From positions 682,001 to 746,000 of the forward strand of contig JAFLVO010000001.1 in NCBI GenBank assembly GCA_022508245.1: a stretch of DNA of 64,000 nucleotides, written 5' to 3'. The position numbers were made by a program, and so were the translations under genes. Position 1 is the first letter of the stretch. The number at the start of each line of letters is the position of its first letter. Under the pieces are notes generated by a model. That model did not search any database. It was given only the letters and a program-made list of their open reading frames with translations, and was not told where the DNA came from. This DNA is from Clostridiales bacterium (GTDB lineage: Bacteria; Bacillota; Clostridia; Christensenellales; Borkfalkiaceae). Below are positions 1 to 64,000 of the stretch, one piece after another.

Positions 1-2072
1 ACAACACGTTTGAGAGCAGAGCAGCCGTATGCTGTGTAACTGCCTAAATAGCTGTAACCCAGCTGAAATGACGGGAATGTAGCGTCGGAAATTGCCGTCG
101 CGTTGAGTAAAATCAACTCCTTCAGATTGAAACAATGCGATACCGCATACGTTACATCGCTTGCGCCAAGCGTAACACTCTGTAGGTTGGGACAGTATCT
201 TATCGGATATTCAAGTTTCACAGAAGCCTTGTTGGCCAGAGAAACGTCCGCTTCGCATACAATCGAGCGTACATTCACCCCAAAGAACAAGTTATTACCC
301 AGCTCCCTCACTTTGACGCCGTTGACGTATTCGGGGATAACGACGTCTTGAAGTCCGCTCGTATATTTTTGCAGAATACCGTTTTGATTGATTTCAAAAC
401 CGGTACCCTTAGTGTTCTTGTCGCTGTCCTCACCTTTAAAGTACTCTATTTCATAAAGCAGACTGTGCCCTCTGACAAAGCCGTTACTGTCAAATAGATA
501 AATGACAAAGCTCAGGTGCGTAGACTTGTTTAACGTTATCGCCCCGTTGTACTCTTGGCGATTGCCGCAAATCATCGGATACGAGCCATCCAGCGTGTAG
601 TAAATTTCGTAGTTCATATCCCTGTAAGCAGGGTTATTGTTTGTGATACCGACGGAAATTGTGCCGTCAAAGTGATAAGGTTTTCCGATCTCACCCACTG
701 TTAATGTAGGTATTTTCGTTAAATCTCTGTCTGCAAGGGCAAGGTCCAGGCTTGGCACGCCGTAGCCGAACAAATCGTCTCGACCGGGGGTTCCCAGGTC
801 GTACGTGCTTTGTTTCAGTAGCTTTTCCACCTTTTCCGTGGTAAAGCTATCCCCCATGTAGGTCGCACATAGGGCAACGAGCGCAGACGCGTGCGGCGTA
901 GCCATAGACGTACCGTTCAGATACGCATAAGTACCGCCCGTTTCTGAGAATACGTAATCATTAGAATAGTTGTAGCCGTCGGGAACGCAGCTAAGTATAT
1001 TTGAGCCCGGTAAACACAGGTCAACGTAGCTTCCGTAGTTGGAATAGTAGGCAACAAACGGGAAATTTTCGTAAACAGCGTTTTGTGAGAGCGCTGAAAC
1101 GGTTAAAGCCGACGGGCAATTTGCCGGGAAACACTCCTCAACGTAATAACTTTCGTTGCCTGCTGCCACAACCGACATAATATTTTTTTCATATGCCTGA
1201 TCGAATACAAGTGTACTTTCATTTCCCAGACTGCCCGCCGCAAGACTCATATTCATTGCAACGATATTAAGTCCCACAGTTTCCTTCAGGTGCATCACAT
1301 ATTTGACGCCGAATATTAAGTCCTCTATATCGCCAAGGCCGTTCCCGTCCACCACTTTGATGGGAATAATTTTAACGTTGGGCAACGTCAAGTCCACAAT
1401 CGTTCCTGCAACATGCGTACCGTGCATGTGATCGTCTTCGAAATCGTACGGACTGCTTCCGTTTAGATACAGTCTGCTCTTGTACACGCTTATGCCGTAT
1501 TCAAGAGCAATTCTGCCCTGTAAAAATTCGTTGTCAGTGTCAATCCCCGAGTCCAGCACCGCTACATACACGTCGGGCAATTTTTGGGAGCTGTACTTTT
1601 GCTCTATTGCATCCTGATAACTGTCCACACCCAATATGTCCGAGCCCCAGCTGAGGTGATCGAGAACATCTGTTTCATAGTCATCGGCCACGTCCACTTG
1701 TGTGCTTACAACCGAATTCATCATTGCAGTTGCGTATTTAAGCGAGTTGTAATAATCGAACGCACGTTGTGCCTCGGCATTTGTTGAATACTGAAAAACA
1801 TACATATCGCCAAAGCCTGATGCAGAGGCAATTGCATTTTCGTCCTTAATACTGCGCTTTGAAATAACTATGACTCGGTTTTCATGGTCATAGTTTTCGT
1901 TCAAGTATGTAAGCTGTTGACTATATGTCTCCAAATTACCCGCCGTATTTACAAACGGATTTCCATCTTCCTCTGCAAAGAGGAAAAATAGTGAGAGAGA
2001 TAGCGCCACTAATAGCAAGCAAGTACAAATTGAAAGTAATATTTTTCTGCTTTTATTCAATTTGAAATGCAT
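1..2072 (-). CDS. Secreted subtilisin-like serine protease (S8) with C-terminal leucine-rich repeats, 3' end outside window
   Basis: Extracellular endopeptidase of the subtilase family. The reading frame is open from ATG at 2070-2072, preceded by the strong Shine-Dalgarno AGGAGGA, to the left edge (690 codons seen). A hydrophobic signal segment covers about residues 10-34. The catalytic triad is present: Asp174 in VAVLDSGID, His217 in HGTHVAG, Ser389 in GTSMATPHA, with the oxyanion Asn in VVAAGNES. A chitobiase-like segment (YYTLDGSYP) follows at about residues 480-540, then the start of BspA-type LRR_5 repeats, which the left edge cuts. It is the last gene of a minus-strand set of secreted proteins and starts 44 bp after the cysteine protease stop. 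The family assignment is secure; the substrate is unknown. The LRR part suggests adhesion or protein binding. Confidence 0.93.
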   Translation of the reverse strand, partial: MHFKLNKSRKILLSICTCLLLVALSLSLFFLFAEEDGNPFVNTAGNLETYSQQLTYLNENYDHENRVIVISKRSIKDENAIASASGFGDMYVFQYSTNAEAQRAFDYYNSLKYATAMMNSVVSTQVDVADDYETDVLDHLSWGSDILGVDSYQDAIEQKYSSQKLPDVYVAVLDSGIDTDNEFLQGRIALEYGISVYKSRLYLNGSSPYDFEDDHMHGTHVAGTIVDLTLPNVKIIPIKVVDGNGLGDIEDLIFGVKYVMHLKETVGLNIVAMNMSLAAGSLGNESTLVFDQAYEKNIMSVVAAGNESYYVEECFPANCPSALTVSALSQNAVYENFPFVAYYSNYGSYVDLCLPGSNILSCVPDGYNYSNDYVFSETGGTYAYLNGTSMATPHASALVALCATYMGDSFTTEKVEKLLKQSTYDLGTPGRDDLFGYGVPSLDLALADRDLTKIPTLTVGEIGKPYHFDGTISVGITNNNPAYRDMNYEIYYTLDGSYPMICGNRQEYNGAITLNKSTHLSFVIYLFDSNGFVRGHSLLYEIEYFKGEDSDKNTKGTGFEINQNGILQKYTSGLQDVVIPEYVNGVKVRELGNNLFFGVNVRSIVCEADVSLANKASVKLEYPIRYCPNLQSVTLGASDVTYAVSHCFNLKELILLNATAISDATFPSFQLGYSYLGSYTAYGCSALKRV

Positions 2073-2116
2073 ATAGCTTCCTCCTTAATCAAGGTAGAAC
2101 TGTCTTCCAAAAAGTA

Positions 2117-4561
2117 TCACAGCATTCTTCTGCGGCGAACAAACCACAACGCAATGCCGCCTATAGCGCCGCCAACCACTCCAACCGTAATGCCGACTGT
2201 GACAGCAACCGTATCGTCGCCGCCATCCGTTGGCTTGTCATTATTGCCGGGTTCAGCGCTGTCGTCCGGCTTGGGTTCAGAATCCGAATCGCCGCCGTCA
2301 TCCGGCTCGGTTGGTTCAGTATCTCCGCCTTCATTTGGATCCTTCTTATCAGGGTCATCCGGCTCTACTACGGGTGGTTCATCTTTTCCGCCCGGCTCTT
2401 CCGGTTCGATAGGCTCGGGAACATCCAGTTTTATTTGAAACTCTGTTTTTTCATAGTTGTACCTATCATTTCCTACGTAAACAACCGTTACTTGCATTTC
2501 CCCCGCTACTAGCTGCGTTTCGGGAACTTGCCACTCCCAGTCTTTTGGAAGTCTAATATCCGATAGCACCTTCATATCTACCGTTATGTTGAGCGCATCG
2601 AACTCTTCGGGAATATCGGGAGAAGCTGCCTTATGTACGGTGAATTGGGATACGGCAGTTGCCGTCTTGTAATTATCTGTCTCTCCCATCTCAGCACGTA
2701 CGTAATAGATTCCCGCTTCTTCGGGAATATCTTCACCAAACGGACCTGACACTAACGTACCGTAGGAATATTTTACATCTCCTTCTTCCAAACCGAAGTT
2801 GCTTACAGAAGGAGTGTTTGCCGCTTGACCGTAGGTCCAATTATTTAGCTGCACCTTGAATTCCGAGCGAACGGCCTTCGCAATCACGAATTTCGTCTGT
2901 AAGTTGCCGGTATAATTGCCTTCCCCCGCAACCTTTACGGTAGCTGTGCCTGCATAGATATTGTTCTCATACGAAACGGTGTAGTTATCCGTAGATATCT
3001 CAATATCGCCCAATCGTATAGTTACATCCGGTGTATGCGGAAGTCCTGTGTAAACATACGCATCACAGGAAAGGCTCAACGCCCCATTGGAAATATCAAT
3101 AACATCTTCTTTGTCATTGTTTCCTTCGTCCTCCGTCCTAGTAACTGTCAGTGCCTTGATGCAGAGAACGCCCCTCACGCCCGGTGGATTAAACTGATTT
3201 GATAAATTATTCCATTTCCCCGAAATTAAGGCATACGTGCAGGTTTTACCGTCGCGGTATGCCATGCTGTCATATACAATATTACCGTTTGTGATTTTTA
3301 CCAAAACCGTAAAATATGTGTCTTTTTTAATTTCAATCAGCTCGTTTAAAGGAACTGTATAAATGCCAGTAGCAGGTGCAGTATACGTTCCTGCCGCAAG
3401 GAAGCCAGTTCCGTTTTTCGGGTTGAAAATAGAGCTTTTCTTGAAATCGGTTGACTCTTCGTCAACTTCTCCATATATCGAAACGGAAATCTGAATATTG
3501 GTTCCCGTAACGCCTACACTGACGCTCTTTAAATACTCTTTCGGAGTATCGCCTTTTTGCGCCTTGTAAATTGCGGCATATTCTACGTTATCGGGATCGT
3601 CAGGCGAAACTTCGCTGTAAGACGCTGTTGAATACTCTTTGTCAGAATAGTTGTAACACCAGTCGAATTCCTCTTTAGGTGCCATTTCAAAGGCTGTGAG
3701 TTCATATAAGACAGAATCGTATGAAAGATAGAAATATCCGTTCATAAATCTATCCCGTCCATAACTGTTTTTAACTATCCAGCCGCCGTTATTAGACGGA
3801 GTTGAACCTACGGCACTGCGAAAATTATTCTTGTCAAGTGAATCATCCCAGCCGACAATAAAGCACGCGTGGTCTTTCATTCCCGTTGCATAATAATAAT
3901 TATAATCTATGTATCCGGAATAGAATGTAAAGGCTACGCCCCCGTATGCGGCAATAAGCTTTTTGATTTCTTCGACTTTATTTTCACAGGTTATGGCGTT
4001 TCTGAGCAGGTAGGAAGAATATTTCTCGGAGGGAACTTCGCTATCTGTTTCATTCTCTTCATAAACACCTTGCCCGCGCGCGGCAAATTGAGCTACCATA
4101 GGCATTGCGCCTGTATGGTCCCAGATAACATTATTGCCGTTCTTTTGATTATTTGCAGTGTCGGCAAGATTTAAGGGGTCGTCCCATTTACCCGCTGTTG
4201 CCTTTGCAAATTCCACTTCGTCTAGATTGAGCGTTTCATAAGTTTTTCCACTGAACCCCTGCCTTAATATGTTAGTTTCCATAGCAGCAAAGGAACTGTA
4301 TATCCAGCAGAGATTAGTACCTCCCTGATTTTTTACGCTTGTTACGATTTCGTATTTACGGCTGTCGTATTGCGACCAGCTTGCAATTTGTTCAACCGGA
4401 ACTTCGCGTAATTCTTCGAGTGTATTTACTTCATCATAAGTCAGGACGTGATTTGATTCAGCAAAAACCGCATTTCTGACAGCAGGAAAGACTGCGGCTC
4501 CCGTGAGAGCGACAGTCATGAACGCGAGTAGTGCTATTAGACTTTTGCCAATCGGTTTCAT
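2117..4561 (-). CDS. Cell-surface papain-like (C1A) cysteine protease with Ig-like repeats and C-terminal membrane anchor
   Basis: 814-aa exported peptidase. An N-terminal signal segment (residues 5-35) is followed by a C1A papain domain: oxyanion Gln79, catalytic Cys85 in GGTNLCWIYSS, His231 in KDHACFIVGWDD and Asn265 in GGWIVKNSYG. After it comes a beta-rich region typical of the lectin-like domain found in Clostridia C1A proteases (about 310-490), then MBG/Ig-like repeats (about 500-700). A long Asp/Glu/Pro-rich linker resembles a cell-wall-spanning stalk. The end is a Gly/Val-rich transmembrane helix followed by RRRR, so it is membrane-anchored and not LPXTG-sorted. The start has GAGG 8 nt upstream. 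It lies 27 bp after the CxxC-repeat lipoprotein stop and 44 bp before the subtilase, which implies co-transcription. Confidence 0.92.
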   Translation of the reverse strand: MKPIGKSLIALLAFMTVALTGAAVFPAVRNAVFAESNHVLTYDEVNTLEELREVPVEQIASWSQYDSRKYEIVTSVKNQGGTNLCWIYSSFAAMETNILRQGFSGKTYETLNLDEVEFAKATAGKWDDPLNLADTANNQKNGNNVIWDHTGAMPMVAQFAARGQGVYEENETDSEVPSEKYSSYLLRNAITCENKVEEIKKLIAAYGGVAFTFYSGYIDYNYYYATGMKDHACFIVGWDDSLDKNNFRSAVGSTPSNNGGWIVKNSYGRDRFMNGYFYLSYDSVLYELTAFEMAPKEEFDWCYNYSDKEYSTASYSEVSPDDPDNVEYAAIYKAQKGDTPKEYLKSVSVGVTGTNIQISVSIYGEVDEESTDFKKSSIFNPKNGTGFLAAGTYTAPATGIYTVPLNELIEIKKDTYFTVLVKITNGNIVYDSMAYRDGKTCTYALISGKWNNLSNQFNPPGVRGVLCIKALTVTRTEDEGNNDKEDVIDISNGALSLSCDAYVYTGLPHTPDVTIRLGDIEISTDNYTVSYENNIYAGTATVKVAGEGNYTGNLQTKFVIAKAVRSEFKVQLNNWTYGQAANTPSVSNFGLEEGDVKYSYGTLVSGPFGEDIPEEAGIYYVRAEMGETDNYKTATAVSQFTVHKAASPDIPEEFDALNITVDMKVLSDIRLPKDWEWQVPETQLVAGEMQVTVVYVGNDRYNYEKTEFQIKLDVPEPIEPEEPGGKDEPPVVEPDDPDKKDPNEGGDTEPTEPDDGGDSDSEPKPDDSAEPGNNDKPTDGGDDTVAVTVGITVGVVGGAIGGIALWFVRRRRML

Positions 4562-4588
4562 CCTATGACCTCATAACGAAATTAAATG

Positions 4589-6592
4589 TCAGAGATAACG
4601 CTTTTTATCCGGCAGGAGTGCAGGCAGTTCTATAATAGCAACCGATACGGTGCTTACCTTTTCCGGCGTTTCGAACAGGTTATCACTTATAAACTTATAG
4701 AACTGTGAACTGTAATTACTACCCGTAACCGATTCAAATACACATCCGCCGCTGTCGATAAATACGTTGAGCGGAAATGCGTAACGTCCGAACAGTTTGC
4801 CGTAAGTATCTCCGCTATCCTGCACAATATAAAAATTATCAGGGAATTTGAAAATGCTTTTTGCTCCGTTCTTTATTTCCTCTAAGCTATCCTTGCTATT
4901 AAAGCAGATGACTGCTACGTCGAACAAATTTACCATTCTGATAATTTCCGGAGCCTCGCTCTGGCACGGATAGCAAGCATTATAATAGAAATTAAGCCAT
5001 ACCAGTTTCTTCTCTCTGAGAAGATCGCTAAGCCGTACGGTTTGACCGTATACGGTCGTAACGGAGAAATCATTGAGTACGGTACCTCTCTTGTCTCCGT
5101 TCGTCATCTGCCCCTCTCCGAGATGCGAATAGAGATGCATTGTGATTGTAGGGTATTTTTCTGGAGTGTCGTATGGATAGATTCCGTTGCGCTCGGAAAT
5201 AGTATATTCACCGCACTCGAAGCCTGACGGCAAAGTGTTGACAATAGATACGGTATAAGTACCAAACGGCAACAATTTTTCAAAAATATGTTCTCTGTTG
5301 GCATCGCCGAAAACAAACGAAGTTGTAACCGTCTTTCCCTGCTCGTCAACAATCTTAATCATCGGATTGTATGTCTTCGGAAGAATTTGTTGATTTTCAC
5401 CGCGAACTATGTAAATGCGGAAATATGCTTCGCTGATAAGTTTTGCGATAGTATGAATATCCGTTCTGGATTTGCAACCATAGTTGGTGCAATGTCTTGA
5501 TTGTTCCCCTTCCTCATAGATTGTGGGGGTCTTATCTATCGTAAATTCATCGCTGTAATTATGCCCCGTTGCAGGGGGATACTCGTAATATACCTGTTGA
5601 CATACCGAGCATGTAACTTGAGTTTTTCCTTCCTTTTCGCAGGTTTCTCCTATTAATGGAATACTTCTCCCCTTGGTATGTCCGAGCGCAGGAATGACTT
5701 CTTCGCTGTTGACAATCTTGCACAATTTGCACTGAACCGTTTTAAGTCCATCGTCAACGCAAGTAGGCTTTTTTGTTATCACTTCGTTTTCCCAAACGTG
5801 TTCAAGCGCAGGAATATCTGCCTTCTCCTCTATGTGGCACACGTCGCAGGAGCGTATCTTTTCGCCTTTAACACCACATTTCGCGGACACGGTTTCGGAA
5901 AACTCAGACCACTTATGGTCGAGCTTCGCAATCTCTTCGCTTTCTTCTTTACGGCACAATTCACAAGAGCGTGTCTTTGTGCCTTCTTTATCACAGGTTG
6001 CAGACGTCACATTATAATCTGACCAAATATGTTCAAGTGCGGGTATATCTGCAGTTTCTTCCTCTTTGCAGACGGTGCAAGTACGCGTCTTTTTACCTGC
6101 CGTTTCACATTTAGCGGGAACAGATATTTCAAAATAGGACCAACTGTGCCCGGTTGCGGGAATCACTTTAAAATCTTCCGTTCCGCAGTTCGAACAAGTA
6201 CGCGTCTGTTTCCCTTCGGCATCACATTTCGCAGACGACTTAACAGAAAATTCAGACCAGTTATGACCGATTGCCGGAAGTACCTCTATATCTTCATACT
6301 CGCAGACGGAGCATATACGCTTCTTTTCGCCTTTTGTTTCACAATCGGCATTTTTTGTGATTTCAAACTCGGACCAATTATGTCCCGACTGAATTACTTC
6401 CGTTTCAGTATAACCGCAGCTTAAACAAGTATGTGACTTTTCCCCGGGAGTCTCGCAATCGGCATCAAAAATAATTTTATAATCTCCGAAATTATGAACG
6501 TGAGCGCTGCAAGCTGAAAGCGCACCTATGGAAATTAGCATTAAACAAATCGCAAAGCTCAATAATAGATATTTGAGAGTTCTTTGTTTCAT
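4589..6592 (-). CDS. Lipoprotein with eight to nine CxxC repeats and a C-terminal TlpA/AhpC-type thioredoxin domain
   Basis: About 667 aa. A lipobox (LSAC) near residue 28 predicts lipidation and attachment to the outer face of the membrane. Residues ~33-385 hold tandem repeats of about 39 aa. Each begins with HxWS, contains a Cys before a Gly-x-Lys turn, then a CxxC pair, and ends in IPALG-like sequence. Repeat 9 is degenerate. Such repeats are common in gut Clostridia surface proteins. Next come a beta domain and a redoxin domain with the redox motif CYPC near residue 540 (NFYYNACYPCQSEAPE). I place the start at the second of two close ATGs because AGAGG is 7 nt upstream of it; the other ATG is at 6596-6598. 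The last ~20 residues after the redoxin core are not recognised. A thiol-disulfide exchange role outside the cell is inferred. Confidence 0.85.
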   Translation of the reverse strand: MKQRTLKYLLLSFAICLMLISIGALSACSAHVHNFGDYKIIFDADCETPGEKSHTCLSCGYTETEVIQSGHNWSEFEITKNADCETKGEKKRICSVCEYEDIEVLPAIGHNWSEFSVKSSAKCDAEGKQTRTCSNCGTEDFKVIPATGHSWSYFEISVPAKCETAGKKTRTCTVCKEEETADIPALEHIWSDYNVTSATCDKEGTKTRSCELCRKEESEEIAKLDHKWSEFSETVSAKCGVKGEKIRSCDVCHIEEKADIPALEHVWENEVITKKPTCVDDGLKTVQCKLCKIVNSEEVIPALGHTKGRSIPLIGETCEKEGKTQVTCSVCQQVYYEYPPATGHNYSDEFTIDKTPTIYEEGEQSRHCTNYGCKSRTDIHTIAKLISEAYFRIYIVRGENQQILPKTYNPMIKIVDEQGKTVTTSFVFGDANREHIFEKLLPFGTYTVSIVNTLPSGFECGEYTISERNGIYPYDTPEKYPTITMHLYSHLGEGQMTNGDKRGTVLNDFSVTTVYGQTVRLSDLLREKKLVWLNFYYNACYPCQSEAPEIIRMVNLFDVAVICFNSKDSLEEIKNGAKSIFKFPDNFYIVQDSGDTYGKLFGRYAFPLNVFIDSGGCVFESVTGSNYSSQFYKFISDNLFETPEKVSTVSVAIIELPALLPDKKRYL

Positions 6593-6657
6593 AGCCATAC
6601 CTCTTTCAAAGTTAGTAAAAAATTATGTTCCAATTGAGGCGTAGAATGCCTATGTTG

Positions 6658-7293
6658 TTATAAAACTATGACGCAGAAACGTTTATCCAGCGTAACAGTA
6701 TAATCCTCATGATATAGCTCTTCCGCCCCATCGTCTGAATAAAAATAAACCTTGACTTCATATTCCCCCGCGCTGAGGGAACGAGCTGCAACATTGCTGT
6801 TTTCAAACTTTACAGACCTGCACGATGAATCGTCGCAAATTTGCACATCTAAATCTGCAAGATTTCTGTCACCGGCTATTACGATTACCGTAAAAGCAAA
6901 CTCACTAGTTCCCGTGTATTCGTTATATACCGATCCTTTAAGAACAATAGTCGATTTTTTTGTGCTCCTCGTGAGAAAAACCGAAAAATAACTGATCTCC
7001 TCCGGTAAACCGCTGAGCGTTGCGACATAATTGTCGGCATCCAGCTCAAACTGCGTCTTGCCTTTGAATAACTTTTTCTCTCCGACCAAAATTCCGTCCA
7101 AAGAATAAATGCAAACACTTATATTATTTATGTCAACCGAAACCTTACTTGCATCTACATTTATTTCATAAGGGGCTTTAGTATCCGACGGATTCTCATT
7201 GCCCCCTTCATCGTTCGGATTGCATGCAGTATAGCAAAAGATGGTTGCAATTAAAAATAGTAATATTAAACATAAACTTTTAATTTTTTTCAT
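6658..7293 (-). CDS. Small putative lipoprotein, function unknown
   Basis: 211 aa. The N terminus MKKIKSLCLILLFLIAT is a signal sequence followed by a lipobox-like TAC with Cys24, so lipid anchoring is likely. An Asn/Asp/Gly-rich linker leads into a beta-strand-rich body with two similar halves (about 45-125 and 125-211). Both contain segments like YVATLSGLP and YEVKVYFYS, typical of small Ig-like or prealbumin-like beta sandwiches. No catalytic motif is seen and I recognise no family. It is the first gene of the minus-strand secreted-protein set, 65 bp upstream of the CxxC-repeat lipoprotein. The upstream signal AAGAAG is weak. Confidence 0.7.
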   Translation of the reverse strand: MKKIKSLCLILLFLIATIFCYTACNPNDEGGNENPSDTKAPYEINVDASKVSVDINNISVCIYSLDGILVGEKKLFKGKTQFELDADNYVATLSGLPEEISYFSVFLTRSTKKSTIVLKGSVYNEYTGTSEFAFTVIVIAGDRNLADLDVQICDDSSCRSVKFENSNVAARSLSAGEYEVKVYFYSDDGAEELYHEDYTVTLDKRFCVIVL

Positions 7294-7337
7294 TATATAT
7301 TCTTCTTAGTCTATTTTATAGTTAGTTTTTACAGTCT

Positions 7338-7448
7338 TCATCTGCGACGAATAAAGCAAAACACTATAGCGACCATAACACCGACGCAAACTACGCCTGT
7401 TATAATACCGACTGACACATCAGCTATTGTTATTTTATTAATATGCAT
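7338..7448 (-). pseudogene. Orphan 36-aa membrane anchor ending in RRR, likely remnant of a surface protein
   Basis: The reading frame encodes one hydrophobic Gly/Val-rich helix followed by FIRRR and a stop. This closely mirrors the anchor of the C1A protease at 2117-4561 (VAVTVGITVGVVGG ... RRRR). There is no Shine-Dalgarno sequence, and an in-frame TAA lies about 8 codons before the ATG. The simplest reading is that the ectodomain of a former surface protein was deleted and its anchor left behind. A genuine small membrane protein cannot be excluded. Confidence 0.45.
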
Positions 7449-7514
7449 TATATCATATAGAAGAGCAAATTACAAGATTTATATATGATTTACTTTCAAG
7501 TTGTTATAATAAAC

Positions 7515-7557
7515 AAAACGGTCAAATTAAGCAATTTTGCTTGATTTAACCGTTTTT
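7515..7557 (-). terminator. Rho-independent terminator after the spoIVB remnant
   Basis: On the minus strand AAAAACGGTTAAATC pairs with the later GACCGTTTT around a short AT loop. It has the same position and the same AACGGT-type stem ends as the terminator behind the intact spoIVB at 31633-31676, so gene end and terminator appear to be duplicated together. Confidence 0.65.
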
Positions 7558-7586
7558 ACATATAATATTTTTTTTTACTATTTTGC

Positions 7587-7658
7587 TCAATAAGCGTCGA
7601 GCATATGCTCGATTGCTATACCGTAACCGTGTGTCGGATCATTAACGAAGACACGGGT
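7587..7658 (-). pseudogene. 3'-terminal fragment of a second spoIVB gene
   Basis: The last ~24 codons read VFVNDPTHGYGIAIEHMLDAY then TGA. This matches the C terminus of the intact SpoIVB at 31710-32732 (VFVNDPTRGYGIAIEHMLDAY) with one substitution. Most DNA differences are at third codon positions, while 25 bp at the very end (7586-7610 versus 31709-31733) are identical. No upstream SpoIVB sequence is left. It is therefore a truncated copy that was once under coding constraint. It marks one edge of the accessory region. Confidence 0.85.
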
Positions 7659-7663
7659 AAATG

Positions 7664-7780
7664 TCAATATGTTAAAAATAAATTTATTCTAAAATCCGCA
7701 ACGGAATATCCCGAAAGGTCAACGCCGTCTGCAATTGCGATAATTCCTGCCGATATAAGGCTTTTAACCGTAATCTTCAT
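7664..7780 (-). CDS. Small ORF (38 aa) at the junction with the spoIVB remnant
   Basis: ATG-started frame encoding MKITVKSLISAG followed by a moderately hydrophobic stretch and ending LFLTY. It has no Shine-Dalgarno sequence and no recognised family. It overlaps the point where spoIVB-like sequence begins, so it may be the truncated start of a gene interrupted at the junction. Directly upstream, 7783-7821 encodes a 12-aa peptide (MIENVLVRKIFL) whose AAGGAG signal lies inside the end of the aldo/keto reductase gene. Together they may be one frameshifted, decayed gene. Expression is uncertain. Confidence 0.25.
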   Translation of the reverse strand: MKITVKSLISAGIIAIADGVDLSGYSVADFRINLFLTY

Positions 7781-7823
7781 TTTCAAAGAAAGATTTTTCT
7801 TACCAAAACGTTTTCAATCATTT

Positions 7824-8930
7824 TTAAACTCCTTTGCCGAAGTATTCGGCGATTGTTTTCATTTTATTTTGCTGTTTTACTTTGAAAGGACACCGCCTAT
7901 CGCAATGCCCGCATTTTAAGCAGGCGTCCGCTTTTACTGCGAGCTTGTCATAATGGTTATGCGCCATTTTGTCGCCCGCAAGCGATAAGTCGTAATACTT
8001 ATTGACGATACCGATATCAATACCGGCAGGGCAGGGCTGACAGTGATTGCAATAGACGCAGTTGCCAACCGCCGATTCGGGCGTGAATTTACCTATAACC
8101 GAATAATCGCGCTCATCACTTGTAGATGCGGGATATTTTAACAGTTCGTACAAATCGTTGAGATTTCTTACCCCCGGCACAACCGCAAGCACCGCAGGGC
8201 GGTCAAGACAATACTGAATACATTGATTTTTCGTAAGAGCTTGCTTGAACGGGGATGTGTTTTCGCTTAAAAGCTGTCCGCCGTGAAAGGGCTTCATTAC
8301 CGTAACGCCTATGCCCTCCGCTTCACAACGGCGCAGAAGTTCGGCGCGCTCGTTAGTCGAACCTATGCCGTATTCGTCACCGCACTCCAAATCGTAAGCG
8401 GGGTTGATTGAAAACATAAATAAATCGATTACGCCCGTGTCTATGACCTTGTGAGCAACGCTCGGCGTGTGCGAAGAAAATCCGATATGCTTTATAATTC
8501 CCTTTTCTTTTAGTTCCTTAACGTAATCGAAAATACCGCTATTTTTTATGTCCGCGAAGTCGCTGTCCTCGTCAACGCAGTGCAGGAACCCAAAATCCAC
8601 GTAATCAGTCCCGAGAGCTTTCAACTCCCAATCAAACGTGCTTTTGATAGCGGTTAAATCGCGCGACCAGCCGTACTCGCCGTTTTCCTTATAGACTGCG
8701 CCGAAATGCAGTTGAAAGTAGACATTTTCCCTCTGCCCTGCAATCGTCTTTCCGAAAGGCTCGTAGACGCCGGCCCCGCCTCCGCACAAATCAAAAAAGT
8801 TTATTCCGTTAGCTATTGCCCTTTCGATAACCGCCTGTATTTCTTCGGGCGAACTTTTATGTATATTGCCCATTCCGAGTCCGAGCGTTCCTATCATCTC
8901 GTCCCCGTGCGGCAATTTTCTATATTCCAT
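7824..8930 (-). CDS. Aldo/keto reductase with C-terminal 2[4Fe-4S] ferredoxin domain
   Basis: 368 aa. An N-terminal TIM-barrel of the aldo/keto reductase family (about 1-270; FFDLCGGG, VDFGFLHCVDED, IGFSSHTPS, VMKPFHGGQ) is fused to a ferredoxin-like domain. That domain has two Cys clusters, CVYCNHCQPCP near 295 and CLKCGHCDRRCP near 340, each fitting a [4Fe-4S] site. This iron-sulfur AKR subfamily is widespread in anaerobes and probably exchanges electrons with ferredoxin; its substrate is not known. The start has AAGGAGG 5 nt upstream. The gene follows the ABC exporter pair by 65 bp. A possible own promoter lies in that gap (TTGGCA at 8967-8972, TATAGT at 8945-8950, spacer 16). Confidence 0.9.
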   Translation of the reverse strand: MEYRKLPHGDEMIGTLGLGMGNIHKSSPEEIQAVIERAIANGINFFDLCGGGAGVYEPFGKTIAGQRENVYFQLHFGAVYKENGEYGWSRDLTAIKSTFDWELKALGTDYVDFGFLHCVDEDSDFADIKNSGIFDYVKELKEKGIIKHIGFSSHTPSVAHKVIDTGVIDLFMFSINPAYDLECGDEYGIGSTNERAELLRRCEAEGIGVTVMKPFHGGQLLSENTSPFKQALTKNQCIQYCLDRPAVLAVVPGVRNLNDLYELLKYPASTSDERDYSVIGKFTPESAVGNCVYCNHCQPCPAGIDIGIVNKYYDLSLAGDKMAHNHYDKLAVKADACLKCGHCDRRCPFKVKQQNKMKTIAEYFGKGV

Positions 8931-8944
8931 AACTTCCTCCTTTC

Positions 8945-8972
8945 ACTATATTTAATAAATGTATTATGCCAA
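8945..8972 (-). promoter_or_regulatory. Possible sigma-A promoter for the aldo/keto reductase
   Basis: On the minus strand TTGGCA (-35), 16 nt, then TATAGT (-10), ending 14 nt before the ATG in the only gap between the exporter and reductase genes. The hexamers are near-consensus. It is weaker evidence than the other promoters listed. Confidence 0.45.
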
Positions 8973-8995
8973 TCCTACCTGGTTTAAATTTTATA

Positions 8996-10753
8996 TTACT
9001 GCCGTTCGACTTGCAGTTTGTAAAGCTTTGAATAGTAACCGCCGTTTTGCAAAAGCTGTTCGTGCGTGCCGCTTTCCACTATTTCGCCGTGCTGCATAAC
9101 TATTATGTTGTCGGCGCGCCTTATGGTTGAAAGTCTGTGTGCGCACACGAGCATCGTGCCTATATTGCGCATTTTTTCAAGGCTTTGATTTATAAGCGCT
9201 TCCGTTTCGGTGTCTATGTTGGCGGTTGCCTCGTCCAATATAAGTATCTGCGGTTTATGCAACACCGTACGCGCGAACGATAATAGTTGCCTTTGCCCCT
9301 GCGACAGATTTTCACCGCGTTCGTTGAGCTCGGAATCTACCCCATTAGGCAATTTTTGTATAAATCCGTCCGCACCGACGTAGCTGCATGCCGCCGCTAT
9401 TTCACCGTCGGAAAATTCGTAATTGCCCAGAGTGAGATTATCCTTTACCGTGCCGCTGAACAGGAATACGTCCTGCAACATTTGTCCAACGGCGCGGCGC
9501 AGTGAATTGATTTTGATTTGCTTAATATCCTTGCCGTCAATGAGAATCTGCCCTTTCTGAATTTCGTAATTGCGGACTATGAGTGAAAGTATAGTACTTT
9601 TGCCTGCGCCAGTAGCTCCCACAAAAGCGCAAGTTTCGCCCGCCTTTACCTTAAAGGAGACTCCCTTTAAAATCCAGTCCTCGCCCACGTAGGCAAACCA
9701 AACGTCCTTAAACTCTATATCGCCCTTAAACTCTTTAATATCCTGCGCATCCGGCAGGTCGCGCACGGCAGGTTGAATATCCATAAGGCGGAAAATTCTT
9801 TCTGATGCCGTGAGCGCCTTTTGAAGATTATTGAGTTGGTCGGCAAGGTTCTGCACAGGGTTGAAAAATCTAGAAAGATAGAGATAGAAAGCAACTATCA
9901 TTGCCGAAGTCAGTCCGAATTTCACGCCCAGCCAGAAAGTTACAGCCGTCGCAAGCACGGAGATAAGCGTGATGAGCGGACGGTAAATGCCAAACGCCAT
10001 TACCACCTTGTAGCGCGATTTCCTCAAGTTCTCGTTTTTTAAAATAAATTCGAGCTCCTTGTATTGCTGGCGGTTGAATATATGTATCAGCTTCATTCCC
10101 GAAAGATTTTCGTTGAGATAGGTGTTAAGTTCGGATACGTATTGCCTTTCCTTGCGGAAGAGTGCTCCTATCAATTTGCCGAAGCCAAAGGAAATGAGTG
10201 CAACCGCCGCAATAAAAGCAAGCATTATTAGAGCAAGCTGCCAGCTTATGTAAAGCATCATTCCGTACACGCCCACTATGGTGAGCAGATTTTTTATAAC
10301 CTTTACGATAACCTCGGTGAAAAGGTCCGAAAGCGACGCTGTATATGAAGCTACGCGGGTAACAAGCGAGCCGACGGGCATATTGTCGAGCTGTCCGTGC
10401 GAAAGGCTTTGAATGTGCCAATACGTCTCTATTCGGATATTTGCAACTATGCTCTGCCCCGCCTTCTGCAATAGCATAGAGAGCACGTACAAAACTATTT
10501 GATTTACAGCACCAAGCGCGATGTAACCGACGGCAAAGCCGATAATAATCGTAAGAACGAGGTGGTCGGACTTCAAGTTGTCCGTCACTGCACTTACGAA
10601 CATGGGAAGAGCAACGTCAAACGCAACGTTTAACAGTATTAGTATGAACGCAATAATAAACCGCGGCAGCTGCGGTTTTATATAACGGAACGTGCGCTTT
10701 AAAATGACACCGAAAGGCATGGGCTTGTCGCCCGTAAGCAAATTATCCTGCAT
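8996..10753 (-). CDS. ABC exporter half-transporter (transmembrane plus ATPase), canonical ATP site partner
   Basis: 585 aa. Six transmembrane helices in an ABC type-1 exporter fold (about 30-320) precede a nucleotide-binding domain with Walker A GATGAGKST, signature LSQGQRQ, Walker B ILILDEAT with the catalytic Glu, and switch His in CAHRLST. It is encoded directly after a second exporter half that lacks those last residues, and the genes overlap by 11 bp. This is the typical organisation of heterodimeric multidrug or lipid exporters such as TM287/288 and LmrCD. Together they should form one membrane pump. The substrate cannot be read from sequence. Confidence 0.93.
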   Translation of the reverse strand: MQDNLLTGDKPMPFGVILKRTFRYIKPQLPRFIIAFILILLNVAFDVALPMFVSAVTDNLKSDHLVLTIIIGFAVGYIALGAVNQIVLYVLSMLLQKAGQSIVANIRIETYWHIQSLSHGQLDNMPVGSLVTRVASYTASLSDLFTEVIVKVIKNLLTIVGVYGMMLYISWQLALIMLAFIAAVALISFGFGKLIGALFRKERQYVSELNTYLNENLSGMKLIHIFNRQQYKELEFILKNENLRKSRYKVVMAFGIYRPLITLISVLATAVTFWLGVKFGLTSAMIVAFYLYLSRFFNPVQNLADQLNNLQKALTASERIFRLMDIQPAVRDLPDAQDIKEFKGDIEFKDVWFAYVGEDWILKGVSFKVKAGETCAFVGATGAGKSTILSLIVRNYEIQKGQILIDGKDIKQIKINSLRRAVGQMLQDVFLFSGTVKDNLTLGNYEFSDGEIAAACSYVGADGFIQKLPNGVDSELNERGENLSQGQRQLLSFARTVLHKPQILILDEATANIDTETEALINQSLEKMRNIGTMLVCAHRLSTIRRADNIIVMQHGEIVESGTHEQLLQNGGYYSKLYKLQVERQ

Positions 10754-12536
10754 TTCTTGCCGCCCCCTTCACTGCGTTTTCAAGCGTCTGCAAACGCATC
10801 ATCTTTTGATAGGTGGGCGAAATTTGCATAAGCTCCTCGGGCGAGTCAAACGCTTCCACCTGCCCGTCGTTCATTACTATTATTTTATCGAAGCGGGACA
10901 CCGTGCTCACGCGGGAAGTGACAACAATAGTCGTTTTGCCCCTCCTCTCTTTGGCAATATTATCGAGTATGACCTCCTCAGTCTTTACGTCCACCGCCGA
11001 AACGCTGTCGTCAAGAATCAGCACGGGTGCTTCGGCAAGGTACGCGCGGGCTATGGCAACGCGCTGCTTCTGTCCGCCCGATAAAGTTACTCCCCGCTCG
11101 CCGCAAACCGTTTCATATCCGTCCTTAAAACCAGCAATATCTTCGCTTAAACAAGCAAATTTTGCCGCTCGTTCCACTATATTCAAAGGGCAATCGTCGC
11201 GTGAGAAGCCTATATTCGACGCAAGCGTATCGCTGAATAAAAAGCTGTCCTGCGGGGCGCACGCAACCGCGCGGCGCACGCTGTCGGCATCGCACACCGT
11301 GATATCCGAGCCGTCGATAAACACCGAGCTTTGGTCAACGGGGTACAGTTTAAGCAGGCTGTTCACCAAAGTGCTCTTGCCGCTGCCGACCTTGCCAACC
11401 ACTCCCACCGTTTCGCCAACGGCGATTTTTATAGAGACGTCTTTGAGCACGGGATTTTCGCAATCGGGATAAGCGAAGGTGAAATTTTTAAATTCAACCG
11501 CCCCAGCAACGTCCGAAAGAACGACGGTGTCGGGAGATTTCACTTCCTGGGCATCAAAAAAGCGGGAAACTCTTTTAAGCGAAGCCTTGGCGCGCGAATG
11601 CATGGAAACTATTTGTCCGAGCGCCATCATAGGCCAAATCAAGGTTTCAAAATAGCCCAAAAAGGTTATTAAGTTGCCCGCCGACATTTTTACTGTGTGC
11701 GAAAAAATTACAACGGGATTGCCCATAACCGAGCAATATACGAAGTATCCGCCCACTCCTAAAATTATAGCGTTGATGAGTGCGATAATCAGTGCAATAA
11801 TGCAGTCGAAAATGACAGTCATGCGGGCATAGGACAGGTTGGCGTCCTTGTTTTTGCGCACTATTTTGGCGCATTCGTGCAGGCGACGAGTTTGGCTTAC
11901 AAAAGCCTTAATAACACGTATTCCAGTAAAGCTCTCGCGGGAATAGTCATACAGCTTATCAAATTCTTCCTGACGCTCGTTCCACTTTTTTGCCTGAAAT
12001 TTTTCAACGAGTGCACCCCATACCGCAATAAGTACGAGCGGCACGAATACCACGAGCGAAAGCGCCCAATCGAGCTGAATCATTTTAATGATGACGAGAA
12101 GGGTTAAAAAGCCCGCGTCAAACAGCATTATCGTACCCCAGCCCAAAAACTCCTCTATCGTTTCAAGGTCGGTGGTAAACCACGCCATAACCGTGCCAAC
12201 CTTGTTTTTTCCGTAATATGAAAGAGGGAGGCGTTCACTCTTCGAAAACATTTTCCTGCGTAGCCCTGCTTCGGTCTTTTGCGAGGCGGCGAATATGGAA
12301 AAACGCCAAGCAACTCTGCCCAAAAACAAAACTGCAGCAACAAAAATCACGCCCAAAACAATTTCACGAAGCGCCTCCATATCGATTGAAGTTCCCTCAA
12401 ACAGGTCAACGATTTCTCCAAGGTACTCGGGTATCAATAGTTGAAACCAGTCAACCGCAATAAGTCCGACAATGCCGATAAGGTAAAGCCATAAATATTT
12501 TATATAATATTTGTTTATATGCTTTCCAAGCAACAT
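10743..12536 (-). CDS. ABC exporter half-transporter with degenerate catalytic site
   Basis: 597 aa. A six-helix type-1 exporter domain (about 10-310) is followed by an ATPase domain with Walker A GKVGSGKST and signature LSGGQKQ. Walker B is VLILDDS, with Asp where the catalytic Glu should be, and the switch region reads VTSRVST, lacking the usual His. This is the standard pattern for the non-hydrolysing half of a heterodimeric exporter; the partner at 8996-10753 supplies the intact residues. I place the start at ATG 12534-12536 because GGAGG lies 6 nt upstream; an upstream in-frame GTG at 12572 has no such signal. Confidence 0.92.
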   Translation of the reverse strand: MLLGKHINKYYIKYLWLYLIGIVGLIAVDWFQLLIPEYLGEIVDLFEGTSIDMEALREIVLGVIFVAAVLFLGRVAWRFSIFAASQKTEAGLRRKMFSKSERLPLSYYGKNKVGTVMAWFTTDLETIEEFLGWGTIMLFDAGFLTLLVIIKMIQLDWALSLVVFVPLVLIAVWGALVEKFQAKKWNERQEEFDKLYDYSRESFTGIRVIKAFVSQTRRLHECAKIVRKNKDANLSYARMTVIFDCIIALIIALINAIILGVGGYFVYCSVMGNPVVIFSHTVKMSAGNLITFLGYFETLIWPMMALGQIVSMHSRAKASLKRVSRFFDAQEVKSPDTVVLSDVAGAVEFKNFTFAYPDCENPVLKDVSIKIAVGETVGVVGKVGSGKSTLVNSLLKLYPVDQSSVFIDGSDITVCDADSVRRAVACAPQDSFLFSDTLASNIGFSRDDCPLNIVERAAKFACLSEDIAGFKDGYETVCGERGVTLSGGQKQRVAIARAYLAEAPVLILDDSVSAVDVKTEEVILDNIAKERRGKTTIVVTSRVSTVSRFDKIIVMNDGQVEAFDSPEELMQISPTYQKMMRLQTLENAVKGAARNAG

Positions 12537-12577
12537 TTTCGCCTCCGAATCTACACATATAAACTGCGCCACCGAAA

Positions 12578-12661
12578 CTATAGGTTATTATCCGTAAGCA
12601 ACAGGTAAATATGCTTTCTTGCTACTTTATCGTCAAGTTCGATTATATATCCGTATGACAT
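12578..12661 (-). CDS. 27-aa small ORF between LRR lipoprotein and ABC exporter
   Basis: Encodes MSYGYIIELDDKVARKHIYL followed by seven more residues. The ATG has AGGAG 7-8 nt upstream. The ORF begins 10 bp after the lipoprotein stop and ends 41 bp before the exporter start, so it is well placed to be translated from the same mRNA. It has no membrane segment. It could be a leader peptide affecting exporter expression or the remnant of a regulator gene. No family is recognised. Confidence 0.4.
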   Translation of the reverse strand: MSYGYIIELDDKVARKHIYLLLTDNNL

Positions 12662-12671
12662 ATTTATTCTC

Positions 12672-14084
12672 CTATTTCAAACTGAGTTTAACTTGAACAC
12701 TACTGTTCGTGCCAAGCATGGATTTAAGTAGCTCTGCGGAGTAGCCCTCTATTTTGCCTATTCGCGTATAAGAATAAGAGTTATTCCCGAAAAATATACA
12801 GATGTTATTTCCCGCCCACAAAAATACGTCGCCTGCCTGTGAAGTAATTTGTGTGTTATTAGTTGGAAGACTGTGTCCTATATCTCCGTATATTTCAAAG
12901 CTGTTGCCGTATGCCGTATAGACAATATCTCCTTGCTTTAAAATTTCAATTAGCGCCGCAACGGAAGAATTTTGTTCAAGCGTTACTTTCAGTTTAAAAT
13001 CTTTTACCGTGATATACATTTCTGTTATCTCCTCATTTTTACCGGCAGAGCAAATTACCTCGATGTCCGTCTTGCCCATATTCCAATATTTCGATTTTTC
13101 AACCGCTTCCCACTGCTCGGCAGTGCCTTCGTAAATAATAGAAGTCACCGTGCTGTCCTGAATGATATAGTTGCCAATAGATGTCACAGATACGGGAATT
13201 GTAAGCGACGTAAGAGTTGCCAGGCGGAACGCCGCCTGCGCTATCTTCGTAACGGTTGAGGGAATCACACTCGAATTGCTGCCGCGAATAAGCGTATGAT
13301 TTGCAATCTTGATGAGATTATTTCCTTCGCTTGAATATACGGTGTTGCCGCTTGCAATTGTAATCGTGTTTAACGAACCGCAGTTGTTAAATGCGGAATC
13401 GCCGATAGACGTTACGGTGTCGGGAAGCCAAATAGACTTAAGCGAACGACAACCCGAAAAAGCGTTGTTGCCGATAGTTGTAAGTTGACTATTTTCGCCG
13501 ATATTTACCGTCACTAAGTCCGACTGGCGGCTGTAAAACGCGTTCTTGCCGATTGCGGTTACTGTGTCGGGGATTGTTACGGAAATAATATCGGAGTTAT
13601 GCTTGGAGTAAGCAAACGCACTATCGCCGATTTCTACAACGGGCAATCCTTCGTGTTCGGCAGAAATTACAATTGCCGTACTCTGCCCATTGTCGCCCGT
13701 TACAATATAGCCCGTCTTAGCAGTGTTTAACTCGTAAATAAGGGCATCAACCTGCTCTTCTTTGGCATCTTTCCAAAAAGCGTATAGCGTAATATCGCCG
13801 TTTACGCGGTCTGTTGCAAAGTGCCAAAGCTCGGCGTTTACGTCGTCAGACTTGTACCAGCCTTGAAAAATATCGTCGCCGCGTGTGGGGGATTGAGGTG
13901 CGCGGACAGGATTGCCTTCCAACACGCGCTGGCTTTCAACCTCGCTGCCGCCCTGCGAATCGAACGTTACCGTGTAATATGTTTCATTATTGCTATTGAC
14001 GCCGGGATTTTCGCCGCAGGCAGATAAAGCAAAACACAGGCAAAGTATAATACTAAATAAAATTGCAATAAGTTTTTTACTCAT
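12672..14084 (-). CDS. BspA-type leucine-rich-repeat lipoprotein with InlB-like and cyclophilin-like domains
   Basis: 470 aa. Signal sequence with lipobox LSAC (Cys23). Residues ~35-105 match a Listeria-Bacteroides InlB B-repeat (YYTVTFDSQGG ... GDITLYAFWKD). Residues ~120-345 carry LRR_5 (BspA) repeats such as VTIPDTVTAIGKNAF and IGDSAFNNCGSL. The C-terminal ~115 residues fit the small cyclophilin-like beta domain seen in other Clostridia proteins (AGDVFLWAGNN, SYSYTRIGKI). It is probably exposed on the outer face of the membrane; binding or adhesion is inferred. Its ATG overlaps the cupin stop as ATGA, so translation is probably coupled. Confidence 0.9.
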   Translation of the reverse strand: MSKKLIAILFSIILCLCFALSACGENPGVNSNNETYYTVTFDSQGGSEVESQRVLEGNPVRAPQSPTRGDDIFQGWYKSDDVNAELWHFATDRVNGDITLYAFWKDAKEEQVDALIYELNTAKTGYIVTGDNGQSTAIVISAEHEGLPVVEIGDSAFAYSKHNSDIISVTIPDTVTAIGKNAFYSRQSDLVTVNIGENSQLTTIGNNAFSGCRSLKSIWLPDTVTSIGDSAFNNCGSLNTITIASGNTVYSSEGNNLIKIANHTLIRGSNSSVIPSTVTKIAQAAFRLATLTSLTIPVSVTSIGNYIIQDSTVTSIIYEGTAEQWEAVEKSKYWNMGKTDIEVICSAGKNEEITEMYITVKDFKLKVTLEQNSSVAALIEILKQGDIVYTAYGNSFEIYGDIGHSLPTNNTQITSQAGDVFLWAGNNICIFFGNNSYSYTRIGKIEGYSAELLKSMLGTNSSVQVKLSLK

Positions 14085-14491
14085 TTTAATTTAACAAACT
14101 CCTCGTCCGATACAGGCTCGCACCACTCGTTTACAATGCCTTCTCCTGGTACTTCGATTGCAAGATGCTGAAACCAGCTGTCCTTTGTCGCACCGTGCCA
14201 GTGCTTTACACCTTCGGGAATATTTACAACATCGCCGGGGCGCATTTCTATAGCATCTTTGCCCCATTCCTGATACCATCCTCGTCCTGCAACACACACA
14301 AGAATCTGTCCTCCGCCTTTCTTCGCATGGTGAATATGCCAATTATTACGGCAGGAAGGCTCGAACGTAACATTAAACATAGTAACCTGTTCGCGCGACA
14401 AATAATGCAACCAGCTCTTTCCGCTGAAATACTGTGCGTAAGCGTCGTTCGGCTCTCCCATAGGGAATACGGATAAGTTCTTTTCAATCAT
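14081..14491 (-). CDS. Small cupin-domain protein
   Basis: 136 aa, one conserved beta-barrel cupin domain. The metal-binding first motif is seen as NWHIHHAKKGGGQILVCV (two His plus a later position) and the second as PGDVVNIPEGVKHWHGA. The family resembles cupins annotated near carboxymuconolactone decarboxylases and aldo/keto reductases in anaerobes. The reaction is unknown. It starts 5 bp after the acetyltransferase stop and overlaps the LRR lipoprotein start by 4 bp, so it is the second gene of the operon divergent from lysR. Confidence 0.85.
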   Translation of the reverse strand: MIEKNLSVFPMGEPNDAYAQYFSGKSWLHYLSREQVTMFNVTFEPSCRNNWHIHHAKKGGGQILVCVAGRGWYQEWGKDAIEMRPGDVVNIPEGVKHWHGATKDSWFQHLAIEVPGEGIVNEWCEPVSDEEFVKLK

Positions 14492-14496
14492 ATTAT

Positions 14497-15066
14497 TTAC
14501 TCCTCTATTGTTTTAATAATTTTCGCAGGTACACCACCGACAACTGAGTTTGCAGGCACGTCCTTTGTTACTACGGCACCTGCCGCAATGACGGCATTGT
14601 CGCCAATGGTTACGCCTGCAAGTATTGTGGCGTGTGTGCCTATCCACACATTATTGCCAATTTTAACGGGCGCAGGAATCATATTGGCACGCTTATCGGG
14701 CGCAAGGTCGTGGTTGAGCGTTGCAATCACCACCTGCTGACCTATAAGCGCATTGTCGCCGATTTCTATACCGCCTTGATCCTGAAAACAACAGCCTTCG
14801 TTTATGAAAACGCCCTTGCCGAGCTTGATATTTTTTCCGTAGTCTGTATAAAATGGCGGAAACAGTCCGAAGTTTTCGTCTATCTCCTGCCCCGTCAATT
14901 CGGCAAATAATTCTCTTAATTCGGGCATAGTGTGATACGAATTATTGATTTTCGCCATAATCTTTCGAGCATTATCCGCCGCATCGTGCATATGCAAGTG
15001 CATATCCGAGCCCGCCACGATATACGTTTGTTTTTTCATCTCTTCTCTGAATTGTTTTGCGTCCAT
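14497..15066 (-). CDS. Maltose/galactoside O-acetyltransferase-like left-handed beta-helix enzyme
   Basis: 189 aa, normal length for the LacA/Maa group of acetyl-CoA-dependent sugar acetyltransferases. The N-terminal cap helices are followed by hexapeptide repeats ([48 protein letters not shown]), with a catalytic His in [12 protein letters not shown]. The ATG has no Shine-Dalgarno sequence. Instead a TTGACA-N17-TAAAAT promoter ends 6 nt before it, so the mRNA should start at the ATG. It is the first gene of the minus-strand operon running to the ABC exporter and divergent from the LysR regulator, which probably controls it. The acceptor substrate is unknown. Confidence 0.9.
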
Positions 15067-15072
15067 GCTTTA

Positions 15073-15101
15073 ATTTTAAGAAATAATTATCAATATGTCA
15101 A
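15073..15101 (-). promoter_or_regulatory. Sigma-A promoter of the acetyltransferase operon, leaderless geometry
   Basis: -35 TTGACA (15096-15101), 17-nt spacer, -10 TAAAAT (15073-15078). The -10 ends 6 nt from the ATG, so the expected transcription start is the A of the start codon (15066). Confidence 0.8.
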
Positions 15102-15112
15102 ATACTTATATT

Positions 15113-15129
15113 TTATGGATAACCCATAA
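15113..15129. promoter_or_regulatory. Palindromic operator between divergent promoters (putative LysR site)
   Basis: TTATGG-ATAAC-CCATAA is a perfect 6+6 inverted repeat. It lies between the two -35 boxes of the divergent promoters and abuts the lysR -35. Its position and T-N11-A spacing fit a LysR-family binding site serving both autoregulation and the divergent operon. Confidence 0.65.
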
Positions 15130-15158
15130 TTGACAGGCATAGTTTTATATAGTATAAT
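15130..15158 (+). promoter_or_regulatory. Consensus sigma-A promoter of the lysR gene, leaderless geometry
   Basis: Exact TTGACA (15130-15135), 17-nt spacer, exact TATAAT (15153-15158), then 6 nt to the ATG at 15165. The start codon coincides with the expected transcription start. Confidence 0.85.
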
Positions 15159-15164
15159 CATTGT

Positions 15165-16043
15165 ATGGATTTACGTGAATTGCGCTACTTTTTGGCAGTG
15201 GCAAAAGAAGAAAGCATATCTAAAGCTTCGGAAACACTCTATGTAACGCAACCCAATCTTTCAAGGCAGATGCAGAAGCTTGAAAAGGAGTTGGGGCAAC
15301 AGCTGTTTATAAGGGGCAGCCGAAAAATTGCGCTTACAGAGGCAGGGCGGCTTTTAAAGAAGCGAGCAGAAGAACTTATAGAGCTTTACGATAAAACGGA
15401 AGCCGAATTGACTTCGCCTATCGAAGATATAAGCGGCGACGTCTATATCGGCGGCGGCGAAAGCTATGTTTTGAAAATAATAGCTAAAACGGCTCACGCT
15501 ATTCAGGCTGATTATTCGAACGTCAAATTTCATTTGTTCAGCGGAGATATGGAATCTGTTTCGGAAAAATTGGATAAGGGGCTGATTGACTTCGGCATTT
15601 TTATAGAGCCGTCAGATTTATCCAAATACGAATATATGCGCCTGCCGCTTGTTGATACTTGGGGTGTGCTTATGAGAAAGGACAGTCCGCTGGCAGTCAA
15701 GGAATACGTAACGCCCGAAGATTTATGGGATTTGCCTATAATCCGCTCCCGCCACTCACAGGGCAAGAGCATTATTACCGATTGGTTTAAAAGAAGTTCG
15801 GACAAATTAAATATCGTTGCAACGTATAACCTTCTATACAACGCCTCCTTGCTCGTTGAGCAGGGCGTGGGCTACGCCGTCGGACTTGACAATATCATAA
15901 ACACATCGGGCAACAGCAACCTGTGTTTTAAACCCTTTTACCCGCAACTTATTTCACACCTCGATATCGCATGGAAAAAGAATCAGGTGTTCTCAAAGCC
16001 TGCGGAAATATTTTTAAAAACCCTAGAACAATACATAAAGTAG
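15165..16043 (+). CDS. LysR-family transcriptional regulator
   Basis: 292 aa. An N-terminal winged helix-turn-helix (MDLRELRYFLAVAKEESISK, then ASETLYVTQPNLSRQMQKLE) and a C-terminal periplasmic-binding-like effector domain (about 90-290) give the standard LysR layout. It binds a small, unidentified co-inducer. The start is fixed by family alignment: MDLRELRYF is the canonical N terminus. No ribosome-binding site precedes it, only a consensus promoter. It is divergent from the acetyltransferase/cupin/LRR/ABC operon and shares a 98-bp control region with a palindrome, so it most likely regulates that operon. Confidence 0.95.
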   Translation: MDLRELRYFLAVAKEESISKASETLYVTQPNLSRQMQKLEKELGQQLFIRGSRKIALTEAGRLLKKRAEELIELYDKTEAELTSPIEDISGDVYIGGGESYVLKIIAKTAHAIQADYSNVKFHLFSGDMESVSEKLDKGLIDFGIFIEPSDLSKYEYMRLPLVDTWGVLMRKDSPLAVKEYVTPEDLWDLPIIRSRHSQGKSIITDWFKRSSDKLNIVATYNLLYNASLLVEQGVGYAVGLDNIINTSGNSNLCFKPFYPQLISHLDIAWKKNQVFSKPAEIFLKTLEQYIK

Positions 16044-16130
16044 CACAAGCGGCGTACCGCGGCATGTTGCCGCAGCCAAGTATCTTAATTGCCCAAAAAT
16101 GAAACCAACTTAAACTCAAATCAACTAAAA

Positions 16131-16158
16131 GCGGCGATGACTAATCAGTCCTCGCCGC
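16131..16158 (-). terminator. Terminator of the flavodoxin-NTF2-SDR operon
   Basis: GCGGCGA..GACT and AGTC..TCGCCGC form a GC-rich hairpin with a 4-nt loop, followed on the minus strand by TTTTAGTT. It lies 31 bp past the SDR stop. Confidence 0.7.
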
Positions 16159-16189
16159 CTACCGTTAACGGTGCGCCGCTGTACACCTT

Positions 16190-17029
16190 TTACGGTTTCA
16201 GTGGACCGTAGTAGTAGGAAGCGGTTGCTCCGCCGTCGATAAGAAAGTCCGCGCCGGTAATAAATGCACCTGTATCGCTCATTAAAAGCTCTGCGATGTT
16301 TGCCACCTCGTCCGCCGTGCCGGGACGATGAGCCGGACACTTTGCAAACATATTCTTGTAGAAATCTCCGCGCGGACCGTTGAACTCGTCAATGGCAAGT
16401 GGCGTAACGATAATGTCGGGCGAAATGGAATTTATCCTTGCGCCGCGCTCTCCCCACTTTACCGCCTCAAACATAACGCGTTTCTCGTTGCAACGCTTCG
16501 CCATCTGATAAGCGTGGAGAGTATCCTTAATGTTTTTCGGCTGCAATACTTCGAGTTTCAAAAGCTCTTCCGTAGGCGTGATTGCAAGCTGTTCGTCAAT
16601 TACATTTCCGAGTTGAGGCATACGGTGTCCCGATTGACTTGAAATTGTAACGCCCACACCGCCTTTTTTAATGACTTTGACTACTTCCTCCAAAAGAACA
16701 GCCGTACCGTACAAGTCAACTTTGAGTATTGCCTCGATAGGAGCTTGGCTCGGAGAAACACCTGCCGCATTGATAAGATAGGCGATTTCGCCGTACTTCT
16801 GCCCCTCGGCAATAAGCTGTAAAATACTTTCGCGCGAGGATATATCGCACTCAACGGGGACAACGTCAAACCCCACCTCGTTCATGGTCTTTGCGACCAT
16901 TTCTGCGTTTGCGAGTTTTTTATCCCCGACAATTATTTTCTTGCCGTACCCGATTCTGCGTGCAATCGCCATACCGATCTGCCATGCACCCGTCAATAAA
17001 ACTACGTCTTCATAACTACTCCTTACCAT
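16190..17029 (-). CDS. Short-chain dehydrogenase/reductase (SDR), possibly with a frameshifted start
   Basis: About 279 aa. Rossmann fold SDR: an N-terminal glycine segment in VLLTGAWQIGMAIARRIG (altered from TGxxxGxG), NAAG-like LINAAGVSPSQ, and a C-terminal IDGG motif (GADFLIDGGATASY). The usual catalytic YxxxK appears as AYQMAKRCNEK. The only in-frame ATG (17027-17029) overlaps the upstream stop and lacks a ribosome signal. A good AAGGAG is followed by ATG at 17011-17013 in another frame, which would read MKT and then hit TAG. A one-base loss after the third codon would explain this. It is the third gene of a flavodoxin/NTF2-like/SDR operon. Its substrate is unknown. Confidence 0.85.
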   Translation of the reverse strand: MVRSSYEDVVLLTGAWQIGMAIARRIGYGKKIIVGDKKLANAEMVAKTMNEVGFDVVPVECDISSRESILQLIAEGQKYGEIAYLINAAGVSPSQAPIEAILKVDLYGTAVLLEEVVKVIKKGGVGVTISSQSGHRMPQLGNVIDEQLAITPTEELLKLEVLQPKNIKDTLHAYQMAKRCNEKRVMFEAVKWGERGARINSISPDIIVTPLAIDEFNGPRGDFYKNMFAKCPAHRPGTADEVANIAELLMSDTGAFITGADFLIDGGATASYYYGPLKP

Positions 17030-17391
17030 GTCGAGGCGACAGCTTCTCGAATAAGCCAATCCCCCTCGACAAGAATAAATTTAATGTCAAGTTGCAAGTG
17101 CCAAGTGTGTCTGCCACCGCCGAATACGGCGGCACTCACCAGACTTTTGCCCGTCAACTGCACGAAATCTTTGTGAACAATAGTCTTTGTTTCTTGCAGA
17201 TCTTCCGAAAAATAATTGAGCGTACCGTTCTCCACAGCTCGGATAAATGCTTGCTTATTCTGCCGCATGCCCGTCATGTGAACGAGGGCAAAACTATCAT
17301 CGAGAAGTTTTGCCAAAGCCGCACCGTCTTTTTCTATCATAGCGCGGTACATAGCACGGTATTTTGTTGCGAAACGGTCATTGTCAGGCAT
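17023..17391 (-). CDS. NTF2-like (SnoaL/DUF4440-type) protein
   Basis: 122 aa, one cone-shaped alpha+beta NTF2-like domain (YRAMYRAMIEKDGAALAKLL, HMTGMRQNKQAFIRAV, HTWHLQLDIKFILVEGDWLI). Such proteins bind small hydrophobic molecules or act as isomerases or cyclases. No residue set identifies a reaction. It overlaps the flavodoxin stop by 8 bp and the SDR start by 7 bp, so the three are co-translated. Confidence 0.8.
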   Translation of the reverse strand: MPDNDRFATKYRAMYRAMIEKDGAALAKLLDDSFALVHMTGMRQNKQAFIRAVENGTLNYFSEDLQETKTIVHKDFVQLTGKSLVSAAVFGGGRHTWHLQLDIKFILVEGDWLIREAVASTW

Positions 17392-17896
17392 TTTTCTTTG
17401 CCCAAGCGGAAACCTTGCCTTCAGATTGAGCCGCTTCCGCGCCGTGGATTGATAAACCGCTTACAACCGTTGCGCCCTTGCAGATTTTCTTTAAATCGCG
17501 CTCGCTTGAACCCATACCGCTGCCCTCGTTGGTGCAGAAGGGGACAATCTTTTTGCCTGTGAGGTCATAGTGCTCAAGGAAAGTACACATACACATAGGC
17601 ATAGTTCCCCACCAATTAGGGTAGCCCACGAAAATAGTGTCGTACTTGGAAATATCCTCTACGTAGCCCTTGATTTCGGGACGGGCGTTTGCGCGGAGTT
17701 CTTTTTGCGCCTCGTCTATGCAGGCATAATAATCTGCGGCATAAGGATTTACGGTATCGATTTCAAACAAATCGCCGCCGACTGCCTTCTGTATCATTTC
17801 CGCAACGATTTCGGTGTTACCTTTTTTTAAATCCTTAATGCTGCCGTTCCAATAGTTCTGTCCCTTTCTCGAATAGTAAACAATCAAATTTTTCAT
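17384..17896 (-). CDS. Flavodoxin
   Basis: 170 aa. Flavodoxin-like FMN protein: phosphate-loop region near MKNLIVYYSRKGQN with GNTEIVAEMI, and the isoalloxazine loop GYPNWWGTMPM. It carries single electrons or acts as a quinone-reductase-like flavoprotein. The start has AAGGAG 6 nt upstream and a good promoter (17924-17952). It is first in an operon with an NTF2-like protein and an SDR, suggesting a small redox pathway. Confidence 0.9.
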   Translation of the reverse strand: MKNLIVYYSRKGQNYWNGSIKDLKKGNTEIVAEMIQKAVGGDLFEIDTVNPYAADYYACIDEAQKELRANARPEIKGYVEDISKYDTIFVGYPNWWGTMPMCMCTFLEHYDLTGKKIVPFCTNEGSGMGSSERDLKKICKGATVVSGLSIHGAEAAQSEGKVSAWAKKNA

Positions 17897-17923
17897 AAAA
17901 AACTCCTTATATCCTTTTTTTCT

Positions 17924-17952
17924 ATTATAGCCGAATTTCAGTTAACAAACAA
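17924..17952 (-). promoter_or_regulatory. Sigma-A promoter of the flavodoxin operon
   Basis: TTGTTT (17947-17952), 17 nt, exact TATAAT (17924-17929), about 21 nt before the predicted +1 to ATG region with AAGGAG. Confidence 0.7.
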
Positions 17953-17991
17953 TATAAGTTTTTAATGGTTTTAATAAGTAAAACTTATGCG

Positions 17992-18023
17992 AAAAGAGCA
18001 CACTACAAAGGGAACGCTCTTTT
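17992..18023 (-). terminator. Hairpin terminator after the second acetyltransferase
   Basis: AAAAGAGC pairs perfectly with GCTCTTTT around a 16-nt loop, 45 bp past the acetyltransferase stop on the minus strand. Confidence 0.6.
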
Positions 18024-18067
18024 CTATACAATGTATATTTTTGTTTATTAGAACACTAAATTGAAAT

Positions 18068-18628
18068 CTATTGCTCGATTTTTCTTTTAATTGTTGCAGG
18101 AACATCGGCAGCTGAACAATTATCAGGTAAATCTTTTGTCACAACACTACCAGCGGCAATTACACAGCCGTTTCCGATAGTAACGCCAGGCATGACCGAT
18201 ACACTTGCACCAACCCAACAGTTATCGCCAACTTTAATTGGCAGGGCTTTTTCAAGTCCTTTGCTTCGGTTGGTATAATCCATAGGATGTGTTGCAGTGT
18301 AAAACCCACAGAACGGACCTATAAATACATGACTACCGATTGTTATTTTAGCACCGTCCATAAAATAACAGCCGTGATTGACAAAGGTGTCTTCTCCGAA
18401 CGTCGTGTTGCCGCCGTAGTCGAAATATACAGGTGCAAGAACGGTTACCCCTTGCGAAATTTCTGTGCCGAGAATTTTTTTCAAAGCTTCAATCTGTTCA
18501 ACCGATTGAGGACGGGCATTATTAAAATTATAACAACTCTGCTCTGCTTTTAATCTCATATCTAATAAATCTTTATCGTAATTGGCATCATACCATTCGC
18601 CTGCAAGCATTTTTTCTTTTTCAGTCAT
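18068..18628 (-). CDS. Second maltose/galactoside O-acetyltransferase-like enzyme
   Basis: 186 aa, LacA/Maa group. N-terminal MTEKEKMLAGEWYDANYD is the typical maltose acetyltransferase cap. Hexapeptide repeats follow (ITIGSHVFIGPFCGFYTATH, then VGDNCWVGASVSVMPGVTIG), with the catalytic His in TATHPMDYTNR. The start is set at ATG 18626-18628, 8 nt after AAGGGTGA. The longer upstream reading runs into the MATE gene and lacks a signal. It follows the MATE exporter by 5 bp and is only distantly similar to the acetyltransferase at 14.5 kb. Confidence 0.9.
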   Translation of the reverse strand: MTEKEKMLAGEWYDANYDKDLLDMRLKAEQSCYNFNNARPQSVEQIEALKKILGTEISQGVTVLAPVYFDYGGNTTFGEDTFVNHGCYFMDGAKITIGSHVFIGPFCGFYTATHPMDYTNRSKGLEKALPIKVGDNCWVGASVSVMPGVTIGNGCVIAAGSVVTKDLPDNCSAADVPATIKRKIEQ

Positions 18629-18633
18629 ATATA

Positions 18634-19995
18634 TCACCCTTCTTGATTTGATTGTTCTGCCGCGGCTTCCCGTTTCCACTTACGTACTTGCCTGAAATAA
18701 AGAATAAGTCCTACGCCGCCGGCGATGGTCTCCGATATAGGGAAAGCTATCCACGTGTATTCCAAACCAATTAATGAAAACAGCCAAAAAATCGGGAGCA
18801 GGCAAAAAATCTGTCTTGTCAAAGAAAGCATAACGCTTGCCGCCTGTTTTCCGATTGCCTGAAAAAATACGGGCATAAGCAAGGATACAGCCGCCGAGAA
18901 AAAGCTTGCACCTATTATTCTGAACGCAGGCGTGCCTATTGCAAGCACTTCCGCATCATGCGAAAACAACTTTATTACCTGCACGGGCAACACTTCAAAA
19001 CAGAATACTCCAATCACCATAAAAGATGCCGATACTATGAGTGCATCTTTTAAAATTTTCCGACACCGCTCGTAAGCTTTTTGCTCATAGTTATAACTCA
19101 AAACGGGCACGATACACGTCTGCAATCCAAAGAGCGGAATAAAGAAAAACGCCTGCATTTTGTAATACAGCCCGAGAACCGTAACCGCTTCGTCGCAGAA
19201 CTGCGCAAGAATGATATTCAACACAACGATATACACGGTGTACAAAAGTTGCATCAGGATATTCGGATAGCCGAGTTTATAAATTGCTTTAATATAGTGC
19301 CCTTCCGAATGAAGTCTCGGCGGTTTGCAAAAGCCTTTGATGCCGACAATAATTGCCGATACGAATTGCCCTGCTATGGTTGCATATCCTGCACCGGCAA
19401 CACCGAGAGAAGGAATTTTTCCCCAACCGAATATCAAAATCGGGTCAAGTGCGATATTCACTACCGCCCCCACAATCTGCGCTATCATGGGCAACTTCAT
19501 ATTGCCGCCTGCCTGATGTACTTTCGACCAAAGCGATTCAAGAAAAGTACCCAAACTACCAACACATACAATTGTGCCGTACTGAACCGCATATTCTATT
19601 GCCTGCGGAGATTTTGCGCTTGTCATAACGTAGGGGCGCATGACGAAAAAAGCAATCACTGAAAAGACAGCCCATGTAGCCAAAGCAAGCACTTCGCCCG
19701 TTCCTGCGGTGCGCTTTGCCTCCGCCTTATCTCCGTGAGCGTATTGCCGCGCCATAAATGTATTTACCCCGACGCCAGTTCCGACGGCAAGCGCAGTTAT
19801 AACCAATTGAATAGGGAATATTACCGAAAGAGCCGTAAGTCCGTCGCCCGAAAACCGCCCGACAAAGAGGCTATCCACTACGTTATAAAGTGCTTGAATA
19901 AGCTGTGCAAGCATGACGGGTGGAGCAATCTTCAAAAGAATTTTACCTATTCGTTCCGTCCCGAAAAATTCACCGTTCGTTGTATTTTTTTCCAT
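18634..19995 (-). CDS. MATE-family multidrug/Na+ antiporter
   Basis: 453 aa with about 12 transmembrane helices in two similar halves, the MATE (DinF/NorM-like) arrangement. Typical segments are PVMLAQLIQALYNVVDSLFV and AVGTGVGVNTFMARQYAHGD. It exports organic cations or metabolites using an ion gradient; the substrate is unknown. It starts 11 bp after a 44-aa ORF and is followed directly by an acetyltransferase. Modification plus export of the same compound is possible but inferred. Confidence 0.92.
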   Translation of the reverse strand: MEKNTTNGEFFGTERIGKILLKIAPPVMLAQLIQALYNVVDSLFVGRFSGDGLTALSVIFPIQLVITALAVGTGVGVNTFMARQYAHGDKAEAKRTAGTGEVLALATWAVFSVIAFFVMRPYVMTSAKSPQAIEYAVQYGTIVCVGSLGTFLESLWSKVHQAGGNMKLPMIAQIVGAVVNIALDPILIFGWGKIPSLGVAGAGYATIAGQFVSAIIVGIKGFCKPPRLHSEGHYIKAIYKLGYPNILMQLLYTVYIVVLNIILAQFCDEAVTVLGLYYKMQAFFFIPLFGLQTCIVPVLSYNYEQKAYERCRKILKDALIVSASFMVIGVFCFEVLPVQVIKLFSHDAEVLAIGTPAFRIIGASFFSAAVSLLMPVFFQAIGKQAASVMLSLTRQIFCLLPIFWLFSLIGLEYTWIAFPISETIAGGVGLILYFRQVRKWKREAAAEQSNQEG

Positions 19996-20006
19996 AGTAA
20001 TTAATT

Positions 20007-20141
20007 CTATTCGTTTTCTTCAAGCGCCGTACAAAGTGCAATATCAAATTCCTGCACCAACGTGGTCATGGATAAAATCCTGTCTTTACCCATAAGCTCT
20101 ACTGCCCGTTCCTCATTTTTATACTTACTCGTTCGTGCCAT
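20007..20141 (-). CDS. 44-aa small ORF upstream of the MATE gene
   Basis: Encodes MARTSKYKNEERAVELMGKD followed by a helical, mostly charged segment. GGGGAT lies 7 nt before the ATG and an in-frame TAA precedes it. It ends 11 bp before the MATE ATG in the same direction. It could be a small protein, or the tail of a lost regulator. Not recognised. Confidence 0.35.
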   Translation of the reverse strand: MARTSKYKNEERAVELMGKDRILSMTTLVQEFDIALCTALEENE

Positions 20142-20260
20142 ATTGGAATCCCCAAGTTACTCGGCGATTTAGATTAGTACCTCCTTGACCTATTTTTGTT
20201 TTAAAAGTGTCTTAAGTGCTATCGCCTATTTTTTGTATTTGTTATACCAAGAGAACAATA
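20142..20260 (-). other. Gap between the six-gene operon and the 44-aa ORF
   Basis: No convincing terminator hairpin follows the radical SAM gene. A strong AAGGAGG on the minus strand (near 20178-20184) is not followed by any start codon at usable distance, which suggests a lost or truncated gene start here. Confidence 0.4.
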
Positions 20261-20803
20261 TTAGAAATTATCACCATTGGCAACAATAAAATCAGTTAAA
20301 TTTATTTCTATTTTCTTTTGAGAACCGTTCAAAAACCACGATTCGCAATCCGAATATCTTTCGGTCAAACAAATTATCCGCTGATTGATTGAGCCGAGTA
20401 TCTTCCGCGCCGTTTCCCGTAGATTCTCCATATAGGCGCCGTCGAGGACAACGTCGCACCCAATTAGAATATCTTTCACATCTTCATAATGTCTTCCCGT
20501 GAACGAAATTACACCCAACCCTAAAGCGTGGATGCCAGCTGTAAGCTGCGGAAGATTTTGCTGCAAAGTCGGTTCTCCCCCGGAATATGTAACTCCCTCT
20601 ATCCCAAAATTATCCCTTGCCTCTTTTATTATTCGTAAAAGTTCATCAAGCGTTAAAATATATTTAGGAACGAGCGGTTGATAGTCAGGATTGCAGCACC
20701 CTTTGCAGTGGATATTGCAACCCTGAAACCATATAGTAAGCCGTTTATTTGGACCTTCTACTTCCGTACAACAATTGATACTTGAGACATTAAACTTAGT
20801 CAT
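20261..20803 (-). CDS. NrdG-like radical SAM protein of the six-gene operon
   Basis: 180 aa. Compact radical SAM domain with CNIHCKGC (CX3CX2C, [4Fe-4S]-AdoMet cluster) about residue 30, preceded by WFQGCN and followed by the AdoMet-contact motif TYSGGEPTLQ. Size and layout match activating enzymes such as NrdG (anaerobic ribonucleotide reductase activase), but no glycyl-radical enzyme is encoded nearby. The ATG (20801-20803) overlaps the Clp-like gene stop by 8 bp. The longer TTG-started reading is less likely. In this operon it may generate a radical on a partner protein or modify a nucleotide; both are inference. Confidence 0.85.
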   Translation of the reverse strand: MTKFNVSSINCCTEVEGPNKRLTIWFQGCNIHCKGCCNPDYQPLVPKYILTLDELLRIIKEARDNFGIEGVTYSGGEPTLQQNLPQLTAGIHALGLGVISFTGRHYEDVKDILIGCDVVLDGAYMENLRETARKILGSINQRIICLTERYSDCESWFLNGSQKKIEINLTDFIVANGDNF

Positions 20804-22634
20804 TTTCAAAGCTAAATTCAAGTTCGTTCTTTGTGGTCTTTACAAGGATTTTTGCCCCTTTCATAGAAGACAAATCCTGCTTGTTCTCGAACATAAACAT
20901 CGCAAGCTCGTCAAGGAGTTTATCGTTAATGGCGTTTAAAATATCACGTCCGCCTTTACTGCTGTCCGCACCACCGAGAATATAGTTTATAAACTTCAGT
21001 TCATCTTCAAATTCAAGGTCTATTCTGTACTTTTCGAGAATTCCCTTTTGAACGGGACGGAGCTTGGACCTGGCAATCTTGATACTGAACTCCTTATCCT
21101 TAATAAAGTTGAACGGAACGATATTACTGTAACCGATACGACCGAGAATTTCGGGACGTTTGATTTCGTTGTCAAAATAGTTCTTGACAATTTTTATGAA
21201 TTCTTCGGCTATATACTCGTTAGTTCCGCTTGACGACACTTCTGAAGCTCCGAGGTTGGAAGTAAAGATGATTACACTTTCGCTGAAATATACCGTTTCG
21301 CCTTTGCTGTCGGTAAGGCGACCGTCTTCGAGAATTTGCAGAAATATATCGAGTATGCGTGGATTGGGCTTTGCCGCCTTTTCTATTTCGTCAAACAAAA
21401 TGATGCTGAACGGTTTTTCTTTGACTGCGTTCGTGAGCTGTCCGCCCTCTTCGTATCCGACATATCCCGGAGGCGCGCCAATGAGTTTTTGATCGCTGTT
21501 CTCCTGTGCATATTCCGACATATCGAAACGGATGCAAGCCTGCTCGTCGCCGAAAAGGAATTTTGCAAGCGCTTTTGAAAGCTCCGTTTTACCTACACCC
21601 GTAGGTCCGACAAAGAACAACACTCCTTTGGGAGCCGAACGACTTGACGATTTATGGATACCCGTAAGTCCCATGTACGCTTTCACAACGACATTTTCAA
21701 TCTTCTCGATGGCTTCTTCTTGACCGACAACTCTCTCACTGAGAATTTTCTTAATATATTTAACGGCTTTATAGTCGAGTTTTTCCCACGGGTTGTCCTT
21801 CTCGCCGTACTTGAATAAGAGATACAACTGCTCAAAAGGCAATTTGCCCTCTTTGCGAGAAAGGCGAGCCATTTGGATTATCTCACGATTGGTGAAATCG
21901 TCGAGCATATCCACATACTCATTTTTCTTATCGCAAGTCATAAGGCTTTCGCCCGGTTTGAGTTTTACCTCAAATCCGCTCTCCACCTTTTCGAGCATTT
22001 TCTCCCTTTCTTCTCTGTCGGGTTTGGAAAGCGTAAGACAAGCTACTTCCGGATTATTTTGGTAGAAGGCTATCGGGAACATGGCAAGTTTGCTAGTGAT
22101 AAGAATTACAGTGCTTTCGTTGACTTCAGAAGCAAGGTACTCCACCTTTTTATCTTTGATTGCCTTGCCGAGGAGCGTTAAAAGCTCACGCTCATCGGGA
22201 GGAAGCTGTCCGCCTGTTGAGAAGAGATAATCTGCCCAATTGAGAACAAAAGCAATTTTACGGTTTGGTTTTTTGAGGTTCTTGAAGATAATATTGAAAA
22301 TTTCAGCAGGTTCTTTGAATAATCCGCTACCCGTCTTATCTTCTTCGTTAGACTGCTGTTCTTCTTCGTCATCAAAAGAGTATGCATCCCCCTCGACTTC
22401 AACTTCGTCAATTACTGAAAGTCGGGATACGTCACCGTCTACGCCGTCAATTCTATCCCAATATAGAACATCATCGTATTCCATACTTTTGAGCATATCA
22501 ATAAGATACTGCTTCAAGTCGACGATTTGCTTTTTGTCGTTGAGATACACGTCGCCTACATTACCATCAACAATAACGCACTTCTTGATTCCAATTTCTC
22601 TTTTTAACCGATTAAACGTTGTACCGAGTGCCAT
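20796..22634 (-). CDS. Clp/Hsp100-like AAA+ ATPase with inactive first module
   Basis: 612 aa. The C-terminal half is a Clp-type AAA_2 plus ClpB D2 module: Walker A GPTGVGKTELSKAL near 341, Walker B IILFDEIEKA near 415, pore-loop/GYVG region GAPPGYVGYEEGGQLT, sensor TSNLGASE and a C-terminal D2-small domain. The N-terminal half (about 1-290) resembles an AAA domain (VLNWADYLF, LASEVNESTVILITS) but has no Walker A, and carries an acidic insertion near 90-105. There is no Clp N-domain and no ClpP-binding loop that I can see. Start: AAGGAG 6 nt before the ATG. It is likely an unfoldase or remodelling motor for the operon's other proteins. Confidence 0.88.
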   Translation of the reverse strand: MALGTTFNRLKREIGIKKCVIVDGNVGDVYLNDKKQIVDLKQYLIDMLKSMEYDDVLYWDRIDGVDGDVSRLSVIDEVEVEGDAYSFDDEEEQQSNEEDKTGSGLFKEPAEIFNIIFKNLKKPNRKIAFVLNWADYLFSTGGQLPPDERELLTLLGKAIKDKKVEYLASEVNESTVILITSKLAMFPIAFYQNNPEVACLTLSKPDREEREKMLEKVESGFEVKLKPGESLMTCDKKNEYVDMLDDFTNREIIQMARLSRKEGKLPFEQLYLLFKYGEKDNPWEKLDYKAVKYIKKILSERVVGQEEAIEKIENVVVKAYMGLTGIHKSSSRSAPKGVLFFVGPTGVGKTELSKALAKFLFGDEQACIRFDMSEYAQENSDQKLIGAPPGYVGYEEGGQLTNAVKEKPFSIILFDEIEKAAKPNPRILDIFLQILEDGRLTDSKGETVYFSESVIIFTSNLGASEVSSSGTNEYIAEEFIKIVKNYFDNEIKRPEILGRIGYSNIVPFNFIKDKEFSIKIARSKLRPVQKGILEKYRIDLEFEDELKFINYILGGADSSKGGRDILNAINDKLLDELAMFMFENKQDLSSMKGAKILVKTTKNELEFSFEND

Positions 22635-22644
22635 AATTTACTCC

Positions 22645-23757
22645 TTATTTTTTATTCTTATTTGTATTGATTGCCTGATATTTCATTGTGGAAATTTTAT
22701 CAGGATTACTCCAAATTTCAGTCTGCTTTGTTACATGAATTCCGTACACTTCCTCTAAATCGTGCATAAAGGGTTCAATGTCTTTCTGGCACGCTCGCCC
22801 CTCATAACCTCGGAAATCATAGATAAATCTTCCGTCAAGGAATATTCTGAACTTCGCTTTTTCACCACTTGCTTTGAGGGCAACCATGATTACTTCATTA
22901 GTATCGCGCTTGATTTTAATATTCTTTTTATCGACTATAAAGCCCCTCTGCTTGATGGCGTCCATTATAATTTTAAGTGACTTCTGGCGCAATTTTTCGC
23001 CCACAATCTCCTGCGTTGCCGCCTCTCTTATTGCAGTGAGTTTTTCTCGTGCAGAGCCGCTCGCTTTGCCAATAACCTTATCCACAGTTTCTTTATCAAC
23101 TCTTGCCGCTTCAAGTTCCGCACGTATTTTTGCCGATTCTCCGGCATAGCGGGATTCATAGGTTGAATTTACGATTTTTTCCATAAGCGCCTTACCTGCA
23201 GCAATAAGACTTTCTCCGACAAGCATATTGTCCTGTAAATATGCAAGGTAAGTAAACTGCCTTAATGTAGCGTCATCAATGGTATCAAGAACCCTCTGCG
23301 TAGCCTCATCAATGGAAATAACACCATTGTTGCGCTCACGCATTTTTCGTTGATTGTCTTGAATACTCTCATCTAAAAGAGTCGTTAACAGGCTTTGAAA
23401 TTCAATCATTCTTTTTGATGATATTTCATCAATCGTATGTTGTAAATTTTTGGCAGACTCAATAATATCATTACGACGCCTATATTCTTCACGATCGGAA
23501 TCCACGTAAACAACACCACGCTTCCCTAGTGCTATCGCCTGGGCTTTTAATGCATCTATCTGTGATAATAATTCATTTCTTTCCCGTTCAATTGACTGTA
23601 CAAGCTCAACTGCTTGTTCTTTCATAAGTGTCAAAGATGTCTCTTTGAGTTTTGCAAGCATATCATCAAGCTCTTTCAGTCTCGCCTCCGCAACTTCGCA
23701 GACACTTTCGCACTGAATAGCAATGCCTTGATAGTCAATCTGTACCTGATGGCTCAT
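22645..23757 (-). CDS. Coiled-coil protein of the six-gene operon, unknown function
   Basis: 370 aa. Residues ~15-130 form long heptad-rich helices (EARLKELDDMLAKLKE, RERNELLSQIDALKAQA). The middle (140-265) is also helical. The C-terminal ~100 residues look like a small alpha/beta domain (KSLKIIMDAIKQRG, VALKASGEKAKFRIFLDGRF, YDFRGYEGRACQKD). No catalytic motif is recognised. It overlaps the HEPN protein stop by 4 bp and precedes the Clp-like gene by 10 bp, so it is probably made with both and may be an adaptor or structural partner. Confidence 0.75.
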   Translation of the reverse strand: MSHQVQIDYQGIAIQCESVCEVAEARLKELDDMLAKLKETSLTLMKEQAVELVQSIERERNELLSQIDALKAQAIALGKRGVVYVDSDREEYRRRNDIIESAKNLQHTIDEISSKRMIEFQSLLTTLLDESIQDNQRKMRERNNGVISIDEATQRVLDTIDDATLRQFTYLAYLQDNMLVGESLIAAGKALMEKIVNSTYESRYAGESAKIRAELEAARVDKETVDKVIGKASGSAREKLTAIREAATQEIVGEKLRQKSLKIIMDAIKQRGFIVDKKNIKIKRDTNEVIMVALKASGEKAKFRIFLDGRFIYDFRGYEGRACQKDIEPFMHDLEEVYGIHVTKQTEIWSNPDKISTMKYQAINTNKNKK

Positions 23758-25970
23758 ATTTTACCTCCGTTTATTGAAAATACAGCGTCTTCCCATTCGG
23801 TTATGGTCAGTTTATCGAATTTAACTTGTTTGTCGGTTGGATGCTGAAAGCTATTGCGGCACATGCGAAGTTTATGTAAGGTGTCTGCCTGCTTCCCGTC
23901 AATATATCTTCTTCTTTTCGCCTCATCAATCAGCTCGTTTGCAGGGACAGTATTGTCCGCTTGTAGCAATTTTCGCAGGTCAGACTGCAGCTTTATCAAT
24001 AAATCGCAAATTGCATCTTTATATTTACCTCGTAATAACTGCTCGTCAATATATTTTTTTGTAATTTTATCTGGATGGGAAGATGATGTTCTTTCAATTG
24101 CTAAGAGATCGTGAATAGGCTCAAAAATCTCGGTATAACGCTTCAACTCGCCGTATTCTTTTAATGCGTATTCCATATACTTTTCCACTGCACCGAAAGA
24201 GGATTTATAGGTAGCGTATGTGCCGAAAAACCCATCGATATTGTAGTCTTCTTTAAGCGTATAAACCGAGAAATCATCTATGCCCAAAATATCATTAAGT
24301 TTCCAAAGATTAACTCTGACTGTATTAAATTTTGCAGCGAGGTCGTTATCCGTGGAAATTTCCTCGTTTTCAAGGACTGCCCGCATGTATACTTCTACGA
24401 CATTTGCAACCCCAAGTATCTCAACGGTAGCAAACCCTGCTGCAGAAAGTGCCTGATATACGAGCGTAGGCTCTTCATCTTTTCTTATATCCTGTGAGAA
24501 ACTGAAAATGTAGTCAGTTTTAGACATACCTATAGCGCTTGCAAGAGGCGACAAAACGGTATTTTTATAAATCATATTATCAAGCCGAATTTCCTTCACG
24601 CTCTCTGCATACATTTCATTTGCAAATCGCTCAAAGAACGGCTTCCACTCAGCGGACTTTTTCAATGCTTCATTCAATTTTAAGAGAACACCTATTTTCT
24701 CATCCGCTGATTTGACTTCATTCAATTTGGCTGTTGCATATTTTTCGAATAGCGTCGGAGAATGTAACACGTCGACGGCAAACATAATAACCTTACCGCT
24801 TTCACTGTTAAACGGTATTTCGGTATACAAATTGAATATGCTGTTTATCATCTCGTCGAACTTTTCTGCCGAAAGCTGATTCTCCACAAGTAGCTGAATT
24901 TCAAACACATCGTCAAGCTGCTCACAAGGGATGGCGACATTCAATGCACGGTAGTATCTGCATCCGGTGTTATCCAAAAGTGCAAACTCAGCGTTTTTAT
25001 CAACTGCGTCCAATAGTTTTTTTGATGTAGCCTCATCTGTCTTTATAACACTATCTGCTCTTTCGTAGCCGAAAGAGTTTCTGCTGATATAAATCTTGCA
25101 TGGTCTTGCCGCTTGTTTTTGAATATCATCCGGTATATAAAGATTAGAAGCTCCCAAATCTTCAAATCGAACGGAAGGAACAGAAATGGGGTTCTTCTTG
25201 CTATCGTAAAACTTATATTTCGTTTTAAGAAGCATGACCTCCTTCATTATCTTCGAAGTATAATATTTGACGAAAAATACATTTTCGTCGTTCGTTTCAA
25301 ATAAAAACTCCACACCGCTCTCACGAATGTTAATCGTGAGATTTTCGTCTTTACATGTTCCTTTCCATTGAGGTTCTTTCATCTCAAAAGAAACCATGCG
25401 TTCTTCTGCTTTAAGACCCATTTTTGTGGGGTTTGCGTTAATGTAATCCCCCATACCGCTGATATCTATATCGACCGACGCCATGAAGTCGTTGTTAAAA
25501 TATCTGCATACGGCTTCGTCAAGACAATGTGAAAAGGCAATGTCAAACTTCCTCTTTACGGGATCGAAGTAAATATCTTTTACCTTAATCTTTTCTGCAC
25601 CCGTAGGGATTGCACCCTCTTTGAACATCTTTTTGCCCTTACCGGTAAGCGCAACCTCTCCAACTTGTATCTGACTAAAATATTTAGGGTTGCTGAAATG
25701 CTCGGCCGTGTACACCGATTTAATAATTTCCGTTCCAATTAGTCCGGCAAGCTCTCTTCCGAAAATATAATGTAAATCTGTCGGAATGCCGAACTTCAAC
25801 AGCACTTCGGAAATCTTCTCTTTTGAACCTTTCGATTTCTCGATGAGTTCAAGAAGAATATAGGAAACTCCAGAAGCCTTTCTGACCTCGTTATACTTAA
25901 TATTCGTCCTATATATCAAAAGAGGAAACGGACAGGACGTCTTGATTTGTTTTATCATTTTATCTTCCAT
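23754..25970 (-). CDS. Large protein with C-terminal HEPN (RX4H) ribonuclease motif
   Basis: 738 aa. The N-terminal ~150 residues contain a winged-helix-like segment (LLELIEKSKGSKEKISEVLL ... LTGKGKKMF). The central part is not recognised. The C-terminal ~150 residues are all-helical and end with RNSFQH (Arg705, His710), the RX4-6H signature of HEPN-fold RNases, toxins and defence effectors. The start is ATG 25968-25970, with GGAGG 5-6 nt upstream, overlapping the helicase stop by 11 bp; an in-frame codon at 26012 is less likely. If the HEPN site is active, this is the probable effector of the operon. Activity is not shown by sequence alone. Confidence 0.8.
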   Translation of the reverse strand: MEDKMIKQIKTSCPFPLLIYRTNIKYNEVRKASGVSYILLELIEKSKGSKEKISEVLLKFGIPTDLHYIFGRELAGLIGTEIIKSVYTAEHFSNPKYFSQIQVGEVALTGKGKKMFKEGAIPTGAEKIKVKDIYFDPVKRKFDIAFSHCLDEAVCRYFNNDFMASVDIDISGMGDYINANPTKMGLKAEERMVSFEMKEPQWKGTCKDENLTINIRESGVEFLFETNDENVFFVKYYTSKIMKEVMLLKTKYKFYDSKKNPISVPSVRFEDLGASNLYIPDDIQKQAARPCKIYISRNSFGYERADSVIKTDEATSKKLLDAVDKNAEFALLDNTGCRYYRALNVAIPCEQLDDVFEIQLLVENQLSAEKFDEMINSIFNLYTEIPFNSESGKVIMFAVDVLHSPTLFEKYATAKLNEVKSADEKIGVLLKLNEALKKSAEWKPFFERFANEMYAESVKEIRLDNMIYKNTVLSPLASAIGMSKTDYIFSFSQDIRKDEEPTLVYQALSAAGFATVEILGVANVVEVYMRAVLENEEISTDNDLAAKFNTVRVNLWKLNDILGIDDFSVYTLKEDYNIDGFFGTYATYKSSFGAVEKYMEYALKEYGELKRYTEIFEPIHDLLAIERTSSSHPDKITKKYIDEQLLRGKYKDAICDLLIKLQSDLRKLLQADNTVPANELIDEAKRRRYIDGKQADTLHKLRMCRNSFQHPTDKQVKFDKLTITEWEDAVFSINGGKI

Positions 25971-28900
25971 TGTCGCCTCCGATAATATCACTTGCTGTAA
26001 GCACTCTGCCACGGAAATATATAGTATCTATAATTTCTTTATAGACGTGGAAGTTTACCTTATCCAACGCTTTTTTCCCTTCAAGATCAGGCAAGTCGAT
26101 GACTCCTGCTTCTGAAAGGAAGCGTTTGGAACCGACTATTATCAAGAGTTTTCTTGCACGGGACAGGGCTACGTTGATACGCTCGAACTTCTTGATAAAC
26201 TCTGCATCATAGCGTTTGCCAGGCGCAGGATTTCGCACCATGGATACTATGATGATATCTCTCTCATCACCCTGAAAATCATCTACCGTGCTGATAATAA
26301 GGCGCTCGTCCTGTTTTTGCGAAAAACCGGTAAACTGAGCCCTTCCTCGCATCTTTTTGATATGTCCCGCCTGATCGCCATAAGTGCAGATAACACCCAT
26401 GCTTGGTCTTTCATCGATTTTCTTATCTTTATCGAACTTGAGCTTGCCTGCTTTTACAAGCTCGCCTGCGGCCTTATCAAGCTCTCTCATTAGGGAGATT
26501 GCAACCTCGGACTCTTGCTCGTTTATCTTAGAGGTACTTCCCTCGTAGGCGCTAGACTCCCTTTGGTCACAGTCAACAAAATATATATGATGATTGGGAT
26601 CAATTATAGTATTTCCGCCTATTCTGACTGTTAGATTATGTTGTTTTTCGTCGTCTTGATGTTGTTTGCCGACGGTGAGTCCCTTTTGACTACCGCCATA
26701 GAAGTGATTAAATACTTCCATTATATGACTATGACAACGATACTGCTTGTTCAGCATTACTCTGAATTCGTCGGGAACCTTCTCATATAGAGTTTTGAAG
26801 AAGCACTCTTCGTACAGCGCAGTATATCCTTCATTGATTTTCTTGGAAATAATTTTACTGTCAAGCCCTTCAAAATCCTCTTCGCGAAGGTGACGCAAAT
26901 CATACATTGGCGGAAGCTGTCTGTGATCCCCTACAAGAATAACGGTTTTCCCGTAGAGAATCGGAATAAGTAAATCCAAAAGAGATGATTTAGAAACCTC
27001 GTCTATGATGACGACATCTATCCCCTGCGTTCGGATATCGACCGATTCAATGCCGTAATTTGCAAGCTCTTTCAGTTGCGTCGGCGTAAATTTATCACGG
27101 CTCGTACAGGTGATACCGAATACGTTGACGCAGTTGTATAGCTCACGGGTATAAGCTTGCCGATCCTCTTCGAGAATATCTTCCTGCGAAAGATATTTGC
27201 AAATTGCCCGATAAGTCGGTATTTTGGTTTGATTCTCTTTCTGCGTCTTTTTATAGTCGCGCTCTAACTTGTCCCACTCCTCCTTGATGATATCGAACGC
27301 CGTTTCGAGATTGCTCGTGTCGTATTCTCTGACGATAGCAAAATTGCGGAAGAAACGGGTAATTTTCTGCCTTAATGCAGAATCGAGTTCGCCGTACTCC
27401 TCAACAACCTTATTCTCACCCAGCTCCTCATAACGGCGTTTGTTGTCACTAATTTCAAGCTGTTTTTCACTAATTTTTTGAGTAAGGGAATTTTCTTCTT
27501 TAAGATAGCGCACCATCGCTTTTTCGACGTCAGCTTTCATTTCTGCAACCAATGTCTGCAATTTGATTTTGAACGCAGTCAATTCTTCGGGCAGAGATTT
27601 TAAGAGTGTGCTGTCATTTGTTATTGTAGGAACTAATGAATAAATTAGGCTTGCAGACAAATCAACTGACGATGAATTTTGTGCGGTTTTAATTTGATTA
27701 CCGACATTGATAAGTTCTGCCTGATGTTTTTTATATTCGGTAAGATTTTCAGGAGGCACTTCATCCGTATCGGGATCTCGCAGATCCTGTAATATTTTAC
27801 GAAGGTCACGCTGACGGTTCTTCAATTTTAAGACGGTGTCTTCCGAAAGGAACAGTGCAAGTTCCTCTTTTATTGCACCAATATCTGCTTTGTTAAGCTC
27901 GCCGACTTTGTCTACCGAAACGGATTCAAGGCAAGCAAATCCAGAGAGCAATTCCTCTAATTTACGAATAAATGCCTCAATATATTGCTCTTTTGCTCCT
28001 TCCGTAGATGGACGGCAGCTCTCTATGTATTTGATTGTTCTGCGGTGCTCTTCAATATGCTCTCTTGCAAGTGCAAGCTGATCGCGCAGACTTTGCAACT
28101 CTTCATTGAGTATATTTACAGTGTTACTGATTGACTGCCGTTCGCTTTTAATCTTTGCATTTTCACTATTTAGTCTTAAAAGTCTGTCGTACTCCCGACG
28201 GAGGAGCTTCATTTCTTCATCGAATGTAGCTTTAGTTTCTTCGAAATGCTCAAACCGCCTTACTTGCCGTTCAAGGTTTCCGCTGATATTGGCATAAAAA
28301 TTATCTACAAGCCGTTCGGGGCTGTAATTTGTTTCCTTTCCGTTCTGCGACGGAATGAGACGCAACGGTCTGATTTCGGGAATTTTAGGCAATCTCTCGA
28401 ACACATTATCAATTGCTTTATGTGTTTCCGATGAAATCAAAACTTTTTTACCCTGCCGAGCCAGCTGCGCCGTTATTTCGGCAATGACCTGTGTTTTACC
28501 TGTCCCCGGAGGTCCCTGCAATAAGAATAAACTTTCACTTGCGAGCGCTCTTTTAACTGCAGTTTTCTGCCTGTCATTCAAACTTTCCCAACACATTTCA
28601 GGATCTTCTTGTACTGCCCTTACTGTCTGTGCCAGCGTTTCGGGTGCAAATAAGTAAGCAGGCAAATAGGGGTTTTTAACGTAACCGCAGAGGAAGGAAT
28701 TTAATGCCTTTTCCTGTCTTTCAATCTTCGCCTTCTCGGCACGGTTATCGTATGTGAGATATGCCGTATTGTAAGTTTCGATTTCTTTTTTAATTTCAGA
28801 AATTGTATCGGTAATATCGTTGGGACGGAAATAAATTTGATAGCGCCTTACCGTTTCACTTTCTATCTTGTCTGCCTTATCCCTTCCCAATTTATCATGC

Positions 28901-30579
28901 AGTTCGCGCTTGACATCTGCTTTTTCATTCGTAATAGGTCCTTTGTACTGCACTTCAAGTTGGGACTTCCTTTCATTCTTGAGCCGGTCAAGCTCTGCTT
29001 GCATGGCAATTGAAATGCTCTTACGCTTATTTTCTACAAGTTTTGCGTTGCGGGAAATATAGAACGACCGCAAGGACAAAGATTGCCTTACACTTTTCTT
29101 TTCACCCTCAAACTTTTCTTCTAATGCATTCTTCTTTTCTTCAAGAACGGCAATCGCTGCCTTTTTCTGTTCTTTGTCCGACTTGTCCTTTTTTATCTTA
29201 TCGATTTCCGCATCGATTGCCTTTATCTGCTTTTTGTATTCCGTCTCAATTGGAGCAAGCTGTTTTGCAATTTCACTTTCATAATCTTTTATGACTTCTT
29301 TATCTTTGTTCTCTGCAATATCCCGCTCAAGAGCTGCTTCATGCGAACTCTTGTATTCGGCTAATTTCTTATCGTACTGCGCCTTTAATATAACTGCCTG
29401 TCCATCTTTGAACTTTATTAGTTCGGCAGTAATAATTCCTTGATACTTAATATCTATTCTCTCATACGCAGCTAAAAGGTCTTTTTCGTACTTCTTTTCG
29501 AGTGCGGTGCAGTCCGGTTCAATATCTACATAAGCAAACAAGTAACGTTCACCTAAAGAATACTGGAAGAACCTGACCCCTTTAGGCAAATCTCCGTTCT
29601 CGTCGTATCTCGGAGGAGTCGTAGAAAGCCCCATTGAATCCTTCGTATATCTTTGTAGCCATACTTCGAATTTCGGTTTACCTTTACCGTTTTTACTGAG
29701 CGTATCGCTCAAAACCGATTTTCTGTTTCTCTCGACATCAATTCTAATGAGCGGGAAGCCTACCGCACCGCTCACTTCCTTGGAAAGGATGATTTGCTCA
29801 CCTTTTGAAAACTGTGCGAGATTGTCTAAAAGCAGCTCAGAATATGAATCCTCATTCCGCCTGTAAATATCCTTCGTAATCATATATGAATTGCAGACAG
29901 TTACACATTCAGCTTGTTCACATCGCTCCGATTGTTTGCCCAAATAATATCTGCGGAATTTGATATATTTTTGCCACTCGTCAAATGTAGTGAGTGCCTT
30001 TTGAGGATTGGGAACAGGGTACAGCTCTGTGCAGAGAGCGTTCACAAAATCGTTTGTGAGAACTGGATTATGCATCTCTCTAACGCCGTAATCAGGCACA
30101 GTTATTGATTTACCGTTTGCTACAAATGACCTATTCATAAAAGCACAAGCTGCCGTACAGTAGACCTTTCTCTCGCCAAACTTGGCAACATTGATGTCTA
30201 TTAGCTCAATCCCTTTTACTGTAATATCGATTACATTGCCGAAAGTAACATCTCCAATAATAATCAAATCATAATTTTTAGGCAACCTATATGAAAGTGA
30301 TACGTCTTTTTCAGGACGGATTACAATGTTATAGATACATTGCTTACTACGACGGTTTTCTTTTATGCGCCTGTCAAATCCGGGAAGTGACACATAGTAA
30401 AATTTATCGTTCAAGGGGAATGCACTCGCTATAAACTCTTGCAGGTTATCTGCGGCAAAATTACCCAATCTCGGTTTTAGCGCCTCATACTGCTCGTTGA
30501 GAGATAATGTATAGAAATCGTCCCAACTTCTACTGCCACGTTCAAGGTTATCCATAAAGTTTAAGTACAAATAGCCCAT
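25960..30579 (-). CDS. Giant SF1 (Upf1/Dna2-like) helicase with central coiled coils
   Basis: 1539 aa from ATG 30577-30579 (GAGGG 7 nt upstream). The N-terminal ~350 residues are unrecognised. Residues ~360-640 and 780-1130 are rich in coiled coil, the latter inserted between helicase motifs. Helicase motifs: I QGPPGTGKTQ (~689), Ia SSETHKAIDNV, II VVIIDEVSK (~1188), III VGDHRQLPP, V DDFQGDERDIIIVS, VI NVALSRARKLLIIVG; all fit AAA_11/AAA_12 helicases, which act on DNA or RNA. The frame stays open upstream through a TGA (30652-30654) to an ATG (30682-30684) that overlaps the regulator stop as ATGA, so the annotated start may be a shortened one. It is the second gene of the six-gene operon. Confidence 0.9.
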   Translation of the reverse strand: MGYLYLNFMDNLERGSRSWDDFYTLSLNEQYEALKPRLGNFAADNLQEFIASAFPLNDKFYYVSLPGFDRRIKENRRSKQCIYNIVIRPEKDVSLSYRLPKNYDLIIIGDVTFGNVIDITVKGIELIDINVAKFGERKVYCTAACAFMNRSFVANGKSITVPDYGVREMHNPVLTNDFVNALCTELYPVPNPQKALTTFDEWQKYIKFRRYYLGKQSERCEQAECVTVCNSYMITKDIYRRNEDSYSELLLDNLAQFSKGEQIILSKEVSGAVGFPLIRIDVERNRKSVLSDTLSKNGKGKPKFEVWLQRYTKDSMGLSTTPPRYDENGDLPKGVRFFQYSLGERYLFAYVDIEPDCTALEKKYEKDLLAAYERIDIKYQGIITAELIKFKDGQAVILKAQYDKKLAEYKSSHEAALERDIAENKDKEVIKDYESEIAKQLAPIETEYKKQIKAIDAEIDKIKKDKSDKEQKKAAIAVLEEKKNALEEKFEGEKKSVRQSLSLRSFYISRNAKLVENKRKSISIAMQAELDRLKNERKSQLEVQYKGPITNEKADVKRELHDKLGRDKADKIESETVRRYQIYFRPNDITDTISEIKKEIETYNTAYLTYDNRAEKAKIERQEKALNSFLCGYVKNPYLPAYLFAPETLAQTVRAVQEDPEMCWESLNDRQKTAVKRALASESLFLLQGPPGTGKTQVIAEITAQLARQGKKVLISSETHKAIDNVFERLPKIPEIRPLRLIPSQNGKETNYSPERLVDNFYANISGNLERQVRRFEHFEETKATFDEEMKLLRREYDRLLRLNSENAKIKSERQSISNTVNILNEELQSLRDQLALAREHIEEHRRTIKYIESCRPSTEGAKEQYIEAFIRKLEELLSGFACLESVSVDKVGELNKADIGAIKEELALFLSEDTVLKLKNRQRDLRKILQDLRDPDTDEVPPENLTEYKKHQAELINVGNQIKTAQNSSSVDLSASLIYSLVPTITNDSTLLKSLPEELTAFKIKLQTLVAEMKADVEKAMVRYLKEENSLTQKISEKQLEISDNKRRYEELGENKVVEEYGELDSALRQKITRFFRNFAIVREYDTSNLETAFDIIKEEWDKLERDYKKTQKENQTKIPTYRAICKYLSQEDILEEDRQAYTRELYNCVNVFGITCTSRDKFTPTQLKELANYGIESVDIRTQGIDVVIIDEVSKSSLLDLLIPILYGKTVILVGDHRQLPPMYDLRHLREEDFEGLDSKIISKKINEGYTALYEECFFKTLYEKVPDEFRVMLNKQYRCHSHIMEVFNHFYGGSQKGLTVGKQHQDDEKQHNLTVRIGGNTIIDPNHHIYFVDCDQRESSAYEGSTSKINEQESEVAISLMRELDKAAGELVKAGKLKFDKDKKIDERPSMGVICTYGDQAGHIKKMRGRAQFTGFSQKQDERLIISTVDDFQGDERDIIIVSMVRNPAPGKRYDAEFIKKFERINVALSRARKLLIIVGSKRFLSEAGVIDLPDLEGKKALDKVNFHVYKEIIDTIYFRGRVLTASDIIGGDNGR

Positions 30580-30680
30580 CTTTATCCCTCTGTTTTGCTC
30601 CTCATACCATTTTTCATATTGCTGATCCTTAAAGGAATCACTCCCCTCATATCAACGCCTATACTCTTCGTCGTCATCTC

Positions 30681-31208
30681 TCATTTTCTTCCGCTCGTTG
30701 CTTTGCGATATTTTTCAAATATGTCTAAATAGTCAATAAATTCTTTCATTTCCGAAGGAGAAGCTTCTGCGGTAATAGAAGAAATTTTATCAAATAGAAC
30801 TGCCTTAGTAAACTCATCGAGATTGCTAAATTTCTTCAATGACACCGTTTGCCTTTGAAGTTCAGCATTTTCAGCAGAAAGTTCTCTGACTTTTTCCGTC
30901 AGCTCTTCTATGGAGGCAATGGAATCCTTCTTACCGTTTATTGTGTCTTTTAGTATGCTTGATATTCGGTTGACATACTGTGCCAAAATTTCTTGATCGG
31001 ATTCGTCAAGCAATAACTCAAGCTCTGTCTCGTTTTCTTTTCCGAAAAGATAGAATATCTTTATTTGTTTGTCTTTAGGAATATCGATAAACTCTTCCAA
31101 ATTGCGATAATTGTAAATAGTCGCCTTGGAAATCTCAAGATATTTAGCCAGATCATTGACCTTGATCGAAAATTTAGTAACTAATCTCTCAAACAATTTT
31201 GTTGTCAT
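30681..31208 (-). CDS. HTH/coiled-coil regulator at the head of the six-gene operon
   Basis: 175 aa. An N-terminal helix-turn-helix (VNDLAKYLEISKATIYNYRN, residues ~15-35) is followed by helical segments and a leucine-zipper-like coiled coil (EELTEKVRELSAENAELQRQ, ~100-125). The architecture suggests a dimeric DNA-binding repressor or activator. The start is ATG 31206-31208 with AGGTG 6 nt upstream. The promoter just upstream carries repeated ATCTAAT boxes, so autoregulation is likely. The stop codon overlaps an ATG as ATGA, coupling it to the helicase frame. Confidence 0.8.
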   Translation of the reverse strand: MTTKLFERLVTKFSIKVNDLAKYLEISKATIYNYRNLEEFIDIPKDKQIKIFYLFGKENETELELLLDESDQEILAQYVNRISSILKDTINGKKDSIASIEELTEKVRELSAENAELQRQTVSLKKFSNLDEFTKAVLFDKISSITAEASPSEMKEFIDYLDIFEKYRKATSGRK

Positions 31209-31219
31209 AACATTCACCT

Positions 31220-31342
31220 ATCTAATAATGTTAAATAGAGTATATCATTAATCTAATGCAAAGTCAATAATAATACTTAAAAAAGTCTAAAATCGTCTAA
31301 TTTGGTTTAATTTATTAATAATTCAATTAAAATAAATCTAAT
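31220..31342. promoter_or_regulatory. Array of ATCTAAT-type boxes around the regulator promoter
   Basis: Same-orientation boxes: ATCTAAT 31220-31226, ATCTAAT 31251-31257, GTCTAAA 31285-31291, GTCTAAT 31295-31301, ATCTAAT 31336-31342. Spacings are 31, 34, 10 and 41 bp, close to whole helical turns. One lies inside the promoter spacer and one just downstream of the expected start. They are likely binding sites for the HTH protein. Confidence 0.55.
31239..31267 (-). promoter_or_regulatory. Sigma-A promoter of the six-gene operon
   Basis: TTGACT (31262-31267), 17-nt spacer, TATACT (31239-31244); expected start near 31232, about 24 nt upstream of the ATG. It is the only good promoter seen for the genes from 31.2 to 20.3 kb. 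Confidence 0.8.
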
Positions 31343-31632
31343 TTCCAATAAGAAATCTACATTTTGCCAGAAGCAGACTAATGGTATTTGCACACACCTC
31401 TCACAAGTTAAAAGTAAAATATAAAAAGTTAATAGGAGCAGTGACATTGAAATTGGAAAAATTACGACATAATATCTGTATTTAATTTATGAAACTACCC
31501 AAATTTCAAGGGTAAAAATGAAATTTGCATAATTTGTCGGTTTTTTCGCAAAACTTGTGCTAAAATTCGACGAAATGTGCCAGAAAATGCAGTTGAATCT
31601 TTATCTTAAATGTTGCTAAAATTGAGAAAAGT
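31343..31632. other. AT-rich stretch with no recognised feature
   Basis: No ORF with a ribosome-binding site, RNA gene or repeat was seen between the regulator control region and the spoIVB terminator. In related genomes spo0A would be expected at about this place. Confidence 0.5.
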
Positions 31633-31676
31633 AAAACGGTTGACTCAAACAAATTCGCTTAATTCAACCGTTTTTT
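31633..31676 (-). terminator. Terminator of spoIVB
   Basis: AAAACGGTTGA and TCAACCGTTTT form an 11-bp stem around an AT-rich loop, 34 bp past the spoIVB stop. T-rich tracts flank it on both strands. Confidence 0.8.
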
Positions 31677-31709
31677 ATTTGTTTTATTGTCGGTTTATGA
31701 CTTTTTTAC

Positions 31710-32732
31710 TCAATAAGCGTCGAGCATATGCTCAATTGCTATTCCATATCCTCGGGTAGGGTCATTTACGAATACATGGGTTACTGCGCCGATAAGTTTG
31801 CCGTTCTGAACTATGGGGCTCCCGCTCATACCTTGAACTATTCCGCCCGTCTTATCTATAAGCTTTTTGTCGTCTACTTTTATTACAAAATTTCTGTTAT
31901 CTTTATTGCCTGCATCCACCTTTGCTATCGAAATTTTATATTTTTCGACCTGCTTACCATACACAGTTGAATAGATATAAGCCGAACCTATGCTGACGTC
32001 GTTTATAGAGCCTTTTTCTACTTTAACGAGCTTGGATAAATCGTAATCCTCTGAAAGGGTTCCGAACACTCCGCACGGACAGTTAAGTTTGGCGTTGCCG
32101 ATAATAACTCCGCTTTCAAATGCACCGTGGAGCTCTCCGGGCGCACCGCGCACACCTTTTTTGACGTCGTATATTATACTTCCGTACAGTGTTCCACCGT
32201 TTATTTCTATAATTTTATTATCAGTATCTGTTACGGGATGACCGAGCGAAGCAAATGTTCTGTTCTCCCCGTCTATATAAGTAATCGTTCCCACACCGTT
32301 TATGCTGTCTTTAACGAGAACGCCTATGCGCTTCGAGCCGGACGACAGCTCATTAACGGGTTGGATTTCAAATGTGAGGCTTTCCCCACCGCGCTTTACC
32401 GTTATTTCAAACTTTTTATAATTGCGAGAAATAATTTCATTTATATCAGAAGTTTTCTTTACCTCTTCGCCGTTTATTTTTTCAATCATATCGCCGGTAC
32501 GTATTCCTGCATCACGGGCAGGCGAGCTTATTCCATTGTCTGTTAAGACCTCGCACAAGCCGATAACCTCAACGTTTACCGTATTCAGAACGAAACCCGC
32601 AGGAAACCCGCCCAAATACAAACTACCCGTTTCGGCGTAAGCCGTTGCGGAAAAAGGGCTGAAAACAAAAGTCAGTAATACGGCGGCAAGACATGCAAGT
32701 AGGGACTTGAAAATTTTCTTTGCGTCAAACAT
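31710..32732 (-). CDS. spoIVB: SpoIVB, stage IV sporulation serine protease
   Basis: 340 aa. Signals from the forespore to the mother cell by cleaving SpoIVFA, which releases pro-sigma-K processing. An N-terminal membrane segment (about 9-33) is followed by a PDZ domain (about 65-125; RDAGIRTGDMIEKINGEEVK) and an S55 SpoIVB peptidase domain with catalytic His in FASLGHPVTD and Ser in QGMSGSPIVQNG. It is shorter than the Bacillus protein (about 425 aa), mainly in the N-terminal region. It follows recN by 70 bp with a terminator between, so it may have its own promoter. Its 3' end is duplicated at 7587-7658. Confidence 0.95.
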   Translation of the reverse strand: MFDAKKIFKSLLACLAAVLLTFVFSPFSATAYAETGSLYLGGFPAGFVLNTVNVEVIGLCEVLTDNGISSPARDAGIRTGDMIEKINGEEVKKTSDINEIISRNYKKFEITVKRGGESLTFEIQPVNELSSGSKRIGVLVKDSINGVGTITYIDGENRTFASLGHPVTDTDNKIIEINGGTLYGSIIYDVKKGVRGAPGELHGAFESGVIIGNAKLNCPCGVFGTLSEDYDLSKLVKVEKGSINDVSIGSAYIYSTVYGKQVEKYKISIAKVDAGNKDNRNFVIKVDDKKLIDKTGGIVQGMSGSPIVQNGKLIGAVTHVFVNDPTRGYGIAIEHMLDAY

Positions 32733-32765
32733 AAAAATATTTTCTGCAAAACCCTGCTAAATATA

Positions 32766-32797
32766 CAAAAAAAACGGCGTTGCCGCCGTTAAAAAAA
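32766..32797 (-). terminator. Terminator after recN
   Basis: AACGGCG-TTGC-CGCCGTT hairpin with long A/T runs on both sides; followed by eight T residues on the minus strand. Confidence 0.85.
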
Positions 32798-32802
32798 TTT
32801 CA

Positions 32803-34482
32803 TTATTTTGAAAACATTGCCACAAGCTCTTTTGCGTGTTCAATTGCCGCTTCGGACTCTACGCTACCCATCAATCTTGTTATTTCTTTGATTTTTTCGT
32901 CCGAACTCAATTTTTTCACGCGCGTATAAGTCTTTTCTCCGCTCTGTTCCTTATATATAAGATATTGCGAACTGCTTGCAGCGCAGACCTGCGGCAGATG
33001 CGAGACCGCAATAATTTGAGTACATTTTGCAATCGAAAGGAATTTTTCCGCAACCGTCATTGCCGTAAAACCGCTTATTCCCGCATCGATTTCGTCAAAG
33101 ATGTAAGTCGAAATGCCGTTAATATCGTGAAGACAAGTCTTGATTGCAAGCATAAACCTGCTCATTTCGCCACCGCTTATTACCTTGCTCAAAGGCTTTA
33201 AAGGCTCGCCCTTGTTTGCAGAAAACATAAAGCAAATGCCGTCCGAGCCGTTTGAGCTGTTGAGATTTGCGGTATTTTTGTCGTATTCGTTAAAATTTAC
33301 CGTAAACTGTGCGTCGGGAATATTTAAAGTTCTAAGCTCGGCAACGACTTCTTTGCAGAATTTGTCCGCCGACTCTTTGCGCAGTTTTGTAAGATTTAAA
33401 CAGTACTCGAAAATTTTATCGTCGCACTCGGAAAGCAGTTTGTTATATTTTTCTACCGCCGCCGCGCTGTCGGAGAGAGTATCGTATTTATTTTTCGCAT
33501 CTTCAAGATATAAAAGAATACTCTCCTCGTCTGCGCCGTATTTTTTCCTCAACGATTTTATAAGCGAAATGCGCTCCTCGATTTCTTCAACTTCGCGCTC
33601 GTCAAAAGATAAGTCCCCGCATAAGTCAGAAATAATTTCGGAAATATCTGCCGCCTCTGTAGCAAGACTTTCAATGCGCGAAAATATTTTATCGTACTCC
33701 TCGCTTAAATTAGATATAATTCCGACCTGATGCTTTGCCGAATTCAATAAATCGAGGCACCCGCCGTCGTCGCCTATTATCGAGCCCGCTCCTCCGAGAG
33801 CAGTCAGTATCTTTTCGGTATTGGCAATAAGATTTCGGCGCGTAATAAGCTCGTCATATTCGCCAATCTTTAAGTCGGCGTTCTCAATTTCCTTTATCTG
33901 AAAATCAAGCATATCAAGCTTGCGCTCCCGCTCACTCTCATCTCCGCCGAGCTCCTCTATTTTTGCCTTCAATGAGCGCTTTTGAGCAAGCAATTCCGAT
34001 ATGTTTTGCTTAATTATGTTAAGTTTCTCGCCTGCAATACCGTCAATGACTTTAAGTTGGTTATCCTCGCCTAATAGGAAGAAATGCTCGCTCTGTCCGT
34101 GTACGTCAACGAGTCTTTGCGTCACGCTTTTAAGCATTGAGGCTGTTACGGTGTTGCCGTTAATTTTAATTCCGCCCTTGCCGTCGAGGTTAAATTTGCG
34201 GGTTATAATTATCTCGCCGTCGCTTTCTATATCGTATTCTTTAAGTACCGAAAGCGCGTCACTTTCATCCGAAACGCAAAATTCGGCGCGCACCGTTGCT
34301 TCCTGCTCGCCGTATCTAATCATTGTTTTATCAGCCTTGGAGCCCAAAACAAAGTTTATGGATTCCAAAATTACCGATTTACCTGAACCGGTTTCTCCAG
34401 ATAAAACATTAAGTTTTCCGTCAAACGTTATATCCGCCTCTGTTATAAGCGCAACGTTTTTTATGTACAATCTTTGTAACAT
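32803..34482 (-). CDS. recN: DNA repair protein RecN
   Basis: 559 aa, usual length. SMC-like ATPase recruited to double-strand breaks. Walker A GETGSGKSVILE near 30, central coiled coils (about 150-350), ABC signature VISGGEMSRFMLAIK and Walker B YIFDEIDAGISG near 470. The start overlaps the argR stop as TAATG. It belongs to the nadK-argR-recN-spoIVB cluster conserved in Clostridia. Confidence 0.97.
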   Translation of the reverse strand: MLQRLYIKNVALITEADITFDGKLNVLSGETGSGKSVILESINFVLGSKADKTMIRYGEQEATVRAEFCVSDESDALSVLKEYDIESDGEIIITRKFNLDGKGGIKINGNTVTASMLKSVTQRLVDVHGQSEHFFLLGEDNQLKVIDGIAGEKLNIIKQNISELLAQKRSLKAKIEELGGDESERERKLDMLDFQIKEIENADLKIGEYDELITRRNLIANTEKILTALGGAGSIIGDDGGCLDLLNSAKHQVGIISNLSEEYDKIFSRIESLATEAADISEIISDLCGDLSFDEREVEEIEERISLIKSLRKKYGADEESILLYLEDAKNKYDTLSDSAAAVEKYNKLLSECDDKIFEYCLNLTKLRKESADKFCKEVVAELRTLNIPDAQFTVNFNEYDKNTANLNSSNGSDGICFMFSANKGEPLKPLSKVISGGEMSRFMLAIKTCLHDINGISTYIFDEIDAGISGFTAMTVAEKFLSIAKCTQIIAVSHLPQVCAASSSQYLIYKEQSGEKTYTRVKKLSSDEKIKEITRLMGSVESEAAIEHAKELVAMFSK

Positions 34483-34934
34483 TAACTGAGATAATCTTTA
34501 AGTAAATCAACAACGTACTGTGCATTTTCGTTGCTGTCGACAACGATTAAAAGGGTATCGTCGCCGGCAACACTGCCGATTATTTCGCTTATTTGCAGTG
34601 AATCGACAAAGACGCCGACAGTCGAGCCGTTACCGCGCATTGTTTTAACGAGAATAAGGTTATTCGCATGTTTTATGCTCAAAACGCAACCTTTGAAAAG
34701 ATTGGTCATGCGGTTAGTTACGCTGTCAACGTAGTTATCAAAGCTTGCATACTTATACTTCTTCTTCGTGCCGGCAACCTTATAGAGCTTCAAATCTTTA
34801 ATATCGCGCGAGATTGTTGCCTGCGTAACGTTAAAGTTGGCTTTAATAAGCTCGTCACATAATTCTTCCTGAGTATCAATCTCTTTGCCGGAAATAATTT
34901 CAAGTATTTTCTGTTGTCTTAAAGAACGTTGCAT
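34482..34934 (-). CDS. argR: Arginine repressor ArgR
   Basis: 150 aa. N-terminal winged helix (ISGKEIDTQEELCDELIKAN, then VTQATISRDIKDLKLYKV) and C-terminal arginine-binding, hexamer-forming domain (GDDTLLIVVDSNENAQYVV). Represses arginine biosynthesis and activates catabolism. GGAG lies 9 nt before the ATG. It directly abuts nadK upstream and recN downstream. Confidence 0.95.
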   Translation of the reverse strand: MQRSLRQQKILEIISGKEIDTQEELCDELIKANFNVTQATISRDIKDLKLYKVAGTKKKYKYASFDNYVDSVTNRMTNLFKGCVLSIKHANNLILVKTMRGNGSTVGVFVDSLQISEIIGSVAGDDTLLIVVDSNENAQYVVDLLKDYLS

Positions 34935-35744
34935 TTATTTACTCCAAATACTTAATTTGATTAGTAATTTTTTGAAAAAGTCCTCTTCGCCTCTCGTAAT
35001 AAACTCGGCAAAGTAGTGTGATTTTTTTATCGTAACGGTTTCCCCGACCGGAAGCTTGCCAACCACTTTGCCGTCTACAATCATAACGAGTGGTTCCCGA
35101 CAGTTTAAGGGGGTTATCGCAACTGTTGAATCGTCACTGAAAACAACGGGTCGTGAGTGAAGAGAGTGCGCGCAAATGGGCGTCAGGCTAAAAGCGTGCA
35201 AATCCGGCGAAAGTACGGAGCCACCCGCCGAAAGCGAATACGCCGTCGAACCCGTCGGCGTGCTGACTATAATTCCGTCTGCAGAAAAATTGTCTACTGT
35301 TGTTCCGTCTATTTTTGCATTTATACTGACGGTGTTGCTGAAATTCACAGCTCCCGTATTGCGTTGAATTGCTATGTCGTTCAAGGCTAGAAAGCTTTCG
35401 CCATAACTAACTTCCAAAAGCGCCCTCTTCTGTAATTTATACTTTCCCTCAATTACCAAAGATACGGCTTCGTCAATTCTGTCCGCTTCGAATTCTGTCA
35501 AAAATCCTATATGCCCGTAATTGATACCGATAATCTTTACTCCGCGCGTCGCACATTTTGCAGCAACAGTCAAAATCGTTCCGTCGCCGCCGAGCACAAA
35601 AAGCACTTCAAGCCCGTCAACGTCTGCAATATCTTCTATGATTTTACAGGAATTACCCGCGTTAACAAGCCTCTCCCTGATGCGCAAAATATTGGTACAC
35701 CCACGGTCAAAATTTTTTTTGTTTGAATATATTCCTACATTCAT
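34935..35744 (-). CDS. nadK: NAD kinase
   Basis: 269 aa. Phosphorylates NAD+ to NADP+. The GGDGT motif (LFVLGGDGTILTVA, ~50), the NDIAIQR segment and the conserved TPTGSTAYSLSAGGS loop (~160) are present. No ribosome-binding site precedes the ATG; a TTGCAT-N17-TAAAAT promoter ends 6 nt upstream, so the transcript is predicted to be leaderless and to begin a nadK-argR-recN unit. Confidence 0.96.
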   Translation of the reverse strand: MNVGIYSNKKNFDRGCTNILRIRERLVNAGNSCKIIEDIADVDGLEVLFVLGGDGTILTVAAKCATRGVKIIGINYGHIGFLTEFEADRIDEAVSLVIEGKYKLQKRALLEVSYGESFLALNDIAIQRNTGAVNFSNTVSINAKIDGTTVDNFSADGIIVSTPTGSTAYSLSAGGSVLSPDLHAFSLTPICAHSLHSRPVVFSDDSTVAITPLNCREPLVMIVDGKVVGKLPVGETVTIKKSHYFAEFITRGEEDFFKKLLIKLSIWSK

Positions 35745-35750
35745 ATATTT

Positions 35751-35779
35751 ATTTTACACTAAAATATTCAAATATGCAA
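35751..35779 (-). promoter_or_regulatory. Promoter of nadK, leaderless geometry
   Basis: TTGCAT (35774-35779), 17 nt, TAAAAT (35751-35756), then 6 nt to the ATG (35742-35744). Confidence 0.7.
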
Positions 35780-35838
35780 TAATTTTAAGTTATATTTTTT
35801 ATAAATATACAAATATAAATTATACAAAAAATATAAAT

Positions 35839-36594
35839 TCACACCAAAACGCTGTTGACTATATGGTTTGTGCCCAAAGATTTGCCGCTTTTTTCAAGTC
35901 TAATAATATACTCGATATTTTTGCCTTTTATAACGGGTGCATTGGTTATCTCAACGGGCGCTAGATTTACACTCTTTGCGTGCTCACATATCTTTGCGAT
36001 AATCTTTTTCCGTTGAGAAAGATCGCGCACGATGCCGTTTTTGCCCACCTTATGCGTGCCGCACTCAAACTGCGGTTTTATGAGCGCAAGTACGCTCGCT
36101 CCGTCCTCCAACACCTCTGAAGCAGCCCCCAAAATATAAGTTAAAGAAATAAAACTTACGTCTATTACCACGCCTGATAGCTTTTCTTCGAAGATATCGC
36201 GGGTCAGATTTCTCGCATTGAAGTTATCTAAAATTACTATATTTTTATCTTTCAAGCTGCCATCAAGCTGACTTTCGCCCACGTCTATGCAATATACCTT
36301 TTTTGCACCGTTTTGCAAAAGGCAGTCGGTAAATCCGCCCGTGCTCGCGCCGATATCGGCAAAAATTCCTTCCTTAACAGAAAAATCGAAATCTTTCAAC
36401 GCCTTATATAGCTTATAGCCGCCCGCCGAAACAAAGCTTACGTCGGGGGTCAAGAAAGTAATATCGTCTTCGTCTTTTACTTCATACGAGACCGTAACGG
36501 CTTTACCGTTGACGAGAACCAGCCCGTCCGAAACGGCATTTGCTGCCTTGTTCCTCGACCCGAATTTATCTTTTAAGTACAAATCTATCCGCAT
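35839..36594 (-). CDS. tlyA: TlyA-family rRNA 2'-O-methyltransferase
   Basis: 251 aa. N-terminal S4 RNA-binding domain (MRIDLYLKDKFGSRNKAANA) and C-terminal FtsJ-type AdoMet methyltransferase (FADIGASTGGFTDCLLQNG, IDVGESQLDG). Family members methylate cytidines in 16S and 23S rRNA. GGAT precedes the ATG. It is separated from ispA by a strong terminator and from nadK by 94 bp containing the nadK promoter. Confidence 0.93.
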   Translation of the reverse strand: MRIDLYLKDKFGSRNKAANAVSDGLVLVNGKAVTVSYEVKDEDDITFLTPDVSFVSAGGYKLYKALKDFDFSVKEGIFADIGASTGGFTDCLLQNGAKKVYCIDVGESQLDGSLKDKNIVILDNFNARNLTRDIFEEKLSGVVIDVSFISLTYILGAASEVLEDGASVLALIKPQFECGTHKVGKNGIVRDLSQRKKIIAKICEHAKSVNLAPVEITNAPVIKGKNIEYIIRLEKSGKSLGTNHIVNSVLV

Positions 36595-36608
36595 AGCTTA
36601 TCCAAAAA

Positions 36609-36646
36609 AATACGCACGGTAACCGCCCAGCGGTTAAGTGCGTATT
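36609..36646 (-). terminator. Terminator between ispA and tlyA
   Basis: AATACGCAC/GTGCGTATT outer stem with an inner AACCGC/GCGGTT stem, then TTTTTTTGG on the minus strand. It should end most transcripts of the spoIIIA-to-ispA region. Confidence 0.85.
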
Positions 36647-36651
36647 GGTTT

Positions 36652-37527
36652 TTATTTGTTTCTGTCGCGCACGAACCTAACGAGTTCGGAAAGAAACTGC
36701 CTATCTCCTTCTATTCCCTCTAAAATTGCAGAGCATTTTTCGGCAAGAAGGTCGGCGCGGAGCTTACAATTCTCAAGTCCGTACAAATTTACGGAAGTGA
36801 ACTTGCCCTCGTTCTTATCCTTTCCTATGCTCTTACCGAGTAAATCGAATTGTCCCTCGACGTCAAGTATATCGTCGGTAAATTGGAAAAGCAATCCGAG
36901 GCTTTCTCCGAACGCCTTGAGTTCGGGATAATATTTACCTCCGCAGAGAATACTCGGCACTACGCATGGCGCAACTATCATTTTTGAGGTTTTATTCAGA
37001 TGAATAAAATTGAGCGCTTTTTCGCTGTAATTTCTTTCGTTTTCGTATTTCAGGTCGGCGGACTGACCTGCAATCATCCCGTAGATACCCGCACAGTCGC
37101 AAATCTGTTCAGAAGCGGAAATATATTCCCCTCCCTTTTTGCACTCGCGCAGTAATACGGAGTATGCCGTGTTCAACAGCCCGTCGCCAGCCAAAATTGC
37201 GTTTGCCTCGCCGAATACTTTATGGCTCGACGGCTTGCCTCGTCTGAAATCGTCATTATCTAAGGCCGGTAAATCGTCGTGTATGAGCGAATACGTGTGT
37301 ATAAGCTCGGTAGCAAGCGCAAAATATTCAAGTTTTTTTAAATCTACCCCTAAAAGCTCGCCCACCGCGTACATCAGGACGGGGCGAAATCTCTTGCCGC
37401 CCAATTTAAGCGTATACTTCAAGCTCTCGTTTAATATATCGGGTTTGCAGTTCAGCCCGTCGCAAAATGCGTCTATTACTTGCTCTACGCTATTAAGATA
37501 TCCGCTGTATTTCTCCTGAAAGTCCAA
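36652..37527 (-). CDS. ispA: Farnesyl/geranyl diphosphate synthase (polyprenyl synthetase)
   Basis: 291 aa. Condenses IPP with DMAPP/GPP for isoprenoid and undecaprenyl synthesis. Both Asp-rich motifs are present: first HDDLPALDNDDFRRGKPSSH (~85) and second FTDDILDVEG (~220). I choose a TTG start at 37525-37527 because AAGGAG lies 5 nt upstream; the longer frame has no signal. Usual neighbours xseA, xseB and dxs are absent. Confidence 0.93.
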   Translation of the reverse strand: MDFQEKYSGYLNSVEQVIDAFCDGLNCKPDILNESLKYTLKLGGKRFRPVLMYAVGELLGVDLKKLEYFALATELIHTYSLIHDDLPALDNDDFRRGKPSSHKVFGEANAILAGDGLLNTAYSVLLRECKKGGEYISASEQICDCAGIYGMIAGQSADLKYENERNYSEKALNFIHLNKTSKMIVAPCVVPSILCGGKYYPELKAFGESLGLLFQFTDDILDVEGQFDLLGKSIGKDKNEGKFTSVNLYGLENCKLRADLLAEKCSAILEGIEGDRQFLSELVRFVRDRNK

Positions 37528-37639
37528 TTTATCTCCTTGTTGTAGCAACGCACGTGTTGTACTTAAGCTATGTACACTTACCCTTTATGTTTTTATATTT
37601 GCGCGCATATCGGTTGCGGTCTGTTTTCCATCGATATCG

Positions 37640-38038
37640 TTATAAATTTTGTTTGATAACTTCCGATAAAATACCCGAAACGTACGACGCACTCTTCTCG
37701 GACGAATACTTCGATGCAATATTAGCCGCTTCGTTTGCCGATACCGCAGGCGGGATATCATCCATATATTTTATCTCTGCAAGCGCAACGAATAAAATGT
37801 TTTTGTCCGCGGGATAAATTCTGGCGGACGGAAACGAGATAGAATACCTGTCTATAATTTCTTCAAACTCGCTCTTGTGTTCGCCTACCGACTTTAAAAT
37901 ACCTTCGATATATTCCAAATCGTTACCGTCGAGTTTTTCGTTTTTGCAAAGCGCATTTTTAAGCCCGTTATCAACCTCGCCTATAAACGACGAAGCGAAC
38001 AAGACTTGAAAAACTACTTCTCTTGCCTTTGTTCTCAT
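37640..38038 (-). CDS. nusB: Transcription antitermination factor NusB
   Basis: 132 aa all-helical NusB/RsmB fold: RTKAREVVFQVLFASSF at the N terminus and VSANEAANIASKYSSEKSAS near the C terminus. With NusE/S10 it supports rRNA antitermination. GAAGG precedes the ATG. It follows the asp23-like gene by 72 bp, which hold a long palindrome. Confidence 0.93.
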   Translation of the reverse strand: MRTKAREVVFQVLFASSFIGEVDNGLKNALCKNEKLDGNDLEYIEGILKSVGEHKSEFEEIIDRYSISFPSARIYPADKNILFVALAEIKYMDDIPPAVSANEAANIASKYSSEKSASYVSGILSEVIKQNL

Positions 38039-38073
38039 ACAATGCCTTCAATAGACTTTATTTATAAAATACA

Positions 38074-38103
38074 GATATTCCCTTAAAATTTTAAGGGAAT
38101 ATC
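38074..38103. terminator. Perfect 30-bp palindrome after the Asp23 gene
   Basis: Two 15-nt arms reading GATATTCCCTTAAAA are exact reverse complements with no spacer. Placed 8 bp past the asp23-like stop and followed on the minus strand by an AT-rich tract, it most likely acts as a (partial) terminator. Confidence 0.55.
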
Positions 38104-38110
38104 ATAGAAA

Positions 38111-38446
38111 TTATATTGCAGTGTTTTCAGGGAAGGTTACGTCCTGAATATAGACGTCCACGTTTGCAACCTTGTACTTGGTCATAGACTCCACGTTGTG
38201 TTTAATTGATTGCTGAATTTTGAACGCAAGTGACGATACGTTATATGTTCCGTCAACCTTTACGCTGATATCCGCAACTATTCCACGTTTATCGAAATTG
38301 AGTTTAATGCCCTTATTTTTCGTATTGAGAAGCTCAACCCCCTCAACCTCGCCTACGGCGAGCGCAACGATAGAGCTTACTATATTTGAATTATACGTGA
38401 TTTTACCTTTTCCAGTTGACGTAGGGTCATGCCTCATGTGTGCCAT
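38111..38446 (-). CDS. Asp23/Gls24 family envelope stress protein
   Basis: 111 aa. Conserved Asp23 fold: ITYNSNIVSSIVALAVGEVE at the N terminus, VDGTYNVSSLAFKIQQSI, and VDVYIQDVTFP near the end. Always found next to nusB and after spoIIIAH in Clostridia. AAGGAG precedes the ATG and a good promoter lies at 38466-38494, so it can be expressed outside sporulation. Confidence 0.93.
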   Translation of the reverse strand: MAHMRHDPTSTGKGKITYNSNIVSSIVALAVGEVEGVELLNTKNKGIKLNFDKRGIVADISVKVDGTYNVSSLAFKIQQSIKHNVESMTKYKVANVDVYIQDVTFPENTAI

Positions 38447-38465
38447 AACTTATCTCCTTATCATT

Positions 38466-38494
38466 AGTATAACACTTATTTGGAAAATTTGCAA
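38466..38494 (-). promoter_or_regulatory. Sigma-A promoter of the asp23-nusB genes
   Basis: TTGCAA (38489-38494), 17 nt, TATACT (38466-38471). It separates vegetative asp23/nusB expression from the sporulation operon upstream. Confidence 0.75.
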
Positions 38495-38558
38495 CTACAA
38501 TAACCACATTATAATAAATTAAAGCGCAATTGCAGTGTAAGGCAAAACAGAGTTATCT

Positions 38559-39050
38559 TCAGATTTGCGAATAAACGGGCAAAATTATTACGTCGCCGGA
38601 CGAAACGCCCAATTCATCGGATATCATAGAGTAAATTGCCATTGCGGTATTATAGGTAAGCTCGTTGGAGTTGATGAACACGTTTACGTTTTTAGAGTCT
38701 TTGCCGATTGTTACTACTGCATCGGAAAAGCCCTTAGACTTGATGAGCGTCTCCAAAAGAAGCTCTTTTTCCATCATCTCAACGATTTGCAATTTTTGCT
38801 TAACGGCATTTTTGTATTCGTCGGACTGCTCGTCGTACAGCGCAATTACGCTATCGTACTGTAAGAGCTCCTCACTTCTCGTATTAGACCTCTCCGTGCG
38901 GAACGTCGTAAAATAGTTAGACGTAGTTACTGCGGCTGCGCTGTTTGGTGTGGCTACACCTACGTTTGCAAGCAGCACGTTTAAAACGGCGGTTAAAGCA
39001 AGCAGGAATACGAGTGACGACATGATAATAATCTTTTTCTTTTTTGACAT
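38559..39050 (-). CDS. spoIIIAH: Stage III sporulation protein AH
   Basis: 163 aa. One N-terminal transmembrane helix (about 6-28), then an extracellular YscJ/FliF-like ring-building domain (LLLETLIKSKGFSDAVVTIG, VNVFINSNELT). It pairs with forespore SpoIIQ to form the feeding-tube channel between mother cell and forespore. AAGGAG precedes the ATG. Last gene of the spoIIIA operon. Confidence 0.95.
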   Translation of the reverse strand: MSKKKKIIIMSSLVFLLALTAVLNVLLANVGVATPNSAAAVTTSNYFTTFRTERSNTRSEELLQYDSVIALYDEQSDEYKNAVKQKLQIVEMMEKELLLETLIKSKGFSDAVVTIGKDSKNVNVFINSNELTYNTAMAIYSMISDELGVSSGDVIILPVYSQI

Positions 39051-39062
39051 AATAATTTCTCC

Positions 39063-39428
39063 TTATAATTTCATTGAATATATTACTATATTTTTTTTAT
39101 CAACATTGAGCGCAGTCGATACGGCGTTTAAAATATTGTTTTTCGTCATAATATTGTCAGCCCCTTGGCAGACTATTACAACTCCTTCTATGCCGTCTTT
39201 GCCCTCGTTTATCATAACTTCGGTTTCACCCACGCCCTCTATGCAAGAAAGAATTTTTGTCAGCTTTATCTCCGTTTCACTCTTCCCCTCAAGCGAGCTT
39301 ACGGTTGAAACGGCTTTGCTGTCCTTGCTTTTATTTATGAAATAAACCGTGCCCACAAGTATTATTATCAGCACCGTAACGATAATAATTTTCTTGTTGT
39401 TCTTCACAAAATCAAGTACTTTCCGCAT
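39063..39428 (-). CDS. spoIIIAG: Stage III sporulation protein AG
   Basis: 121 aa; the Bacillus protein is about 229 aa. One transmembrane helix (14-32) and a ring-building domain (TEIKLTKILSCIEGVGETEV, NILNAVSTALNVDKKNI). Forms a large ring in the mother-cell membrane. Overlaps the spoIIIAF stop by 17 bp. Confidence 0.94.
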   Translation of the reverse strand: MRKVLDFVKNNKKIIIVTVLIIILVGTVYFINKSKDSKAVSTVSSLEGKSETEIKLTKILSCIEGVGETEVMINEGKDGIEGVVIVCQGADNIMTKNNILNAVSTALNVDKKNIVIYSMKL

Positions 39429-39846
39429 ATACTGTTATATTTATATATTGGAGTTGTCCCAAATATTCGTAAATATCTTTAATCAATTCAGAATTATTTT
39501 CCTCTACCGATACGGCTACGCTGTCAACCTTAAATTCATCGCCCTTGTATATAACTTCCACACTGCATTTTGTCCGTGCCCCAAATTTTTCAAAGATTAA
39601 CTTTTCAAGCTCGCCGCTCTGATGCCCGGAATATATTTCGCAAACATAGGCGTAGTCAACTCTGTTTGCCTCACTTGCTGAATCTTTAATGCCGAAAATT
39701 TCCGTCAAAGGCTGAATCATAACCATTATGCAGATAAGGCGCATTATAAAAGTCGTAGTTTTATTTAGTTTTCCTTCGGGAATCAAAAGCGAGACTATTA
39801 CAGATAAAAATATGACTCCCGTTGCCGAAAGCAGAAAAGTTTTCAT
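39412..39846 (-). CDS. spoIIIAF: Stage III sporulation protein AF
   Basis: 144 aa. Two N-terminal transmembrane helices (about 6-20 and 34-50) and a C-terminal ring-building-like domain (KFGARTKCSVEVIYKGDEF). Overlaps spoIIIAE by 4 bp and spoIIIAG by 17 bp. Confidence 0.92.
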   Translation of the reverse strand: MKTFLLSATGVIFLSVIVSLLIPEGKLNKTTTFIMRLICIMVMIQPLTEIFGIKDSASEANRVDYAYVCEIYSGHQSGELEKLIFEKFGARTKCSVEVIYKGDEFKVDSVAVSVEENNSELIKDIYEYLGQLQYINITVYAEST

Positions 39847-41105
39847 ATAAAACTGTTAGCCGAATTGACTATTAGCATAATTACGAGAGTGTACATAAAC
39901 GCCACCGTCAAAAGCCCTGCAATGAAATAATCTACGTCCTTTGATAGGTCGGAAAGCAGGTCGTAGAGCCCCTTTTCGCCTATCGGCTGAACTATTGCGC
40001 CGACAATTTTCAAAATAAACGAAAATGCTATAAGCACTATTATCGGCTGAATAATTTCGAACAGCAAAACTATAATTCCGCAGAAGCCCACACTGCTTTT
40101 TATGAGCAGACCCGCCGAAGTAAGCATATCGAAGCCGCTTGAGAGGAAATTTCCGACGATTGGAACGGAATTTCCTACGACGAACTTTGTCGCTTTGAAA
40201 ATTATACCGTCAAAGAGCGACGATGCCGAGCTCTGCACCGTTATGAAAATACTGAAAACGGTAATCGTAATTCCTATTACCCATTTCATTATGCTCTTAA
40301 TGAGCGCGCTCACACCCGAAAAGGACATTTCGGGATTTATTCTCGACATACTGTCAAGCACTACGACCGAAACCGTTGCGGGGAATATGAAGCCGCTTAT
40401 AATTTCCACCGCTCCGCCCGATAAAAATATTGCAGACGGCTGATATATTGCTGCGGAGCCCGTTCCGCCCGTCAAAACCGTGAGCGTTGCAAGGATAGGT
40501 GTAAATATTTCAATTTGCCTTTTTATATTGCCTATGCACTTTACACAGTCGGTAACTACGCCTGTAAGCATAGAAGCAACTATCAAAATAATTAGTGAAT
40601 AACAGGCTAAATGCACAATTTTAGATATGGATTTGCCTATTATCCCCCCCTCCGCCGAGCTGACTACCGACGACAAAAGCGCAATTCCCGTAACCGTTGC
40701 AAATGCGGGAATAAGATTTAGAACGTCCTTAAATATAATTGAAAAAAGCTGGGACAGATATCCGCTGTAATCGGTATTGGCGTTTCCTCTTAAAAGATAC
40801 TCTATAATTTCTCTTGCCGTTCCGCCGAAATTTTTTAAATAATCCGAGCCGTTTTCATCGAGATATTTCTGTAGATCTGATAAATCGAGCTTGTCTAAAA
40901 GATTCTTTATGTTTTCGCTCAACTCCTCACTGCCGTCTGCAGCAAAGGCAAAATTCACTGCAATCAGCCAAACAGCTACTAAAAAAGCAATAAATATAAG
41001 GGCAATGACCGTCTTTTTTAAGTTATGTTTATGAGTGACAGTATTATTTTGTACGTACTGTTTAATATAGGGATTGCTACTACGAATAGAATTATTTTTC
41101 CGCAT
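39843..41105 (-). CDS. spoIIIAE: Stage III sporulation protein AE
   Basis: 420 aa polytopic membrane protein of the SpoIIIA-SpoIIQ complex. Several helices follow an N-terminal signal-like segment (LKKTVIALIFIAFLVAVWLI) and an amphipathic region (ENIKNLLDKLDLSDLQKYLD). The only plausible start, ATG 41103-41105, lies 88 bp inside spoIIIAD, an unusually long overlap. No other start codon occurs before the signal segment. Confidence 0.93.
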   Translation of the reverse strand: MRKNNSIRSSNPYIKQYVQNNTVTHKHNLKKTVIALIFIAFLVAVWLIAVNFAFAADGSEELSENIKNLLDKLDLSDLQKYLDENGSDYLKNFGGTAREIIEYLLRGNANTDYSGYLSQLFSIIFKDVLNLIPAFATVTGIALLSSVVSSAEGGIIGKSISKIVHLACYSLIILIVASMLTGVVTDCVKCIGNIKRQIEIFTPILATLTVLTGGTGSAAIYQPSAIFLSGGAVEIISGFIFPATVSVVVLDSMSRINPEMSFSGVSALIKSIMKWVIGITITVFSIFITVQSSASSLFDGIIFKATKFVVGNSVPIVGNFLSSGFDMLTSAGLLIKSSVGFCGIIVLLFEIIQPIIVLIAFSFILKIVGAIVQPIGEKGLYDLLSDLSKDVDYFIAGLLTVAFMYTLVIMLIVNSANSFI

Positions 41106-41410
41106 AATACAAGCTTGTCCGCCACACCTTCAAACCCAAGATCTTTTACAGAGCTTGCAGTCAGTTCCACCATAAAACCTATTCCTACGATTTTAAACAC
41201 CGTTCGTACTATTTCGCTGTTTATGCCCGTATTGCTTGTAAACGATTTTATAAATTCCACGCTCTCCGCAAGATAGTCGAAGGAGTATAAAAAAATCAAA
41301 ATTCCTCCGGCTGTCACACACAGAGGCACGAGCTCTGATTTATGACTTTTTAAAATAAATGCGCTTATTGCAGTAATTAAAGCAATACAGCATAGTCGGA
41401 TAATATACAT
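41018..41410 (-). CDS. spoIIIAD: Stage III sporulation protein AD
   Basis: 130 aa with four predicted transmembrane helices, family length. Conserved segment TVFKIVGIGFMVELTASSVK. Part of the SpoIIIA secretion-like complex. Its first codon touches the spoIIIAC stop and its 3' end overlaps spoIIIAE by 88 bp. Confidence 0.93.
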   Translation of the reverse strand: MYIIRLCCIALITAISAFILKSHKSELVPLCVTAGGILIFLYSFDYLAESVEFIKSFTSNTGINSEIVRTVFKIVGIGFMVELTASSVKDLGFEGVADKLVLCGKIILFVVAIPILNSTYKIILSLINIT

Positions 41411-41607
41411 CAGAACATATCAAAAAGTTGCCTGATTTGCGAAAACAAATCGGTTATCATGGTTATAACGACCGTCAATACAATTATGAGCCCCACTAAG
41501 CTTACCAAAGTCGCTATATCATCTCTGTCGGATTTTTTTAAAACCTGACAAATTATGGTAATTATTATGCCCATCACGGCAATTTTAAAAATTATACTTA
41601 TATCCAT
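41410..41607 (-). CDS. spoIIIAC: Stage III sporulation protein AC
   Basis: 65 aa, two transmembrane helices joined by KKSDRDDIATLVSLVG, the family signature. Length equals that of other SpoIIIAC proteins (about 65-68 aa). Confidence 0.95.
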   Translation of the reverse strand: MDISIIFKIAVMGIIITIICQVLKKSDRDDIATLVSLVGLIIVLTVVITMITDLFSQIRQLFDMF

Positions 41608-41654
41608 AAGTTGACAACGCTAACCTTAACCTAACCCAATTATTTAAAATTCGG

Positions 41655-42080
41655 TTACGCAATCAGAACTGCAATAAGCACTCCCACCATAAAAAATATT
41701 TTTAAATAGAGCGAGCTGTATTTCTTATATTCCTGCGCGCTCTCGTTTTTGTATTTCTCCAAAGCGGCTTTTCGTCCGTTAAGATAATCTATCTGCGAAA
41801 GTGCGTCCGTTTTGCCAAGATTTACAACGTAATCCGAAACAAACTCCCCGTCCTCGCCGTCAAGAACCCGTTCGCCATGCAAAACTTCAGGCACAAATTT
41901 ATATTTTTCGGCTATTTTGTTTAAGGGCTGGCGGCTGAATTTTAAGTTTAACAGCAGTTGGTCATTAAACTCGTACAGCTCGCCAAAAACTTGCATCCTC
42001 TTCTTTTTATTTGCCGTCAGAAATATTCCTATTGAGGTTGTCAACCCCACTATCGCTATAAGAATTAAAATTTTTATCAT
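41655..42080 (-). CDS. spoIIIAB: Stage III sporulation protein AB
   Basis: 141 aa versus about 170 in Bacillus. N- and C-terminal transmembrane helices flank a cytoplasmic helical domain (LYEFNDQLLLNLKFSRQPLN), resembling GspF-type proteins that engage the ATPase. Overlaps spoIIIAA by 74 bp, another long overlap. Confidence 0.9.
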   Translation of the reverse strand: MIKILILIAIVGLTTSIGIFLTANKKKRMQVFGELYEFNDQLLLNLKFSRQPLNKIAEKYKFVPEVLHGERVLDGEDGEFVSDYVVNLGKTDALSQIDYLNGRKAALEKYKNESAQEYKKYSSLYLKIFFMVGVLIAVLIA

Positions 42081-42909
42081 AAATTTCGGGAGGCTTATTA
42101 AAAGCAGTCAATTTGACAAAGTATTCGAAGGGCATTTTTTGAAGAATTTCAGGGCAGCAAATATGAGAGGAAGCAATTACTGTTATTCCGCAGTCGCTTG
42201 CATATCTCATTGCGGCAATATCCTCGTCGCCGTAAAGCTCGTCAGTTATTATAACATCAGGCTTCATAGCCCTTATCGCGCTTGAAATTGCACCTAATTT
42301 GTTATGGCAGCGAATAACGTCGACAAAATTGCCCAAATCAAATCCAACGCCGTTTTCATCCATTGCCGCAATTTCGTTTCTCTCGTCAAAAATGAGAATA
42401 TTTCGTATATTTTTGCAAAGATTTTTTGCTATATCGCGCAACATTGTCGTCTTACCAAGACCGGGTTTTGAAAATATTAGGGTGCTTTTAACCTTATCAG
42501 CAAAAAGCTTTTCGCAAATTTCATTGGAACAACCGGTAAAATTGTGCGGAATCCTTATATTTAAGGACGACAGATTACGAATTGTGTTTACTCTTCCGCC
42601 CTCCGTGACGTATTCGCCCGCTATTCCTATGCGCACGCCGCGGCCGACGGTTATAAAACCGTTTTTCATTTGCTCGGTGTAATTGAAAAGATTCCCACCG
42701 AACGCAGCCGATAAAACAGAAGGAATATTTTCCCCAATTAAAGCATACCTGCTGTCTTTTGAAAAACCCGTCGGGGTCAGATAGCCGTATTCTCCGCAAT
42801 ACTCTATAATTACGGGCAGTCCCTGCCTTAATCTTATCTCTGATAAAAGATTAAAATTTATATGAGCAAGGCCGCCGTTTATCTCCTGCGGTAAAAAGGA
42901 CAAACCCAT
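42007..42909 (-). CDS. spoIIIAA: Stage III sporulation ATPase AA
   Basis: 300 aa. Secretion-type AAA ATPase that powers the SpoIIIA complex. Walker A SKPGLGKTTMLRDIAK (~145), Walker B region DVIITDELYGDED (~215), N-terminal domain LSEIRLRQGLPV. No clear ribosome-binding site precedes the ATG (AAATTAAAGT). Transcription in relatives is by sigma-E; I could not identify a confident sigma-E promoter in the AT-rich upstream region. Confidence 0.95.
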   Translation of the reverse strand: MGLSFLPQEINGGLAHINFNLLSEIRLRQGLPVIIEYCGEYGYLTPTGFSKDSRYALIGENIPSVLSAAFGGNLFNYTEQMKNGFITVGRGVRIGIAGEYVTEGGRVNTIRNLSSLNIRIPHNFTGCSNEICEKLFADKVKSTLIFSKPGLGKTTMLRDIAKNLCKNIRNILIFDERNEIAAMDENGVGFDLGNFVDVIRCHNKLGAISSAIRAMKPDVIITDELYGDEDIAAMRYASDCGITVIASSHICCPEILQKMPFEYFVKLTAFNKPPEIYDKNFNSYSDSGVDNLNRNISDGK

Positions 42910-42961
42910 ACTTTAATTTATTTATAAGCTTACAAAAAAAGAACACTATATTTTACAAATT

Positions 42962-42990
42962 AAAAACGCGCCCAATATGAGCGCATTTTT
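42962..42990. terminator. Bidirectional-type hairpin upstream of spoIIIAA
   Basis: AAAAACGCGC and GCGCATTTTT pair (one mismatch) around a 9-nt loop with T-runs on both strands. It probably insulates the spoIIIA operon from upstream transcription. Confidence 0.55.
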
Positions 42991-43082
42991 AATGTGAAAA
43001 TATAAATTTGACATTCAAGTTCCTAATTTAGTCCCAAATTGTACGGCTTTTCTGGTAAAAACCGAGTTAAAATGCATAAAAA

Positions 43083-43120
43083 AAGCCCGTTTTCTGGGCT
43101 AAATCCTCAAAAACGGGCTT
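43083..43120 (-). terminator. Strong terminator downstream of the tRNA-Leu fragment
   Basis: AAGCCCGTTTT and AAAACGGGCTT form an 11-bp stem, followed by seven T residues on the minus strand. Confidence 0.8.
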
Positions 43121-43124
43121 AATT

Positions 43125-43145
43125 TGGTGCACTCGACAGGAGTTG
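43125..43145 (-). repeat. Duplicated 3' end of tRNA-Leu
   Basis: 21 bp (TGGTGCACTCGAC followed by AGGAGTTG on the plus strand) are identical to 43306-43326, the T-arm half, acceptor strand and CCA end of tRNA-Leu(AAG). The remaining tRNA is absent, so it is a fragment or an attachment-site copy. Confidence 0.8.
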
Positions 43146-43254
43146 CGCCTTGAGCGGCGCGCACGGTTGACAGCCCAAATCAAGGGCTGTCAAGTCGGCG
43201 ATAGAGTTCGCCGACCTGCAGAAATAAATTTCCTTGCCTCCCCTCAACTCCTGT
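43136..43254. repeat. Hairpin-rich repeat element next to the tRNA fragment
   Basis: Outer 10-bp inverted repeat ACAGGAGTTG (43136-43145) and CAACTCCTGT encloses three hairpins: GCGCC/GGCGC, TTGACAGCCC/GGGCTGTCAA (10-bp perfect stem, 7-nt loop) and GTCGGCG/CGCCGAC. No ORF. The right third (43213-43254) recurs on the opposite strand near the other tRNA-Leu at 55611-55651. It may be a mobile palindromic unit or a structured RNA. Confidence 0.55.
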
Positions 43255-43269
43255 ATTGTTTAATAAAAT

Positions 43270-43304
43270 AATCGGGGGAAAGACAATAAGCCTTTCCCCC
43301 GATT
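43270..43304 (-). terminator. Terminator of tRNA-Leu(AAG)
   Basis: AATCGGGGGAAAG pairs with CTTTCCCCCGATT (13-bp stem), starting right after the tRNA CCA end on the minus strand. Confidence 0.8.
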
Positions 43305-43305
43305 A

Positions 43306-43390
43306 TGGTGCACTCGACAGGAGTTGAACCTGCATGGGGTTAACCACAAGATCCTTAGTCTTGCGCGTCTGCCAATTCCGCCACGAGTGC
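43306..43390 (-). tRNA. tRNA-Leu (anticodon AAG)
   Basis: 85 nt including encoded CCA. Acceptor GCACTCG/CGAGTGC, D-arm TGGCGGAATTGGCAGACGC, anticodon stem CAAGA/TCTTG around CTAAGGA (anticodon AAG, reads CUU and, if A34 becomes inosine, CUC), class II variable arm and T-loop TTCAACT. Confidence 0.93.
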
Positions 43391-43464
43391 TTTAAAACAA
43401 GGTAAATTTTATAATATTTTAACTTTATTGTCAAGTCAAATTCGGGTGTTTTGGAAAAATTATT

Positions 43465-44052
43465 TCAGCTTTTTACCATGTCCTTTAATATTTCAGTCAC
43501 GCGTTGGCTCAAATGTTCTAAATTTGAGTTATTATGTATGACATAGTACTTCGTTAAATCACAATTTTCGTAATCAAATTGACTTTTAATGCGCAAAATT
43601 GCCTCTTTTGTTGAAATACCGCTCCTTTTTACTATGCTTTGAATTCTGTCGTCTAAATTCCTTAAAACAACAATAACGCCGTCAAAAAGCCTTTCAAAAC
43701 CGCTTTCAAACAGCAGCGGAACCTCTAAAAAGCACAATTTTTGTGCCTTCATCCTCTCAAATGCGCAGTCTAAAATTTTAGAGTGCGTTATTTTATTTAA
43801 TTTTTCAAGCTCCTCTTTATCTTCAAAAACTATGCTCGAAAGCTTGCTTTTATCCAGTTTTCCGTCAATATAAATTTGCTCGCCGAATGTATTTTTTAAG
43901 TCATTATCAAAGGTGCCGCCGTTCAAAAGCTCAAAATATATTTCGTCACAGGAAAAGACGGGAAAGCCCGCTCTCTCTATTATAGAGCATACCTCGGACT
44001 TTCCGCTTCCTATCCCTCCCGTTATTGCTATTTTTAAATTACTTTGCGTCAT
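43465..44052 (-). CDS. coaE: Dephospho-CoA kinase
   Basis: 195 aa. Last step of coenzyme A synthesis, phosphorylating the ribose 3'-OH of dephospho-CoA. P-loop ITGGIGSGKSEVCSII at the N terminus, conserved FLEVPLLFESGFE (~100) and lid region VVLRNLDDRIQSIVKRSG. Start overlaps the polA stop by 14 bp, the usual polA-coaE pairing. Confidence 0.96.
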   Translation of the reverse strand: MTQSNLKIAITGGIGSGKSEVCSIIERAGFPVFSCDEIYFELLNGGTFDNDLKNTFGEQIYIDGKLDKSKLSSIVFEDKEELEKLNKITHSKILDCAFERMKAQKLCFLEVPLLFESGFERLFDGVIVVLRNLDDRIQSIVKRSGISTKEAILRIKSQFDYENCDLTKYYVIHNNSNLEHLSQRVTEILKDMVKS

Positions 44053-46594
44053 ACCAATTTTTCCCCGTATGCACCTCTACCGTCAAAGGCACTTTCAGCT
44101 TTACAGCATTTTCCATTTCGTATTTCAAAATTTGCGAAGCGCGCTCCACTTCATTTAAGGGAGCTTCAAGTACCAATTCGTCGTGAACCTGCAAAATCAT
44201 TTTTGTTTTGAGCTTTTCGTTTTCAAGCGCATTTGCAACGTTAATCATAGCAATTTTAATAATATCTGCGCTTGAACCCTGCAACGGCATATTCATTGCC
44301 GCCCTTTCGCCGAACTGCCTTAAATTGTAATTAGACGAATTTATTTCCGAAATTACCCTCTTTCTGCCCGTTAAAGTGCAGACAAAGCCGTGTTTTCTTG
44401 CAAAATCAACATTAGACTGCATATAGTCTTTAACGGCGCTGTAAGTTGCAAAATATTTTTCTATATACTCCCTCGCCGTTGAAACGGGAATATTCAGGTT
44501 TTTAGAGAGCCCGAAGTCACTTATTCCGTAAATTATGCCGAAGTTTACCGCCTTTGCCTCTCTGCGCATTTTGGAAGTAACTTCTTCAAACGGCACGCCG
44601 AAGACCTGCGACGCAGTGACTGAATGGATATCAATACCCGAATTATAGGCTTCAATCAGCTCTTTACACTCGGAAAAATGCGCCAAAAGCCTCAATTCAA
44701 TCTGCGAATAGTCGGCATCGATAAAAATATTGCCATCTCTCGGTACAAACATTTTTCTAAGCTCCCGTCCCTCGTCTTCGCGGATAGGAATATTTTGCAG
44801 ATTGGGCTCGGAGCTTGAAAGTCTTCCCGTTGCCGTAACCGTCTGACGGAAAGTCGTATGAACAACCTCGCTTTTCTTATCAACAAGCGGTCTGAACCCT
44901 TCAATGTAGGTTGAATTGAGCTTCTGATACATACGGAAATTGAGAATATCGCCGACAACGGGATATTTATCCGTAAGCTTCTCCAAAATTTCCGCACCCG
45001 TAGAGTATTTTCCTGTCTTCTTCTTAAAAATCCCGTTTACTCCCAGCTTTTCATACAGAACTTTTCCAAGCTGTGCAGGCGAATTGATATTGAACTCACA
45101 ATCGCAAGCAGAATAAATTTTTTGCTTATACTCTTCCAAAAGGGTTGCGTAATGCCTTGAAAGATTGTCCATTTCATCAAGACTTACCTTCATCCCGCTC
45201 TTTTCCATTTTGAAAAGAACCTTTACAAGCGGTTTTTCAATCTCGTTATATAGCTTTGAAACCCCCTCTTCTTCAAGTTTTTTGCCAAACAAATTGAAAA
45301 TCTCGTGGAGCGCAAACGCGCCGAACTGTCTGTCATAGAGATAGTAGTCGCAAATCTCACCGAAATTCAAATTATTTGTGTTGTAATCGCACAGATATTT
45401 TGCAATGGATAAGTCGTCAAACTCACAGCAAAAATCAATTCCCATTTCACTTAACGCGTGCATTTGGGCTTTACTGTCAAACGCAATAACTCTATTGCTC
45501 TTTTTTCCGTAAATTTCGCAGAGAACGCTGTCAAATTCTGCACGCGACATACCGTCAAGTGAAAACAAGTCCTCCGTGGCTTTAACGGAGTACTGCTTGC
45601 CTCCGCAGTAGATTTCCGCGCCAAGCTTTGTCAACTCAACGGCAAACACACTGCTGTTTTCCAAATCGTCTGAAATTTGCGACAGGTTTTTGCACTCGAT
45701 TTTCTCGGGATAGACAATTTCCGAGTGAGTTTCATTTACATCTTCTGTAAAAATATCGAGCCCAAGGAAGCTTCTGAACTCCAACTCGGTAAAAATACGC
45801 TTAACTTCGCTATCGAATTTCTGAGGCGCAACGCAATCTTCAAGGTTAATTGAGATATCGCAATTTCTGTCAATCTTTGCAAGATTATACGACAGATATG
45901 CGAGTTCTTTGTTATTGACAAACTTTTCCTTGACGCTTCCTTTAAGTTCGCCGATATGTTCGTAAATTCCGTCGAGACTTGCGTATTTATTCAACAAATC
46001 GAGAGCCGTTTTTTCGCCTATGCCGGGGACGCCTGGAATATTGTCCGATTTATCGCCCATAAGAGCCTTTAGATCTATAATCTGGCGGGGCTCAAGCCCT
46101 ATTTCCGCTACAAAATTTTTATCCGTCAACCTGTAAATATCCGAAACACCCTTTTTAGTAAAGCAAACGTCAGTTTTATCGTTGACAAGCTGATAACTGT
46201 CCCTGTCGCCCGTATAGAGCAAGCTGTGCACGTCGAATTTTGCGGACAAAGTACCCAAAATATCGTCCGCCTCAATACCTTCCTGCTGATATATGGCAAT
46301 TTTCATTGCCTTTAAAAGATTTTTCAAAGGTTCGACCTGCACCGCCAAATCATCGGGCATGGGCTTTCGCGTGCCCTTATATCCGTCGTACATCTTATGT
46401 CTGAACGTCGGTGCCTTCATATCGAAGGCAACCAAAATATACTCGGGTTTTTCATCGGACAGAATTTTGAAAAGCAGCTTTGTAAAGCCGAAAATTGCGT
46501 TCGTAGGCGTTCCGTCTGCCGTTGTGAATACGGGCGTTGCGTAGAACGCGCGGTTAAAAAGACTGTTGCCGTCAATTAAAACAAGTTTATTCAT
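44039..46594 (-). CDS. polA: DNA polymerase I
   Basis: 851 aa. 5'-3' exonuclease domain (1-290; LVAFDMKAPTFRHKMYDGYK, GDKSDNIPGVPGIGEKTA), a vestigial 3'-5' exonuclease domain (~300-460; FAVELTKLG replaces the DxE site, so no proofreading) and family A polymerase domain (~480-851) with motif A DADYSQIELRLLAH, motif B RREAKAVNFGIIYG and motif C QVHDELVLE. Fills gaps and removes RNA primers. The start has no Shine-Dalgarno sequence; TTGATT-N17-TAAACT ends 6 nt before the ATG, indicating a leaderless mRNA. Confidence 0.97.
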   Translation of the reverse strand: MNKLVLIDGNSLFNRAFYATPVFTTADGTPTNAIFGFTKLLFKILSDEKPEYILVAFDMKAPTFRHKMYDGYKGTRKPMPDDLAVQVEPLKNLLKAMKIAIYQQEGIEADDILGTLSAKFDVHSLLYTGDRDSYQLVNDKTDVCFTKKGVSDIYRLTDKNFVAEIGLEPRQIIDLKALMGDKSDNIPGVPGIGEKTALDLLNKYASLDGIYEHIGELKGSVKEKFVNNKELAYLSYNLAKIDRNCDISINLEDCVAPQKFDSEVKRIFTELEFRSFLGLDIFTEDVNETHSEIVYPEKIECKNLSQISDDLENSSVFAVELTKLGAEIYCGGKQYSVKATEDLFSLDGMSRAEFDSVLCEIYGKKSNRVIAFDSKAQMHALSEMGIDFCCEFDDLSIAKYLCDYNTNNLNFGEICDYYLYDRQFGAFALHEIFNLFGKKLEEEGVSKLYNEIEKPLVKVLFKMEKSGMKVSLDEMDNLSRHYATLLEEYKQKIYSACDCEFNINSPAQLGKVLYEKLGVNGIFKKKTGKYSTGAEILEKLTDKYPVVGDILNFRMYQKLNSTYIEGFRPLVDKKSEVVHTTFRQTVTATGRLSSSEPNLQNIPIREDEGRELRKMFVPRDGNIFIDADYSQIELRLLAHFSECKELIEAYNSGIDIHSVTASQVFGVPFEEVTSKMRREAKAVNFGIIYGISDFGLSKNLNIPVSTAREYIEKYFATYSAVKDYMQSNVDFARKHGFVCTLTGRKRVISEINSSNYNLRQFGERAAMNMPLQGSSADIIKIAMINVANALENEKLKTKMILQVHDELVLEAPLNEVERASQILKYEMENAVKLKVPLTVEVHTGKNWYDAK

Positions 46595-46600
46595 AATTAT

Positions 46601-46629
46601 AGTTTACCACTTTACGACGACAAAATCAA
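46601..46629 (-). promoter_or_regulatory. Promoter of polA-coaE, leaderless geometry
   Basis: TTGATT (46624-46629), 17 nt, TAAACT (46601-46606), then 6 nt to the ATG (46592-46594). Confidence 0.65.
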
Positions 46630-46637
46630 CGCATTTA

Positions 46638-46669
46638 ACAAAAAATACCCCCGCCGATGAGCGAGGGTA
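46638..46669 (-). terminator. Terminator of coaX
   Basis: TACCCTCGC and GCGGGGGTA form a hairpin on the minus strand followed by TTTTTTG, 27 bp past the coaX stop. Confidence 0.8.
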
Positions 46670-46695
46670 AAAACTTTAAATAACTTCTGTTTACA

Positions 46696-47472
46696 CTATT
46701 TCTCTATGCTGTTTAAATCGTATAAATATTTTAGTCCTTCCAAAGTGAGCAACTTATCTACTTTGTCTATGCAATTTATTTCTTTTGAAATTATTTCCGA
46801 AAAACCGCCCGTTGCAACCACCGTTATGTTCTCAACATTTAATTCGCGCTTGATTTTCTTTACGATATATTCAACGAGCCCCGCGAACCCGAACACTATG
46901 CCAGACTGCATATTTGTGACCGTATTTTTACCGATAACCGTTGCCGGACGCTCTATTTCAACCTTAGGAAGCTTTGCAGTTCCCTTTACAAGACTATCCA
47001 AGGAGCCTTTGATTCCCGGTGAGATGATGCCGCCGATAAAATCGCCCTTACTGTCTATTACGTTAAATGTCGTCGCAGTACCGAAATCTACGATAATTAA
47101 AGGATAGCCGTACTTTTTAACAGCCCATACATTGTTTACGATTCTGTCCGCGCCCACTTCCCTTACGTTGTCAACCTTCATATTCAGCCCCGTTTTTAGC
47201 CCGGGAGCGAGCATTAAAGGTTTGAATTTCAAGAAAGTCAGGCACATACGCTCCAAAGTATAGTCAAGCGAGGGCACTACCGACGAAATAATTCCACCTG
47301 TAACGCCCGCAGGAGTAATACCGTTGCTTCTTAATATATTTAAAAGCTGTTCGCCGTATTCATCCGATGTTTTATTGTGCTCGGTTGCAACACGAAAGCT
47401 TAATTTAAGTTCGTCTCCGTCGAAAACGGCATATTTTATATTGGTATTTCCTATATCAAGACAAATGATCAT
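46696..47472 (-). CDS. coaX: Type III pantothenate kinase
   Basis: 258 aa. First step of coenzyme A synthesis. ASKHA fold: MIICLDIGNTNIKYAVFDG at the N terminus, GADRIVNNVWAVKKYG (~105) with VDFGTATTFNVID, and GGIISPGIKGSLDSL. GAAGGAT precedes the ATG. Starts 3 bp after the ECF transporter gene, suggesting pantothenate uptake and use are coupled. Confidence 0.96.
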   Translation of the reverse strand: MIICLDIGNTNIKYAVFDGDELKLSFRVATEHNKTSDEYGEQLLNILRSNGITPAGVTGGIISSVVPSLDYTLERMCLTFLKFKPLMLAPGLKTGLNMKVDNVREVGADRIVNNVWAVKKYGYPLIIVDFGTATTFNVIDSKGDFIGGIISPGIKGSLDSLVKGTAKLPKVEIERPATVIGKNTVTNMQSGIVFGFAGLVEYIVKKIKRELNVENITVVATGGFSEIISKEINCIDKVDKLLTLEGLKYLYDLNSIEK

Positions 47473-47475
47473 CTT

Positions 47476-48114
47476 TTATCCTTCAACAGTATCTTCTAAA
47501 ATATAATCTGAATCGTTGTCAGCCTTTGCTTTTGAAATTACAATTTTACCGCTGATTTTACGGAGCACCGTAACATAGACGGGAACAAGAATAAAACAGG
47601 CAACAAGTTCTATCGGGAAGTAAATTGCAATTGCCACATTTAAAATCTGCGTAAGTGCACCCATAATATCCCCTACCCAGATATTTACGGCAAGCAGGTA
47701 TAAAACGGTATTTGTAAGTGAACCGACCACTCCTGCTACTGCCGCAGGAAGCATATCCCTTATATATCTGTTTTTGACTTTTTTAAATAGCCTTGACAGC
47801 CCGAAATACGTCCAGTACGCCGTTATACCTATAAAACATCTCGGCAAAACGGAAATGAGCGGATTTGCATAGAATATAAAAAGTGAAGCAAAAATCAAAC
47901 AAAAAATGCAGCTGCATACGCCGAGTATCGTGCCGCCGATAAAGCTTTTACGCCAATCGTCGTATATGCTTAAAGCTATTGCCACGGGCAGTGAAAGGAT
48001 GCAAGCTGTCATCCCCAATCCGGAAAGCACCGTGCCTTCCAAAAGAAAAAGAACAAAAATCAGTGACGACATTACGCCGATAAATGCCACAAAATGTGCC
48101 TTATCGCTCTTCAT
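47476..48114 (-). CDS. ECF transporter substrate-binding (S) component, probably for pantothenate
   Basis: 212 aa with about six transmembrane helices (FIGVMSSLIFVLFLLEG, ILSLPVAIALSIYD and others), the size and layout of ECF S components. The helix with PVYVTVLRKISGK precedes an acidic cytoplasmic tail. GGAGG precedes the ATG. Substrate inferred from tight linkage to coaX; other vitamins are possible. The shared energising EcfAT module is not in this window. Confidence 0.8.
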   Translation of the reverse strand: MKSDKAHFVAFIGVMSSLIFVLFLLEGTVLSGLGMTACILSLPVAIALSIYDDWRKSFIGGTILGVCSCIFCLIFASLFIFYANPLISVLPRCFIGITAYWTYFGLSRLFKKVKNRYIRDMLPAAVAGVVGSLTNTVLYLLAVNIWVGDIMGALTQILNVAIAIYFPIELVACFILVPVYVTVLRKISGKIVISKAKADNDSDYILEDTVEG

Positions 48115-48257
48115 AAAACCTCCGTCGAATTCCCATAGGGATATCCGCAGTTAAAATATTATTGTGCCAAACACGGTCTGATTCAAATCGATATCAGCCG
48201 AAAGCACTGCAACTATTTTACCACCTATTAATTATTTTGGCAAGCAAATAAAACAGG

Positions 48258-48541
48258 TACGGATATTCAACCTCAACAGATATACCTGCAAGCGGCTTGT
48301 TTTGGGCTTTTCCTGCGTTAAACTCGCTCGTAGTAGGGCTCGCTACAACTTCGCTCGTTTGCCTTGTAAAATCACACAAAACGAGCCGTTTCAGGCGCAA
48401 AGCGTTTTTACGGAGCAAAATGGCGAGGATAGACACTCAAAACGGCGCGAAAGCGTGTTGGACACACGCCGAGCGACGGTTTGAGTGAATAGACCGGTAG
48501 ATTGCCCGTAAAAATATATTTGTTGAGGTCGAATATCCGTA
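48258..48541. repeat. 284-bp fold-back element with 27-bp terminal inverted repeats
   Basis: The ends 48258-48284 and 48515-48541 are reverse complements with two mismatches (both ends read TACGGATATTC from outside). Internal hairpins include GCGTGT/ACACGC near 48452-48470 and CACTCAAA/TTTGAGTG arms. Short ORFs on both strands lack ribosome signals, so it is non-coding. A non-autonomous transposable element (MITE-like) or a large structured RNA would fit. No clear target-site duplication is seen. Confidence 0.6.
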
Positions 48542-48581
48542 ACATTTTTACGAATTTTTAAATATTATTTAATATACGGAA

Positions 48582-48605
48582 ACCGTACAAAAAACCTTGT
48601 ACGGT
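48582..48605. other. Hairpin upstream of the 67-aa gene
   Basis: ACCGTACAA and TTGTACGGT form a perfect 9-bp stem with a 6-nt loop, 58 bp before the ATG at 48664. It may be a 5'-leader element or the edge of the fold-back region. Confidence 0.45.
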
Positions 48606-48663
48606 ACTGCATTGGCACACAAAAAATATTACATACCGCCATGCAGGAAAAGAGGAGGATTTT

Positions 48664-48867
48664 ATGAATATCTTTTCAAGTTGCGGCAATAACACCTGCC
48701 TTTGGATACTGATTCTTTTACTTCTTACGGCCGGTTTTACCGGAAGCAGTCTTGAGGACGTACTTTCGGGAAGCTGCACTCCTATATTGCTTGCCTTGAT
48801 TTACAGCATGTGGAAAAACGGAACGCTTTCCCGTATGTTATGCGGCAACTGCGGCAACAACAACTGA
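48664..48867 (+). CDS. Small Cys-rich membrane protein
   Basis: 67 aa: MNIFSSCGNNTCLW, one hydrophobic helix (about 13-28), a second weak one (about 38-50), and a C-terminal CGNCGNNN. GAGGAGG lies 6 nt before the ATG and a terminator follows, so it is an independent monocistronic gene. The paired CxxC-like ends suggest metal or thiol chemistry or a role in the envelope; not recognised as a named family. Confidence 0.75.
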   Translation: MNIFSSCGNNTCLWILILLLLTAGFTGSSLEDVLSGSCTPILLALIYSMWKNGTLSRMLCGNCGNNN

Positions 48868-48887
48868 TGCGGTTGTAACTAATCAAT

Positions 48888-48916
48888 AAGGGGGTTGCCT
48901 CGCGCAACCTCCTTTT
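48888..48916 (+). terminator. Terminator of the 67-aa gene
   Basis: AAGGGGGTTGC and GCAACCTCCTT pair around a 5-nt loop and end in TTTTACTTT. It can also serve the convergent nudix gene. Confidence 0.8.
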
Positions 48917-48919
48917 ACT

Positions 48920-49447
48920 TTAATTAATACTTAAGTACTTATATACGGCGGCTATCGTTTTGGCATCGCAAATTTCGCCGTCATCAATCATTTTACATAC
49001 CTTTTCAATCTCTATGAATTCACACTCAACGAACTCGTCCTCATCCGGATTTGTATGACTTTTCAAGCAATTTTCGGCAAGATAGACGTAAATTATTTCA
49101 TCGGAATAACCTGGTGTAGGATAGAGCTTGAAGAGCTCTTTCAAATCCTTTGCTATATAACCTGTTTCTTCCTCAAGTTCACGTCTTGCCGTAATTTGTG
49201 GGGCTTCTCCCTTTTCGTGTTTGCCTGCCGGTATTTCGTATATTTCTTTACCGTAGGCATATCTGAACTGCTTTACAAGCAAAACTTTGTTATCTTTAAC
49301 GTATAAAACAGCCGAACCACCGCTGTGGTTGATATATTCGCGTTTAGCAGTCTTGCCGTCGGGCAATAAAACGCTGTCAACGTTAAATTTTAATACTTTT
49401 CCGTCGTAGATAAGTTTGCCGTCAAGCTTCTTTTCGTAAAAACTCAT
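48920..49447 (-). CDS. nudF: Nudix hydrolase, ADP-ribose pyrophosphatase type
   Basis: 175 aa. Complete Nudix box GKHEKGEAPQITARRELEEE plus TGY, N-terminal strand region YDGKVLKFNVDSVLLPDG typical of ADP-ribose pyrophosphatases. Hydrolyses ADP-ribose to AMP and ribose 5-phosphate. Start overlaps the upstream 245-aa gene stop as ATGA. Confidence 0.88.
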   Translation of the reverse strand: MSFYEKKLDGKLIYDGKVLKFNVDSVLLPDGKTAKREYINHSGGSAVLYVKDNKVLLVKQFRYAYGKEIYEIPAGKHEKGEAPQITARRELEEETGYIAKDLKELFKLYPTPGYSDEIIYVYLAENCLKSHTNPDEDEFVECEFIEIEKVCKMIDDGEICDAKTIAAVYKYLSIN

Positions 49448-50181
49448 ATAGATTTTTCAAACTCCACAATAAAAGCAAAGAGCTGTGTAACGCTCGGAGA
49501 TATGCACCTATTATATAATATAAAATAGTTATAACCGCAGGCAAGCGCTTCGACTAGATTTTTATCCCCGATCTTTACAGCAGCGAGAAGCTGATGTAGT
49601 AATTTCAGTCCGCCCTCTTTATCTTCGTCGGGGACGGGGCAATTTGTGACATAGTCAATCTCTCCGGAAATAAGCACTTCAGCCACAGATATAAGCTGCG
49701 CTCTTTGCGCATCGGGCTGTTCGGGCTCGGGATAATCGGGAGTATTGAGCTCATCTTCGTAAACCTGCGCAACAGCCTCCTGAAAGCTCTTAATTATAAC
49801 GGCACAGAACGCGCGGTAGCTTGCAACGTAGCTTCCGTCTTCGGGGAAATATCTGCGAAGAAATTCGTTGAAGTTAAGCGTATTGTTTTCAAACTCCATC
49901 AATAGACAAAATACAAACGCAATTACCTGTCCCGTCGTCTGGGGCAAGTTGACGTAGCACCTTTCGTAGGTTGAATTACTTATCGTTACAAGGCAGTTGC
50001 TCTTTACAGTGGGATAATCGAAATTGGTAGTAACCGCATCGATAAGCCCGTAAAGCTCGCGGCTGTTGACTATGCATTTTAATAAATCGGAAATTTTCGA
50101 AGGTGCAACTATAAATTTGCAGTACTTCATTTCTTCACATTTAGAAAGAAATTTTTCCACCTGTTCTTTTGTACTTTGCAT
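49444..50181 (-). CDS. Conserved-looking protein of unknown function
   Basis: 245 aa, mostly helical, with central hydrophobic segment TTGQVIAFVFCLLMEF, an acidic linker (NTPDYPEPEQPDAQ, ~150-165) and C-terminal helices. No signal peptide and no recognised motif. CGGAG lies 7 nt before the ATG. Coupled to the nudix gene downstream and divergent from the DUF4364-like gene. Confidence 0.7.
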   Translation of the reverse strand: MQSTKEQVEKFLSKCEEMKYCKFIVAPSKISDLLKCIVNSRELYGLIDAVTTNFDYPTVKSNCLVTISNSTYERCYVNLPQTTGQVIAFVFCLLMEFENNTLNFNEFLRRYFPEDGSYVASYRAFCAVIIKSFQEAVAQVYEDELNTPDYPEPEQPDAQRAQLISVAEVLISGEIDYVTNCPVPDEDKEGGLKLLHQLLAAVKIGDKNLVEALACGYNYFILYNRCISPSVTQLFAFIVEFEKSI

Positions 50182-50259
50182 AAGTTTCTCCGTTTTGTAT
50201 TACTTTTTTATATTATATCACAGTTTATTTTAAAATTGCATTATTTTAAAGCAAATATC

Positions 50260-50288
50260 TTGATTTTCATCGAAATATTATGTATAAT
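50260..50288 (+). promoter_or_regulatory. Sigma-A promoter of the DUF4364-like gene
   Basis: TTGATT (50260-50265), 17 nt, exact TATAAT (50283-50288); start about 34 nt upstream of the ATG at 50329. Confidence 0.75.
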
Positions 50289-50328
50289 ATTAAGCAATTA
50301 TTCTATTTTTAGGGAAAATCACTTCATT

Positions 50329-50853
50329 ATGTTGAAAACAGGCGAAACGTCAACCCACAAACTAATAATACTTTTCGTCTTTGACAAGATGGAAAGCGCC
50401 CTGTCCGAGCGTACGATTGTGGATATGTGCTCCACCTCCAATAACTGGATTTCGTATATGGATTGCGTAGACGTGCTGCATAGATTGAAGGACGATAATT
50501 TTATCTGCATCATAAGCCAAGATGACGATACCCTCTATACCATTACACCCGACGGCCGCGAGTCACTTGCAAACTTCTACATAAATATTCCAAAGAGCGT
50601 CAGAGAAGAAATTTCACAATTCGTTAAAAAGAACAGCGCAAGATACCGCAACAAGCAGGAGTGCCGTTCAGACTATTTCCAAAACGTAGACGGAACCTTT
50701 ACGGTAGCTTTAAAGATACTTTCCCCCGTTCAACCAATTCTTGAACTCAAATTTGTTGTTCCCGACAAGAAAACCGCAAAGGCAATTTATAAGAAATGGG
50801 AAGAAAAAGCGGCAGATTTATACTCGCTCGTATACGAGCATCTGTGTGATTAG
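50329..50853 (+). CDS. DUF4364-family winged-helix protein
   Basis: 174 aa from ATG 50329. The N-terminal part (THKLIILFVFDKMESALSER, VDVLHRLKDDNFICII, YTITPDGRESLANF) is the winged-helix arrangement of DUF4364 proteins found next to TSCPD-type genes in Clostridia. The C-terminal ~80 residues are alpha/beta. An upstream reading to 50176 overlaps the promoter and encodes an unlikely hydrophobic leader. A regulatory role is inferred; 10 bp separate it from the TSCPD gene. Confidence 0.85.
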   Translation: MLKTGETSTHKLIILFVFDKMESALSERTIVDMCSTSNNWISYMDCVDVLHRLKDDNFICIISQDDDTLYTITPDGRESLANFYINIPKSVREEISQFVKKNSARYRNKQECRSDYFQNVDGTFTVALKILSPVQPILELKFVVPDKKTAKAIYKKWEEKAADLYSLVYEHLCD

Positions 50854-50863
50854 GAGATTTTAG

Positions 50864-51124
50864 ATGTTTACTTACTTTACCTCGGGTACCTGTTCAAGGC
50901 AAATTATTTTCGACGTTGACGAGGAAAACAAGTTACGCAACGTAAAATTTATAGGCGGCTGCGGTGGAAACACACAGGGTGTTGCCCGCCTTGCCGAAGG
51001 CAAGGATATAAATGAAGTTGAGGAGCTTTTAAAAGGAGTTAAATGCAGAAACAACACCTCCTGCCCCGACCAACTTTCAAGAGCTATCACGGCATATAAG
51101 CAAAGCATAGAGAATAAAAAATAA
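50864..51124 (+). CDS. TSCPD-domain small protein
   Basis: 86 aa. Conserved GTCSRQIIFDVDE, FIGGCGGNTQGVARL and the TSCPDQLSRAI signature; all Cys of the TSCPD family are present. The domain also occurs at the C terminus of some ribonucleotide reductases, but the stand-alone family has no defined function. AGGAG precedes the ATG; a terminator follows. Confidence 0.92.
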   Translation: MFTYFTSGTCSRQIIFDVDEENKLRNVKFIGGCGGNTQGVARLAEGKDINEVEELLKGVKCRNNTSCPDQLSRAITAYKQSIENKK

Positions 51125-51147
51125 AACGGGCACACGCCCGTTTTTTT
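51123..51147 (+). terminator. Terminator of the DUF4364-TSCPD pair
   Basis: AAAACGGGC-ACAC-GCCCGTTTTTTT hairpin immediately after the stop codon. Confidence 0.9.
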
Positions 51148-51213
51148 ATGCAAATTTTTTCTCCGAATAAGTGATTATGTGTCGCATAGTACTTCGTTTA
51201 ACCCTCAAATTTG

Positions 51214-51648
51214 CTATTTTTTACCCAAAACAGTCAAATAATCGCTCAATCTACTCATATCATTGTTTACAAGATTAAAATAGAAACATCTTCCGTAATA
51301 ACCCATTTCTGCGTTGTAACGAATAAGATTAAAGCCTTTAAAACCGCTCTCAACTTGAATAAGCAGCTTTTCAAACGACATACCGTTATGCTCCTGCTTA
51401 TTGTCAAATTCGAATTCTATCCACCTGCCGCTCTTCATCGCCTCAAGCGTTTCGTCGTGTAAACTTACACCGAAAGCGGGCATATCATAGGCGCCTTCAA
51501 TCATTTCATACCAACATGTAATTATGCCTTTAAACTCGTCTGTTCCGCTTTTATAAGATTTTACCTCTCCTTCGGTGTACACGTTTATACAGTCGGCTTT
51601 TTCAAAGACGTTAGAAATTTCTCTCATATAATTTATCGCTATTACCAT
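51214..51648 (-). CDS. Protein of unknown function (144 aa)
   Basis: Alpha/beta composition with no signal peptide: GEVKSYKSGTDEFKGIITCW, EMKSGRW-like segment WIEFEFDNKQEHNGMSFEKL, and C-terminal LVNNDMSRLSDYLTVLG. No known motif. Starts 29 bp after the 81-aa gene on the same strand; no clear ribosome-binding site, so the second Met (MREISNVFEKAD) may be the true start. Confidence 0.65.
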   Translation of the reverse strand: MVIAINYMREISNVFEKADCINVYTEGEVKSYKSGTDEFKGIITCWYEMIEGAYDMPAFGVSLHDETLEAMKSGRWIEFEFDNKQEHNGMSFEKLLIQVESGFKGFNLIRYNAEMGYYGRCFYFNLVNNDMSRLSDYLTVLGKK

Positions 51649-51677
51649 ATTTTGAATTTTGACTTTAATTGCAATTT

Positions 51678-51923
51678 TTATTCGCCTTTTATTACCCTTC
51701 TTACACGTTTTGTAAGATGTAGTGGATAAGGCGTATGTTCTTCGTCACATAAGCTCATATGTCGAATGACGCCCGTCTGCACATTGTTGTGTCTGCCAAG
51801 CGGCGCAACAACCTTATCTCCAACTTTTACGCCATAATCGTCACATATATACCAATAGCACCACCCCACTACATTTGGGTCGTCGGGAAATTCAACTGCA
51901 ACGTAACATAATAAATCTTCCAT
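51678..51923 (-). CDS. 81-aa PriA N-terminal-like protein
   Basis: Contains VKVGDKVVAPLGRHNNVQTG followed by V-I-R, strongly reminiscent of the N-terminal 3'-DNA-binding domain of primosomal protein PriA and of small stand-alone relatives in Clostridia. C terminus basic (LTKRVRRVIKGE). No Shine-Dalgarno sequence; TTGCAT-N16-TATAAT ends 6 nt before the ATG. Function unknown. Confidence 0.7.
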   Translation of the reverse strand: MEDLLCYVAVEFPDDPNVVGWCYWYICDDYGVKVGDKVVAPLGRHNNVQTGVIRHMSLCDEEHTPYPLHLTKRVRRVIKGE

Positions 51924-51929
51924 AGCTTA

Positions 51930-51957
51930 ATTATACTTCAAATTTTCCAAAATGCAA
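51930..51957 (-). promoter_or_regulatory. Promoter of the 81-aa gene, leaderless geometry
   Basis: TTGCAT (51952-51957), 16 nt, exact TATAAT (51930-51935), then 6 nt to the ATG (51921-51923). Confidence 0.75.
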
Positions 51958-51994
51958 TACTCGGCACGCAATTTCTGCGAGCCGAGCTATTTTA

Positions 51995-52741
51995 TTATTC
52001 ATACTCCACAACATCTATCCAGCTGTATAAGAGTTTCCTTTCCTCTTCTTTGCACTTGCACAGCCGCGACGCTGCAACTATCGGTATCCATCTTTGAACG
52101 TACTGAATTGCCGTGTCGCTTTTTTTGCAATAAAGCTTAAGGTATTTATCTCCGAGTTCTCTCTTCCCCGCAATACAGAAAAGAAGATAGCTCCTTGCGA
52201 CGTCCGCAGACGCATTGCCCTGCGTTGCGTGCGCCCAGTCAATGATATACGGCGTACCGTCTGCAGTAATTATTATATTGGTAGGATTAAAATCGCCGTG
52301 ACACAAATGCGTATGCCTGTGCATTGAGTCAAGCCGGGTATGCAAATCGTATCTTGTCGTCGCGTCGAGGTCGGCAAGAGATATTTTTGCCTGCATTTTA
52401 TCGTTAAGCTTATTGAGCATAGGCACCCTTTGAGAAAGAACTGTCATCTGCAAATCAACAAACAAGTTTAAATATTCTTCCTCTTTTTCGGGATGCGCGT
52501 CTATAAGCGATTGCAGTGTTTGCCCCTCGATAAAGTCGAGAATTATCGCCCACTTGCCGTCCACAACTTCGATTGAACGGATTTTGGGTATATTTAAGTC
52601 CGTTTCCTCAACTCTTGCGTGATTGAGCGCCTCGTTTAATATATTGGCTTTGGAATAATTAGCGTCAAACACCTTTACAAGGCTGTCGCCGTCTTTATAA
52701 ATATTTTTGTCACTTCTTGAAAAAATCAATTCGCCTTTCAT
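51995..52741 (-). CDS. APH-family phosphotransferase
   Basis: 248 aa protein-kinase-like fold. Catalytic loop LCHGDFNPTNII (Asp and Asn) and metal motif YIIDWAHAT; the N-lobe has VKVFDANYSKANIL with the likely ATP Lys. Members phosphorylate choline, aminoglycosides, fructosamines or other small molecules; the substrate here is unknown. AAGGGG precedes the ATG; 12 bp separate it from adhE. Confidence 0.88.
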   Translation of the reverse strand: MKGELIFSRSDKNIYKDGDSLVKVFDANYSKANILNEALNHARVEETDLNIPKIRSIEVVDGKWAIILDFIEGQTLQSLIDAHPEKEEEYLNLFVDLQMTVLSQRVPMLNKLNDKMQAKISLADLDATTRYDLHTRLDSMHRHTHLCHGDFNPTNIIITADGTPYIIDWAHATQGNASADVARSYLLFCIAGKRELGDKYLKLYCKKSDTAIQYVQRWIPIVAASRLCKCKEEERKLLYSWIDVVEYE

Positions 52742-52753
52742 AATATTTTCCCC

Positions 52754-55360
52754 TTATTTACCGTAGTAAGCGTTGAGATACATCTCTTTGATTTCGCGCA
52801 TAAGCGGGTATCTCGGATTTGCGCCCGTGCACTGGTCGTCAAACGCCTGTTCAACCATATTGTCAAGACGGTAAAGGAAGTTCTTTTCATCAATACCGTA
52901 GTCCTTAATCGTCTTTTTGATGCCTATCATTTGCTTAAGATCGTCAAGAGCCTTGATTAAATTATTTACCTTTTCTTCGTCAGTTTTACCTCCTAGCGCA
53001 AGCGCCTCGGCAACCTCCGCATACCTTCTCAAAGTTTTTGGATACGCGTATTGACTGAAAGTGCCCATTTTTGTAGGGACTTCGGAAGAGTTGAATTTTA
53101 TTACCTCGTCAATCATAAGCGCGTTTGCAACGCCGTGTGATAAATGATGAAAAGACCCGAGCTTGTGCGCCATGGAGTGACAAACTCCCAAAAACGCATT
53201 TGCAAAAGCCATACCCGCCATTGTAGCGGCATTTGCCATTTTTTCTCTTGCTTCGATATTGCTACCGTCCTCGTAAGCTATGGGCAGGTATCTAAAAATA
53301 ATTTTGAGCGCCTGCAACGCCAATCCGTCGGTATAGTCTGTAGCCATAACCGAGACGTACGCCTCTAAAGCGTGACTGACCGCATCGAACCCAGACGCCG
53401 CCGTCAGTCCTTTGGGTGCGGACATGTGCAAATCCGTATCTACAATAGCCATATTCGGCAATAGCTCGTAGTCTGCAAGGGGATATTTAACGCCCGTATT
53501 TTCGTCGGTAATTACGGCAAAAGGCGTAACCTCCGAACCTGTACCCGCCGAAGTCGGAATTGCAATAAAGTAAGCCCTTATGCCCATTTGGGGGAATGTA
53601 TAGACGCGCTTTCTGATATCGACAAACCGCATTGCCATATCCATAAAATCAGCTTCGGGATGTTCGTACATAACCCACATAATTTTTGCCGCATCCATTG
53701 CGCTGCCGCCGCCGAGCGCGATTATAACGTCCGGTTCGAACGCACGCATAATTTTTGTGCCTTCAACCGCACAAGCCAAAGTCGGGTCGGGTTCAACGTC
53801 AAAGAAAGTTGCGTGCTCAATTCTCATTTCATTTAGCTTGCTCGTAACACACTTCGTAAAGCCGTTTTTGTACAGAAAACTGTCCGTAACGATAAAGGCT
53901 TTCTTCTTACCCATAACCGTTTTGAGCTCCTCCAAAGCCACGGGCAGACAGCCTTTTTTAATGTATACCTTTTCTGGCGCTCTGAACCACAGCATATTCT
54001 CTCTCCTTTCTGCTACCGCCTTAATATTCAGCAGATGTCGTATTCCCACATTGTCCGAAACCGAGTTCCCGCCCCACGAACCGCAACCAAGCGTCAGCGA
54101 AGGCGCAAGTTTGAAATTGTACAAATCGCCGATACCGCCGTGCGACGAGGGCGTATTTATGAGAATTCGACAGGTCTTCATTCTCTTGAAAAACTCCGCA
54201 ATTCTTTCTTTGGACGAGGAAACGTCGATATACAGCGAGGAAGTGTGACCGTAGCCGCCGTCCTCAATGAGCCTATCCGCCTTATTTAAAGCGTCGTCAA
54301 AGCTCTTTGCGCGATACATTGCAAGCACTGGAGAGAGTTTTTCGTGCGCAAATTCTTCCGAAACGTCTACAGACTCAACCTCTCCGATTAAAATTTTAGT
54401 GTTTTCGGAAACATCAACTCCCGCCAAAGCCGCAATTTTATGGGCCGTCTGTCCGACTATCTTTGCATTTAACGAGCCGTTGATTATAATAGTCTTTCTG
54501 ACCTTGTCAAGCTCGTCGCCTTCGAGAAAGTGACAGCCTCGCGCCGCAAATTCCTTTTTAACTTTGTTATATATTTTGTCTGCAACGATTACGGACTGCT
54601 CGGATGCGCAAATCATACCGTTATCGAAAGTCTTTGAGTGAATTATAGAGCTCACGGCAACGAGAATATCCGCGCTTTCATCAATAATTGCGGGGGTGTT
54701 GCCCGCGCCCACACCGATTGCGGGTTTGCCGCTCGAATATGCCGAACGCACCATTCCCGGTCCGCCCGTTGCAAGAATTAAGTCAACCTCTTTCATTAAA
54801 AGATTTGTCATATCGAGGTTTGGTACGTCTATCCAGCTTATAATGCCCTCGGGAGCTCCCGCCTTAACGGCAGCTTCGTACACTACCTTTGCCGCCGCAA
54901 TAGTTGAATTTTTTGCGCGTGGATGAGGGCTCAAAATACAGCCGTTGCGCGTTTTCATACATAAAAGCGTCTTGAAAATTGCGGTTGACGTCGGGTTGGT
55001 GGTAGGAATAACCGCACCGATTATGCCGATAGGCTCTGCGACCTTCGTTAAACCGTATGCAATATCCTCTTCAATTACTCCGCATGTTTTTTCATTTTTA
55101 TATTTGTTATAAATGTATTCGGAAGCATAGTGGTTTTTAATTACTTTATCTTCCTCGACTCCCATGCCCGTTTCCTGAACTGTCAGCTTTGCAAGAGGTA
55201 TTCTCGCTTTATTTGCGGCAGTTGCGCAGGCAAGAAAAATTCTATCCACCTGCTCCTGCGTGTAGGTTGAATAAATTTTTTGCGCCTTTCTCACGCGGGC
55301 AATTTCACTCTGTAACGCCTCAACGCTGTCGCAAATTCCGTAGTTCAATTTAAAGTCCAT
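52754..55360 (-). CDS. adhE: Bifunctional acetaldehyde-CoA/alcohol dehydrogenase AdhE
   Basis: 868 aa, full length. The N-terminal aldehyde dehydrogenase half (1-440) has catalytic Cys in NGMICASEQSV and NAD-binding GGPGMVRSAYSSGKPAIGVG. The C-terminal iron-dependent alcohol dehydrogenase half (~450-868) has GGGSAMDAAKIMW and Fe-ligand region HALEAYVSVMATDYTD ... GVCHSMAHKLGS ... HGVANALM. Reduces acetyl-CoA to ethanol, regenerating NAD+, and forms spirosomes in other bacteria. AAAGGAG precedes the ATG. I saw no convincing Rex-box palindrome upstream. Confidence 0.98.
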   Translation of the reverse strand: MDFKLNYGICDSVEALQSEIARVRKAQKIYSTYTQEQVDRIFLACATAANKARIPLAKLTVQETGMGVEEDKVIKNHYASEYIYNKYKNEKTCGVIEEDIAYGLTKVAEPIGIIGAVIPTTNPTSTAIFKTLLCMKTRNGCILSPHPRAKNSTIAAAKVVYEAAVKAGAPEGIISWIDVPNLDMTNLLMKEVDLILATGGPGMVRSAYSSGKPAIGVGAGNTPAIIDESADILVAVSSIIHSKTFDNGMICASEQSVIVADKIYNKVKKEFAARGCHFLEGDELDKVRKTIIINGSLNAKIVGQTAHKIAALAGVDVSENTKILIGEVESVDVSEEFAHEKLSPVLAMYRAKSFDDALNKADRLIEDGGYGHTSSLYIDVSSSKERIAEFFKRMKTCRILINTPSSHGGIGDLYNFKLAPSLTLGCGSWGGNSVSDNVGIRHLLNIKAVAERRENMLWFRAPEKVYIKKGCLPVALEELKTVMGKKKAFIVTDSFLYKNGFTKCVTSKLNEMRIEHATFFDVEPDPTLACAVEGTKIMRAFEPDVIIALGGGSAMDAAKIMWVMYEHPEADFMDMAMRFVDIRKRVYTFPQMGIRAYFIAIPTSAGTGSEVTPFAVITDENTGVKYPLADYELLPNMAIVDTDLHMSAPKGLTAASGFDAVSHALEAYVSVMATDYTDGLALQALKIIFRYLPIAYEDGSNIEAREKMANAATMAGMAFANAFLGVCHSMAHKLGSFHHLSHGVANALMIDEVIKFNSSEVPTKMGTFSQYAYPKTLRRYAEVAEALALGGKTDEEKVNNLIKALDDLKQMIGIKKTIKDYGIDEKNFLYRLDNMVEQAFDDQCTGANPRYPLMREIKEMYLNAYYGK

Positions 55361-55433
55361 ACTCGCTCCTTTACCATATAATATGTGAAATCGCTACAAT
55401 TTAAATTCTGACAAGCAATAAGTCAAATTATGC

Positions 55434-55462
55434 TTGACAATTGAGTACGTTTCATATATAAT
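55434..55462 (+). promoter_or_regulatory. Consensus promoter of tRNA-Leu(CAG)
   Basis: Exact TTGACA (55434-55439), 17 nt, exact TATAAT (55457-55462); tRNA starts 12 nt later. Confidence 0.9.
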
Positions 55463-55474
55463 TGCATTGTTTTT

Positions 55475-55557
55475 GCGGACGTGGCGAAATTGGCAGACGC
55501 GCAGGTTTCAGGTTCCTGTGGGCAACCATGGGGGTTCAAGTCCCTTCGTCCGCACCA
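55475..55557 (+). tRNA. tRNA-Leu (anticodon CAG)
   Basis: 83 nt with encoded CCA. Acceptor GCGGACG/CGTCCGC, anticodon loop TTCAGGT (anticodon CAG, reads CUG) with a T-T mismatch closing the stem (CAGGT/TCCTG), class II variable arm, T-loop TTCAAGT. Confidence 0.93.
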
Positions 55558-55560
55558 AAA

Positions 55561-55596
55561 AACAGAGGTTCCTTATGGGACCTCTGTTTGTTTTTT
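55561..55596 (+). terminator. Terminator of tRNA-Leu(CAG)
   Basis: ACAGAGGTTCC pairs with GGGACCTCTGT around TTAT, followed by TTGTTTTTT. Confidence 0.9.
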
Positions 55597-55610
55597 ACGA
55601 ACACTCGAAG

Positions 55611-55651
55611 GTACTTGAGGTGAGGCAAGGCAAATTTATTTGCCGCAGGTC
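55611..55651 (+). repeat. Dispersed intergenic repeat, second copy
   Basis: TTGAGGTGAGGCAAGGCAAA ... GCAGGTC matches the minus strand of 43213-43254 with few changes. The central hairpin GGCAAAT/ATTTGCC is changed to GAAAT/ATTTC in the other copy, keeping pairing. Both copies sit just beyond a tRNA-Leu terminator. Confidence 0.6.
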
Positions 55652-55671
55652 AAAAATTTTAAAATAACGAG

Positions 55672-55700
55672 TTTACATATTTTAGAATATATGGTAAAGT
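55672..55700 (+). promoter_or_regulatory. Promoter of comEC, leaderless geometry
   Basis: TTTACA (55672-55677), 17 nt, TAAAGT (55695-55700), then 6 nt to the ATG at 55707. Confidence 0.6.
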
Positions 55701-55706
55701 GAATAT

Positions 55707-57812
55707 ATGAAAAGGTTTGTAAACGTAAGATTGCCCGTTATACTTGCCTGCGCACTTGCCGCAGGCATTGGATTATCTTACGTTTTTAATTTTTTCATCA
55801 TTGAAACAATCTGGTGCATTACAGTTGCAATTTTTGCGTGTGTTCTTATGATTATACTCGGTTTGACCTTAAAGTGGTTCAAACCGATTATTTTTATTTT
55901 GCTTGCACTCCTATGCTTCTTTATTGGATTTTTCAACAGCAACGCAAAAATGGAAAACTTCCAAAAAACTCAAATTACAGACGGCAAAGGCTACTTTATC
56001 TCTGCCGAGATAGAAGATATGAGCTTATACGGCAATTCCACCTACGCTGTTTTGAAAAACTTAAAGATTGACAACAGTGAAATCGACGGCAAAATGGGCG
56101 CATGGATACCCTATCAAGACGCTCAAAATTTGGACGTCGGCTATAAAATTGAATTTGTCGCAATTCTTCACACAGATAATACTTTGTTTGAATTCGGCGA
56201 ACTGAACAGAAACGCCGAAAAGAATATAAAGTACAGCTGTTCAATAGGCGAAGGAATTATAATCACTGACGATAACCCCACTTTATTTGCCTCTATAAGG
56301 GCGAAAATCAGAAATACTCTCTTTAGCAACCTTGACGAAAATACTGCCGCCATATGCTACGGCATGATGATTGGCGACACGGGTTACATAGATTCCGACA
56401 CTATGCAGAGCTTCCGTTTTGGCGGAGTTGCACACATTTTCGCTGTTTCGGGTCTGCATATCGGATTAATTTATGCAATCGCGTACTTTTTATTGAGAAA
56501 AATAATTATAAATAGTCAAGCATCTTTAATAATCAGCGTTTTACTTATATTTTTCTATGTCGGAATTTGCGGTTTTACGCTTTCGTCCGTGCGGGCGGCA
56601 ATCATGTGCGCCGTCAACGCTCTCACTCGATTAACGCGCTTAAAATACGACGGATTGAACTCGCTTGCCTTTTCGGTTATAATAGTTCTGTGCGTTACTC
56701 CTTTAAGCTTGTTTTCAATCGGCTATCAACTGTCCGTCTGCGCCGTCGGCGGCATTTTAATACTGTCAAAAAATATTGAAACGGCTATGAACAGAGCGAA
56801 AATTCCGAGTAAAATTTCAGCGGCGGCGGGAATTACCTTCGGGGCACAGCTCGGAACAATGCCCATTATGCTTTCGGGGTTTGGGTATTTGAGCGGCGCG
56901 GGGATGGTTATGAATATAGTTGTCGTGCCCATAATATCCGCTCTGTTCTATTTCTTGTTTGTGGGAACGGTAATAAGCACAGTTATCCCCGTGTTTGCAT
57001 CGGCTTTAATGCCGATTGCCGCGCTGCCGTTAGAGGGCGTTCTGTCCTTTATTCTGATATTGGGTTATGAAAATTCGCTTATTACGGGCTTTGGCTCGCA
57101 GCTGTTTATTCCGCTGTATTACCTGGGTATTCTGACCGTGTCGGACAAGCTCAATTTTAAACCGTTTGCCCGTATGTACGGAATAAGTGTTGCATTGCTA
57201 GTTCTGACTTTCTACGTAATTTTAAAAACTTATTCTCCTATAAGCGGGTTTGAAATCACTGTTTCGGCAAAAAATTCAAACTGTGTTTTGATTAAATCTT
57301 CTTCTGGCAAGGTGTTGATTATCGACCAAACCTGCAACTCCCACGTTGACGATACTTTAAGCGAATATTATTCGAACGACATCGACGGTGTGATAATACT
57401 CGGCGGCGAGGATTGCGTTATGACCTACGAAAACACACAGCTGAAATGTAAGGACGTATATATTTTCAATTTGTATCTCAATATCAACCCTTACGATTAC
57501 GCCACCGTTCATTACGTAAAAGAGTTTTCTGTTGCGGGTATAGATTTTACTTTTTGCGACGGATATTCCATTCTTGCAGAAGTTGGCGGTGTAAGCGTTG
57601 GAATTTGCTCGGGCGAAATTCCGTTTACCGAGTGCGACCTTTTGATTTCAAAAAATAAAAACAGCGTCTGCAACGCTGCACGTACGGTTTATTTCAATCT
57701 GACCGACTATGAACTCAACACTTACGACTACGGAGATATCAGCTTTACCGTCAAAGACAATACTTTGAAATTAAAAACTCTGCTCCGACAATTAACTCCT
57801 TTAAATACCTAA
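55707..57812 (+). CDS. comEC: ComEC/Rec2 DNA-uptake channel with degenerate metallo-beta-lactamase domain
   Basis: 701 aa. N-terminal helices and an OB-like extracellular domain (DUF4131, ~60-200), then the competence transmembrane domain (~215-510) with FRFGGVAHIFAVSGLHIGLI, the ComEC signature. The C-terminal ~180 residues keep the beta-lactamase-like fold order (ITVSAKNSNCVLIKSSSGKV, IDGVIILGGEDCVM) but lack the HxHxDH metal site and the usual DVGQGD motif, so nuclease function is probably lost. It should import single-stranded DNA in competence or be a remnant of that role. No ribosome-binding site; the transcript is predicted leaderless. Confidence 0.9.
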   Translation: MKRFVNVRLPVILACALAAGIGLSYVFNFFIIETIWCITVAIFACVLMIILGLTLKWFKPIIFILLALLCFFIGFFNSNAKMENFQKTQITDGKGYFISAEIEDMSLYGNSTYAVLKNLKIDNSEIDGKMGAWIPYQDAQNLDVGYKIEFVAILHTDNTLFEFGELNRNAEKNIKYSCSIGEGIIITDDNPTLFASIRAKIRNTLFSNLDENTAAICYGMMIGDTGYIDSDTMQSFRFGGVAHIFAVSGLHIGLIYAIAYFLLRKIIINSQASLIISVLLIFFYVGICGFTLSSVRAAIMCAVNALTRLTRLKYDGLNSLAFSVIIVLCVTPLSLFSIGYQLSVCAVGGILILSKNIETAMNRAKIPSKISAAAGITFGAQLGTMPIMLSGFGYLSGAGMVMNIVVVPIISALFYFLFVGTVISTVIPVFASALMPIAALPLEGVLSFILILGYENSLITGFGSQLFIPLYYLGILTVSDKLNFKPFARMYGISVALLVLTFYVILKTYSPISGFEITVSAKNSNCVLIKSSSGKVLIIDQTCNSHVDDTLSEYYSNDIDGVIILGGEDCVMTYENTQLKCKDVYIFNLYLNINPYDYATVHYVKEFSVAGIDFTFCDGYSILAEVGGVSVGICSGEIPFTECDLLISKNKNSVCNAARTVYFNLTDYELNTYDYGDISFTVKDNTLKLKTLLRQLTPLNT

Positions 57813-57826
57813 ACAGTTCTATATAA

Positions 57827-57852
57827 AAAAGCGCAGGCTATCCTGCGCTTTT
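57827..57852. terminator. Bidirectional terminator between comEC and rpiB
   Basis: AAAAGCGCAGG-CTAT-CCTGCGCTTTT: perfect 11-bp stem with A/T runs on both sides, between convergent genes. Confidence 0.9.
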
Positions 57853-57854
57853 AA

Positions 57855-58304
57855 TTATTTTGAATACTTTTTTTCGATTGCCGTAATTTTATCAACCCTC
57901 CGGGCATGTCTGCCACCCTCGAACTCGGTTTTTAAAAATATATCGACTATTTCAAGAGCGCGGGCGGCGGCAACAACCTTTTCGCCGAGTGCAAGCATAT
58001 TTGCATTGTTGTGCAACCGCGTAAGCTGTGCACAGAAGGTATCGGTGCAATAGGCACAGCGTACCCCCGGCACTTTGTTTGCAACGATACAGACGCCTAT
58101 GCCCGTAGTGCAAATAACTATTCCCTTTTCACACTTGCCAGAAGCTACCGCTTCGGCGGCAGAAAGCGCAAAGTCGGGATAGTCGCAACTGTCGTAGGAA
58201 TCCGTCCCGAAATCTACAACTTCATACCCATTGGAATTGAGATGCTTGACTACTTCTTTTTTGAGATTAAGTCCGCCGTGGTCGCAGGCAACTGCAATTT
58301 TCAT
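57855..58304 (-). CDS. rpiB: Ribose-5-phosphate isomerase B
   Basis: 149 aa. Interconverts ribose 5-phosphate and ribulose 5-phosphate. MKIAVACDHGGLNLKKEVVK at the N terminus, catalytic Cys in IVICTTGIGVCIVANKVPG and RCAYCTD. Start at ATG 58302-58304 with AAGGA 8 nt upstream, two bases after the phosphatase stop. Confidence 0.95.
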   Translation of the reverse strand: MKIAVACDHGGLNLKKEVVKHLNSNGYEVVDFGTDSYDSCDYPDFALSAAEAVASGKCEKGIVICTTGIGVCIVANKVPGVRCAYCTDTFCAQLTRLHNNANMLALGEKVVAAARALEIVDIFLKTEFEGGRHARRVDKITAIEKKYSK

Positions 58305-58305
58305 C

Positions 58306-58773
58306 TTAATCTTCCTTATAATTAGCAATATAATTTTTAATTATTATGTCGCAAGCCCTTGAAAGTGCGTCACGAGTGACCTTATAAGTATCAAGCCCGC
58401 AGCCGTACGGGTCGGGGATATCGTAACCGCACATATCCTTTATGCAATAGACATTCCCGCAGGCTTCAAGCATCTGTTTTTGCGACTGAGTCATGCAAAT
58501 AACGATATCGCTCTTGTCAATCAGCTTTTGTGTAAGCTGTTTGGGCGTAAATCCGTCCACGTTTATACCAATTTCGGCAAGCGCGGTTTTACTGCCAAGG
58601 CTGATAGTCCCGCCGACTTCGGCGCGAATGCCGCAGGAAGAAACGTCCCACCAGCGTATTTTATTTCTCTTTATTTTGTTTTTGAGCAATGCTTCCGCCA
58701 TAGGACTGCGGCAGGTGTTGCCCGTGCAAACAAAGAGAATTTTTTTTCTCTTTTTTTTAACCTTTTCGCTCAT
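58306..58773 (-). CDS. Low-molecular-weight protein phosphatase (Tyr/Arg type)
   Basis: 155 aa. Phosphate loop VCTGNTCRSPMAEALL (CX5R, with TCR as in the arginine phosphatase YwlE group) and general-acid Asp in IPDPYGCG. Removes phosphate from Tyr or Arg residues. The Thr after the first Cys-x-Gly-Asn favours phospho-arginine, which is inference. Overlaps the tsaC stop by 4 bp. Confidence 0.92.
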   Translation of the reverse strand: MSEKVKKKRKKILFVCTGNTCRSPMAEALLKNKIKRNKIRWWDVSSCGIRAEVGGTISLGSKTALAEIGINVDGFTPKQLTQKLIDKSDIVICMTQSQKQMLEACGNVYCIKDMCGYDIPDPYGCGLDTYKVTRDALSRACDIIIKNYIANYKED

Positions 58774-59768
58774 ATCTTACTTCCGCAGGCCTTTGAAAGC
58801 CTGTTTATTACGCTCTTCATTATTCCGTCGCGACCTTCGGGCGCTATGGCGATTATAAGCTCGGCAATCTTCTCTCCCTCTCTTAAAAGGTAATACAGAT
58901 TGGCGGCAAACTCACTTTGAGTTTCCCCAAGCTTCAAAACGACTCTCTCTCCCGCAAGCTCAGCCGTCCTGTTGTCGCATAAAAGCGCAACCCTTACACC
59001 CTGTGCCCGCTCTTTGTCGTAAGCTTCAAGTGCGGATTCTATTTCCGAGCTGTCAAAAAGGCAGGTACGGCAGTTGGGAGAATAATGCTTATATTTAAGT
59101 CCTGGAGACAGAGCTTTGTCGCCGTCTTTATAGGCGTATTCCCCGCATTTACCCACGCAGCTCTCTATCATCTCGCGGGTTATAAGACCGCTCCTTAAAA
59201 CCACGGGAATATCGCCCGTGCAGTCCAAAACGGTGCTTTCAAGTCCGCCATTGCACCTTCCCCCTTCCAAAATAAGAGGAATTTTTCCCTGCAAATCGCT
59301 GTAAACGTGCTCTGAAGCCGTAGGGCTTACATGTTTCGAAAGATTGGCTGAAGGTGCGGCAATCGGCAAATTAACGTACTTTAAAAACTGCTGTGCGCCG
59401 CTGTGAGAGGGGATTCTTATAGCAAGCGTATCAAGCCCGCAGGAAACAGCGCTGCTGACCGTACCTTTGCTCTTATAGACCATAGTCAAAGGACCGGGCA
59501 AAAATTCTTTTGCAAGCTTTTTCGCATATTCAGGGATATGTGAAACGAGAGACGATATATCGTAATCCTTGTGAACGTGAACAATTAAAGGATTATCGTT
59601 GGGTCTGCCTTTAATGCGGAAAATATCTTCCACAGCTTTGCCGTTAAAGGCGTTTGCCCCGAGCCCGTAGACTGTCTCTGTAGGGAAAGCAACCGCTCCG
59701 CCATTCAATATTATATTTTTTGCCTCTTTCAAGGACTTTTCGTCAATTTCTAAAACGCGGGTTTGCAT
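58770..59768 (-). CDS. tsaC: Threonylcarbamoyl-AMP synthase (Sua5 long form)
   Basis: 332 aa. Makes threonylcarbamoyl-AMP from Thr, bicarbonate and ATP for the t6A37 tRNA modification. YrdC/TsaC domain (1-200; GGAVAFPTETVYGLGANAF, KGRPNDNPLIVHV, SANLSKHVSPT) plus the C-terminal Sua5 domain (~225-332; SPGLKYKHYSP). Starts 2 bp after the dnaB stop. Confidence 0.96.
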   Translation of the reverse strand: MQTRVLEIDEKSLKEAKNIILNGGAVAFPTETVYGLGANAFNGKAVEDIFRIKGRPNDNPLIVHVHKDYDISSLVSHIPEYAKKLAKEFLPGPLTMVYKSKGTVSSAVSCGLDTLAIRIPSHSGAQQFLKYVNLPIAAPSANLSKHVSPTASEHVYSDLQGKIPLILEGGRCNGGLESTVLDCTGDIPVVLRSGLITREMIESCVGKCGEYAYKDGDKALSPGLKYKHYSPNCRTCLFDSSEIESALEAYDKERAQGVRVALLCDNRTAELAGERVVLKLGETQSEFAANLYYLLREGEKIAELIIAIAPEGRDGIMKSVINRLSKACGSKI

Positions 59769-59770
59769 TA

Positions 59771-61219
59771 TTAAAAGGGGATTCCCTCGTCGGGAGGTAT
59801 ATCATCGTCATCATAGGGTACGTAATCGGGTTGGGGAGCCGGAGGAGTCTGACCGCCTGCACGCGCCTCCATTTCTTCATTGAATTCGGGGTTGACAAAC
59901 TTTGTGAGTTCACCCTTGAAGCGGAGTTTAATTCTCTCAAGTCCGCCATGCCTGTTCTTGGCAACGTTGAGAATCGCCTCTCCTTTAACAACCTTGTTTT
60001 TAAGAATATCTTCTTCGGATGCGGTCACGTCCGGACGGTTGATAAACATTACCATATCGGCGTCCTGCTCAATAGCACCCGACTCACGAAGATCGGAGAG
60101 CTGCGGCTCGCCCGACTGAATACGGCGAAGCTGGGAAAGCGCAATTACGGGCACTTCCAACTCTTTAGCCATAATTTTTAAATCACGTGTAATTGAAGCA
60201 ACCTCCAAAACCCTGTTTTCCTCGTTTTTTCTTCCGCTTGACATAAGCTGAATGTAGTCAATCATTATGAGGTCAAGCTGGTCGTTGTTGCGCGCCTTTA
60301 TTCTGCGGCACTTTGATAGAATTTCGGCAGGCGTAACGCGTGAGCTATCGTCTATAAATATTCTGCTCTTGCGCAATTTCTCGCTTGCCTTTGCCAAGCG
60401 CTTCCAGTCGTTGTCTGTAAGCTTTCCCGACATACCGCTCGACATACTTACGCCGGCAGTACTGAATAAAAGCCGTTGTAAAATCTCGGTTTCAGACATT
60501 TCAAGTGAAAATACGGCGCACACCTTGCCTTCTCCTACCGCAGCGTGTTCGACTATATTCATAGCGAGCGAGGTTTTACCCATACCGGGGCGGGCAGCAA
60601 TTACTATAAGATTTGATTTTTGCAGACCGTTTGTGAGCTTGTCCAGCCTTATAAAGCCCGTTGAAAGTCCACGGTATGCGTCTTTATCTTTTGCTAAATT
60701 GTTGAATTTTTCAATAACTACGTCGAGCCCGTCGCTTACCCTTATATCCCTGACGGAAGAAGTATCTTTTGACCGGGAAACGTCGTAAATTTTTTCTTCT
60801 GCAAACTGAATGCTCTTGACACTGTCGTCGCTCTTTTTTGAAAATTCAACAATATCGCGCGCAGCACGGATAAGGGCACGGTTGGTGCTGTCTCTCTTTA
60901 CGATGTCGAAATAATACTTATAGTTTGCAGCCGAAGGAGTTATCTGCGCCAGCTCGGTGATATAGGAAATACCGCCCGCTTTCTCTAAATTACCGTCGTT
61001 TTCAAGTCTGTCCGAAAGGGTAATTATATCAAGCGGTCTTCTCTCGGCAAATACCGCTTTTATTGCCGATATTATGTGCTGATGGGACTCCTGATAAAAG
61101 TCCTTTTCCTCAAGCCCGTCCAAAACGTCCGCAAGTATTTCGTTGTCAATAATCATACACCCAAGAAGCGACTGTTCAGCCTCCAAATTATTGGGCATGA
61201 CGTTGATTTTGTCTGACAT
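59771..61219 (-). CDS. dnaB: Replicative DNA helicase DnaB (DnaC)
   Basis: 482 aa. N-terminal collar domain (NNLEAEQSLLGCMIIDNEIL) and RecA-like motor with Walker A IAARPGMGKTSLAMNI (~205), Walker B DLIMIDYIQLMSSG and DnaB signature LRESGAIEQDADMVMFINR. Hexamer that unwinds DNA at the fork. The C terminus is acidic and proline-rich. Seventeen bp follow pepF; the Shine-Dalgarno sequence is weak. Confidence 0.98.
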   Translation of the reverse strand: MSDKINVMPNNLEAEQSLLGCMIIDNEILADVLDGLEEKDFYQESHQHIISAIKAVFAERRPLDIITLSDRLENDGNLEKAGGISYITELAQITPSAANYKYYFDIVKRDSTNRALIRAARDIVEFSKKSDDSVKSIQFAEEKIYDVSRSKDTSSVRDIRVSDGLDVVIEKFNNLAKDKDAYRGLSTGFIRLDKLTNGLQKSNLIVIAARPGMGKTSLAMNIVEHAAVGEGKVCAVFSLEMSETEILQRLLFSTAGVSMSSGMSGKLTDNDWKRLAKASEKLRKSRIFIDDSSRVTPAEILSKCRRIKARNNDQLDLIMIDYIQLMSSGRKNEENRVLEVASITRDLKIMAKELEVPVIALSQLRRIQSGEPQLSDLRESGAIEQDADMVMFINRPDVTASEEDILKNKVVKGEAILNVAKNRHGGLERIKLRFKGELTKFVNPEFNEEMEARAGGQTPPAPQPDYVPYDDDDIPPDEGIPF

Positions 61220-61236
61220 AGTACTCTGTAAACCCG

Positions 61237-63015
61237 TTAAATATTCATTAATTGCTCTAATTTGGTCAATGTTTCATCAAATTCTTTCATAGCGACCTCG
61301 AAAGGCGCCGTCTTGGAAAGATCCACTCCGGCATACTTTAACAGGCTTACGGGATCGGTCGAAGCCCCGCCCGAGAGGAATTTGAAGTAGTCTTTTACGG
61401 CTTTATCTCCCTCCGTTAAAATACGCTTTGCAATATTTATTGCGGCGGTTATTCCCGTTGCATATTTGTAAACGTAGAACGAACTGTAGAAGTGAGGTAT
61501 TCTCGCCCACTCGCAGGAAATGTTGTAATCGTGTTCTATACCGTCGCCGTAGTACTTTTTACCGATATCGGCATACAGTGCGCAGAGCGCGTCCTTTGTG
61601 AGGGGCTCTCCCCTTTCCGCCATTGCGTGCGCGCCGTACTCAAATTCGGCAAACATAGTCTGCCTATGCAGAGTTGCGCGTATTGTGTCGAGATAGTAAT
61701 TGAGAAGATATTTTTGTAACTCAACGTCGTCTCCGTGCTTTTTGAGCATATATTTCAAAAGCAGAACCTCGTTGACGGTGCTTGCAACCTCGGCGACAAA
61801 AATTTTGTATTCACTCTTTGCAAATGGCTGATTCTTACTTGAAAAATAGGTGTGAAGCGAATGCCCCATCTCGTGCGCAATCGTAAAGATATCATTGAGC
61901 TTGGGTTTATAATTCAAAAGCACAAATGGATGCAGTCCCGCACAGCGTATGCTGTAAGCGCCGTTGCGCTTGCCATCCGTCTCTTCGACGTCTATCCATC
62001 TCTCATCGTGCGCTTTTTTCAAAAGCGCCTGATACTCTTTACCGAGGCACGCAAGTCCTTCTATTACGTAGTCGTAAGCTTCGTCATAGGGCATTTTAAT
62101 CTCAACGCCGTCAACGAGCGGAGTATTTATATCGTAAAAGTACAGTTTATCGTAGCCGAGTATCTTCTTCCTGTCATCTATATAGCGGTGCAAGGAAGCA
62201 AGATTATCGTCAACCGACTTCAAAAGGTTGTTATATACGCTGATATCTACATCTTCGGAGAAAAGCGCGTGTTCAAGGCAGGAGCCGTATTTGTACACCT
62301 TGGCAAGATATACGTCCTTTTTCACGTTTCCGTAATAGGTTGAAGTGATAGTATTTATAAGACTCTTATAAGCCCCGTAATATTTCTCGTACGCCTCTTT
62401 TCTCTTCTCCCTGTTCGTAGAACTTATGATAACGCCGTAAAGTCCGTGGCTTAATTTGACCTTCTTTCCTTCCCACTCGATTTCAGGCAGAGGAAGGTCG
62501 GCGTTGTCTATCATGCCGAACGTAGTTGAAAAGGTTTCGAATAATTCCCCAGCCATACCTATGAGTCTTTCGCACTCCTCGGAAATTACGTGGGGCTTGC
62601 GGGCGATAATTCTCTTAATCTGATAATCGTAGTCCGAAAAATCTTTATCATTTATTAGGCTCTGCAAATATTTATCGTCCTGTGAAGCCATTTCGGGTTC
62701 AAAGAACGCATATTGAGTGGCATACACCGAAAAAAGACCGTAAATCTTTTCCATATATGCGCCGTATTTTGAAACGGTTGCGTCCTCGTCGTGTCTCATC
62801 TGTGCATAGACTGCAAGCCTTTCAAGCTCCATATCTAAGACGCTAGACTTCTTTAAAAGCTCCAAAAGAACCTTTTTATCGCCAAGCTTGCCCGAATATT
62901 CGGAAAAATTTAAATTTTGTGAAACTTCTTCAAACTTCTCCTCCCATTTTTCATCGGTAGCAAAAATTTCAGCTATATTCCATTTGTATTTGTTTTCAAC
63001 CTGTTCTCTCTTCAT
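61237..63015 (-). CDS. pepF: Oligoendopeptidase F (M3B)
   Basis: 592 aa cytoplasmic zinc peptidase cleaving oligopeptides. HEXXH site in TIAHEMGHSLHTYFSS near 380 with the distal Glu in VAEVASTVNEVLL. N-terminal M3 helical domain. AAGGAG 6 nt before the ATG; 14 bp after lepB. Confidence 0.97.
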   Translation of the reverse strand: MKREQVENKYKWNIAEIFATDEKWEEKFEEVSQNLNFSEYSGKLGDKKVLLELLKKSSVLDMELERLAVYAQMRHDEDATVSKYGAYMEKIYGLFSVYATQYAFFEPEMASQDDKYLQSLINDKDFSDYDYQIKRIIARKPHVISEECERLIGMAGELFETFSTTFGMIDNADLPLPEIEWEGKKVKLSHGLYGVIISSTNREKRKEAYEKYYGAYKSLINTITSTYYGNVKKDVYLAKVYKYGSCLEHALFSEDVDISVYNNLLKSVDDNLASLHRYIDDRKKILGYDKLYFYDINTPLVDGVEIKMPYDEAYDYVIEGLACLGKEYQALLKKAHDERWIDVEETDGKRNGAYSIRCAGLHPFVLLNYKPKLNDIFTIAHEMGHSLHTYFSSKNQPFAKSEYKIFVAEVASTVNEVLLLKYMLKKHGDDVELQKYLLNYYLDTIRATLHRQTMFAEFEYGAHAMAERGEPLTKDALCALYADIGKKYYGDGIEHDYNISCEWARIPHFYSSFYVYKYATGITAAINIAKRILTEGDKAVKDYFKFLSGGASTDPVSLLKYAGVDLSKTAPFEVAMKEFDETLTKLEQLMNI

Positions 63016-63029
63016 AGCAATCTCCTTTT

Positions 63030-63701
63030 TTAATTACCCAATAAGGTGAAATGAAAAAACGTATAAAACGCAGTTGATGCGTTCTTTGAACGCAAAGACC
63101 AATCGGGCACAACTCCGACAAGATTATTCAGCGGAATATCCCCGTACTTTTTATCACGGCTGTCACGGCTTTCGTTTCTGTTATCGCCGAGCAAGAACAT
63201 ACAGCCTTCAGCAACTTGGTGTCTGGCAAACGTATTATAAGGGTCTGTCGGCGAATTTTTTTCTGCGTAGAGATAGCTTTCCTTAACTTCTTTGTCGTTG
63301 ACGTATAATACGCCTGCCTTAAGCTCAACCCACTCTCCGCCGAAAGCCACTACTCGCTTAATTAGTTTGTTAGTATAGCTGTTTGTTGTGTCGGGGCTGT
63401 AAACGACGACGACATCCCCACGGTCGGGCTTTACATGCGTATTTATATAGATGTAATCGCCTCCCTTTTTATAGGGGCTTTCCGCCCCCGTCAAAGTCGG
63501 GGTCATTGAGCCGTCGATAATGTAAATTCCCGTATAGAAAGTTACAAAAAGCGCTTCCAAAAACAAAACAACTATCACGCACAACCCGATTATCAAAGTG
63601 CGGATAAATAAAGATTTTTTCTTTCTGCGTTCCGCGCCGCAGAGGGTTTCCCCTACGTCAACCATAGTGATTAAATTGTCATTTTCGGCAATATCAGTCA
63701 T
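63030..63701 (-). CDS. lepB: Signal peptidase I
   Basis: 223 aa from ATG 63699-63701. One transmembrane helix (about 36-60) after a cytoplasmic N-terminal tail; catalytic Ser in IIDGSMTPTL and catalytic Lys in NKLIKRVVAFGGEWVE; GDNRNESRDSR box near the end. Cleaves signal peptides of exported proteins, including those at 1-7 kb. Begins 4 bp after the upstream gene's stop. Confidence 0.95.
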   Translation of the reverse strand: MTDIAENDNLITMVDVGETLCGAERRKKKSLFIRTLIIGLCVIVVLFLEALFVTFYTGIYIIDGSMTPTLTGAESPYKKGGDYIYINTHVKPDRGDVVVVYSPDTTNSYTNKLIKRVVAFGGEWVELKAGVLYVNDKEVKESYLYAEKNSPTDPYNTFARHQVAEGCMFLLGDNRNESRDSRDKKYGDIPLNNLVGVVPDWSLRSKNASTAFYTFFHFTLLGN

Positions 63702-63705
63702 ATTT

Positions 63706-64000
63706 TTATAGCCAGATAAAATTATTGATAGCAAACGGAGACAAGCTGTTTATGGTAAATTTAAGCTCTCTTTCAAACGTATCCAAAGCAACGCCGTTCG
63801 CATTTTTAAATACTTTGCTTTCAGCAATAATTTTCTGCCATACTCCTCCGATAACGTTGAATACGGCACTGTATTCTTCGCCCGTTTCTCTATCGATAAA
63901 CGAAATATTGACGTTCTCGGTCAAATCGCAGAAGACGTCAACGGATAAAACGTTCCCTGCGCTCGGGGCATAGACGGGATTGTTAATCCTAAAACTCGAA
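63706..64000 (-). CDS. Unidentified protein, 5' end outside window
   Basis: The frame is open from the right edge to a stop at 63706 (98 codons seen). Visible residues are beta-rich: PVYAPSAGNVLSVDVFCDLT, ISFIDRETGEEYSAVFNVIG, LKFTINSLSPFAINNFIWL. A shorter TTG-start reading at 63924 is not needed because the frame continues upstream. No motif recognised. It directly precedes lepB in the same direction. Confidence 0.6.
   Translation of the reverse strand, partial: SSFRINNPVYAPSAGNVLSVDVFCDLTENVNISFIDRETGEEYSAVFNVIGGVWQKIIAESKVFKNANGVALDTFERELKFTINSLSPFAINNFIWL

What the first reader, a model, noticed from the sequence alone, without database searches (positions are those of the whole stretch)
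20261..31267. Six-gene operon of regulator, giant helicase, HEPN protein, coiled-coil protein, Clp-like ATPase and NrdG-like radical SAM enzyme
Seen: one promoter, same strand, overlaps or gaps of 10 bp or less from the helicase onward (11-bp overlap, 4-bp overlap, 10-bp gap, 8-bp overlap) and no internal terminator. Established: Upf1-like helicases, HEPN RNases and AAA+ remodellers recur in antiviral and stress systems; radical SAM enzymes occur in some (viperins), but this one is NrdG-like. Inference: the set is a self-contained defence or stress system in which helicase and ATPase sense or remodel, HEPN is the toxic effector and the radical SAM protein activates or makes a small product. 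I do not recognise the combination as a named system. It sits in an accessory region beside a conserved locus.
Basis: partly seen in the sequence, partly recalled or inferred. Interest (0 to 1): 0.82.

Follow-up and report, generated by a model that had tools for sequence, protein, structure and literature searches.

The report
Helicase–RNase operon with radical-SAM module
This is a real, widely shared five-gene bacterial operon, most likely an antiviral RNA-cutting system, in which a helicase and an interchangeable RNA-cutting enzyme travel with a protein-remodelling ATPase, a small iron-sulphur radical enzyme and a conserved protein that may be its target; I found no name for it in the libraries and papers searched.

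Summary
Confirmed: five tightly packed minus-strand genes (20261-30579) encode a UPF1-like helicase, a HEPN-tailed effector, a coiled-coil protein (CC), a ClpB-D2-like AAA+ ATPase and an NrdG-like radical SAM enzyme; the upstream HTH gene is probably not core. The same order occurs in 48 loci (42 of the 80 best genome hits, the window, one further genome, four plasmids), by record titles over ten bacterial phyla and one archaeon, mostly MAGs. The effector tail is HEPN in 18, PIN in 22 and other in 8 of 48; the tree needs one HEPN/PIN swap. The ATPase joins a P-loop-less domain to an active ClpB-type one; all eight residues invariant in 49 CC proteins lie in its C-terminal domain. PADLOC matches single proteins (helicase: MkoA); neither it, NCBIfam nor nine literature searches names the set. 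Best explanation: mobile defence in which helicase and RNase attack foreign RNA under control of the ATPase, the radical enzyme and CC, perhaps its substrate. Both halves resemble known themes (CoCoNuT CnuH-CnuE; FtsH ternary systems). No assay exists; the defence role is inferred.

The parts
31239..31267 (-). candidate promoter TTGACT-17-TATACT (extended -10) upstream of the HTH gene
   Evidence: consensus match only
30681..31217 (-). small HTH protein (178 aa), probably accessory, not core
   Evidence: also in G034; no regulator annotated just upstream in five plasmid operons
25960..30579 (-). UPF1/SMUBP2-like SF1 helicase, 1539 aa, about 500 residues between motif I (688-696) and motif II (1193-1194)
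23754..26012 (-). effector: shared front part (about 1-470) plus C-terminal HEPN tail; likely true start ATG at 25970
23754..24536 (-). HEPN tail, residues about 493-752; R716, R719, N720, H724 signature
22645..23757 (-). coiled-coil protein, 370 aa
22699..22995 (-). conserved C-terminal domain of the coiled-coil protein (residues 255-353; invariant R257, F273, G298, Y318, C323, Y338, N351, P352): candidate radical-SAM target
   Evidence: substrate role inferred
20796..22634 (-). double AAA+ ATPase, 612 aa: P-loop-less N-terminal part (1-290, read by me as a degenerate AAA+ domain) plus active ClpB/ClpC D2-type domain (294-587)
20261..20821 (-). NrdG/PFL-activase-like radical SAM enzyme, CxxxCxxCC; likely true start ATG at 20803

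Best explanation
A mobile, probably antiviral, five-gene system. The UPF1-like helicase and the effector form the working pair: the helicase loads on foreign RNA (or ssDNA) and brings the effector's HEPN or PIN RNase to RNA, destroying invader transcripts or shutting the cell down. The double AAA+ ATPase, radical SAM enzyme and coiled-coil protein form a control module: the ATPase remodels the coiled-coil protein or the helicase-effector complex, and the radical SAM enzyme puts a radical-derived modification on a protein partner, most likely the Y-x-G-x-x-C loop in the coiled-coil protein's C-terminal domain, licensing or releasing the RNase. Shown: gene set, order, conservation, conserved catalytic motifs, swappable RNase-type tail, plasmid carriage. 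Inferred: antiviral role, RNA as target, complex formation, the modified residue and its effect.
For: 48 loci with the fixed order hel-eff-CC-AAA-rSAM; median gap -4 bp, 186 of 192 gaps <=15 bp, maximum 61. By record titles they span Bacillota, Mycoplasmatota, Campylobacterota, Bacteroidota, Planctomycetota, Pseudomonadota, Spirochaetota, Synergistota, Fibrobacterota, Actinomycetota and one archaeon, interleaved in the AAA tree as transfer would give. Tails: PIN 22, HEPN 18, other 8 of 48; one HEPN/PIN change among those 40 rows; RN...H in 18 of 18 HEPN tails. Motif patterns: AAA Walker A 47/48, Walker B 48/48, no P-loop in the first 270 residues in any of 48; helicase motif I 47/48, III 48/48 (strict patterns for II, IV and VI: 38, 34 and 43 of 48); rSAM CxxxCxxC and GGEP 48/48. 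All 8 invariant columns of 49 CC proteins lie at residues 257-352. Five plasmid operons read; in three of five, BrxL and DarT, HsdR-N and TIR, or HsdS, MazF and the anti-restriction protein ArdA lie in the stretch. The genome has its own NrdD and NrdG elsewhere, so this rSAM is not the ribonucleotide reductase activator.
Against: No experiment. The window's own flanks are housekeeping genes. The neighbour comparison is crude: 136 PADLOC families matched by 124 neighbour ORFs against 65 by 123 control ORFs, hand-picked and not matched by taxon; the control's listed families are mostly Pbe/Ssp. No other gene is shared by many loci, but upstream flanks were mostly not held. 8 of 48 effectors lack a recognised RNase tail, three of them only 388-479 aa. 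Foldseek of the effector model gave no match at E<=0.001, and the tail profile found no HEPN structure. The CC domain matched no known family or fold confidently, so its role as substrate rests on conservation alone. Profile comparison did not link it to the coiled-coil proteins of the kinase loci or to fvmX5. Most genome records are MAGs, so some host labels may be wrong.
Confidence: 0.66

Rival explanations
1. A stress or RNA-quality-control system of the host (for example redox- or SAM-sensing dormancy) rather than antiviral defence; the 4Fe-4S enzyme would sense oxidation and the RNase would stop translation.
For: Many carriers look gut-associated or anaerobic (my reading of record titles); the rSAM needs a reduced cluster and SAM (established knowledge); the window's flanks are housekeeping genes.
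Against: Patchy presence (effector in 2 of 61 genomes, own genome included), tree interleaved across phyla, plasmid carriage, carriers that I recall as aerobic such as Zoogloea and Massilia (titles).
Confidence: 0.17
2. The AAA+-rSAM pair makes or matures a peptide or cofactor, the helicase-RNase pair being a separate immune unit that merely travels with it.
For: AAA+ and rSAM occur together without this effector in loci with kinase, FHA and PP2C genes.
Against: 48 loci keep all five in one order with median -4 bp gaps; of the 11 further AAA+rSAM loci in that set, nine are short contigs or stretches at contig ends and two are a variant.
Confidence: 0.1
3. The radical SAM enzyme makes a small antiviral molecule, like a viperin.
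For: Weak PADLOC viperin hits (best 1.5e-7, 29 bits), over the first part of the protein only.
Against: Best sequence relatives are NrdG/PFL activases; the viperin match stops at residue 106 of 186.
Confidence: 0.04

Closest known systems
CoCoNuT CnuH-CnuE helicase-effector pair (PMC11090510; passages and section 9 part 1 seen)
   Same: UPF1-like SF1 helicase with a large insertion after Walker A, followed by a gene for an effector ending in a nuclease (HEPN in types II and III-A); coiled coils in the operon.
   Different: No McrB GTPase or McrC found here; a ClpB-like ATPase, an rSAM enzyme and a different coiled-coil protein instead; PIN as well as HEPN tails. 'Radical SAM', 'Clp' and 'PIN domain' do not occur in that paper's main text.
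FtsH ternary systems (Kaur et al. 2020, PMC7159879; passages and section 21 seen)
   Same: Double AAA+ ATPase with a dead first domain, plus a radical SAM enzyme predicted to modify a peptide effector; an rSAM close enough to be found with this operon's alignment sits in Planctomycete loci with fvmX5/6/7 proteins.
   Different: FtsH-type instead of ClpB-type ATPase, vWA/MoxR partners, no UPF1-like helicase-RNase pair in the section read.
Kinase/FHA/PP2C loci with AAA+ and rSAM
   Same: Same kind of double AAA+ and NrdG-like rSAM, and often a coiled-coil protein with a conserved C-terminus.
   Different: Ser/Thr kinase, FHA and PP2C genes in place of the helicase-effector pair (one plasmid also has a DUF4011 protein); CC homology not detected. 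I know of no name for them.
Mokosh (MkoA)
   Same: Helicase hits PADLOC MkoA (7.3e-87, 291 bits).
   Different: The PLD part of Mokosh (recalled) is absent; five genes instead of one or two (recalled).

Membership tests
Mokosh | MkoA-type UPF1-like RNA helicase | tested here: met
   PADLOC MkoA 290.8 bits; best stretch 1184-1518, in the helicase core
Mokosh | PLD-fold nuclease partner or fusion (recalled) | tested here: not met
   no PLD domain among the Pfam hits of the six proteins (for the helicase the best 25 of 26 were shown); effector tails are HEPN, PIN or unrecognised
CoCoNuT (type II/III) | UPF1-like helicase with large insertion after Walker A, followed by a nuclease effector gene | tested here: met
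   motif I 688-696, motif II 1193-1194; effector directly downstream
CoCoNuT (type II/III) | McrB-family GTPase and McrC | tested here: not met
   no McrC; the ATPase scores as ClpB/ClpC, with McrB only a weak shared-fold hit, 17.9 bits against cut-off 637
CoCoNuT (type II/III) | elongated wHTH at the effector N-terminus | tested here: inconclusive
   AF2 model (mean pLDDT 91.7) shows several helices and short strands in residues 48-132; no fold match at E<=0.001
FtsH ternary system | FtsH-type AAA+ with dead first domain | tested here: not met
   first part lacks a P-loop, but the active domain is ClpB/ClpC D2-type
FtsH ternary system | vWA and MoxR components | tested here: not met
   no vWA domain in the operon's proteins; no MoxR family match over cut-off
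NrdG (anaerobic RNR activase) | score over the NCBIfam cut-off and nrdD next door | tested here: not met
   78.7 bits against cut-off 126.1; NrdG and NrdD over their cut-offs lie on contig C10
Prokaryotic viperin | full-length viperin match | tested here: not met
   29 bits over residues 19-106 only
HEPN RNase (effector tail) | R-x4-6-H motif in an all-helical C-terminal domain | tested here: met
   R716, R719, N720, H724 invariant in 15 of the 18 tails, those aligned; helical in the model; fold search gave no HEPN match; activity not tested
PIN RNase (effector tail in other members) | PIN domain match | tested here: met
   PIN_4 in 20 of 46 effectors at E<=0.05, best 7.4e-22

The most novel reading that the evidence does not exclude
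A defence system controlled by radical chemistry on protein: the AAA+ ring presents the C-terminal domain of the coiled-coil protein to a dedicated activase-like radical SAM enzyme, which installs a glycyl radical, thioether or other radical-derived mark at the Y-x-G-x-x-C loop, and this mark arms or holds back an interchangeable RNase coupled to a UPF1-like helicase, tying immunity to SAM and redox state.
Probability: 0.3. Interest if true: 0.92.

Novelty: new variant of a known kind. Interest (0 to 1): 0.78.

Why it matters
Helicase-nuclease immune pairs are known, but a conserved set that adds an AAA+ remodeller and an activase-like radical SAM enzyme to a swappable RNase, spread by record titles over ten bacterial phyla and an archaeon, is not named in the sources searched. 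If the rSAM enzyme modifies the coiled-coil protein, it would be an immune switch made by radical chemistry on protein, and the ATPase-rSAM pairing would link this system with kinase/FHA/PP2C loci and FtsH ternary systems. Operons in named strains (for example Schwartzia, Zoogloea, Pseudogulbenkiania) make it directly testable.

Tried and rejected
Searching only with the effector gave too few relatives: 2 of 61 and 2 of 391 genomes, own genome included; none in plasmids, phages or viral contigs. The AAA+ and rSAM alignments were used instead. Homology between the CC C-terminal domain here and the coiled-coil proteins of the kinase loci or fvmX5 was tested by profile comparison and not found. 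Foldseek of the CC model gave a top match to human spermine synthase (probability 1.00, E 0.055); not used, since no match reached E<=0.001. E. coli: no genome of 5,426 has a place covering 80% of the CC-AAA-rSAM stretch; the 20 rows listed are clpB. Phage hits of the AAA+ (15 records) cover at most 52% of the query, all in its second half, and are annotated ClpB in the three rows that have annotation. Viperin, NrdG and Mokosh membership rejected (see table). A constant sixth gene was not found: among 375 neighbour ORFs the largest family links 4 loci; for most genome loci little upstream DNA was held, so this is mainly about the downstream side.

Neighbour scan: 124 of 229 downstream ORFs, mostly the nearest four per locus, chosen by hand; L058, L068, L108 and L109 were left out. 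Control: 123 of 130 ORFs from 12 stretches of seven genomes; six lay past my list limit and one very long ORF I dropped. For the split helicases L069 and L112 only the best-scoring piece was used. The ORF starts in fetched loci are the longest possible, so a few lengths and overlaps are overstated. The ten neighbours were picked by me and are no fair sample (4 of 10 matched PADLOC).
Full report
WHAT IS THERE. Five minus-strand genes are packed end to end: helicase 25960-30579, effector 23754-26012, coiled-coil protein (CC) 22645-23757, AAA+ ATPase 20796-22634, radical SAM enzyme 20261-20821. An HTH gene (30681-31217) precedes them by 101 bp. Pfam, NCBIfam and PADLOC identify the helicase core as UPF1/IGHMBP2/MkoA-like, the ATPase as ClpB/ClpC D2-like over its C-terminal half, and the last gene as an NrdG/PFL-activase-like radical SAM protein; CC has no match over any curated cut-off. 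Solved relatives: SMUBP-2, DNA2, SEN1, UPF1 and others for the helicase, ClpC/ClpB D2 and kin for the ATPase, pyruvate formate-lyase activating enzyme for the rSAM.

IT IS A CONSERVED FIVE-GENE UNIT. Orthologous operons were found first in a same-genus genome (G034), then in G076, G755, G985 and G995. A scan of genome contigs with the rSAM alignment gave 228 relatives, of which the best 80 were kept. Of these 80, 53 have AAA+ and rSAM; 42 of the 53 have all five genes in the fixed order (38 effectors found by profile, 4 as an ORF in the right place), 9 are partial operons on short contigs or at contig ends, and 2 (L108, L109) are a variant with a kinase-like gene and, in L109, a vWA gene. The other 27 of 80 have the rSAM without a match to this ATPase; the one examined by Pfam (L084) is an FtsH ternary system (fvmX5/6/7), and its fvmX6 protein falls in one BLAST cluster with proteins of 13 others of the 27. 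Adding the window, one genome (G985) and four plasmid loci gives 48 canonical operons; median gene gap -4 bp, 186 of 192 gaps at or below 15 bp, maximum 61. A fifth plasmid (Leisingera) shows the same five annotated genes. Among 375 neighbour ORFs no family links more than 4 loci, but for most genome loci little upstream DNA was held. The HTH gene is probably not core: it was found in G034, and no regulator is annotated just upstream in five plasmid operons.

SPREAD. The AAA tree interleaves Bacillota, Mycoplasmatota, Campylobacterota, Bacteroidota, Planctomycetota, Pseudomonadota, Spirochaetota, Synergistota, Fibrobacterota, Actinomycetota and a Methanimicrococcus archaeon (quick tree, several long branches). 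Host labels are those of the records: by their titles 11 of the 42 canonical genome loci come from named strains or a complete chromosome, covering four phyla (Bacillota, Mycoplasmatota, Pseudomonadota, Actinomycetota); the other 31 are MAGs or uncultured isolates, where mis-binning is possible. Presence is patchy: AAA hits at E<=1e-110 or 1e-120 in 6 of 391 genomes of the class, 5 of 398 of the phylum and 11 of 189 of another order, counts that include kinase-type loci. 18 plasmid records hold the ATPase at E<=1e-80, some in other contexts; five with the whole operon were read. In three of these five, defence-related genes lie within the stretch: BrxL and DarT; HsdR-N and a TIR protein; HsdS, MazF and the anti-restriction protein ArdA. 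Polaromonas has a toxin-antitoxin-type pair and Leisingera none that I recognise. There the five proteins bear only generic names.

EFFECTOR. The shared front part is followed by a variable tail. Over 46 effectors Pfam finds PIN_4 in 20 and DUF4145 in 9 at E<=0.05; with tail profiles built here, 22 of 48 are PIN, 18 HEPN and 8 other. All 18 HEPN tails keep RN...H near the end; in the 15 of them that I aligned the only invariant residues are R, R, N and H of R..RN...H, the HEPN signature as I know it. On the AAA tree the 18 HEPN rows are one side of a branch, and HEPN/PIN needs one change among the 40 rows; with 'other' as a third state 6 changes are needed. An AlphaFold2 model of the window protein is confident (mean pLDDT 91.7) and its last 160 residues are mostly helical, but Foldseek found no match at E<=0.001 and the tail profile no HEPN structure. 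So the tail is an RNase-type module that was swapped; activity is not shown. Three of the eight others are short proteins with no tail (388-479 aa), three (Treponema) have an unrecognised tail, and two (L051, L073) hold an R-to-H stretch that could be a divergent HEPN (my reading).

CONTROL MODULE. The ATPase has a first part without a P-loop in 48 of 48 (which I read as a degenerate AAA+ domain, untested) and an intact ClpB-type second domain (Walker A 47/48, Walker B 48/48). The rSAM keeps CxxxCxxC and GGEP in 48 of 48 and an extra adjacent cysteine in 47. The genome holds separate NrdD and NrdG genes over the family cut-offs. In 49 CC proteins the eight invariant residues (R257, F273, G298, Y318, C323, Y338, N351, P352) all lie in the last third, G320 being nearly invariant. 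The model (mean pLDDT 74.5, lower at the C-terminus) shows a long helical part, then four strands and a helix, C323 at the start of that helix. An activase-like rSAM with a protein this conserved beside it suggests enzyme and substrate; this is inference.

OTHER CONTEXTS. The same kind of double ATPase and rSAM occurs with Ser/Thr kinase, FHA or PP2C genes: all seven such loci whose neighbours I gave to Pfam had at least one of these (L013, L014, L030-L032, L035, L040), and an Aristaeella plasmid has kinases, FHA, a phosphatase and a DUF4011 protein. A Rhizobium plasmid has ATPase, rSAM and a 2086-aa AAA-domain protein. A coiled-coil protein with a conserved C-terminus sits in all seven of those loci, but profile comparison does not link it to CC.

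COMPARISON WITH THE LITERATURE. The CoCoNuT paper (PMC11090510; passages and section 9 part 1) describes UPF1-like helicases with a large insertion after Walker A followed by nuclease effectors, HEPN among them: the helicase-effector half matches this theme, without McrBC. Kaur et al. (PMC7159879; passages and section 21) describe FtsH ternary systems with a half-dead AAA+ and a radical SAM enzyme that 'likely modifies a peptide-effector': the control half matches that theme, with a ClpB-type ATPase. PMC10853773 and PMC11291487 were seen as passages only; other papers only as listings. No paper naming this five-gene set appeared; the library lacks most subscription papers.

DEFENCE CONTEXT, WITH LIMITS. 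By 124 downstream neighbour ORFs 136 PADLOC families were matched at E<=1e-20 (CARF proteins, Csx1, AbiD, type IV restriction, DpdF, DrmD and HerA among the 25 listed), by 123 ORFs of 12 arbitrary stretches from seven genomes 65 (listed: mostly Pbe and Ssp families, one member each). The sets are hand-picked and not taxon-matched, families overlap, and the number of distinct matching ORFs is not given, so this is suggestive only. The window's own operon lies between SpoIVB-RecN-ArgR-NAD kinase and MatE/acetyltransferase genes.

VERDICT. A real and widely shared five-gene system, most likely mobile immunity acting on RNA; the helicase-RNase half is of a known kind, the combination with an AAA+/radical-SAM/CC module is new as far as searched. 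Confidence: RNase effector about 0.85, defence role about 0.7, rSAM acting on a protein partner about 0.5, on CC's C-terminal loop about 0.3.

Noticed in passing
L084 and related Planctomycete loci (L071, L080, L088, L099 and others): An rSAM of the same kind (CPGCCNP) sits in FtsH ternary systems with fvmX5/6/7 proteins and an RNA 3'-phosphate cyclase (Pfam run on L084 only).
   Followed up: partly
L013, L014, L030-L032, L035, L040, L139 (also L012, L037, L038, neighbours not searched): Half-dead ClpB-like ATPase plus NrdG-like rSAM with Ser/Thr kinase, FHA or PP2C genes; L139 also has a DUF4011 protein. Possibly a separate unnamed system.
   Followed up: partly
L108 and L109: Variant loci: CC, AAA+ and rSAM followed by a kinase-like protein and a helicase, with a vWA protein upstream in L109; the CC matches the helicase-system profile, so they may bridge the two contexts.
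   Followed up: partly
CC-like proteins here, in kinase loci and fvmX5: MS at or near the start: 47 of 50 CC here, MSG in six of seven kinase-locus proteins, in three of them after an upstream start codon, MSRAYRI in fvmX5. Unexplained; may be chance.
   Followed up: no
L011:14221-16106, L133:19233-20219, L135:3428-5496: Further radical SAM genes lie beside the operon in three loci (Schwartzia, read from sequence and a weak profile hit; Acinetobacter and Photobacterium plasmids, annotated).
   Followed up: no
L105, L115, L118 (Treponema): Effectors of 649-689 aa with a tail that matches neither HEPN nor PIN; perhaps a third effector type.
   Followed up: no
L005:1488-6359: Two DNA methylase-like ORFs and a helicase-like ORF next to the operon in the same-genus genome, probably a restriction system (read from the translations, no family search).
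   Followed up: no
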